DNA of 40,387 nt from Bacteroidales bacterium (GTDB taxonomy: Bacteria; Bacteroidota; Bacteroidia; Bacteroidales; UBA7960): contig PWLF01000252.1 in assembly GCA_003559475.1 (NCBI GenBank), positions 1 to 40,387 of the forward strand, written 5' to 3'. Below are positions 1 through 40,387 of this stretch, piece by piece. Numbering within the stretch: position 1 is the first letter of the stretch; each line of letters starts with the position of its first letter. The notes under the pieces are model-generated. The model saw only the letters and a list, made by a program, of their open reading frames with translations, did no database searches and had not been told where the DNA came from. The translations under genes and the position numbers were made by a program.

Positions 1-312
1 AATAAAGCTATGGCTTTGTTTCATCTTGAAAGATATGAAGAAGCTTTAGAATATTTTGAAAAAGCTATTGAAAAGAATCCTGAATGCGACTTTTCATATA
101 ATGGAAGAGGGAATGTATATCATAAACTTGAAGAATATCATAAAGCGGTTGCCGATTTTAACAAGGCAATAGAATTAAATCCTGAATATGGCGAAGCTTA
201 TCACAACAGAGGAGTGTCTAAAGAAATGCTAAGAAAAAATCTCGAAGCAGAAGAAGATTGGGAAAAAGCAGCCAGACTCGGAATTGAAGATGCCAGAGAA
301 TATTTAAAATAA
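1..312 (+). CDS. TPR-repeat protein, C-terminal fragment (frame open to the window's left edge)
   Basis: Repeated TPR motifs (YEEALEYFEKAIEKNPECDFSYNGRGNVYHKLEEYHKAVADFNKAIELNPEYGEAYHNRG); codons at 1-9 are in frame with the ATG at 10 and contain no stop. Confidence 0.85.
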   Translation, partial: NKAMALFHLERYEEALEYFEKAIEKNPECDFSYNGRGNVYHKLEEYHKAVADFNKAIELNPEYGEAYHNRGVSKEMLRKNLEAEEDWEKAARLGIEDAREYLK

Positions 313-359
313 TTATATAATTAACCGGAATAACCAAAAAAATAAAAATATAAAATATT

Positions 360-2420
360 ATGAATTCTTTAATAAAATCTTTAGCATTAGTTTTTTTCCT
401 GACAATTTCTTCGCAGGCATTAACACAAAATGTCGAATTTACCAGAGACTATTTCCCTGATGATAGACAAGGCTTGAGAGAAGCAATTAGAAATGCAAGA
501 ACCGGAGATAAATATTTTCAAATGGGAGGAGGAAAATATGAAAAAGCACTTGAGTATTATCTCAAAGCTCATAACTTTAACCCCGACAACGCCCTACTAA
601 ATTATAGAATTGGTGTTTGTTATCTCAACTCTATTTATCACGAAAGAGCTATTGATTTTTTTGAAGAAGCAATAAGACTTAATGTTCCTGAATTAGATGT
701 TTTTTATAATTTAGGACGGGCACTACATCTAAATTATAGATTTGAAGAAGCTATAGAAAATTATACCTATTATAGAAGAAGATTAACACCTGAAGAAATC
801 ACAAAGAAAAGACACATAATTGATAGAAGAATTCAAGAGTGTGAGAATGGAATGAAGCTTGTTGAAGAACCGGTAAGAGTTTTTATTGATAATCTGGGAA
901 GTCGCATAAACTCAGAATATGACGATTATAGCCCGATTATTAATGCTGATGGAACTAAAATGTTTTTTACTACAAGAAGACCCATCGGTAACAGACCAAG
1001 AAAGGATAGAAATGACCATAAATATTATGAATCTATTCTTGAAACCAGAATGATAAGGGGAGAATGGATGCCGGCTAAAGAACCTCAAAGAAGAATTCAG
1101 TCCCGATCTCATAATGCTGCAGCAGGATTATCTCACGATGGCGAAACTTTACTTATATATAGAGGAGCACGAGGAGGAGACATCTACAAAACAACCTATG
1201 ATAGCGAAAAAGATCGTTGGTCAAGAGCAAGAGGAATTTCTCGTACTATAAACTCTGAGTACCATGAAAGCAGTGCAACATTATCACAGGATGGGAGAAC
1301 TTTATATTTTGTTAGCGACAGACCCGGCGGTTATGGAGGCACCGACATTTGGTATTCAAAATTAGGAGAAAACGGAAGATGGAGCGAACCGGTAAATATC
1401 GGACCGGAAATTAATACCGAATATAATGAGGCTTCTGTATATAAACACTCTGACGGAAAAACATTATACTTCAGCTCTCAAGGACACAACTCAATGGGAG
1501 GATATGATATCTTTAAAACACAATATATCGGAGGAAGATGGACAGAACCGGAAAATTTAGGTTACCCCATAAATACTCCTGATGATAACCTACATTTTAC
1601 ACTGACTGAAGAGGGAGAAATTGGTTATTATGCAACTTTCAAAAAAGAAGGACATGGAGGAAGTGATATTTATAAAGTAACTTTCTTAGGACCCGAAAAA
1701 CCTCTTATAAATACTCCAAAAGAAATTCTAATAGCAAGTCTTGTTGACCCCATAGATGATATAATTATGGCAGGCGAAGTCGAAATTGAAGTAGAACCTA
1801 TTACAATACTACGAGGTATTATTAAAGATGATGAAACGGAGGACCCCGTATTTGCTACTATTAGATTATATGATAATAAAGAAGATAAATTATTAGCTGA
1901 ATTCAACTCTCATCCTGAAACAGGGGAATACCTAATATCTTTACCGGGTGGAAAAAATTACGGAATATCTGTTGATGCTGATGACTACTTGTTCCATTCG
2001 GAAAACATTAATATAGTCGAATCAACAGTTGATAGAGAAATCATAAATAATATAAGATTAAAAAGAGTACAAGTTGGAGTATCTATTGTTTTAAATAACA
2101 TATTCTTCGACACAGGTAAATCTACTTTAAGACCTGAATCTTATGCTGAATTAGGAGTACTTTACCAAATGCTTGTTGAAAATCCAAGTTTGAAGATTAA
2201 AATTTCCGGTCATACTGATGATAGAGGTGGATGGGATTTAAATAAAAGATTATCTGAAGATAGAGCAAGGGCAGTCGTGGAATTCCTTATTGGTAGAGGA
2301 ATTGACAGAGACAGACTTCAGTATGAAGGATATGCTTATTCTAAGCCAATAGCTTCTAATGAAACAGCTGAAGGAAGACAAAAGAACAGAAGAACAGAAT
2401 TTGAAATTATTGAAAATTAA
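360..2420 (+). CDS. PorE-like outer-membrane-associated protein: signal peptide, TPR, PD40 beta-propeller, carboxypeptidase-regulatory-like domain, OmpA C-terminal domain
   Basis: PD40 motifs (DDYSPIINADGTKMFFTTRR, ESSATLSQDGRTLYFVSDRPGGYGGTDIWYS) and OmpA C-terminal motif (NIFFDTGKSTLRPESYAEL...KISGHTDDRGGWDLNKRLSEDRARAV). Confidence 0.85.
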   Translation: MNSLIKSLALVFFLTISSQALTQNVEFTRDYFPDDRQGLREAIRNARTGDKYFQMGGGKYEKALEYYLKAHNFNPDNALLNYRIGVCYLNSIYHERAIDFFEEAIRLNVPELDVFYNLGRALHLNYRFEEAIENYTYYRRRLTPEEITKKRHIIDRRIQECENGMKLVEEPVRVFIDNLGSRINSEYDDYSPIINADGTKMFFTTRRPIGNRPRKDRNDHKYYESILETRMIRGEWMPAKEPQRRIQSRSHNAAAGLSHDGETLLIYRGARGGDIYKTTYDSEKDRWSRARGISRTINSEYHESSATLSQDGRTLYFVSDRPGGYGGTDIWYSKLGENGRWSEPVNIGPEINTEYNEASVYKHSDGKTLYFSSQGHNSMGGYDIFKTQYIGGRWTEPENLGYPINTPDDNLHFTLTEEGEIGYYATFKKEGHGGSDIYKVTFLGPEKPLINTPKEILIASLVDPIDDIIMAGEVEIEVEPITILRGIIKDDETEDPVFATIRLYDNKEDKLLAEFNSHPETGEYLISLPGGKNYGISVDADDYLFHSENINIVESTVDREIINNIRLKRVQVGVSIVLNNIFFDTGKSTLRPESYAELGVLYQMLVENPSLKIKISGHTDDRGGWDLNKRLSEDRARAVVEFLIGRGIDRDRLQYEGYAYSKPIASNETAEGRQKNRRTEFEIIEN

Positions 2421-2522
2421 TAACTTTATAAATAATCTGAAATTAATTAGTAATTTGAAATTACTTAAATCATTAAATTTAAAATGATAAATTATTGCAA
2501 AACAGATTGTTAACATAACCTT

Positions 2523-3572
2523 ATGAAAATGAAAACGAAAATATTATTATTATTTGGGATAGCCACATTTCTTCTTGCTTTTAATGCAAAAGCACAAGTT
2601 GAAACTCGTGATACAATCAGAATAGATTTTATGGAAGCTCAGCAAATATATAATTATGGTGTAGAATTTTTAAATGAAGGTGATTACCAGCAAGCACTTG
2701 ATTTGTTCAATTCATCTATAAGAATTATGGATGAACTGAATTATGTGTTTCATAACCGTGGTGTTTGCAAATATAAATTAGAAGATTTTCAAGGAGCTAA
2801 AGAAGATTTTCAAAAAGCCATTGAACTTAATTCAAATAAAGCAGAATATCATTATGCGCTTGGAAGAGCTTATTTAAAGCTGAATAATCCTCAAAAAGCA
2901 AGAGACCATTTTGCTGTTGTTTTGGAAAAAGATGAATCTATGGCTATAGCCCATTATTATATGGGAGAAGCAAATTTTATATTGAGAAATTTTAGTGAAG
3001 CTCTGGAAAATTTTTCAAATGCACTATATCATGGTGATGAGTATTCTTATGCCTATTACAATAGAGCCAATATTAAAGCTAAAATGGGTGATTTCTCAGG
3101 TGCATTGGAAGATTATGAGAAAGCTATCAGATTAAATGATACTGAATATTCTTTTTTTAATGAGCTTGGAAATGCTTTGGTTAATAAAGGAAAATATGGC
3201 GATGCTTTAGAGAATTATAATAAAGCTATAGAACTTAATAATGATATGTATTATCTTTATGTCAACAGAGGTATCGCATTGCTAAATGTTAACAGATATG
3301 AAGCTGCTTTAGAAGATTTTAAAAAAGCTATTGAAATGAATCCCGGATACTCACCTGCATACAATGGGAAAGGCACTGCTAAAAGTCGCCTTAACGACCA
3401 TGAAAAAGCTATAGTTCAATATGAAAAAGCTTTAGAATTATCACCGGACTATGGAGAGGTATATTATAATATGGGAGTATCTTACAGAATGATTCATGAT
3501 CATGATAAAGCAAATGAGTATATTAATAGAGCTGAAAATCTAGGTATAGAAGTAAAAATTGAAGAAGATTAA
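2523..3572 (+). CDS. Secreted/periplasmic TPR-repeat protein
   Basis: N-terminal signal peptide (ILLLFGIATFLLAFNAKAQ) followed by about 8 TPR units. Confidence 0.85.
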   Translation: MKMKTKILLLFGIATFLLAFNAKAQVETRDTIRIDFMEAQQIYNYGVEFLNEGDYQQALDLFNSSIRIMDELNYVFHNRGVCKYKLEDFQGAKEDFQKAIELNSNKAEYHYALGRAYLKLNNPQKARDHFAVVLEKDESMAIAHYYMGEANFILRNFSEALENFSNALYHGDEYSYAYYNRANIKAKMGDFSGALEDYEKAIRLNDTEYSFFNELGNALVNKGKYGDALENYNKAIELNNDMYYLYVNRGIALLNVNRYEAALEDFKKAIEMNPGYSPAYNGKGTAKSRLNDHEKAIVQYEKALELSPDYGEVYYNMGVSYRMIHDHDKANEYINRAENLGIEVKIEED

Positions 3573-3647
3573 GTACAATTATAAATATAACAAACAAATA
3601 TTCTAAGACTAAATCTAAATACAAAATAACTTAAATATATAAAAAAT

Positions 3648-5417
3648 ATGTATTATATAAAAAGGTTTATTACTCTTGGTTTTTTATTTTTATTTTTAAA
3701 CCAGGTAGTAGCGCAAAATGTTGAGTTTACTAGGGATAATTTTTCAGGAGACTTTTTTGGCCTTTTAAAAGCTCAGCGAAACCTTGGAAAAGGGAATGAT
3801 CTTTTTGAAAAAGGAGGAATTAAACTCGGCGAAGCGCTTGATTATTATCTTGAAGCAAATGAATTTAATCCAAATAATGCTGAATTAAATTACAAAATCG
3901 GTGTTTGTTATTTATATCTTACTAACTACAGTGAAGCTATTGCCTTTTTTCATAATGCTGTTAAGTTACAAATAAACAAGCCGGATGTTTATTATAAGCT
4001 TGGAAGAGCTTATCATCTTAATCATGACTTTAATAAAGCAATAGAACAATATAATAATTACAAAGAAAGCTTACCTGCTAATATTTTACCTCAGAAAAAT
4101 AAGAAAATTGAAAAAAGAATAACTGAGTGTAATTATGCAAAAGAGTTTATCCAAACACCTGAAAGGATAACAATGAGAAATATAGGAGGACATATAAATT
4201 CTAAGTATGATGATTATAGCCCGGTTATAAATGCCGATGCTACAAAGATGTTTATAACTACCAGAAGACCTACGCGTTTAATTCGGAGAGAATATGAACA
4301 TGACTATAAATATTTTGAATCAATATTATTTACTGAAAGAGTCAATGATGAATGGTTACCTGTTGAAAAAGCAAGCAGAAGAATGAGCACCAGAAGACAT
4401 GACGCTACTTCCGGACTATCTAATGATGGCAACACTCTCATAATTTACAGAGGTACTCCTTACGAAGGAAATCTCTATAAAACTGAATACGATGAAGAAA
4501 AAGGGAGATGGTCAAGGGTAGAAAAAATGTCAGATAGAATTAATTCAGAATACTGGGAAACCAGCGCAACTCTTTCACCTGATGGGAATACTTTATATTT
4601 CGTAAGTAACAGACCCGGAGGATACGGAGGAAGAGATATATGGTATTCTGAACGTCAACAAGATGGAGAATGGGGTGTACCTAAAAATATGGGTCGAAAA
4701 ATTAATACAGAATATGATGAAGAAGGTGTTTTTATGCATCCTGATGGAAAAACACTATACTTTAGTTCTCAGGGACATAGTTCGATGGGGGGCTTTGACC
4801 TCTTTAAAACAGAACATATTGATGGAGAATGGACAGAACCTGTAAATATGGGATATCCTCTTAATTCACCTGAAGATGTCCTGTTTTTTGTTATGAAAGA
4901 TGACGGTAGTATTGGTTATTTCTCAACTGTTAGTAGTAATGCAGAAGGGAGAGTTAGCGACATCTACAAGGTTTGGTTTCATTTACCCGAAGAACCATTG
5001 TTAAATACTCTTAAAGAGCATCTTTTAGTTCAAGTTACGGAAGATTTACCAACTCAAGGAGAAGTAGAAGTTCAACCAATAATCCTTGATAATGTATTCT
5101 TTGATACAGACAAGTACGTTCTTAGAGAAGAGTCTTATAAGGAATTGAATATTCTTTTTGAAGTTCTAATGGAAAACCCTCATATTAGCATTAAGGTTTC
5201 CGGGCATACAGATAATGTAGGTGATTTTAATTATAATAAAACATTATCAAGAAATCGCGCTAGAGCTGTTGTAAGATACCTTATTGAGCAAGGAATTGAT
5301 GAAGACAGACTGGAATATGAAGGATACTCTTTCTCCAGACCAATCGCTACTAATGAAACAGACGAAGGCAGACAGCTGAACCGTAGAGTTGAGTTTGAAA
5401 TTATTGAAATGCGATAA
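3648..5417 (+). CDS. TPR-PD40-OmpA protein, paralogue of 360..2420 lacking the CRD-like domain
   Basis: Same order of motifs (NVEFTRDNFSGD, DDYSPVINADATKMFITTRRP, SNRPGGYGGRDIWYS, VFFDTDKYVLREESYKEL, KVSGHTDNVG). Confidence 0.85.
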   Translation: MYYIKRFITLGFLFLFLNQVVAQNVEFTRDNFSGDFFGLLKAQRNLGKGNDLFEKGGIKLGEALDYYLEANEFNPNNAELNYKIGVCYLYLTNYSEAIAFFHNAVKLQINKPDVYYKLGRAYHLNHDFNKAIEQYNNYKESLPANILPQKNKKIEKRITECNYAKEFIQTPERITMRNIGGHINSKYDDYSPVINADATKMFITTRRPTRLIRREYEHDYKYFESILFTERVNDEWLPVEKASRRMSTRRHDATSGLSNDGNTLIIYRGTPYEGNLYKTEYDEEKGRWSRVEKMSDRINSEYWETSATLSPDGNTLYFVSNRPGGYGGRDIWYSERQQDGEWGVPKNMGRKINTEYDEEGVFMHPDGKTLYFSSQGHSSMGGFDLFKTEHIDGEWTEPVNMGYPLNSPEDVLFFVMKDDGSIGYFSTVSSNAEGRVSDIYKVWFHLPEEPLLNTLKEHLLVQVTEDLPTQGEVEVQPIILDNVFFDTDKYVLREESYKELNILFEVLMENPHISIKVSGHTDNVGDFNYNKTLSRNRARAVVRYLIEQGIDEDRLEYEGYSFSRPIATNETDEGRQLNRRVEFEIIEMR

Positions 5418-5441
5418 AGAGTTTTTTAACTGTGGTTTTAT

Positions 5442-6965
5442 ATGGCTATTATTAATTCAATCTTATCTTGGTACTTTAAAAAACGTGTTAGTCAAATTGA
5501 ACGATTTACTAAGTTTCCTAGTGAAGTTCAAAATGATTTATTATTAAATTTAGTAAAAACCGCACGCAATACAGAGTTTGGCAAAAAATATGAATTCTCA
5601 TCTATAAAAAAGTACACTGATTTTAAAGAAAGAGTTCCGCTAAACGAATATGATAATATTAAGCCTTATATTAATAGACTTATAAAAGGAGAAAAAAATT
5701 TACTTTGGCCGGGTGAAATTAAATGGTTTGCGAAATCATCAGGAACTACAAGCGATAGAAGTAAGTATATCCCCGTAACTTCAGAATCTCTTAACGATTG
5801 CCATTATACAGGTGGCAGAGATGTTTTGAGTATTTTTTGCAACAACCGCCCAAATACCTTAATTTTTGATGGAAAAGGTTTAACTATAGGAGGAAGTCAC
5901 AATGTTAGTGAACTTAATAAAGAATCTTATTGTGGAGACCTTTCTGCTATATTACTACAAAATATGCCGTTTTGGGCAGAAATGCTGAGAACTCCTGACT
6001 TGTCTGTTGCTCTTATGAGTGACTGGGAAAAGAAACTTGATAGAATAGCAAAACAAACTATTACCAAAAATGTAACCAACATTAGTGGAGTACCTTCATG
6101 GAATTTAGTATTATTTAAAAAAATATTGAACATTACCGGCAGAAACAACCTACTGGAAGTATGGCCAAACCTGGAACTTATGATACATGGAGGCGTTAGT
6201 TTTATACCATACAGAGATCAATTTAAAAAAATAATACCCTCAGATGACATGTATTATCTTGAAACATATAATGCTTCTGAAGGATTTTTTGCCATACAAG
6301 ATAGACCTAACTCTGATGAAATGTTATTAATGCTTGACTATGGAATTTTTTATGAATTTATTCCTATGGAGGATGTTGGAAAAGAGAACCCAACAGTATT
6401 ATCTCTTGATCAAGTAGAAAAAGGAAAGAATTATGCAATTCTAATTTCGACAAATGGGGGGCTGTGGAGATATTTAATTGGAGATACCGTATATATATCA
6501 GATACTAACCCATACCGAATTAAAGTTTCCGGAAGAACAAAAAATTTCATTAATGCTTTTGGAGAAGAAGTTATAGTTGATAATGTTGACAAGGCTCTTA
6601 ATAATGCATGTAAGTTTGCTGATGCAATAATTAAAGAATATACCGGCGCTCCTATTTTTTTAAATGATAAAAGAAATGCCGCTCACGAGTATTTGATTGA
6701 ATTTGAAAAACAACCGGAAAATGTGGAAGTCTTTGCAAAAGTCTTTGACAAAGAATTAAGAGCAATTAATTCTGATTATGAAGCAAAGAGAAGCAAAGAT
6801 ATTATGCTGAAAAACCTTATTGTTCATGATATGCCCGAAGGAACTTTCTACAGGTGGATGAAAAAACGCGGGAAAATTGGGGGACAAAATAAAGTGCCAC
6901 GACTATTTAATAATAGAAAATATGTTGATGATATTCTCGCTTTTAGTCAAACGCCTGCTAAGTAA
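5442..6965 (+). CDS. GH3 auxin-responsive promoter family protein (acyl-adenylate-forming superfamily)
   Basis: GH3 hallmarks: FAKSSGTTSDRSKYIPVT, YNASEGFFAIQ, GGLWRYLIGDTVYI, KVSGRTKNFINAFGEEVIVDN. Confidence 0.9.
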   Translation: MAIINSILSWYFKKRVSQIERFTKFPSEVQNDLLLNLVKTARNTEFGKKYEFSSIKKYTDFKERVPLNEYDNIKPYINRLIKGEKNLLWPGEIKWFAKSSGTTSDRSKYIPVTSESLNDCHYTGGRDVLSIFCNNRPNTLIFDGKGLTIGGSHNVSELNKESYCGDLSAILLQNMPFWAEMLRTPDLSVALMSDWEKKLDRIAKQTITKNVTNISGVPSWNLVLFKKILNITGRNNLLEVWPNLELMIHGGVSFIPYRDQFKKIIPSDDMYYLETYNASEGFFAIQDRPNSDEMLLMLDYGIFYEFIPMEDVGKENPTVLSLDQVEKGKNYAILISTNGGLWRYLIGDTVYISDTNPYRIKVSGRTKNFINAFGEEVIVDNVDKALNNACKFADAIIKEYTGAPIFLNDKRNAAHEYLIEFEKQPENVEVFAKVFDKELRAINSDYEAKRSKDIMLKNLIVHDMPEGTFYRWMKKRGKIGGQNKVPRLFNNRKYVDDILAFSQTPAK

Positions 6966-7782
6966 TAAAACATTATATAAAGCAGTATTCTTAGCTATAG
7001 TATTTCCACTATTATTGCCAAGTGCAAACAGTAATAATCATTTTACCTATAAATATTCTATAAAAACTAACGCCTCCTTTTTTACGGTTGACCCCCTTAA
7101 TAACATTTTTTTAATTGAATCCGGAAATATTATAAGAGTTGATAATAAATCAGGCAAAAAAAAACACTACTCAAATCCCTCTATTGGATCTTTTAATTTG
7201 ATTGATGCATCTAATTCACTCAATGTAATGGGGTTCATAAAAAACCCGGGTGTTATTGTTTTTTTTGATAAAAATCTTACTGAGAAAGATATCTTTGATT
7301 TTAGAAATTTTCAATTTCAAGAACCTCCTGAAATGTCTTGTAACTCAAGACAAGATGGGTTTTGGGTATATTCTGCAGAGAATTGGAAATTCTCGCGTGT
7401 TGACAGAAAAAATAACTTGTTAGCAGAAACACGACCAATGTACATGATCAACCAAGAATTTTACAAACCATGCTTTATGACTGAAGCAAAATCAAAATTT
7501 TATGTTTCGGATAAAAATAACGGAATTTTTGTTTTTGATATCTTCGGTGGCTTTCTTTATAATATTCCAATAAATAATATTTGTTATTTTCAAGTTAGAA
7601 ATGACAATTTAATTTACTTTAAAAATAAAAATTTGTACTTTTATAATCTTTTACTTCAAAGCAAACTCTCAATTGAGCTGCCTATAAAAAATTATAAAAT
7701 GGGATATATTACAAATGAGTTTATTTATATACTTACAAATGAAGAGTTAATAGTTTACTCTTTAAATAAAAATATTTTTTAA
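6922..7782 (+). CDS. Hypothetical beta-propeller-like protein
   Basis: ORF with hydrophobic N-terminus and repeated FFTVDPLNNIFLIESGNIIRVD / KFYVSDKNNGIFVFD style blades; the likely ATG at 6922 overlaps the GH3 gene by about 44 nt. Confidence 0.6.
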   Translation: MLMIFSLLVKRLLSNKTLYKAVFLAIVFPLLLPSANSNNHFTYKYSIKTNASFFTVDPLNNIFLIESGNIIRVDNKSGKKKHYSNPSIGSFNLIDASNSLNVMGFIKNPGVIVFFDKNLTEKDIFDFRNFQFQEPPEMSCNSRQDGFWVYSAENWKFSRVDRKNNLLAETRPMYMINQEFYKPCFMTEAKSKFYVSDKNNGIFVFDIFGGFLYNIPINNICYFQVRNDNLIYFKNKNLYFYNLLLQSKLSIELPIKNYKMGYITNEFIYILTNEELIVYSLNKNIF

Positions 7783-7817
7783 TATCTTAACAATTATCAA
7801 TTAAAATATTTAAAATT

Positions 7818-8432
7818 ATGCATATTGCTGTGGCAGGAAATATTGGTTCAGGAAAAACTACATTGACAAAATTGCTTGCAAAGCACTATAAATGGGAAGC
7901 AAATTATGAAGATGTTGAATCTAACCCATATCTTAATAATTTCTATGAAGATATGCAACGCTGGTCATTTAACTTACAAATATATTTTTTGAATACAAGA
8001 TTTAGACAAATAATTGATATCAGAAATTCAGGAAATACTGTAATTCAAGATAGGACTATATACGAAGATGCATATATATTTGCGCCTAACCTACATTCTA
8101 TGGGATTAATGACAACCAGAGATTTTGACAACTATATTAGTTTATTTGAATTAATAAATAGTTTTATTAAACCTCCTGATTTATTAATATATTTAAAAGC
8201 CGGAGTCCCTACCCTCGTTAATCAAATTCAAAAACGTGGAAGGGAGTACGAAAACTCTATTAGAATTGATTATCTTAAAAAATTAAATGAACTATATGAA
8301 GAATGGATTGAAAATTATAGACTTGGAAACAAACTTATAGTTAATGTTGATAATAATGAATTTGATGAAAACCCGGAAGACCTGGGAATAGTTATTCAGA
8401 AAATTGATGCCGAAATTCATGGACTTTTTTAG
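7818..8432 (+). CDS. Deoxynucleoside kinase (dNK family)
   Basis: P-loop GNIGSGKTTLTKLLAKHY; QDRTIYEDAYIFA; LLIYLKAGVPTLVNQIQKRGREYE. Confidence 0.9.
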   Translation: MHIAVAGNIGSGKTTLTKLLAKHYKWEANYEDVESNPYLNNFYEDMQRWSFNLQIYFLNTRFRQIIDIRNSGNTVIQDRTIYEDAYIFAPNLHSMGLMTTRDFDNYISLFELINSFIKPPDLLIYLKAGVPTLVNQIQKRGREYENSIRIDYLKKLNELYEEWIENYRLGNKLIVNVDNNEFDENPEDLGIVIQKIDAEIHGLF

Positions 8433-8483
8433 ATTATTTGATTTATTAGCAATAATACATCTTTTGTAAATTAAATATTATAT

Positions 8484-9242
8484 ATGCAATATATTGGTGT
8501 TATCCCTGCAAGATATGACTCTACGCGCTTCCCGGGCAAACCCCTGGCTAATATCAGAGGTAAAAGCATGATACAAAGAGTATATGAACAAGCATCTAAA
8601 GCGCCTAATCTTAAAAAAGTTATTGTTGCTACTGACGATAAACGTATAGAAGAACATGTTAAAGAGTTTAATGGTGTAGTTGTTATGACCAAAAAAATAC
8701 ACCAAAGCGGAACCGAAAGATGTGGGGAAGTTGCATGCAAACTTTTTAAGTCAAATAGAATATCAAAAAATGATATTATTGTAAATATTCAAGGAGATGA
8801 ACCATTTATTGAACCAAAACAAATCAATAAATTAACTGATGTTTTTTGCGATAATAAAATTCAAATTGCAACCCTTATTAAAGAGATTAGGAATTATGAC
8901 GAGCTTTTTAATGAAAATTGTGTAAAAGTTGTAATTGACAATTACTCAAAAGCCCTATATTTCAGTAGACAACCAATACCATTTTACAAAAATTCAAATA
9001 AAAATAAATGGCTTGACAATATGAAATATTTTTCTCATGTGGGAATGTATGCATACAGAGTTGATACACTATTTAATATTGTAAAACTAAAACAATCGAA
9101 CATTGAAATAGCAGAAAGTCTTGAACAGCTTAGATGGTTATTTTTTGGTTATAAAATTCATGCTGAAATAACTGATGGCAATAATTATTCAATTGATAAT
9201 AAGAAAGATATTGATAATATCCCTGAAAGCTTTTTTTGTTAA
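8484..9242 (+). CDS. kdsB: 3-deoxy-manno-octulosonate cytidylyltransferase
   Basis: GVIPARYDSTRFPGKPLANIRGKSMIQRVYEQA; VNIQGDEPFIEP; YFSRQPIPF; HVGMYAYR. Confidence 0.93.
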   Translation: MQYIGVIPARYDSTRFPGKPLANIRGKSMIQRVYEQASKAPNLKKVIVATDDKRIEEHVKEFNGVVVMTKKIHQSGTERCGEVACKLFKSNRISKNDIIVNIQGDEPFIEPKQINKLTDVFCDNKIQIATLIKEIRNYDELFNENCVKVVIDNYSKALYFSRQPIPFYKNSNKNKWLDNMKYFSHVGMYAYRVDTLFNIVKLKQSNIEIAESLEQLRWLFFGYKIHAEITDGNNYSIDNKKDIDNIPESFFC

Positions 9243-9279
9243 TGTTAAAAAAAAATTATTGTAATTGATTGAAAAATAG

Positions 9280-9287
9280 TATATTTG
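9280..9287 (+). promoter_or_regulatory. Bacteroidetes -7 promoter element TATATTTG with TTG about 18 nt upstream
   Basis: TTG(9259-9261)-N18-TATATTTG matches the Bacteroidetes TTG/TAnnTTTG consensus upstream of the HU/SPOR gene. Confidence 0.5.
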
Positions 9288-9452
9288 CTTGAAAATTAGA
9301 CTGTGTTTTCTATAACTTACTTGAATATTTTGCGTATATAACTTAAAAATAAAGTAAAAAAATAAAGTAATAACCAACTGATATTTTAATAATTGGAAAT
9401 TAGACATATTTTAATTATTCTAAAATAAAAAGTTTAACTAAACTCAAAAATA

Positions 9453-10565
9453 ATGAAAATAGGAAAGTATATAAGCGATTTATTATTTGATAAAGATGTA
9501 GTAATATTACCAAATTTTGGCGCTTTCACAAAAAAATATATCCCTGCACGCTTTGTGCCTGAATTAAAAAGAGTTGAAAAGCCTTCTAAAATAGCAGACT
9601 TTGATGAAAGCAACAAAAAAGACGACAATGTTTTAGCAGAGTATATTGCGAAAAAAGAAAATATTGATGTTAGTAAAGCTAAGTCTTTTATTGATTCGTT
9701 TGTTAAAGAAATGAATGACAAACTAAAATCAGGCAAAGCTGTTGAAATAGAAAAAATTGGAAAATTCTCTCCTAAGGCTGGCGGAAAAGGAATTAGCTTT
9801 GAGCCCGACAAATCAACTAATTACTTGAACGATAGTATTGGTATGGGTGAAAGCACTAAAGAACCGGAGAAAAAAGCTGATAAAAAGAAGGAAGAAGAGA
9901 AACCCCAGGAAATAAAAACCGAGAAAGGTAAAAAAGAAACCGAGGAAGATAAAAAGGGTACCGTTGCTGATAAGCAAAAAGCTGATACAGAAAAAAAGAA
10001 ATCAGAAGAACCAGTATCTAAAAAGCCTAAAACTAAAAAAATTAAAAAGAAAAAAGAAAAGAAAGATAGTACAGAAAAAGATCCTCAATTATCTCCTGCA
10101 ATGAAATGGATTGCTTTTGTTGCTATCCCTTTATTGGTAATAATTATAATAGTGGCTATCAACCATAAGTATATTATTGAAGATGGCAAAATTAACTTAA
10201 ATATTTTCTCTAAAACAGAAACTCCTAAAACAACTACCCCTGATCTTGATATTGCTGTCGAAACAGAGGAAACAGCAGAAGAAAAAGTTGAAAAACCTGA
10301 AGAGGTTAGACCTCCTCACGAACCGGAACCGGGCAAGGATATTTACCATGTCGTAGTTGGAAGTTTTATTGAAAAACATAAAGCAGACCTTTTTGTAGAA
10401 GACCTTAGAGAGCAAGGTGCTGAAAGAGCATCAGTTTTTGAGCAAACTCCCGGTGGATACTACAGAGTAAGCTACGGTTTCTATTATAGCATGCAAGAAG
10501 CTGAAAGCAATCTTGACAGAATCAAACAGTCTGTTAGTCAAAATGCCTGGATATTAAAAAGATAG
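9453..10565 (+). CDS. HU-like (CCDC81-type) domain, Lys-rich linker, TM segment and SPOR domain protein
   Basis: IGKYISDLLFDKDVVILPNFGAFTKKYIPARF N-terminus; TM WIAFVAIPLLVIIIIVAI; C-terminal SPOR (YHVVVGSFIEKHKADLFVEDLREQGAERASVFEQTPGGYYRVSYGFY). Confidence 0.85.
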   Translation: MKIGKYISDLLFDKDVVILPNFGAFTKKYIPARFVPELKRVEKPSKIADFDESNKKDDNVLAEYIAKKENIDVSKAKSFIDSFVKEMNDKLKSGKAVEIEKIGKFSPKAGGKGISFEPDKSTNYLNDSIGMGESTKEPEKKADKKKEEEKPQEIKTEKGKKETEEDKKGTVADKQKADTEKKKSEEPVSKKPKTKKIKKKKEKKDSTEKDPQLSPAMKWIAFVAIPLLVIIIIVAINHKYIIEDGKINLNIFSKTETPKTTTPDLDIAVETEETAEEKVEKPEEVRPPHEPEPGKDIYHVVVGSFIEKHKADLFVEDLREQGAERASVFEQTPGGYYRVSYGFYYSMQEAESNLDRIKQSVSQNAWILKR

Positions 10566-10632
10566 CAATGGCATATCTTTTAGCTTGATAATTTTAATCA
10601 CTTTTGTCCGATTAAAAAATATAATTGGTAAG

Positions 10633-11304
10633 GTGCCTAAAAATAAAGAAAAAAAATATTACGAAATATCTACGTTCCCAAATGTCTTGGAACCAGATTA
10701 CCGAACCGATATAGAAAATTTTCCGCTTAAAAATAAATGGAGTTCAACTTTTTTCAAAAATAACAACCCTATTGTTATTGAAATGGGTTGCGGAAAAGGT
10801 GAGTATACCGTTGGACTTGCTAAAAATAATCACAATATTAATTATGTCGGAATTGATATTAAGGGTGATAGAATTTGGCATGGAGCAAAAAAATCACTGG
10901 ACTTAAATTTAAATAATACCGGCTTTTTGAGAATACAAGCTGAAAAAATTAATCAGTATTTTGGGAATAATGAAGTTTCAGAAATATAGATTACTTTTCC
11001 CGATCCTCAGCCAAATAAACCAAAAATTAAAAAAAGACTAACTTCTCCTCAATTTATAGATAGATACAAAAAATTACTTAAACCGGGCAGTGCAGTTCAC
11101 CTTAAAACAGATAATTTAATGTTATTTGAATACACTTTATCAGTTATAAAAGAACATAATCACAAATTAATTGCTTCGGTTAAAGATATATATAAATATA
11201 CCGGCAATCATATTGACCCTACTGTTAAAGAAATCCAGACCTATTACGAAAAATTATTCCTAAAAGAAAATTCTGAAATTTATTATTTAAAATTTGTTAT
11301 TTAG
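10633..11304 (+). pseudogene. trmB: tRNA (guanine-N7-)-methyltransferase, interrupted by an in-frame TAG at 10987-10989
   Basis: N-part IVIEMGCGKGEYTVGLAKNNHNINYVGIDIKGDRIWHGAKK...NNEVSEI*, then ITFPDPQPNKPKIKKRLTSPQFIDRYKKLLKPGSAVHLKTDNLMLFEY in the same frame through 11304. Probable GTG start at 10633 (PKNKEKKYYEISTFPNV). Confidence 0.85.
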
Positions 11305-11421
11305 CACTATTTTGTCTTAAAAACTATATTTTCCCAATCATAAAACAACCACCCCCTCTTTTTTTAGCAAATCCATTTAAAAATAATTTGCAATAAGAGT
11401 TAATGTAATATTTAATTTTAC

Positions 11422-11429
11422 TAAATTTG
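11422..11429 (+). promoter_or_regulatory. -7-like element TAAATTTG upstream of the aminotransferase gene
   Basis: Match to TAnnTTTG; no convincing -33 TTG seen at the right spacing. Confidence 0.3.
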
Positions 11430-11485
11430 TTGCTTCTCAATTTTACACTTATTAAAAATAAATATTAACTAAAATCTTATCAAAG

Positions 11486-12679
11486 ATGGCTATTTTATCA
11501 GAAAGAATCAAGAGATTATCGGAATCAGAAACTTTGGCTATGGCACAAAAAAGCCGTGAGTTAAAAGCTAAAGGACTAGATGTAATAAACCTTAGTATCG
11601 GAGAGCCCGACTTTAACACACCAGATAATGTTAAAGAAGCTGCAAAAAAAGGAATAGATGACAACTACACTTTTTACACACCCGTTAACGGTTATTTGGA
11701 TTTAAGAGAAGCAATATGCGAGAAGCTTAAAAGAGATAACAACTTAGAATACTCAGCTGACCAAATTGTTGTATCTACAGGTGCAAAACACTCAATAGCT
11801 AATGCAGTGCTTTGCCTTGTTGACCCTGGCGATGAAGTGGTAATTCCCGTTCCTTACTGGGTTAGTTATAAAGATATATCAGAAATTGCTGAAGCAAAAA
11901 GCGTATTTGTTAAGGCTTCTATAGAAAACGATTTTAAAATAACGCCCGAACAGCTTGAAAAAGCAATAACACCTAAAACAAAACTCTTTATTTTCTCTAG
12001 CCCATGCAACCCTTCAGGCTCAGTATATTCAAAAGATGAGCTTAAAGCTCTTGCAGAAGTTTTTGAAAAAAATCCACACGTATATATACTTTCAGATGAG
12101 ATTTATGAGCATATTAATTTTTGCGGAAAGCATGAAAGTATTGCTCAATTTGAAAATATTCGCTCAAGAGTTATTTTAGTTAATGGAGTTTCAAAAGGAT
12201 TTGCCATGACAGGATGGAGGCTTGGGTTTATGGCAGCAGATAAAGAAATTGCTAAAGCTTGCAACAAACTGCAAGGACAGTTTACTTCCGGGACATCAAG
12301 CATATCTCAAAGAGCTGCTCTTGAAGCAATGAAAACTGACCCGAAAGAGACAAAACATATGCTGGATAAATTCAGAGAAAGACGTGATATGGTCCTTGAA
12401 ATGCTTAATGAAATACCGAATATAAAAACAAATATACCGCAAGGAGCTTTCTATATTTTTGCAGATATTAGTTCTTATATTGGTAAAAGTGATGGGGAAA
12501 AAAGAATTAATGATGCTAAAGACCTTTGTCTATACATTTTAGAAAGTGTTAACGTTGCAGTTGTGCCGGGTGGAGCTTTTGGTGACCCTGACTGCGTTAG
12601 AATTTCTTACGCAACTTCAGAAAATCTTTTAACAGAGGCCGTTAAAAGAATAAAAACAGCTTTAAGCAAACTCAAATAA
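11486..12679 (+). CDS. Class I pyridoxal-phosphate aminotransferase (aspartate aminotransferase type)
   Basis: INLSIGEPDFNTPDNVKEAA; SSPCNPSGSVYS; SDEIYEHI; VNGVSKGFAMTGWRLGF. Confidence 0.92.
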   Translation: MAILSERIKRLSESETLAMAQKSRELKAKGLDVINLSIGEPDFNTPDNVKEAAKKGIDDNYTFYTPVNGYLDLREAICEKLKRDNNLEYSADQIVVSTGAKHSIANAVLCLVDPGDEVVIPVPYWVSYKDISEIAEAKSVFVKASIENDFKITPEQLEKAITPKTKLFIFSSPCNPSGSVYSKDELKALAEVFEKNPHVYILSDEIYEHINFCGKHESIAQFENIRSRVILVNGVSKGFAMTGWRLGFMAADKEIAKACNKLQGQFTSGTSSISQRAALEAMKTDPKETKHMLDKFRERRDMVLEMLNEIPNIKTNIPQGAFYIFADISSYIGKSDGEKRINDAKDLCLYILESVNVAVVPGGAFGDPDCVRISYATSENLLTEAVKRIKTALSKLK

Positions 12680-12739
12680 CTTTTATAAATAAAACCCTAA
12701 TTAACTAAAGGTTAACAAAAGTACATTAATCAAAAAATA

Positions 12740-12771
12740 GGCTCTAGGGGGGTTCAAAAACCCTTAGAGCC
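12740..12771. other. Strong intergenic hairpin (11-bp stem)
   Basis: GGCTCTAGGG-GGGTTCAAAAA-CCCTTAGAGCC region; on the minus strand it is followed by TATTTTTTG, on the plus strand there is no U-tract. Confidence 0.7.
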
Positions 12772-12817
12772 TCGACCAAAATACTGTAAAACAGACTATT
12801 AATATAAAATTATTCAT

Positions 12818-13828
12818 ATGGAAGAATATCTTAAGGATGTTTTCAACAAGTTTAGCAATTTGAAAGTATTGATAATTGGGGATGTTATGATAGATTCTTA
12901 TTTGTGGGGAAGTGTAGATAGAATATCTCCCGAAGCTCCTGTACCTATTGTAGCAGTTAAAAAACGTGAAAATCGTTTGGGGGGAGCAGCAAATGTTGCT
13001 CTTAATGCTAAAAGCCTGGGTGCTAAACCCTTTCTTTGCTCAATTGTAGGACAAGATGATAAAAGCTCTATATTTTACGAATTAATGGATAAAGAAAACC
13101 TGGATACCTCAGGTATGATTAAAAGCCCTCATAGACTTACAACTACTAAATTCAGAGTAATTGGAAATAACAATCAAATGCTGAGAGTTGATGAAGAGTC
13201 TCTTATTGATTTGCAAAATAATGAGATGACGCAATTGACTAAGGCGGTTAAACTCATTGTTGAAAAAGAAAAAATTGATGTAATTATTTTTGAAGATTAT
13301 GATAAAGGTGTAATATCTCATGAATTAATACTTGCTGTTACTAATTTGGCAAATGACCAGGGAATTCCTGTAGTAGTTGATCCCAAGAAGAACAACTTTT
13401 TGTTTTACAGAAATGTGGATATTTTTAAACCTAATTTGAAAGAATTAGAGGAGGGGTTGAATATAGAAATTGATAAAAATGATAAATCAGCGATTGAAGA
13501 TTCCATAATAAAGCTTTTTGAAAAAATTAATGCAAAAAACATCTTGCTTACATTGTCTGATAAGGGTATGGTCTTTGCCAGTAATAAGAGCAAAACTGAA
13601 GACTATTCTTTCAAATGGATGCCCGCTCATGCAAGACTTGCTTCTGACGTTTCAGGAGCAGGAGATACGGTAGTATCTGTGGTTGCATTATGTGCAGCCG
13701 TTAATATGGATTACGAACTTTTGACTAAACTATCAAACCTTGCAGGAGGAATAGTCTGTGAAGAGGTAGGAGTAGTTCCTATTGACAAAAACAAACTGCT
13801 AAAGAAAGCTATTGAGAATATAATATAA
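12818..13828 (+). CDS. rfaE1: PfkB-family D-glycero-beta-D-manno-heptose-7-phosphate kinase
   Basis: VLIIGDVMIDSYLWGSVDRISPEAPVPIVAVKKRENRLGGAANVALNAKSLGA; C-terminal DVSGAGDTVVSVVAL. Confidence 0.9.
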   Translation: MEEYLKDVFNKFSNLKVLIIGDVMIDSYLWGSVDRISPEAPVPIVAVKKRENRLGGAANVALNAKSLGAKPFLCSIVGQDDKSSIFYELMDKENLDTSGMIKSPHRLTTTKFRVIGNNNQMLRVDEESLIDLQNNEMTQLTKAVKLIVEKEKIDVIIFEDYDKGVISHELILAVTNLANDQGIPVVVDPKKNNFLFYRNVDIFKPNLKELEEGLNIEIDKNDKSAIEDSIIKLFEKINAKNILLTLSDKGMVFASNKSKTEDYSFKWMPAHARLASDVSGAGDTVVSVVALCAAVNMDYELLTKLSNLAGGIVCEEVGVVPIDKNKLLKKAIENII

Positions 13829-13867
13829 TAGCATTACTGAATAACAAGGAAACTAAATCGGTTTTTT

Positions 13868-16672
13868 TTAATGAGCATCAAGCCAGTTTTCAGCAGTATT
13901 AATATCTACTACTACGGGTACCGAAAGTTTTAAAGCATCTTTCATATTCTTTATTATAACTTCTTTAAGTTTATCTACTTCGGGCTTATATGCATCAAAT
14001 AATAATTCATCATGCACTTGTAATATCATTTTGCTTCTAAAATCATTATTTTTTAATTCTTTGAATATATCTATCATGGCTTTTTTTATCATGTCAGCTG
14101 CTGACCCTTGAATAGGAGCGTTTATGGCATTTCTTTCAGCATATCCTCTTACTATGCTGTTAGTGCTGTTAATATCTTTAATATACCTTCTTCTTCCCAT
14201 TAGTGTTTTAACATATTGATTCTCTTTTGCATAATCAATCATGTTATTCATATATTCCTTTATTCCGGGATATTTCAAGAAATATTGATTTATTAATTCT
14301 GCTGATTGTGATCTCGGAATATTAAGCCTTTCCGAAAGCCCAAATGCTGATATACCGTATATAATACCAAAATTAACAGTTTTCGCACTTCTCCTCATGT
14401 CTTGTGTTACATCATCCATTTCAACTTCAAATAATCTTGAAGCAGATGCCGCATGAATATCAAGTCCGTTTTTAAAATCATCTATCATCGCTTTGTCTTC
14501 ACTTATAGAAGCTATTATTCTTAGTTCTATTTGAGAGTAATCAGCCGCCATAAGAACATGATCACTGTCGCGGGCAATAAAAGCTTTACGAATCTCTTTG
14601 CCTTGTTCGGTACGAATTGGAATATTTTGCAAGTTTGGATTGCTCGATGTTAGTCTACCCGTAGAAGCAATAGTTTGATTAAAAGAAGTATGAATCCTGC
14701 CACTTTTTTTATGTATTAATTTTGGAAGTGCATCAACATAAGTTGATTTAAGTTTTGTAAGTGAACGATAGCTTAGAATATAATTTATAATTTCATGTTT
14801 ATTTGCCAGTTTTTTTAATACTTCCTCGTTTGTACTGAATTGTTTCGTTTTGGTCTTTTTGGGTTTATCAACAATTTTCATTTTATTAAATAATATTTCT
14901 CCTAATTGTTTAGGAGAGCCAATATTAAACTTAGCATCTGCCAAATCATATATTTTATTTTCAACCTCATAAATTTCTTTTTCTAGTTTTTTTGAAAAAT
15001 TTGATAACGCATTCGTATCAATAGTTATACCCTCCATTTCCATTTCAGACAAAACAGATATAAGAGGTGTTTCAAGGTTATAAAACAAGTCTTTTAATTC
15101 GTATTTTTCCAGTAGAGGTTCAAAAACCTTTTTTAGTTGCAGAGTAATATCTGCATCTTCGCATGCATAAATGGTTTGCTTTTCTAAAGGCACCTCTCGC
15201 ATACTTTTTTGATTTTTGCCTTTTTTGCCAATTAAAAACTCTATGTTAAGTGGCTTATAATCAAGGTATGTTTCTGCAAGCGAATTAAGGTTATGTCTCA
15301 TATCAGGATTGATAACATAATGCGCCAGCATAGTATCAAAAAGCCTCCCTTTAGTATCAATATTATAATTCTTTAAAACACCTGTATCGAATTTTAAATT
15401 TTGACCGGTTTTCTCAATTTTCGGATTTTCAAATATATCCTTGAATTTTGCTGCAAGTTCGTTTGCTTTTTGTCTTTCTTCAGGAAAGGGCACATAAAAA
15501 GCCTCCCCTTCTTTGATAGAAAATGCTATACCTACAAGCTCATTATCAAAGATATTAAGACCGGTTGTTTCAGTATCAAAGCAGAAAGATCCTGAGGTAT
15601 TTATTTTTTTAATTAATTCATCAATTTCATTATCATCCTGAACAACATTATACTTGTTTTCTGATTTTACTTTTTTAATCTGGTTTTCAAAATTTTCTGC
15701 TTGTTCCTCTTTAGTGTATCCTACTTCATCAAAAAGAGATGTTTGAGATGTTGTTTTATTAGTTGTCTTATTACTATTCTCATTACTTTGTTTTAATTCC
15801 AGCACCCTTTTTGAAAAGTTATTAAATTCAAGTTCTTTAAATAATTTTTCAAGATTCTCAAAATTAGGTTCGCTGTATTTAAGTTTTTCTTCTTCAAGCT
15901 CAATTGGAACATCAAGGATTATTGTTGCCAGTTTTTTTGATATGATAGCTTGCTCCTCCCCTTCAATTATTTTTTGTTGGAGCTTAGGATTTTTGATTTT
16001 TGATGAGTTTTCGATAAGATTTTCAATTGAGTCAAATTCCCCGATTAATTTTTTTGCCGTAACCTCCCCTACTCCTTTAATTCCCGGTATATTATCAGAA
16101 GAATCTCCCCATAATCCTAAAATATCAATAAGTTGTTCAGGGTTTTTTAAGTTGTATTTTTCACATACTTCTTCCGTACCAATTATTTCGGCTTTATTCC
16201 CTGATCGGGCGGGCTTATAAATCAATATGTTATCAGAAACTAATTGGCCAAAGTCTTTATCAGGAGTCATCATAAATACAGAAAATCCTTTTTTTTCTGC
16301 TTTTTTAGCGAGCGTTCCTATGATATCATCCGCCTCATATCCGTCAACTTTAAGAATAGGTATATTAAATCCCTCTAGAAGTTTAATTATATAAGGTAAT
16401 GAGATGGCAATATCTTCGGGCATATCTTCTCTGTTAGCTTTATATTCTACAAAGTCAATATGTCGTTGTGTGGGTTTGTGAGTATCAAAAGCAACGCCAA
16501 TATGCGATGGGTTTTCTTTTTTCAGCACTTCCAACAAAGCATTTCCAAAACCTAAAATTGCAGATGTATTCATCCCTTGAGAATTTACTCTTGGGTTGCG
16601 ACTAAAAGCAAAATATGCTCTATAAATCAAAGCCATTGCATCTAATAAAAAAAGTTTTTTCTTTTCCGGCAT
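13868..16672 (-). CDS. polA: DNA polymerase I (5'-3' exo, 3'-5' exo and Pol A domains)
   Basis: LFLLDAMALIYRAYFAF; CFDTETTGLN; MAADYSQIELRIIASIS; RRSAKTVNFGIIYGISAFGLSERL; QVHDELLFD. Confidence 0.96.
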   Translation of the reverse strand: MPEKKKLFLLDAMALIYRAYFAFSRNPRVNSQGMNTSAILGFGNALLEVLKKENPSHIGVAFDTHKPTQRHIDFVEYKANREDMPEDIAISLPYIIKLLEGFNIPILKVDGYEADDIIGTLAKKAEKKGFSVFMMTPDKDFGQLVSDNILIYKPARSGNKAEIIGTEEVCEKYNLKNPEQLIDILGLWGDSSDNIPGIKGVGEVTAKKLIGEFDSIENLIENSSKIKNPKLQQKIIEGEEQAIISKKLATIILDVPIELEEEKLKYSEPNFENLEKLFKELEFNNFSKRVLELKQSNENSNKTTNKTTSQTSLFDEVGYTKEEQAENFENQIKKVKSENKYNVVQDDNEIDELIKKINTSGSFCFDTETTGLNIFDNELVGIAFSIKEGEAFYVPFPEERQKANELAAKFKDIFENPKIEKTGQNLKFDTGVLKNYNIDTKGRLFDTMLAHYVINPDMRHNLNSLAETYLDYKPLNIEFLIGKKGKNQKSMREVPLEKQTIYACEDADITLQLKKVFEPLLEKYELKDLFYNLETPLISVLSEMEMEGITIDTNALSNFSKKLEKEIYEVENKIYDLADAKFNIGSPKQLGEILFNKMKIVDKPKKTKTKQFSTNEEVLKKLANKHEIINYILSYRSLTKLKSTYVDALPKLIHKKSGRIHTSFNQTIASTGRLTSSNPNLQNIPIRTEQGKEIRKAFIARDSDHVLMAADYSQIELRIIASISEDKAMIDDFKNGLDIHAASASRLFEVEMDDVTQDMRRSAKTVNFGIIYGISAFGLSERLNIPRSQSAELINQYFLKYPGIKEYMNNMIDYAKENQYVKTLMGRRRYIKDINSTNSIVRGYAERNAINAPIQGSAADMIKKAMIDIFKELKNNDFRSKMILQVHDELLFDAYKPEVDKLKEVIIKNMKDALKLSVPVVVDINTAENWLDAH

Positions 16673-16681
16673 AATAAAAAA

Positions 16682-17527
16682 TTATTGTAAGGTGTCATTT
16701 TTAATTTTTCTAAAGCATCTAACAGAGAAACCTCCTTGTTTGGGATAAAAGAAAGATGAGTAAAGGCTGCTATCATCATAATCAATGCCTCTCCAGTCTG
16801 CCTCATTTGGGTTACTTGTAGAAGACCACCAAATTGCTTTACTACCAAGACTGTAATATTTACCGCTAAACCCTCTGTTTCCTCCCGGCAGAGCAGAAAA
16901 GCCAAACTTGTCTATACCGTAATGCTTATCATCAGGAAACCATAAAGGATGTTCAAAAGTATGACAATCATTTTCTAAAGGAGAATTAATTTGTCTGCAA
17001 GATTTCAAAGCATTCCCAACCCCTTGAAAATCATCTTTGCCCTGTACATTATGCAAGTCATACTCATCTTTTATATAATTCTCTAACTGTCTCCAATCTT
17101 CATCTCCGGGCATCTTAAAGCCTTCAGGGCAAATCCCTCTATCATCATCAATAGCATACCAATTATATAGTTTGCCATAAGCCTCAATCATCTCTTTATT
17201 GGAATTAATTCCATCAATATGATTTTCGGTTTCACCTCCATAATGAGGATAAACGGCATAAGCCCCTTCTTGAGTTGAAGCCCATTCATTATTTGATAAA
17301 CCGGTTTGGATTTTTGAACCATCATTATATCTTGTAGTTCGAAGATTTTTTGCCATCCACTTTTGTTCACCAATTACTACAGTCTTATATTTATTACCAT
17401 CAATATCTTTTATGATATTGTTTCCATTATCTGCGTTGTTGCCATTGCAACTACTAGTATATAAAAGAAAAACAACCGATATAAATAAGAAAAAGAATCG
17501 GTTATTAAAAGATGCAAATTTTTTCAT
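16682..17527 (-). CDS. Exported FISUMP (Fibrobacter succinogenes major paralogous) domain lipoprotein
   Basis: IKDIDGNKYKTVVIGEQKWMAKNLRTTRYNDGSKIQ...GKLYNWYAIDD...CPEGFKMPGDEDWRQLE...WWSSTSN...GFSVRCFRK; N-terminal signal with SSCNG lipobox-like Cys. Confidence 0.88.
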   Translation of the reverse strand: MKKFASFNNRFFFLFISVVFLLYTSSCNGNNADNGNNIIKDIDGNKYKTVVIGEQKWMAKNLRTTRYNDGSKIQTGLSNNEWASTQEGAYAVYPHYGGETENHIDGINSNKEMIEAYGKLYNWYAIDDDRGICPEGFKMPGDEDWRQLENYIKDEYDLHNVQGKDDFQGVGNALKSCRQINSPLENDCHTFEHPLWFPDDKHYGIDKFGFSALPGGNRGFSGKYYSLGSKAIWWSSTSNPNEADWRGIDYDDSSLYSSFFYPKQGGFSVRCFRKIKNDTLQ

Positions 17528-17544
17528 ATCGCAAGTTAATTAAA

Positions 17545-17958
17545 TTATTCAAGATCAGGAAATTCTATATTATTGTCAGATACTATAAAAGCATGACTGT
17601 AATCATCTGATAATTTTTCTAGAAATCTTCTTGCATCTATTCGTGTTCTGAAGTTTCCAGCTCTTAATTTAAAGTAAGGTTCTTCATAAATAAGGTAGGT
17701 TTTCGTATCAGGATATTTATTCCGAAATTCCGATTGTACTCTTTGAGTTCTTAATCTTGAGCCGCTCCCGGAGTCGGCATATATTTGAACCCTGTAGCCG
17801 GATATACTTGTGTTTTCTTCTTGAATAGTTTTATGTTGCTCAAGCAACCATGTTATTTTTTCATCTTTAATAAAATTAATATCGCTATTATTATTTTGCG
17901 AATAAATATTAAAGAAAGAGAAAATTAATATTGACAAGAAAAACAAAAAACTCCTCAT
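17545..17958 (-). CDS. Exported SPOR-domain protein
   Basis: ISGYRVQIYADSGSGSRLRTQRVQSEFRNKYPDTKTYLIYEEPYFKLRAGNFRTRIDARRFLEKL. Confidence 0.85.
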   Translation of the reverse strand: MRSFLFFLSILIFSFFNIYSQNNNSDINFIKDEKITWLLEQHKTIQEENTSISGYRVQIYADSGSGSRLRTQRVQSEFRNKYPDTKTYLIYEEPYFKLRAGNFRTRIDARRFLEKLSDDYSHAFIVSDNNIEFPDLE

Positions 17959-18081
17959 TATTATTACAAGTTATTAATTATAAAAATTTAAATTTTATTA
18001 TACATAAATATTAACCTAACAATGATTATTTTTATTATAATCAGATAATATACAAATATAATAAATAAAATAATATAAATA

Positions 18082-19557
18082 TCAATAAGCTCTGGCAAAG
18101 ATGACTCTTTTTTCCGATGGATTGCCGGAATAGACGCATTTGCCTTTTTCTGCTATGCTATTAAGAGGGATACATCTAATAGTTGCTTTTGTTTCTTGTT
18201 TTATTTTTTCTTCTGTTTCAGCAGTGCCATCCCAGTGAGCTAAAATGAAGCCTCCTTTATTGTCAAGTACTTCTTTAAATTTATCCCATGAATCTACTTT
18301 TGTTGTATTATCTTCTCTGAATGTCAATGCTTTTTGATAAAGGTTATCTTGTATAGCTTCTAGTAAGTGTTCTATTTTATTAGCAATATCAGCTTCCTGA
18401 TATGAGGTTTTTTCAAGGGTATCACGTCTTGCTACCTCAACGGTTTTGTTTTTAATATCTCGCATACCGACAGCTATTCTAACGGGAACACCCTTAAATT
18501 CGTATTCATTAAATTTCCAACCCGGTTTATGAGTATCTCTGTCATCAAGTTTCACAGATATATTTTTACTTTCAAGCTCTTTTTTTATTTCTTTAGCTTT
18601 TTCGCATGTTATTTTGTATTCTTCATCAGATTTATATATAGGTATTATAGCAACTTGAATTGGGGCTAATTTAGGAGGCAAAACAAGTCCATTATCATCA
18701 GAGTGCGCCATTATTAACGCTCCTACAAGTCTTGTGGACACGCCCCAGGAAGAAGCCCATACATACTCTTCTTTACCCTCTTTATTGCTAAATTTTACAT
18801 CAAATGCTTTGGCAAAATTTTGGCCCAAAAAATGAGATGTTCCTGCTTGAAGAGCTTTCCCATCCTGCATCAAAGCTTCTATACAGTATGTTTCTATCGC
18901 CCCTGCGAATCTTTCATTTTCAGATTTTAAACCTTTAATAACCGGAGTTGCCATAAATTTTTCAGCAAATTCAGTATATACCTCAAGCATCTTTTCTGTT
19001 TCTTCAATAGCCTCTTCTTTAGTTGCATGAGCCGTATGCCCTTCTTGCCATAAAAATTCCGCAGTTCTCAAAAATAATCTGGTTCGCATTTCCCATCTAA
19101 CAACATTTGCCCATTGATTAACAAGTATTGGAAGATCACGATAGGACTGCACCCACTTCCTGTAAGTATCCCATATAATTGTCTCTGAGGTTGGTCTGAC
19201 TATTAACTCCTCTTCTAGTTTAGCATTTTCATCAACAATAATTCCATCTCCGTTATCGCTATTTTTAAGCCTGTAATGTGTTACTACAGCACATTCTTTA
19301 GCAAACCCTTCTACATGATCCGCTTCTTTGCTTAAAAATGATTTTGGAATAAATAAAGGGAAATATGCATTTGAATGACCAGTATCTTTAAACATCTTGT
19401 CAAGTGCAGCTTGCATTTTTTCCCAAATAGCATAGCCATAAGGCTTAATAACCATACAGCCTCTTACTGCTGAATTTTCAGCTAATCCGGCTTTTAGTAC
19501 AATGTCATTGTACCATTTTGAATAATTTTCTTCGCGTTTTAAAAAATCTTTTGCCAT
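18082..19557 (-). CDS. proS: Prolyl-tRNA synthetase (archaeal/eukaryote-like type)
   Basis: [82 protein letters not shown]. Confidence 0.95.
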
Positions 19558-19832
19558 AAAACTTATTATTGGTATGATATTTGCAGTATTTTACACTAAA
19601 ATAGACTGGCAAATTTAACAAAAAAAGAGAAAACCAATTTGGTTGTAAAAATATAAAAAAATGTTAAACAGATTCTTTTAATTAGTGAAATAAAATAAAA
19701 ATTATTAATTTTATATTTTGAAAATATATAAACTCATAAGCATTAAAAAAAATAATATAACGTTATAATAATAGAAGGATTTTAAAAATCCTGCATAAAT
19801 TAAAAAACATACTCTTGAAAGGAGGCAAAGCC

Positions 19833-21398
19833 ATGAAAACACTAATAAAAATAACAATATCGGCAATAGCAGGCATGATTATGATTTCATGTGCTACAAT
19901 GAATCATAACCATTACGTACACGATGACATTTATTATTCTTCTTCTAGGGCATCATCAATAGATGAAGCAAAAGAAGATAATGATGAAATTGTCAGAAAA
20001 GAAGCAACAGTTGTTGAAGTGCCTGCAAATCAACAAGATAGCAAAGCAAGCTATTCAGAGCAGCATTATAATGATTATGAAAAAGATACTGAAGAGTCAT
20101 ATTATTATGATGGTAATGGAGATGTCCATATTCATAATTATTATGGTGATTATTATGACTACTCTTATGCTTCAAGAATAAGACGTTTCCATCGTCCTTA
20201 TGTATCTTTTGGATACTATGACCCATTTTACACCAATATGTACTGGTACACTTATAATCCTTATTACTATGGTGTAAGCATTTATTGGGGACCTAGTTAT
20301 TACCATAGGTATTATTCATGGCATTACAGACCATGGAGATCTCATAGATATTATTATGGGCATCCGTATTGGTCAGGTTATAATTATGGATACTGGACCG
20401 GATACTGGCATGGATATCATGGGTCTTCAAGGCATACAGCTGACTACTACTATGGTCACCGCAGCACCGGAGGTTCAACTACTGCCAGAAGCTCTATGGC
20501 TTCATTTGACAACAGTGTTATTTCAGGAAGAACTTCTCCGGAGATGCATAATGTTCAACAGCAAAGAGCAAACGTAACAAGGTCAGCAGGAAGATTAGAA
20601 AGTGCTCAAGCAAGAGAGTCGCAATTTGAAGCTCAACAGAGAAGGACGGAACCTCAACTTACAGCAGAATCAAGAAGAACAGAATCTTCTCCAGTTATTG
20701 AGTCAGCAAAACCTGACAGTAAACAGCAGCAATTTTCTGCAAGAGGTCAAGAACAAAAACCTGAAGCAACTGCTCAACAAAGATACTCTGCTCCTGAAAA
20801 AAGCAGAGAGCTTAGAGCTCAAAATGAGCGCAGATATGAAAGACCTGATGGATCTTCTCTTTCTGCAGAAGGCAGAAAAGTTGAAAGCAATTATAATAAG
20901 CCCAGAACTTATACTTCACCAAGCTATCAACAGCCAAGGTCAAGTCAGGAATATACAAGACCTCAAAGTTCCAGAACACCGGAATCTACAAGACAAACTC
21001 AAGATGCGCAAAGGAGACAGCCTGAGGCTACACAGCAAAGAAGGGATAGTAGCCCGTCTGCCAGACCAAGCAGTTCGCCTAGTAGACAATCAGCAAGTCC
21101 AAGCAGTAGTAGCCCTAGTCGTTCTTCTGCCAGACCAAGTAGCTCGCCGAGCAGATCGTCCGCAAGACCAAGCAGTAGCACCCCAAGTCGATCATCTGAA
21201 AGGCCAAGTAGCAGTTCATCAAGTCGTTCTTCATCTGCAAGGCCAAGTAGCTCGCCTAGCAGATCGTCTGCCAGACCAAGCAGCTCTAGTTCTTCCGGAA
21301 GGTCGTCAGGAGTTTCTCCTTCAAGAAGTTCAAGTAGCAGTGGCACCAGTTCATCAAGGTCATCTAGTTCTTCCAGCCCAAGTAGAAGAAATAGATAG
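19833..21398 (+). CDS. Putative lipoprotein with Tyr/Trp/His-rich region and Ser/Arg/Pro-rich repetitive tail
   Basis: Start ATG at 19833 preceded by GAAAGGAGG; lipobox-like MIMISCATM; YYYGVSIYWGPSYYHRYYSWHYRPW; SSARPSSSPSRSSARPSSS repeats. Confidence 0.75.
   Translation: MKTLIKITISAIAGMIMISCATMNHNHYVHDDIYYSSSRASSIDEAKEDNDEIVRKEATVVEVPANQQDSKASYSEQHYNDYEKDTEESYYYDGNGDVHIHNYYGDYYDYSYASRIRRFHRPYVSFGYYDPFYTNMYWYTYNPYYYGVSIYWGPSYYHRYYSWHYRPWRSHRYYYGHPYWSGYNYGYWTGYWHGYHGSSRHTADYYYGHRSTGGSTTARSSMASFDNSVISGRTSPEMHNVQQQRANVTRSAGRLESAQARESQFEAQQRRTEPQLTAESRRTESSPVIESAKPDSKQQQFSARGQEQKPEATAQQRYSAPEKSRELRAQNERRYERPDGSSLSAEGRKVESNYNKPRTYTSPSYQQPRSSQEYTRPQSSRTPESTRQTQDAQRRQPEATQQRRDSSPSARPSSSPSRQSASPSSSSPSRSSARPSSSPSRSSARPSSSTPSRSSERPSSSSSSRSSSARPSSSPSRSSARPSSSSSSGRSSGVSPSRSSSSSGTSSSRSSSSSSPSRRNR
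21060..21390 (+). repeat. Degenerate low-complexity/tandem repeat coding for Ser-Arg-Pro repeats
   Basis: Recurrent units such as agaccaagcagttcgcctagt / agaccaagtagctcgccgagcagatcgtc / aggccaagtagctcgcctagcagatcgtc. Confidence 0.8.
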
Positions 21399-21429
21399 TA
21401 AATGTTTGTAAAGTAAATAATATAACTAC

Positions 21430-21481
21430 CTTCCCGTGTTAAAGAAAAGATATTTTTTTAAAAAATAACACGGGAAGTTTT
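21430..21481 (+). terminator. Rho-independent-type terminator
   Basis: Perfect 12-bp stem CTTCCCGTGTTA (21430-21441) / TAACACGGGAAG (21466-21477) followed by TTTT. Confidence 0.75.
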
Positions 21482-21637
21482 ATATAAAAATAAATTATAA
21501 TTTTATTAGCTGAATTTTATTTAAGTGAGAAAAAATAAAAACAAATAATTCCAATATATTTTTTACGTTTTATATGTGAACTACTAGTGTCATAATATAA
21601 ATTTTTAAAATATTTTATTAATTAAACTTTATCATAG

Positions 21638-23107
21638 ATGTATAAAAAAATTATAATAGTAGCAGCTATTTTTATTTCTGTTACATCGTTTAGTGTTTAT
21701 ACGCAAAATATATCTGATGCTTTAAGATATTCTTATTTAACACCCGGGGGTACAGCCAGATTTATGAGTATGGGAGGTTCTTTTGGAGCTTTAGGAGGCG
21801 ATTTTTCTACTTTAAGCATAAATCCCGCCGGAATAGGGGTATATCGAAGCTCTGAAATTACTTTTACTCCTTCTTTGTATCATAATACAGTCAACTCTGA
21901 ATACTATGGAACTACCGCCGATGATTTTCAATACAATTTTAATATGCATAATTTGGGTGGAGTTTTTAACTTCTCGGTGCCCGGAGACGAAGATAAACCC
22001 GGTTGGCGTAGTGTTAACCTCGGAATAGGTTTTAACAGGCATAATAATTTTAATATGAGAAGAGTAACCGAAGGAGTAAACCCGGATAATTCAATGTTGA
22101 CAGCATGGCTGGATCAGGCTATAAATGAAGAAGGCGCAAATCCTGCTAACTTTGACCCTTTTTCTACTTGGTTAGCATGGGATACTTACCTCATTGATTC
22201 TACCGATACTGCACCATATCTTATGGTTGATCCTGAAAGTGGCGGATTGCAGACCAGACAAGAATCAAATGTTAGTGGATCTGTTAGAGACTTTGTTTTA
22301 ACTATGGGTGCTAATTATAATGACAGATTGTACCTGGGAGGAACATTTGGATTTCCCAGCGTAAGCTATTCCGAAACGACTACTCATTATGAAACTGATG
22401 TTCAGGACACTATCCAGTTCTTAAATTCTTTTTCTTATAAACATAATCTGACTACTACTGGAGCAGGATTTAATTTTAAGTTTGGAGCAATATTCAGAGC
22501 TACAGACATGATTAGATTAGGTGCAGCTATTCATACTCCTACTTTTTATGAATTGAATGATAGATGGAATGCTGAAGTTAATTCAGATATTACTTTTATC
22601 GAAGGGGATAGACACAAGCTTAATTCAAAATCAAAAGAGGGAAGATTTGATTATGAAATAAATACTCCTTTAAAGGCTATCGGAAGTTTAGGGTTAATAT
22701 TTGGAACTAATGGTTTAATTAATATAGATTATGAATATATAGATTATTCAAATACAAGATTAAGAAGTGATAATTACTCTTTTACTAAAGAAAATATTGA
22801 AATTAGTGATGACTTAACAGCACAGCATGTAATAAGAGCAGGCGGAGAAATAATTTTTCATCCATTCGTTTTGCGTGCCGGATATGCATATTATACAAAC
22901 CCCTATGAATCCGGAATAAATAATACTGAAAGATCACTTTTTTCTGCAGGATTTGGAATAAGAGAAAATAATTACTCTATAGATTTCGCATATATGTTTA
23001 AAATGCAGGATGAAGAATATTACCCTTATGGTGCTTCTTATACTGACCCCATTTCAAACGAGTATAATAAAAATGCTTTCATGGTAACTCTTGGACTTAG
23101 ATTTTAG
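21638..23107 (+). CDS. OmpP1/FadL-family-like outer membrane transport protein
   Basis: Signal peptide; NISDALRYSYLTPGGTARFMSMGGSFGALGGDFSTLSINPAGIGVYRSSEITFTPSLY; C-terminal beta-strand ending in F (AFMVTLGLRF). Confidence 0.8.
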   Translation: MYKKIIIVAAIFISVTSFSVYTQNISDALRYSYLTPGGTARFMSMGGSFGALGGDFSTLSINPAGIGVYRSSEITFTPSLYHNTVNSEYYGTTADDFQYNFNMHNLGGVFNFSVPGDEDKPGWRSVNLGIGFNRHNNFNMRRVTEGVNPDNSMLTAWLDQAINEEGANPANFDPFSTWLAWDTYLIDSTDTAPYLMVDPESGGLQTRQESNVSGSVRDFVLTMGANYNDRLYLGGTFGFPSVSYSETTTHYETDVQDTIQFLNSFSYKHNLTTTGAGFNFKFGAIFRATDMIRLGAAIHTPTFYELNDRWNAEVNSDITFIEGDRHKLNSKSKEGRFDYEINTPLKAIGSLGLIFGTNGLINIDYEYIDYSNTRLRSDNYSFTKENIEISDDLTAQHVIRAGGEIIFHPFVLRAGYAYYTNPYESGINNTERSLFSAGFGIRENNYSIDFAYMFKMQDEEYYPYGASYTDPISNEYNKNAFMVTLGLRF

Positions 23108-23140
23108 TTATTAAGTTTTTATAGATTGTCTGTTCTATAT

Positions 23141-23285
23141 CGAGATTTCTCCCTGGCGGTCGAAATGAACTGCCTTGTGATGATGGAGGGATGGAGGGGG
23201 ATGCGGCGAAGCCGCATCCCCCTCCCCTCTACTATCAAGCAATCTGGTCATTTCGAGCGAAGCGGCAGCGGAGCGAGAAATCTCG
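23141..23285. repeat. Large imperfect palindromic element with internal GAA-loop hairpin
   Basis: CGAGATTTCTC (23141-23151) / GAGAAATCTCG (23275-23285); TCGAAATGA / TCATTTCGA inside; core GGAGGGGGATGCGGC-GAA-GCCGCATCCCCCTCC (23193-23225). Confidence 0.85.
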
Positions 23286-23340
23286 TTGAATTGCCGGTTG
23301 GGGTGGCAAAACAGAGTAAAAAGTAAAAAGTAATAAATAA

Positions 23341-23451
23341 ATGGCTGAAAGCCATATTTATTTCAGCCCAATGGCAACGCCTTGGGTAATGATTGTATAA
23401 CAATCATTTTCGCCCTGAAAGGGGCAGGTTAATATCCTGCTAACTGACAAA
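23341..23451. repeat. Modular hairpin repeat, copy 1
   Basis: ATGGCT-GAA-AGCCAT; CCCAA-t-GGC-AAC-GCC-TTGGG; TGATTGT-ATA-ACAATCA; GCCC-TGAAA-GGGGC; shares long near-identical segments with 25257..25339. Confidence 0.85.
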
Positions 23452-23494
23452 GGGGGCGGGATTGTTGTTGCTTTACAAATAAAAGAAATAGAAC

Positions 23495-23536
23495 AAATTC
23501 TTTCAATACAATGAAGTAATTAAGTTTAATTGTTTC
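23495..23536 (+). repeat. 42-nt direct repeat, copy A (flanks the ATPase gene)
   Basis: AAATTCTTTCAATACAATGAAGTAATTAAGTTTAATTGTTTC; 35/42 identical to 24750..24791. Confidence 0.8.
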
Positions 23537-23545
23537 ATTATTAAT

Positions 23546-24694
23546 TTATAATCCTGTTATCCAATTTAAATAATTCTCTTGATTTATGACTTGATATTTA
23601 GATTCGGGATATGCATTTATCCAAGATTTAGGAGCTTTTGGATTCTTTTTCGGATTCCATTTTATTTCATAAGCGAAGAGTTTCCCTTTGCGTTCTTCTA
23701 CCCAGTCAATTTCAACTTGATTATAAGTTCTCCAAAAGTAATTGTTAGAACTGATTTCTTTATAACTTTGAAGCTTAACTCTTTCAGCTATTAAATAGTT
23801 TTCCCACATTTGTCCGGCATCATTTCTAAGATATAATTGATTAAAGTTTGAAATAAGAGCATTGCGTATGCCATTATCATAAAAATACCATCTACTTGTT
23901 TTTGTGATTTCGTTTCTTAGATTTTTACTAAAGCCATTTATTTTAAAAACTACAAATACTTTGCAAAGTAAGTCAAGATACTTTTCAACTGTATTCCTTG
24001 CAATACCGACTTTATTTGAAATTTCATCGAGAGAAACTTCAGTGCCAATTTGAAAAGCTATTAGTCTTAGGATATCAAACATTTTTGATGCGTTTTTAAT
24101 GCCATCAAACTCAAGAATATCTTTTAGTAAATACGAGTTTACAAGTTCTTTCAAATATATCTCTTTATTTTTATATGATTCAAAAATGGTCTCGGGATAT
24201 GACCCGTATATTAGTCTGGTTTCAAGCAACGACTTGGTTTGTATAAGATTTTCGTGTTCAGATAATTCAAGTTGTGATAATGGATAAATTTGAATCGTAT
24301 ATTTTCGTCCTGTAAGAGGCTCGCCAAGCTTATTCGATAGATCAAACATTGATGAACCTGTAGCAATAATTTTTAAATGAGAAAATTTATCTATGAAGAA
24401 TTTTAGTACCAACCCAATATCAGGAATTTTCTGCGCTTCATCAATTATTAAAACGGTGTTATTTCCAATTAATCGCTTATAATTCTCATACGTTCTTTGT
24501 TTAAGAATTTCTGCACTAGCGATATCCTCGCCATCTATACTAAGCACTTTTTCTTTTTTTAGCTTATTGTTTTTCAGCCATTCTAAAAATGAAGTTTTGC
24601 CAACTCTCCTTGCTCCAAGCAAAATTAAAACTTTACCCGGTACAAACTTTTTAATAAAACTATCATTAAACGCTCTTAAAATAAATTTATCCAT
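23546..24694 (-). CDS. AAA-family ATPase with DUF4143-like C-terminal domain
   Basis: Walker A VLILLGARRVGKTSFLEWL; Walker B NTVLIIDEAQKIPD; IIATGSSMFDLSNKLGEPLTGRKYTIQIYPLSQLEL; FWRTYNQVEIDWVEERKGKLFAYEIKW. Confidence 0.9.
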   Translation of the reverse strand: MDKFILRAFNDSFIKKFVPGKVLILLGARRVGKTSFLEWLKNNKLKKEKVLSIDGEDIASAEILKQRTYENYKRLIGNNTVLIIDEAQKIPDIGLVLKFFIDKFSHLKIIATGSSMFDLSNKLGEPLTGRKYTIQIYPLSQLELSEHENLIQTKSLLETRLIYGSYPETIFESYKNKEIYLKELVNSYLLKDILEFDGIKNASKMFDILRLIAFQIGTEVSLDEISNKVGIARNTVEKYLDLLCKVFVVFKINGFSKNLRNEITKTSRWYFYDNGIRNALISNFNQLYLRNDAGQMWENYLIAERVKLQSYKEISSNNYFWRTYNQVEIDWVEERKGKLFAYEIKWNPKKNPKAPKSWINAYPESKYQVINQENYLNWITGL

Positions 24695-24708
24695 AAGACA
24701 TTTTTTTA

Positions 24709-24716
24709 CAAAGATA
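24709..24716 (-). promoter_or_regulatory. -7-like element TATCTTTG (minus) upstream of the ATPase gene
   Basis: Plus-strand CAAAGATA 14 nt upstream of the start codon. Confidence 0.4.
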
Positions 24717-24749
24717 TATAAAATTTTTAATTAATAAAAGAATTAAGAT

Positions 24750-24791
24750 AAATTCTTTTAATGTAGTGAAATAATTAAACTTAATTGTTTC
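24750..24791 (+). repeat. 42-nt direct repeat, copy B
   Basis: AAATTCTTTTAATGTAGTGAAATAATTAAACTTAATTGTTTC; the 7 differences from copy A are all transitions. Confidence 0.8.
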
Positions 24792-24979
24792 TTGAAGAGC
24801 AAAGATAACAAGTTAAAAGCAAAAAGTGTAATATGTTGATATTAAGCATATTAAAAAATCGGGATGTTTTTGTAAGTGTCTCTTTATCATAATGTTGCCC
24901 CCGACTTAACCTATCATTAAAAAAATTACTCGAAAATTTACCGATTTTACCGGTAAAGACTTTTAAATCGCTCAAAACA

Positions 24980-25135
24980 AAAAACCTTATTACCTTAGTA
25001 ACACGGGAAATGACTAGTATCTCTAACCTTATTATCTTATTTTAGTAATCAGCAAAAAAAGAAAAATTTAAAATAAGCTAATAAGGTCTGTGTTTTATCG
25101 TGTATCCATTTGGTTACTAAGGTAATAAGGTTTTT
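24980..25135. mobile_element. MITE-like element with 23-bp perfect terminal inverted repeats and a nested inner inverted repeat
   Basis: AAAAACCTTATTACCTTAGTAAC (24980-25002) / GTTACTAAGGTAATAAGGTTTTT (25113-25135); inner CCTTATTATCTTATTTTA (25027-25044) / TAAAATAAGCTAATAAGG (25069-25086), 17/18 complementary. Confidence 0.7.
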
Positions 25136-25159
25136 GCATTCGTTTCTTACCATAATGTC

Positions 25160-25179
25160 GCCGCTGACGCGGCTTTTTT
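25160..25179 (+). terminator. Terminator-like short hairpin
   Basis: GCCGC-TGAC-GCGGC followed by TTTTTT. Confidence 0.5.
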
Positions 25180-25256
25180 GATGTTTGTGTGTCCATTTTC
25201 TACCATAATGTCGTCGCTATGTGACTTGGAGGTGCGAGAGGAAAAAGTGAAAAGTT

Positions 25257-25339
25257 ATGGCTGAAAGCCATACTTATTTGTAATGATTGTACGACAATCA
25301 TTTTCGCCCTGAAAGGGGCAGGTTAATATCATGCTAAAC
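25257..25339. repeat. Modular hairpin repeat, copy 2 (lacks one hairpin module)
   Basis: ATGGCTGAAAGCCATACTTATTTGTAATGATTGTACGACAATCATTTTCGCCCTGAAAGGGGCAGGTTAATATC. Confidence 0.85.
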
Positions 25340-25363
25340 AGAAACTCCTTCTCGTATTTAATT

Positions 25364-25403
25364 AGTCGGCAGTCGGCAGTACGCGAACTGCTGACTGCGG
25401 ACT
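25364..25403. repeat. Hairpin repeat AGTCGGCAGTCGGCAGT / ACTGCTGACTGCGGACT
   Basis: 17-nt arms (25364-25380, 25387-25403) with 15 Watson-Crick pairs, 1 G-U and 1 mismatch around a 6-nt loop; followed by a further CTACTGCTGACTGAC unit. Confidence 0.8.
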
Positions 25404-25470
25404 GCCTACTGCTGACTGACAAAGCCCGGGGGCAGTTTTATCTAGCTCTTGTGCTAAAATTTTTGATTAT

Positions 25471-25502
25471 AAAGCCAAAATTTTAATTAATTTTGGCTTT
25501 TC
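25471..25502 (+). terminator. Inverted repeat with T-rich tail upstream of uvrA
   Basis: AAAGCCAAAATT-TTAATT-AATTTTGGCTTTTC. Confidence 0.55.
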
Positions 25503-25530
25503 TTGTTTACCTTATATTAATGTTTATTAA

Positions 25531-28374
25531 ATGGATTTTATTGAGAATATTGAAAAATTAGATGCCCGAAAATACATAATTATTAAAGGTGCAAGGGTTC
25601 ATAATCTAAAAAATGTTGATGTAGCTGTTGAAAGAAATAAATTAGTTGTTATTACAGGTCTTTCAGGTTCAGGAAAATCATCCCTTGCTTTTGACACTCT
25701 GTATGCTGAAGGTCAAAGAAGATATGTAGAAAGCCTCAGCTCCTACGCAAGACAATTCTTAGGGCGAATGGATAAACCCGATGTAGATTATATAAAGGGG
25801 GTATCCCCGGCTATCGCTATTAATCAAAAAATAAATTCGCAAAATCCACGATCAACAGTCGGAACCTCAACTGAAATTTATGAATATCTTAAACTAATGT
25901 ATGCTAAAATCGGAAGAACATTCTCCCCTGTTTCCGGTAAAGAAGTCAAACGACACACTATCTCTAATGTAGTAGATTATATTACTAAACTTAAAACAGA
26001 TTCTATAGTTATAATATTTGCACCCTTGGAGATAAGAAATGGCAGAACACTTGAAAAGCAACTTAAAATTTTATTACAACAAGGTTTTGTAAGAGTTTTA
26101 ATCAATGATAAAATTTATCGCATAGAAGAAATTATTAAAGATGCACAAAAAATAACAATAAAGTCAACACCTGCTGTTGTAATAGACAGGGTCACTATTA
26201 GCAATCAACAAAACAGTGATACAAGTACCAGGATTGCCGATAGTGTTCAAACTGCATTTTTTGAAGGTGATGGGAGGTGTATTGTTGGTATTGAGAGTAA
26301 TGGTAAAAAGGAGACAGTTGATTTTTCTAATAAATTTGAACGTGATGGAATTAATTTTGAAAAACCATCTGCTAACTTTTTTGCTTTTAATAATCCTTAT
26401 GGCGCTTGCAAAACATGTGAAGGTTTTGGAAGCATCATCGGCATTGATGAAGACCTTGTTATACCAAATAAAAACTTGTCAATATATGATGGAGCTATAG
26501 CTTGTTGGAAAGGCGAAAAGATGAGCAAATGGAAGGATAAAGTAATTAATCAAGCATATAAATTTGATTTTCCAATACATAAGCCTTACAAAGAACTATC
26601 ACAAGAACAAATAGATACTCTCTGGAATGGAAATAGTTATTTTAAAGGGATAAATGATTTTTTTAAAAAGCTTGAAGAGAAATCCTATAAAATTCAAAAC
26701 AGGGTTATGCTTTCAAGGTATCGCGGAAAAACTGTTTGCCCTGATTGCAAAGGAACAAGGTTGAGGAAAGATGCAAGCTATGTTAAAGTTGCCGGAAAGT
26801 CAATTACAGAGCTTGTTTTGATGCCGGTTGATAAACTCAAAGATTTTTTTATCAATATCAAATTAGAAGAGCAGGATAAAAAAATTGCAGAAAGACTATT
26901 AACAGAAATAATCAATCGTCTTGTTTATCTTGATAATGTCGGACTTGGATATTTAACGCTTAACCGATTATCGGGAACATTGAGCGGCGGGGAATCACAA
27001 AGAATAAGCCTTGCTACATCGCTTGGCAGTAATCTAACCAACTCTTTATATATTTTAGATGAGCCAAGTATCGGCTTGCATCCGCGCGATATCCAAAAGC
27101 TAATAAAAGTTCTGACAAAATTGAGAGACCTTGGAAATACAGTTATCGTTGTTGAACACGAAGAAGAAATAGTAAACGCCGCCGACCAAATAATAGATAT
27201 AGGTCCTAATGCCGGCACAAACGGTGGAGAAATAATGTTTCAAGGATCATATAAAGAGCTTTTAAAAAATAATAAAAGCTATACTGCAAAATATTTGAAC
27301 AGGGAATTAAAAATTAATATCCCATCACAAAAAAGAAAATGGAAAGAGTTTATAGAACTTAAAGGCGTTAGGCATAATAATCTGAAAAATTTTGATATAA
27401 AGATACCCATTAACGTAATGGTAGCTGTAACCGGCGTTAGTGGCTCCGGCAAAACATCACTTATCAAAGATATTTTTTATCCTGCTTTGAAAAAAATACA
27501 TGGTGGTTATGCCGGCAAAACCGGAGCTTTTAGCAGTATAGAAGGAGACTATAATTCAATATCAGAGGTGCATATTGTTGATCAAAATCCGATTGGACGC
27601 TCTTCAAGATCTAATCCTGTTACATATTTAAAAGTTTATGATGAAATAAGAAAATTGTTTGCTAATCAACCCCTTTCAAAAACCCGCGGATATAAACCGG
27701 GATTTTTTTCCTTTAATATTGAAGGAGGTCGCTGCCCTGACTGCCAAGGAGAAGGAGAAGTTGAAATTGAAATGCAGTTTATGGCAAACATAAAATTAAT
27801 TTGTGAAACATGTAAAGGAAAAAGATTTAAAGATGAAGTGTTGGATGTGAATTTTAAAGGATTGAATATAAGCGATATTTTAGAACTTACAATTGATGAA
27901 GCTGTTGATTTCTATTCAAAATATATAAAAGAAGAAAGTTTAGCAAAAAAAATTATTGAAAAACTTCAGCCATTGCAGGATGTGGGTATGGGTTATATAA
28001 AAATGGGACAGTCTTCAAGCACATTTAGCGGAGGAGAAGCTCAACGTATTAAATTAGCCTATTTCCTATCCAAAGGTATATCTCAAAACAAATCACTTTT
28101 TATATTTGATGAGCCAACCACAGGTCTGCATTTCCATGATATTAAAAAGTTGCTTGATTCATTTGAGGCATTGATGGAAAACGGACACTCGCTAATTGTT
28201 ATTGAGCATAATCCGGAGGTTATTAAAACTTCTGACTGGATAATTGACCTGGGACCGGAAGGGGGCTTAAAAGGAGGAGAACTTGTCTTTGAAGGATTGC
28301 CTGATGATATTGTTAAATCAGAAAAATCTTATACAGGAAAATATTTAAAAAAGCATTTTAAAAACTATTTATAG
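25531..28374 (+). CDS. uvrA: UvrABC system protein A (excinuclease ATPase)
   Basis: Two P-loops (GLSGSGKSSLAFDTLYAEGQRRYVESLSSYARQFLGRMDKPDVD; GVSGSGKTSLIKDIFYPAL), CPDCKG/CPDCQGEGEV zinc motifs, LSGGESQRISLA, FSGGEAQRIKLA. Confidence 0.97.
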   Translation: MDFIENIEKLDARKYIIIKGARVHNLKNVDVAVERNKLVVITGLSGSGKSSLAFDTLYAEGQRRYVESLSSYARQFLGRMDKPDVDYIKGVSPAIAINQKINSQNPRSTVGTSTEIYEYLKLMYAKIGRTFSPVSGKEVKRHTISNVVDYITKLKTDSIVIIFAPLEIRNGRTLEKQLKILLQQGFVRVLINDKIYRIEEIIKDAQKITIKSTPAVVIDRVTISNQQNSDTSTRIADSVQTAFFEGDGRCIVGIESNGKKETVDFSNKFERDGINFEKPSANFFAFNNPYGACKTCEGFGSIIGIDEDLVIPNKNLSIYDGAIACWKGEKMSKWKDKVINQAYKFDFPIHKPYKELSQEQIDTLWNGNSYFKGINDFFKKLEEKSYKIQNRVMLSRYRGKTVCPDCKGTRLRKDASYVKVAGKSITELVLMPVDKLKDFFINIKLEEQDKKIAERLLTEIINRLVYLDNVGLGYLTLNRLSGTLSGGESQRISLATSLGSNLTNSLYILDEPSIGLHPRDIQKLIKVLTKLRDLGNTVIVVEHEEEIVNAADQIIDIGPNAGTNGGEIMFQGSYKELLKNNKSYTAKYLNRELKINIPSQKRKWKEFIELKGVRHNNLKNFDIKIPINVMVAVTGVSGSGKTSLIKDIFYPALKKIHGGYAGKTGAFSSIEGDYNSISEVHIVDQNPIGRSSRSNPVTYLKVYDEIRKLFANQPLSKTRGYKPGFFSFNIEGGRCPDCQGEGEVEIEMQFMANIKLICETCKGKRFKDEVLDVNFKGLNISDILELTIDEAVDFYSKYIKEESLAKKIIEKLQPLQDVGMGYIKMGQSSSTFSGGEAQRIKLAYFLSKGISQNKSLFIFDEPTTGLHFHDIKKLLDSFEALMENGHSLIVIEHNPEVIKTSDWIIDLGPEGGLKGGELVFEGLPDDIVKSEKSYTGKYLKKHFKNYL

Positions 28375-28429
28375 ATTATTATTTTGCAGATTTAAATCAT
28401 ATAGTAATTGCAAGATATTCAATTTTCTA

Positions 28430-28437
28430 TAACTTTG
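28430..28437 (+). promoter_or_regulatory. -7 element TAACTTTG with TTG 19 nt upstream (dapD promoter)
   Basis: TTG(28408-28410)-N19-TAACTTTG. Confidence 0.5.
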
Positions 28438-28478
28438 TTGAAAATTAAGAGAAGTGTTTAATAAAAAAACTGTTATTT

Positions 28479-29294
28479 ATGAAAGAGATTGAAATTAGTG
28501 TAAATGAAGCCTGGAATAATACTGACTTGTTAAAAGAAAAAACCTATGTTGAAAAGATAAAAGAAGTCATTAGTCTTCTTGACCAAGGCAAATTGCGTGT
28601 TGCATCGCCTTCTTCTGATGGTTGGATAGTTAATGAGTGGGTTAAGAAAGCCGTTGTTATGTATTTTCGCATTGCAGAGATGCAGACCTTAAAAGAAGGA
28701 ATTTTTGAGTTTCATGATAAAATACCATTAAAAGGGAATTACTCTGAAAAGGGAGTTCGTGTTGTTCCTCACGCAATATCACGCTATGGTTCATATTTAG
28801 CAAAAGGAGTTATAATGATGCCTTCGTATGTTAACATTGGAGCTTACGTTGACAGTGGAACTATGGTAGATACCTGGGCAACTGTCGGGTCATGTGCTCA
28901 AATAGGCAAGAATGTTCATTTAAGTGGTGGAGTTGGTATAGGAGGTGTTCTTGAACCATTGCAAGCAGCACCGGTTATTATTGAAGATGGTTGTTTTGTC
29001 GGGTCGCGGTCAATAGTAGTAGAGGGGGCGAAAATTGGCAAAGAAGCAGTCTTAGGTGCTAATGTTGTTATCACAAAATCAACGAAAATTATAGATGTTA
29101 CTCAAAGTGAGCCTATATATTATAACGCCGAAGTTCCTCCGAGAAAAGTTGTAATCCCGGGCTCATATACAAAAAAGTTTGCTGCAGGTGAATTTCAAGT
29201 TCCTTGCGCACTTATTATCGGAGAAAGAAAAGAGTCAACCGACCTAAAAACCTCACTGAATGACGCATTAAGAGAATTTGGAGTGGCAGTATAA
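28479..29294 (+). CDS. dapD: 2,3,4,5-tetrahydropyridine-2,6-dicarboxylate N-succinyltransferase
   Basis: Left-handed beta-helix hexapeptides: GVIMMPSYVNIGAYVDSGTMVDTWATVGSCAQIGKNVHLSGGVGIGGVLEPLQAAPVIIEDGCFVGSRSIVVEG. Confidence 0.95.
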   Translation: MKEIEISVNEAWNNTDLLKEKTYVEKIKEVISLLDQGKLRVASPSSDGWIVNEWVKKAVVMYFRIAEMQTLKEGIFEFHDKIPLKGNYSEKGVRVVPHAISRYGSYLAKGVIMMPSYVNIGAYVDSGTMVDTWATVGSCAQIGKNVHLSGGVGIGGVLEPLQAAPVIIEDGCFVGSRSIVVEGAKIGKEAVLGANVVITKSTKIIDVTQSEPIYYNAEVPPRKVVIPGSYTKKFAAGEFQVPCALIIGERKESTDLKTSLNDALREFGVAV

Positions 29295-29394
29295 AATATA
29301 TATTTGATTTTTGAAAGATTATATTCAAAAATTTGCGAAATATCAATAAGTTATGTTTGAATAAAACTGTTTTAAATTTCAGATTTAGTAAAAA

Positions 29395-30486
29395 ATGAAA
29401 ATTTTATTTATTCATACGATAGGAAAAAATAAATATGGCGGAGGGGAAAGATGGGTTGTAAATGCTGCGGCTGCTTTAAAAAACAGAGGGCACGAGGTTT
29501 TTGTAGGTAGCAAAAAAAACTCAAAAATACTTAAGGAAGCTTCTGAAAAAGGTGTTAATACAGTTAACTTCAATATACTTAGCGATTTAAGTATATATAT
29601 GGCTATCAAAATATCGCGATTTCTAAAAAAACACAAAATTGATGTTGTTATAAGCAAAAGACGAGATTTGGCTGTTTCAGGGATGGCTGCCAAATTGGGA
29701 ACACATCCTGTAGTTTTGGTAAGAAGCGGCTCACCACCGCAACGAAGTATAAAAAAGCACCTTTTTATTATTGAAAAATTTTCTGATGGAATTATTACTA
29801 ATACCAAAACCATTAAAGATTTTTACTACCTAAAAGGATTAAACAAAAAAATTGATATAAATGTCATTTATAATGGATTAAATATTAATGATTCTGTGAA
29901 GGCTAAAAATTTTAAAGAAGATTTTGGTGAGAAAAAAATTATACTTAGTGTTGGCAGATTATCAGCAGAAAAAGGCTATAATTATCTTCTGGAAGCAGCT
30001 TCGATATTAAAAGAAAAGAGAAATGACCTGATTTTTTATATTGTCGGAGATGGAAAGCTTAAAGAAAAACTTCTTTATCATGTTGATAAAAATAAGTTGA
30101 ATGACATTGTTTATTTTGCAGGATATAAAGAACCGATAACCCCACATTTAAAAGGATGTGATATTTTTGTGCTTCCATCATTGTATGAAGGTATGCCAAA
30201 TTCAGCTATGGAAGCTATGGCTTATGGGAAACCGGTTATTATGACTAAGGTAAATGGAGCAGAAGAACTGTCGGATAACGGCAAGCATGCTTTTTTGATA
30301 CCACCGAAAGACCACAATGCCATTGCAAATGCAATATTAAGTGTTTTAAATGACAAAGAAAAAAGTGAAAAAGTTGCAGAAGACGCAAAAAGTTTTGTGC
30401 GAAGTAAATTTACAATGAGTTGTATGACAGATAATTTAGAAAATTTAATCATAAATAAATATAACGCTAAGAAAAAAAATAAATAA
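29395..30486 (+). CDS. Glycosyltransferase family 4 protein
   Basis: KILFIHTIGKNKYGGGERWVVNAAAALKNRGHEVFVGS; ILSVGRLSAEKGYNYLLEAA; FVLPSLYEGMPNSAMEAMAYGKPVIMTKVNGAEELSDNG. Confidence 0.92.
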   Translation: MKILFIHTIGKNKYGGGERWVVNAAAALKNRGHEVFVGSKKNSKILKEASEKGVNTVNFNILSDLSIYMAIKISRFLKKHKIDVVISKRRDLAVSGMAAKLGTHPVVLVRSGSPPQRSIKKHLFIIEKFSDGIITNTKTIKDFYYLKGLNKKIDINVIYNGLNINDSVKAKNFKEDFGEKKIILSVGRLSAEKGYNYLLEAASILKEKRNDLIFYIVGDGKLKEKLLYHVDKNKLNDIVYFAGYKEPITPHLKGCDIFVLPSLYEGMPNSAMEAMAYGKPVIMTKVNGAEELSDNGKHAFLIPPKDHNAIANAILSVLNDKEKSEKVAEDAKSFVRSKFTMSCMTDNLENLIINKYNAKKKNK

Positions 30487-30496
30487 TAATTTACAG

Positions 30497-30916
30497 ATGA
30501 TAATTACAGGCAAACATGTTCATGGTATAGGGGGAGCTAAAAGATCGGTCAAAAGACAAAAACAAAAATTTGCAAAACTTGGCTTGCTCGGGGCAGAAAG
30601 TTTTTATGATGGTACAATTAACCTGAATACCTTGCCAAAAAAGTATAAAGTAATTAACTATGATTATTTTTTTAAAGATGTAGTTCATCGTTTTTTTCCA
30701 ACAATAAAAAAAGAGAGTTTTGGATTTATAGAAATTATCGAACTTGAGCATTGTAATAAGAAGTATGATAATTGGGGATATATTTATTTTCCCCAAAAAA
30801 GTCCCCATATAGGGAAGCCGGGATTTTTTGAGTTAATTGGCAGGAAAATAGACTCCTTTAATTATAATGACAGCTTTAAGCTAACTATAAAAGATGGTTT
30901 GATAAAAGAGATTTAA
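30497..30916 (+). CDS. Small protein resembling the DUF120 / archaeal CTP-dependent riboflavin kinase fold
   Basis: N-terminal IITGKHVHGIGGAK (G-x-V-x-G-x-G-like), LGLLGAESFYDGTINLNTLP (pyxGTLNl-like), GYIYFPQKSPHIGKPGFFELIG (vPxxsxHxxxxiEliAP-like). Confidence 0.5.
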   Translation: MIITGKHVHGIGGAKRSVKRQKQKFAKLGLLGAESFYDGTINLNTLPKKYKVINYDYFFKDVVHRFFPTIKKESFGFIEIIELEHCNKKYDNWGYIYFPQKSPHIGKPGFFELIGRKIDSFNYNDSFKLTIKDGLIKEI

Positions 30917-30918
30917 GA

Positions 30919-32541
30919 TTAATTTTTATTGATATTCTTTTCAGAAAAGTTCTTTTCTTTTTCAAGGCTTTTAGGATAAATAAAGCAGAAAAATAAGGTA
31001 AAGAATACAAATAAAGTTTGCCCATATTGTGCTTCTATAGGATTATTGCCTAACATATTAGCTGCAAATGCGACTAAAAACACATTAAATGCTAAGAATT
31101 TATATGCTTTACTTTTAATTATTGTATATGTGTATAAAGCAATAAACGCTATTAATCCTATTACTCCCAGTCGAATTAAATAAACCAGATATTGGTTATG
31201 AGGTTTTTTTTCGTATCCACGTAATCCGGATTGATTATTTTCAAGACCAAAAACAACGGCATTATAAATTTCCCCTGTACCCCATCCAATTATAGGTCTT
31301 TCTTGAAATGCATTAAAAGATCCCTTCCAGAGATCTACTCTTTGAGTTAATGTACTTGGCATAGGGTCATTGGTATTTCGATAATCATGAATTCCCGACA
31401 TAGTGTGATGTATCCTTGCCAATATCCCGGGCCAATTTTTATACAAATGATTAGTTATTCCATTTTCTATTGCAGAAATATCATCATCATTTAGCATATA
31501 AACATGCTCTTTATCCTTTTTTAATAATCCTTTAGATGACATGTATCTAAATAGAACATCTCTTAAATTAGTACCTGCATGAGTTTTACCAAAATACTTA
31601 AGTTCGCTCCTCTCCTCCCATGCTTTTTTTAGTTCTTCTTCTGCAATATTAATATATACCAGATTGCCATTCTCGCGAAGGGGGTTGCTTAAATCATGAA
31701 AATATGGAGTCCCTGCTTTGGTATATTTTTCTATTAAAAAAGCGTCTTCATCATTTTTATCATAATAAGTTATATTGTACATGTATATTATACCCCATAC
31801 TGAAATAATTGAAAATCCTACAAATAGTAGTCCTAAAACAGATTTTAAAACTATGCTTTTATTATATATAATTACATATACTGTTAAAAATGCCATTACA
31901 AAAAATAATGATATTAATCCTGATAACGATCTTAACATTAACAAAAATATTATCATCCATATTGACAAAAGAATAGATATAAAAAACCAATATTTTTTAT
32001 CAGATATTTGTTTGACAAGCCATGGCAAGAAAAATGCTGCCATTATCAACATAATACTAACATATAAATGAGAAGCAAAAAGGGTTAAATCTCGAAAACC
32101 AATATTAGTATAATACAATTGCAAGAAAAGACCAATAAAAGAAACTAGCAAAACACTGCCAATAAAGAAAAACAAAACCATTCTGCTTTTTTTGATGTCT
32201 AATGCCGGAGATGTGACAATAATAAGGGTTAAAGTTAAAATCGGCAGATTAGTTTTAAGTACAGAACTAACACCCATCGAAGGGTTTGAAGACCATGCCA
32301 ATCCTATAACTGAAAGAAAGAAAATTGATATAAAAGCAAGTGCAGCTTTATTATTAAAGAGAATACTAAATTTCTTCTTGAATTGACCTTCGGCTAACCA
32401 ATTTGCTCCTAAAAGTATCTGTGCTATACTTATACCCGTTCTTGAAGTAGGCATAGAAATTACCAGCAAACATAAGCCGATAAAATATATCCATAAATGA
32501 ATTGATTGTCTTGAAAAAAAAGATTCTTTTACCTTATCCAT
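30919..32541 (-). CDS. O-antigen ligase/polymerase family multi-TM protein
   Basis: Multiple TM helices; NAFQERPIIGWGTGEIYNAV...KKPHNQYLVYLIRLGVIGLIAF motif typical of Wzy_C/O-antigen ligase. Confidence 0.88.
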   Translation of the reverse strand: MDKVKESFFSRQSIHLWIYFIGLCLLVISMPTSRTGISIAQILLGANWLAEGQFKKKFSILFNNKAALAFISIFFLSVIGLAWSSNPSMGVSSVLKTNLPILTLTLIIVTSPALDIKKSRMVLFFFIGSVLLVSFIGLFLQLYYTNIGFRDLTLFASHLYVSIMLIMAAFFLPWLVKQISDKKYWFFISILLSIWMIIFLLMLRSLSGLISLFFVMAFLTVYVIIYNKSIVLKSVLGLLFVGFSIISVWGIIYMYNITYYDKNDEDAFLIEKYTKAGTPYFHDLSNPLRENGNLVYINIAEEELKKAWEERSELKYFGKTHAGTNLRDVLFRYMSSKGLLKKDKEHVYMLNDDDISAIENGITNHLYKNWPGILARIHHTMSGIHDYRNTNDPMPSTLTQRVDLWKGSFNAFQERPIIGWGTGEIYNAVVFGLENNQSGLRGYEKKPHNQYLVYLIRLGVIGLIAFIALYTYTIIKSKAYKFLAFNVFLVAFAANMLGNNPIEAQYGQTLFVFFTLFFCFIYPKSLEKEKNFSEKNINKN

Positions 32542-32562
32542 TCTTTTTAATTACTTGAACTG

Positions 32563-32570
32563 CAAAGATA
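32563..32570 (-). promoter_or_regulatory. -7-like element TATCTTTG (minus) upstream of the O-antigen ligase gene
   Basis: Plus-strand CAAAGATA 21 nt upstream of the start codon. Confidence 0.4.
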
Positions 32571-32708
32571 TGACATTAATTTTAAAAAAAAATATTTTTT
32601 TTGATTTTATACATAGCAACATTTTTCTCTAACCTACCCCAAATTAGTCATTAGAAATGTCAAAGATACAACCATTTATATTTTCAGATATATTAAAAAT
32701 ATAAAATA

Positions 32709-32736
32709 AGGAAGTCGACTTTAGAACTAACTTCCT
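32709..32736 (-). terminator. Hairpin downstream of 32757..34364
   Basis: AGGAAGT (32709-32715) / ACTTCCT (32730-32736); on the minus strand followed by TATTTTATATTTTT. Confidence 0.5.
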
Positions 32737-32756
32737 AAATAAAATAGTATTTTAAA

Positions 32757-34364
32757 TCAGTATGGGTTAATAATCCTATACTCCCCTACCTTCTCTTGAT
32801 CTGTCATATCTTCAAATTCAGGGTTCAGTATTCTTTTTTGATAAACACTTTTAGCAATAGACAAAAGTTTTACCACATTTGCTGCTCTGCCATTATCATC
32901 TTCTTCAATCCATTTTACAGGCTTATAAAAAAAATAGTCATCTCCCCATTCCGACAAGTAATTAACCAAAGCCAAAGCAAGCCATCGCTCTTCATGATAT
33001 ACTCCGCTACCATCTATTCGTCTTGATATAGTATTATCATCACGATATATATTTTTTCTATAACTATTTATAAATCTGTTCATTTCTTTTTCATTAAATC
33101 CAATTCCTGTTTTATACGCTTCATAAATAAAGTCCATTGCAAACCTAGCATAATTTATGCCCTCCCAAACTTTATAACCATCCCATTCCCAATATCTCCA
33201 AATATATAAGTCATTTTTTTCATCATATTCCACATGATCCATAAAACAGTTGATTATTTTTTCCACTTTTTCCTTATAATGATATTCTCCCGTAATATTA
33301 TACAATTTAATAGACATTCTGCCAAGTTCTAATATTTTATTCCATGGAAGTGGTCTTTTATTATCTTCAATTTCTCTATCTGAGCCGGAATAATAACCCC
33401 TTTGATTTCCTAAATAAACCCAATCTTTCTCATGGTATTCAATAGCTTTAATAGCAGCTTCTATATATTCATCCGCCTTTTTTTGATAATACTCATTAAG
33501 ATTGTCTTTTTTTATTATCTCTACTAATTCAATTATAGGATTAAATATTAACGCTGTTTTAACCGGTCTAGGTGTTAGTATATTTCCAATAAAATCTTTT
33601 TCTTTGAATTTTGGTAGTTCATCAGAAGATTTCAATACAGTAATCCTTACACTATTATCATCTAAAATAACGCCTTCCTTTTCAAGTCTTAACTCATCAT
33701 ACGTGCGATCAAACTGAACCCTGTCATTCTGTATTCTTATTTTATATGTCCCTTTAGCACTTCCCGGCTTAACTGTTATGTAAGTAACATCATTATCCCT
33801 TCTGAGTTCCCCTATAATTCCCTCATCTTTATCCCATTTCCCATAAGTTAAAACTTCTACTACTTCTTCACCTTTTTTATTTTCTAAAATACTTTTTCCC
33901 CATCCATAACGACTACCTGAACTCCAAATAGGTGGACTTTCCCCATACTTATTAACTCTTCCTGATTTACTGTCTCTTAAGTCCAATGCTTTATCTATAA
34001 CATCAATAACACGATTTAAATAAACAGGATCTTTTGTTGCGGCATACATTATCACTTCACTCTCCAAGTATTTAGATAAAGACCATGCTATTGTAGCACG
34101 TTCTGCATATGGCTCTATACTTGACTCATAACTACTAAATCCACCTTCCCAGTCTTTAGTTAAGAAAAACTTATCATAATATAATCTATTATATGCCCTG
34201 AGATGCTCTTCTAAGTTATTTTCTTTATTATTTATATCTATAGATAAGTTTTTATCATACATGCTATCATTAAAACATGTTGCCGTTGAAAGCATACCAA
34301 ACAATAGAACCTTCATCAATATTGCTAATATAATTATTTTTGTATACTTTTTCACTTTTCCCAT
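32757..34364 (-). CDS. Exported hypothetical protein, alpha/alpha-toroid-like (possible glucuronyl C5-epimerase/polysaccharide-lyase-like fold)
   Basis: Signal peptide; repeated helical segments YAERATIAWSLSKYLESEVIMYAATKDPVYLNRVIDVIDKAL, NKILELGRMSIKLYNITGEYHYKEKVEKIINCFMDHV, WRYWEWDGYKVWEGINYARFAMDFIYEAY. Confidence 0.4.
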   Translation of the reverse strand: MGKVKKYTKIIILAILMKVLLFGMLSTATCFNDSMYDKNLSIDINNKENNLEEHLRAYNRLYYDKFFLTKDWEGGFSSYESSIEPYAERATIAWSLSKYLESEVIMYAATKDPVYLNRVIDVIDKALDLRDSKSGRVNKYGESPPIWSSGSRYGWGKSILENKKGEEVVEVLTYGKWDKDEGIIGELRRDNDVTYITVKPGSAKGTYKIRIQNDRVQFDRTYDELRLEKEGVILDDNSVRITVLKSSDELPKFKEKDFIGNILTPRPVKTALIFNPIIELVEIIKKDNLNEYYQKKADEYIEAAIKAIEYHEKDWVYLGNQRGYYSGSDREIEDNKRPLPWNKILELGRMSIKLYNITGEYHYKEKVEKIINCFMDHVEYDEKNDLYIWRYWEWDGYKVWEGINYARFAMDFIYEAYKTGIGFNEKEMNRFINSYRKNIYRDDNTISRRIDGSGVYHEERWLALALVNYLSEWGDDYFFYKPVKWIEEDDNGRAANVVKLLSIAKSVYQKRILNPEFEDMTDQEKVGEYRIINPY

Positions 34365-34587
34365 ATAAACTCTAAGTTTTATAATTATTATATGTCAGCA
34401 ACTCCGTTTACATCATTAAATAAGCTTTTATTTTAAAAAACCTATAAAAAATTTATTTATTATAATATCTCTTTGAAATCTATAATTCTTTAATTGCCGG
34501 CTTCACACATTTGAAATTTTTCGAATTTATTATAATTTTTTGTATTAAAAGGTTAATTTTATTTTAATCTAAAATCTTTTTTGACAC

Positions 34588-35085
34588 TTAATCCCTGTCC
34601 AGTATTTTTATGCTAATACCTTTTACCGTTTGCCAGCCTTCTTTATCTGTCAAGCTGACAAAAAAATGGTAATCACCGGTATCCACATCGTTGGGGATAA
34701 ATATTGTGTCATTCGCATCATACTTCTTGCTTCCGGATGGTATATCGTAAGTTTCAATAAAAACAAATACGTCTTCTGTTGGTTCTTTTTGAGGATCAAG
34801 TTCACAATGTTCAGGTTGTGTTGAATGTGTATGGTGATCAAAATTGTGATGTATATCAATGCTGTATGCTCCCAACTCATTATTATCGGTAAATGTAGCC
34901 TTAAACACAAAAGCTTCGCCGATATAAACCGTATCACAATTGGCCGGATTATGATTTTCGGCTGACATATCTATAGCAGGAGGGATATCGTCTTTATCCT
35001 CTTTTTCACAAGAAATAATTAATAGTATTAACATTAAAATCAATGTGTGGTATTTATATGTACTCATATTTAATATATTTTGCAT
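34588..35085 (-). CDS. His-rich DUF4625-like lipoprotein
   Basis: LILLIISCEKEDKDDIPPAID lipobox; AYSIDIHHNFDHHTHSTQPEHCEL; GDYHFFVSLTDKEGWQTVKGISIKI. Confidence 0.75.
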   Translation of the reverse strand: MQNILNMSTYKYHTLILMLILLIISCEKEDKDDIPPAIDMSAENHNPANCDTVYIGEAFVFKATFTDNNELGAYSIDIHHNFDHHTHSTQPEHCELDPQKEPTEDVFVFIETYDIPSGSKKYDANDTIFIPNDVDTGDYHFFVSLTDKEGWQTVKGISIKILDRD

Positions 35086-35122
35086 GTTAGTATTAGGTTC
35101 TAATTTTTTATTATCACAAAAC

Positions 35123-35148
35123 CAGGCACTACATGAATATGGTGCCTG
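35123..35148 (-). terminator. Hairpin between the two DUF4625-like genes (attenuator/terminator candidate)
   Basis: CAGGCAC (35123-35129) / GTGCCTG (35142-35148), followed by GTTTTGTG on the minus strand. Confidence 0.45.
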
Positions 35149-35184
35149 ATTTTATGATATTTATTCATTAAACACCACAGCTTT

Positions 35185-35634
35185 TTATTCTTTTTTAATC
35201 TCTAAATCATCATGAATTTCGGCTGTATAACCTTCTTTGTCAATCACCTTAAAGTGAAAATGATATTCCCCGGGTTTAGCATTTTTAGGAATGTCCACAT
35301 GCTTATGAAAATGGGTGTTACGTAATCCCTGGTATTCGTCAAACACAAACTCCATTTCAGTTATCTCATCATCATGTACTATAAGATTTTTGTGATATTT
35401 ATGACTGTGTCCGCATTCATAATGTATATCAACAATAATCTTGTCAATCCGATTTGATGCTTCAACATCTGCCTCAATATGAAGGTCGTTGCCCCTGATT
35501 ACAGTTTTACTGTTGTGATGCCCTATTTCCAAATTTTTAATAATCGGTTTTTTATTGTTGTCATCTTTATCACAGCTGTTTATAGAAATAAATACAACTG
35601 CAAATGCTAATAATAATACTATTTGTTTTTTCAT
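35185..35634 (-). CDS. His-rich DUF4625-like lipoprotein
   Basis: VFISINSCDKDDNNKKPIIKNLEIGHHN lipobox; IVDIHYECGHSHKYHKNLIVHDDE; NTHFHKHVDIPKNAKPGEYHFHFKVIDKEGY. Confidence 0.78.
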   Translation of the reverse strand: MKKQIVLLLAFAVVFISINSCDKDDNNKKPIIKNLEIGHHNSKTVIRGNDLHIEADVEASNRIDKIIVDIHYECGHSHKYHKNLIVHDDEITEMEFVFDEYQGLRNTHFHKHVDIPKNAKPGEYHFHFKVIDKEGYTAEIHDDLEIKKE

Positions 35635-35646
35635 ATTCTTAAATTT

Positions 35647-38028
35647 TTAAATTTTAAAAGGTATTTTAATTGAAATATTAAAGTTTCTTCCGGGTTCGGG
35701 CACTCCGATTAATCTATAGTAACTTGTATGGTTTAAATAATTATGGTTGAACACATTATTTATATTGAAATATATATCAAAATTTTCATCCAATATATTT
35801 GCACTTGTACCTATAGAAATATTAAAGACCCTGTATCCCGGAGTTTTTTGTTCCGGCGGAACAATAAGGTTTTGTGCTGCCGTTATCCGGCAATTTGCTT
35901 CAATAAAAGCTTTCGTAAACCTGCCTATACTACCGTGTTCATACCTGATGTTTAGTATAGCTGAAGCCGGTGGCGAAAATGGTATTGTAAACCCTTCTTT
36001 GTCGCCCGACATTTGAACAGAATAAACATACTCTGCTGTTATACCTGCTTTTAAAGCCGGCAAAATATTATATCCACTATACAGTTCACCGCCAACTCTT
36101 CCAACTTCTGTAGAAGTATAATTGAATATCTGGTTACCTGCTCCATAATTATAATCGTATCTATATGACGGATTCAGGTAAATATAATTAGGAAAATAAC
36201 TTACAAAAGGGCTAAACATAAAATTATAATTACCCGATTTGTATTCAATTCCCAAATCCATCTGGTATGCTACTTCAGGTTTTAAAGTTGTATCGCCTTT
36301 TTCATAACTAAAGAGGTGATAGTTAACACCGTTTGCAGCCAATTCTTTGGCTGTTGGCACACGAAAGCTTTTTCCTGCATTTATCCTAAAAGATATATCA
36401 TCATTACTATAATTAAATCCAGCTGCACCACTGATGCTTGAAAAATTTCTACTCAACCCGGGCGCCCGTTTAAGAAATTCACCATTGGTCATATACCAAT
36501 CATAATATTTCCTTGTTTCTAAATTGCTGAAATCATATCTCAATCCAATATTAAACACCGAATTATCATTAATTATCCACTCATCCAATACAAAAACACC
36601 GGCAGAAAACTGCCTGTATGCCGGAATTATAAAATTCCTTCCATCTATGTCATTATTTTGCAATTCTGTGTCAATACCTGCAGATACCACATGATTGTCA
36701 CTGAATGAATAAATTGATTCAACCTTACCCGAAAATATGTTTTTACTAAACTCTCTTTCTAAGTCAGGACTAAAATCCAGCGTGTCAGGAAAAACAGCCG
36801 GCATAAAGCCATGGCTAGTAAAATTACTATATTCCCGACGAAAATTATTCTGAAAACCCAATTTCAAATTTATCAGCAACCCATTTATATATGCCCTGCT
36901 GTTGTTAATAATTTTGGTATGCTCAACCTTCTGATAGGGATTCATAATATCCCTTGAGGATTTATCATACAATTCTTTGTCAACCATCCTTGGTTCAAGT
37001 CCATGTGCATTTGCAAAAAATCCACTTTTATGGTTAACCCTGCTAAGAAAAAGCCTTGTATTCCAGCTTTGTCTTATCAGCCCGGCTGTAAGATGCATAT
37101 TCATCTCATTGCCTGCAGTATTTCTCAAACGGTTTTTATACAAAGGCACTCTGTATGAATAAATATCAACACTGTCCGTCGGAACTTTGTAATCGCCATA
37201 ACCGGTACGTGTTATACGAGAGTTTACAAAGAAACCATTTTTCCTTCCATATAGTGAAAGAGAACTTCCCAGCATGTCATTATTTGACTCGGCAACGACA
37301 TCCAGCGATCCGCCTATTGTTTCAGGTTCAGGCACGAAATTTTGTTTTATATCAATTACTCCTGAAATTGCATCTGAGCCATATTTTAATGATGCAGGTC
37401 CTTTAATAATTTCAACATTATCAGCTGCAAAACGATCAACCTCGAGCCCATGGTCGCTTCCCCATTGCTGGGCTTCATGTTTTATTCCATGCTCCGCAAC
37501 TATAAGCCTGTTGAAACCAAGTCCGCGTATAGCAGGTTTAGACTGAGCTGAGCCGATATTCATTGCTCCTATGCCGGGCAATCCTTCCAATGATTGCATA
37601 AGGCTGCCCGATTGGTTTCGCCTTATGTGTTCACTGTCAACAACTATTGTGTTGCGTGAATCCATCCGCCTCCTGCGTTCGCCATAACTGCACTCTATCA
37701 AAATTTCATTGAGTTTGCTCACTGAATGTTCCATATGTATAGTAACATAAGTGTTACGGTCAATATTAATTGAACGACTGTAGGATTTATAACCGATATA
37801 GGTAACTTTTAAGGTGTATTCTCCTTTGGGAATATTACTAAAGGAAAACCTACCTTCCAAGTTGCTTATAGTCGATTCATCCGAACATTCTCCTTCTAAG
37901 ACAACCGTTGCCCCCGGCAAAGGAATATGCTTTTGGTCTTCAACATAACCTTGCAAGTTGTATAACTGCACATTATTAGCATTGCATACACTCCATGCTA
38001 CCAGAAATAAAAGTAAATAAAACCTCAT
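35647..38028 (-). CDS. TonB-dependent receptor with N-terminal CarboxypepD_reg-like domain
   Basis: LQGYVEDQKHIPLPGATVVLEGECSDESTISNLEGRFSFSNIPKGEYTLKVTYIGYKSYS; plug motif GLPGIGAMNIGSAQSKPAIRGLGFNRLIVAEHGIKHEAQQWGSDHGLEVDRFAADNVEIIKGPASLKYGSDAISGVIDI. Confidence 0.95.
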   Translation of the reverse strand: MRFYLLLFLVAWSVCNANNVQLYNLQGYVEDQKHIPLPGATVVLEGECSDESTISNLEGRFSFSNIPKGEYTLKVTYIGYKSYSRSINIDRNTYVTIHMEHSVSKLNEILIECSYGERRRRMDSRNTIVVDSEHIRRNQSGSLMQSLEGLPGIGAMNIGSAQSKPAIRGLGFNRLIVAEHGIKHEAQQWGSDHGLEVDRFAADNVEIIKGPASLKYGSDAISGVIDIKQNFVPEPETIGGSLDVVAESNNDMLGSSLSLYGRKNGFFVNSRITRTGYGDYKVPTDSVDIYSYRVPLYKNRLRNTAGNEMNMHLTAGLIRQSWNTRLFLSRVNHKSGFFANAHGLEPRMVDKELYDKSSRDIMNPYQKVEHTKIINNSRAYINGLLINLKLGFQNNFRREYSNFTSHGFMPAVFPDTLDFSPDLEREFSKNIFSGKVESIYSFSDNHVVSAGIDTELQNNDIDGRNFIIPAYRQFSAGVFVLDEWIINDNSVFNIGLRYDFSNLETRKYYDWYMTNGEFLKRAPGLSRNFSSISGAAGFNYSNDDISFRINAGKSFRVPTAKELAANGVNYHLFSYEKGDTTLKPEVAYQMDLGIEYKSGNYNFMFSPFVSYFPNYIYLNPSYRYDYNYGAGNQIFNYTSTEVGRVGGELYSGYNILPALKAGITAEYVYSVQMSGDKEGFTIPFSPPASAILNIRYEHGSIGRFTKAFIEANCRITAAQNLIVPPEQKTPGYRVFNISIGTSANILDENFDIYFNINNVFNHNYLNHTSYYRLIGVPEPGRNFNISIKIPFKI

Positions 38029-38241
38029 TAGTTGATTTATAAGATTGGAAACTGAGTATAGAAAGAATAAGGCAGATTTGAAACTATATGTCCTTAATCC
38101 TCTATAAACCGCTAACCATCTAATTAAAAATTACTTATATAGCAGGCATCAGTAGTTTTTGAAAACCATAGTCTATACTTAAAAAGTATATTTTCGGGAA
38201 TTCAAAACCTGATGTAATAATATAATTTTATGTGAGTATAT

Positions 38242-38580
38242 TTATGCCGGTGGGGCACGTAAAGATTTATTGTAGCCCTTATAGAATATAAAAGGACTTT
38301 TATCTTTACGGAAGTGTTTTATTTCAATTTTTTCATATAAAAATGAAATGGTTGCGATTTTTGAAATTATTTGTTTTGAATATAAAAATTGGCATATACC
38401 GCATTCATTCTTACATTTTTCCTCAAAAATCCAATAATCCAAATGTTCTGATGTGCTATGACTGTTGTGTTCGCAATGCACTTCATGTGGAAAGTATAAA
38501 ACATGATTAGCCTGATATATGAGGGGAAAAATAAATATCAGAAAAAAAAACCAAGCGATATATTGTTTTACTTTTCTCAT
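38242..38580 (-). CDS. Small His/Cys-rich membrane-anchored protein (DUF2946-like), first gene of the TonB/DUF4625 operon
   Basis: N-terminal TM followed by HEVHCEHNSHSTSEHL...CKNECGICQF; C-terminus RAPPA. Confidence 0.55.
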   Translation of the reverse strand: MRKVKQYIAWFFFLIFIFPLIYQANHVLYFPHEVHCEHNSHSTSEHLDYWIFEEKCKNECGICQFLYSKQIISKIATISFLYEKIEIKHFRKDKSPFIFYKGYNKSLRAPPA

Positions 38581-38585
38581 CAATG

Positions 38586-38593
38586 CAAATATA
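38586..38593 (-). promoter_or_regulatory. -7-like element TATATTTG (minus), 5 nt from the ATG at 38580
   Basis: Minus-strand ATTATATTTGCATTGATGAGA. Confidence 0.4.
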
Positions 38594-38659
38594 ATAAAAA
38601 TTTAAAATGAAAACTATTTTTTTGATGTAGGCAACATTCAACTACCAAATGCGATATTA

Positions 38660-38835
38660 TTAATCACAACCTTTATTAAACTTGTCATTATTTTTCTTAT
38701 AAGGCAAAAAATATGCGCTCAGATGATAGTAGCTAATTCGCTGTAAGTAAAAAATAACTCTTTCTTCATCATTAATTACCAAACCTCTGCAAATTGCAAA
38801 TATAACTCATCAATTTTTCGCAATGTTAAATCACC
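38660..38835 (-). pseudogene. Frameshifted remnant of an Abi_2 (AbiD/AbiF)-like abortive infection protein
   Basis: Frame 38788->38660 reads RGLVINDEERVIFYLQRISYYHLSAYFLPYKKNNDKFNKGCD*; just upstream in another frame GDLTLRKIDELYLQFAE. Confidence 0.6.
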
Positions 38836-38931
38836 GCTTTAAGGTTTGTTTTCCGATAGTAAATTAGCCACTTGATAAAAACTCGCAAAACATTACCTGC
38901 AATAGCTTTTTAACTACATTATTATAAAATA

Positions 38932-38950
38932 ATTCACTTTTTTAGTGAAT
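38932..38950. promoter_or_regulatory. Putative TA autoregulation operator
   Basis: Perfect palindrome ATTCACT-TTTTT-AGTGAAT immediately upstream of the TA promoter. Confidence 0.45.
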
Positions 38951-38967
38951 ATCTGATTAATTTGTTG

Positions 38968-38975
38968 TATCTTTG
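38968..38975 (+). promoter_or_regulatory. -7-like element TATCTTTG of the TA operon
   Basis: TAnnTTTG match 23 nt upstream of the toxin ATG. Confidence 0.45.
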
Positions 38976-38998
38976 CATAAAGAAATAATCTGAAACCC

Positions 38999-39319
38999 AT
39001 GATAATAACCTTTGCTAAAGAGTATTTAGAAGAATTATATGAAGAAGGTAAGGCTTCAAGTAAAAAACACAGATTTCAAAAAAGTATAATTAAAAGATAC
39101 AAAAATACAGTTGATAAACTAAAAGCTGCTAATAAAATTGAAGATTTGTATCCAATTAAAAGTTTGAATTATGAAAAATTAAGTGGCTACAAAAAAGGGT
39201 TAGAATCTGTTCGAGTGAATGATAAATATAGACTTGAATTTATATCATCAGTCGAAGGAGAAGAACCAAACACTATTACAATTTGTGAAATTGTAGAATT
39301 AAGTAACCATTATTCCTAA
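38999..39319 (+). CDS. HigB/RelE-like toxin
   Basis: RYKNTVDKLKAANKIEDLYPIKSLNYEKLSGYKKGLESVRVNDKYRLEFI...NTITICEIVELSNHYS; followed 12 nt later by an XRE antitoxin gene. Confidence 0.85.
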   Translation: MIITFAKEYLEELYEEGKASSKKHRFQKSIIKRYKNTVDKLKAANKIEDLYPIKSLNYEKLSGYKKGLESVRVNDKYRLEFISSVEGEEPNTITICEIVELSNHYS

Positions 39320-39331
39320 AAATCAAACATT

Positions 39332-40387
39332 ATGGCAACAAATACAATCATACCATTTGAGGCAACTCATCCGGGAACTTTAATAAAAGATGAGCTAGAA
39401 GTTCGTGATGAGATAACACAAAAAGACTTAGCTACTCTTTTAGGTATTAAACCTTCATTTTTAAATGAAATTATTAAAGGTAAAAGACCGGTTACTGCTA
39501 ATATGGCAGTTTTGCTTGAAAAAGCTCTTGGAATTTCAGCTGATTATTGGATGAAATTTCAATCTCAATATGAAATTGATATTGCAAAAATTAAGGAAAA
39601 AAATATTAATAAAATAAAACTTATTGAGATTTGGAATATTATAACTCAATACGTTCCGGTAAAATATTTTGATAAAAATGGATATTTGACAAATGATCTT
39701 TCATCAAACATATCTGTAATTCAATCTATTTATTCTGTTAAGTCAATTGACGAATTAGTTAATAAAATATCCGAAAGAAAATTTTCTTTTTTCAAAAAGA
39801 GCGAAAAATTGCAAATTGATGAAAAAAATATGATTGCTTGGACTTCTCTTGTTGAATATGAAGCTGAAAAAAAGGAAGCAAATACATTCAATTTTGAAAA
39901 TCTACCTCAATTAAATATAGAATTGCAAGAGATTTTTTTCATCAATAAAGATGTTTTAAAATTAGTTGACAAAAAATTAGCTCAATATGGGATCAAGTTC
40001 TTGTTAGTAGATAAATTAGAAAAAACTCCAATTGATGGGTATTCATTTTGGTCTATAAATAATCCTGTTATAGCTTTAACATTACGACATAATAGGATAG
40101 ATAATTTTGCATTTACAGTTTTACACGAATTAGGACATATCGCATTGCATATAAGAAAGAATAAAGATAGTAAGTTTATTGATTTAGCTGAAACTGAAGA
40201 AAACGAATTAGAAAAAGAAGCAAATAATTATGCTCAAGAAAGTTTAATCCCCCCTAGTTCTTGGAATGATTTATTAAAAAACTACATTCCATTAAGTGAT
40301 GAAAATATTTATAAATTTTCTAATAAATATAGAATTAATCCGGCAATAATTTTAGGAAGAGCTTGCTTTGAAATGAATTATTATGGA
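39332..40387 (+). CDS. HigA-type XRE antitoxin fused to an ImmA/IrrE metallopeptidase-like domain (truncated by window end)
   Basis: Translation from ATG 39332: HPGTLIKDELEVRDEITQKDLATLLGIKPSFLNEIIKGKRPVTANMAVLLEKALGISADYWMKFQSQYE ... NFAFTVLHELGHIALHI (HExxH) ... EKEANNYAQESLIP; open to 40387. Confidence 0.88.
   Translation, partial: MATNTIIPFEATHPGTLIKDELEVRDEITQKDLATLLGIKPSFLNEIIKGKRPVTANMAVLLEKALGISADYWMKFQSQYEIDIAKIKEKNINKIKLIEIWNIITQYVPVKYFDKNGYLTNDLSSNISVIQSIYSVKSIDELVNKISERKFSFFKKSEKLQIDEKNMIAWTSLVEYEAEKKEANTFNFENLPQLNIELQEIFFINKDVLKLVDKKLAQYGIKFLLVDKLEKTPIDGYSFWSINNPVIALTLRHNRIDNFAFTVLHELGHIALHIRKNKDSKFIDLAETEENELEKEANNYAQESLIPPSSWNDLLKNYIPLSDENIYKFSNKYRINPAIILGRACFEMNYYG

Follow-up and report, generated by a model that had tools for sequence, protein, structure and literature searches.

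The window, a stretch of 40,387 nt from a Bacteroidales bacterium, contains an ORF with an ATG start at 30497–30916 (+) encoding a protein of 139 aa, which is RibK-like by its fold match to MJ0056 and by a profile–profile match to RibK. The ORF is real, as a chance ORF is ruled out by the conservation of homologues. It starts 10 nt past the stop of a GT4 glycosyltransferase gene (29395–30486, +; PF00534, E = 7e-43) and ends 2 nt short of the end of a convergent O-antigen ligase gene (Wzy_C; 30919–32541, −; PF04932, E = 1e-12), a resident neighbor with the same position in relatives. A dapD-like tetrahydrodipicolinate N-succinyltransferase gene (28479–29294, +; PF14805) lies outside the cassette described below; by synteny, it flanks the locus in some relatives (G297, G299, G306, and G330). 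The ORF, the spacing of 10 nt, and the ligase neighbor are all as described in a sequence-only reading of this DNA that preceded our analysis. All three motifs that it named were found in the protein as well: the glycine-rich start (G5...G10-x-G12-G13), YDGTINLN (residues 37–44), and P-x-x-S-x-H...FELI (residues 99–114, with P-x-x-S-P-H). An antisense ORF of 105 aa also lies inside this stretch (30491–30808, −).

Other LPS-type genes of the window encode KdsB (3-deoxy-manno-octulosonate cytidylyltransferase; 8484–9242, +; E = 4e-67) and, at 12818–13828 (+), a domain of the HldE-type heptose-7-phosphate kinase that scores just under its cut-off. A GH3-like protein at 5442–6965 (+) resembles the lyso-ornithine lipid synthetase OlsH (E = 1e-124, under the curated cut-off of that family). 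Just downstream of a TonB-receptor-like gene (35647–38028, −), at 34588–35634 (−), are two adjacent genes for short proteins that have N-termini like those of lipoproteins and stretches rich in His; they are perhaps concerned with metal uptake.

Homologues and the conserved GT4 neighbor

Homologues of the RibK-like protein with 46–59% identity are present in eight other MAGs. Five of 97 relatives of the window genome carry one (47–59% identity), and all five belong to the same family. A scan of GTDB species genomes gave eight RibK-like loci, namely, those five together with three new ones on contigs titled Ignavibacteriales (L012 and L013) and Bacteroidetes (L010). The nine close members all keep G39-T40-I41-N42, H104, and E112. 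Two far relatives (G179 and G580), which are 22–28% identical to the window protein, come from another class of the phylum. No further close members turned up among 396 genomes sampled from the phylum or 344 from the order. The RibK-like family is rare and patchy. The names of the MAGs include codes (CSSed, B1Sed10, and T3Sed10) such as those given to soda lake sediment datasets (PMC6146748).

Searches of Pfam, NCBIfam, the PDB (phmmer), and a first contig scan with the single window sequence gave nothing that names the protein. Viral contigs, phages, plasmids, and PHROGs were also searched and gave no relative of the window protein, so a phage origin of the gene is without support. One outer-type relative sits on a plasmid of Pseudanabaena. 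The outer branch, of about 147–155 aa and with no GT4 neighbor, is represented at L091:4992-5453, L018:6661-7104, and L002:1405-1872, and its hosts are Pseudanabaena and two genomes of another Bacteroidota class.

Conservation of the GT4 neighbor had been suggested as a check of the sequence-only reading, and a GT4 gene was found directly upstream of the RibK-like gene in all nine close members. The two genes overlap by 4 nt in five loci and by 11 nt in one, and the gaps in the remaining three are 7, 10, and 35 nt. The six same-family genomes have the order GT4, RibK-like gene, convergent O-antigen ligase. In the three loci from outside (L010, L012, and L013), the GT4 and RibK-like genes are followed by a 2-hydroxyacid dehydrogenase gene; upstream of the GT4 gene, L013 has genes for a lipid A acyltransferase and an FkbM-type methyltransferase, the latter with a homologue in L012. 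Since the downstream neighbor varies while the GT4 gene stays, GT4 is the constant partner. Homologue conservation and synteny together rule out a chance pairing. No GT4 gene was seen beside the two outer family members.

Kinship of the protein to RibK

RibK MJ0056 is a CTP-dependent riboflavin kinase (PF01982/DUF120; PDB 2oyn, 2p3m, and 2vbs–2vbv). AlphaFold2 models were made of the window protein (7 sequences, pLDDT 84) and of the L013 homologue (11 sequences, pLDDT 88). Both predicted models have the RibK cradle-loop barrel fold by Foldseek: against the PDB, the MJ0056 entries were matched with E = 3.8e-5 to 1.6e-4, probability 1.00, and TM 0.65–0.67, and they were the only significant matches for both models, the next having E ≥ 0.1. 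The opposite outcome, no RibK match or a different fold, was thus absent. The assignment to RibK/DUF120 in the sequence-only reading therefore holds at the level of fold, for two models, but not as membership of PF01982, which matched none of the RibK-like members scanned. PF01982 was also missing from the window's genome and from 38 relatives, while four control archaea scored above the cut-off. The RibF-type flavokinase family PF01687 gave no Pfam match to the protein, and RibF-type structures appeared in Foldseek only at E = 0.7 and above.

The kinship was also examined by profile–profile comparison of 11 RibK-like members with eight sequences of RibK (MJ0056, each letter of which was checked against PDB 2p3m; TA1064; Azoarcus; and five from haloarchaea). 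The match has a score of 38.7 (P = 8.5e-6), compared with 21.8 for the best of 200 column-shuffled controls and 10.2 for the reversed profile. The nine close members alone match the RibK profile only at P = 0.01, the two outer members match RibK at 1.5e-5, and the outer members join the close ones at 5e-13. Since the close members are weak alone and the outer members form the bridge, the kinship rests on a transitive sequence link together with the predicted fold. An hmmsearch match to MJ0056 obtained with 7 sequences (E = 0.029) was lost with 11 and is not used as proof.

The residues that are kept and those that are lost can be located by alignment. Residues 39–42, G-T-I-N (30611–30622, +), are the counterpart of the G-T-L-N metal motif of RibK, and the T and N are invariant in all 19 sequences (11/11 RibK-like and 8/8 RibK). 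In the segment H...E at residues 104–112 (30806–30832, +), the His is invariant in the 11 RibK-like proteins, and the distal Glu in all 19 sequences. The T and N of the RibK motif presumably hold Mg2+, as annotated in UniProt/HAMAP, and we take the roles of T-x-N and the Glu to be in metal binding and catalysis. The size, about 136–139 aa, is also like that of MJ0056.

Two other segments differ. Residues 10–17, G-I-G-G-A-K-R-S (30524–30547, +), are aligned with the presumed nucleotide loop of RibK, G-x-G-E-G, in altered form: the first Gly is kept in most members, G-E-G has become G-G-A or K-G-A, and the two outer members differ again. The loop after the Glu, residues 112–125 (30830–30871, +), is shortened in the profile alignment, with 13 positions from the Glu to the next aligned acidic position in 11/11 RibK-like proteins and 17 in 8/8 RibK sequences. 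The four positions that are absent correspond to K-L-R-E of MJ0056 and include the invariant Arg of RibK. By UniProt/HAMAP annotation, the segment so lost and the N-terminal G-x-G-E-G loop are presumably those that touch CDP in RibK. The suggestion of CTP dependence in the sequence-only reading was accordingly not borne out, as it is precisely the presumed CTP-contacting segments that differ; with the Arg segment absent and the loop changed, CTP dependence cannot be inherited from the family name. As judged from these sequences, the RibK-like proteins are a branch separate from RibK, differing from it also in that the gene lies in a bacterial LPS locus, with RibF elsewhere in the genome.

Could the protein nevertheless be a riboflavin kinase, a second, RibK-type enzyme forming FMN that lies in an LPS cluster by chance? 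The fold and the metal residues of RibK would fit, and a RibK in a bacterium does exist: the DUF120 protein of plasmid pAZKH of Azoarcus sp. KH32C belongs, like the window protein, to the RibK fold family. However, the Azoarcus gene is part of a phenylphosphate carboxylase cluster, with UbiX on one side and a NUDIX gene on the other, and even its product keeps the Arg segment of RibK that the window protein has lost. Moreover, the window's genome encodes a RibF flavokinase domain (E = 1.4e-42), so FMN synthesis should not need the RibK-like gene, and the pairing with GT4 is constant, with no flavin genes near the locus. Hence, an ordinary riboflavin kinase is the last of the three rival explanations that we consider, and a very improbable one. 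A second, weak flavokinase-domain match was seen in the same genome (L021, G000:C223:925-1209; E = 3.8e-4). The Azoarcus DUF120 locus (L022:4974-5411) has UbiX/UbiD adjacent and may supply FMN for prenylated-FMN synthesis. To our knowledge, RibK enzymes are known from flavin metabolism only, and no other role was found in a literature search.

Two alternative partners of the GT4 gene

A search of 47 same-family genomes found orthologues of the GT4 gene in 16. The RibK-like gene follows in six of these, a gene for a protein of about 350 aa in eight, and neither in two. Of the eight loci with the 350-aa gene, five (G299, G333, G327, G321, and G315) have the convergent ligase gene next, while no ligase gene was seen on the stretch read in G304, G319, and G310. 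The 350-aa protein is a member of PF04464 (five were tested, with E between 5e-12 and 2e-18), and a PDB search with its profile retrieves TarL, Cps3D, and TagF. It is a GT-B-type protein, unrelated to the RibK-like protein, and its gene takes the identical position behind this GT4. It has invariant H104-G105 and H214, of which H104 and H214 look like the catalytic His pair of the family (PMC11666461).

Genome-wide, the RibK-like gene and the PF04464 gene were never found together in the genomes searched. By hypergeometric calculation, in which kinship between genomes is ignored, this lack of overlap has p = 0.0035, and the confinement to genomes with the GT4 has p = 7e-4. The GT4 tree shows one partner change, whereas the ligase tree needs four; on the latter, grouping the PF04464 loci in one clade is rejected (p-AU 6e-68), and the ligases of G331 and G321 are very similar yet have different partners. 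Therefore, the GT4 gene and its partner move together, and they travel as a cassette beside the resident ligase.

Transferases of the TagF/TarL-like PF04464 type transfer a polyol phosphate from a CDP-polyol, and in Cps3D, a GT4-type galactosyltransferase is combined with a TagF-like domain that places glycerol-3-phosphate on that galactose (PMC11666461). The chemistry of the PF04464 neighbor here is not certain, since TagD (TIGR01518) was not found above the cut-off in 17 genomes and the protein also matches a glycosyltransferase model, far under the cut-off. The sub-cut-off TagD matches occur with either occupant of the slot, so TagD lends no support to CDP-glycerol chemistry in the relatives.

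These results bear on the possibility that the RibK-like protein is catalytically idle, a RibK-fold accessory subunit or nucleotide sensor with the GT4 or the GT4 product as its binding partner. Its small size, the strict pairing, and the co-inheritance with the GT4 rather than with the ligase would all be expected of such a subunit, and so would the altered N-terminal loop and the missing Arg segment. However, T-x-N and the Glu, the residues expected for metal and catalysis, are invariant down to 22% identity, and GT4s of the same clade occur without the RibK-like protein, beside the PF04464 gene. This explanation thus ranks second among the rivals, and we regard it as rather unlikely.

Possible role in outer-membrane glycan synthesis

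The GT4 pairing, the slot exchange with a TagF-like gene, and the presence of RibF in the genome support the LPS setting and a substrate other than riboflavin, both of which the sequence-only reading had suggested. We infer kinase activity, an acceptor on the glycan, and comparable jobs for the two occupants of the slot: phosphotransfer is argued from the conserved metal and Glu residues, an acceptor made by the GT4 from the behavior of the cassette, and the addition of an anionic group from the attachment of polyol phosphates by the family of the other occupant. With an even balance of confidence, we suggest that the protein is a kinase of the RibK fold and that it phosphorylates the LPS sugar attached by the partner GT4. 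The protein would be a small soluble kinase that has departed from flavin metabolism. On the cytoplasmic side, an LPS core or O-chain intermediate would receive a sugar from the GT4, and the RibK-like protein would then create an anionic group by moving phosphate from a metal–nucleotide complex onto one of the hydroxyls of that sugar. In related genomes, a TagF-like polyol-phosphate transferase would provide the anionic group at the same step instead. Counted against this explanation are the two GT4 orthologues of the family that have neither partner, the outer members that lack a GT4 neighbor, the weak match of the close members alone to RibK, the lost hmmsearch match, and the uncertain chemistry of the PF04464 protein.

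The main rival is a kinase for a soluble precursor, in which a free sugar or polyol is phosphorylated and then nucleotide-activated to serve as donor, either for the GT4 or for a transferase that acts later. A small soluble protein linked to a GT4 would suit that role. RibK, as established for MJ0056, acts on the terminal hydroxyl of the ribityl chain, and a polyol-like acceptor would fit. However, no nucleotidyltransferase travels with the cassette in the loci compared, and the exchange with a TagF-like protein, from a family that works on the glycan as it grows, agrees better with a late step. Accordingly, we consider a soluble-precursor kinase unlikely, although it is the strongest of the three rivals.

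The reaction proposed for phosphorylation of the GT4-added sugar is of the same class as that of the WaaP-type LPS core kinases. WaaP has a protein-kinase-like fold and puts phosphate on an LPS sugar. The RibK-like protein gave no Pfam match to this type of LPS kinase, and its predicted fold differs.

More broadly, we tentatively view the protein as a RibK-superfamily kinase recruited to outer-membrane glycan synthesis, that is, a nucleotide-dependent (perhaps CTP-dependent) sugar or glycolipid kinase in an exchangeable GT4 cassette, where it replaces a TagF-like polyol-phosphate transferase at one locus. The slot exchange predicts that the same GT4-added sugar carries phosphate with one occupant and polyol phosphate, or a similar group, with the other. 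The RibK-like protein is missed by current family libraries, and the finding would give it a name. If true, it would be the first branch of RibK with another acceptor, and it would add a kinase fold to those of LPS modification.
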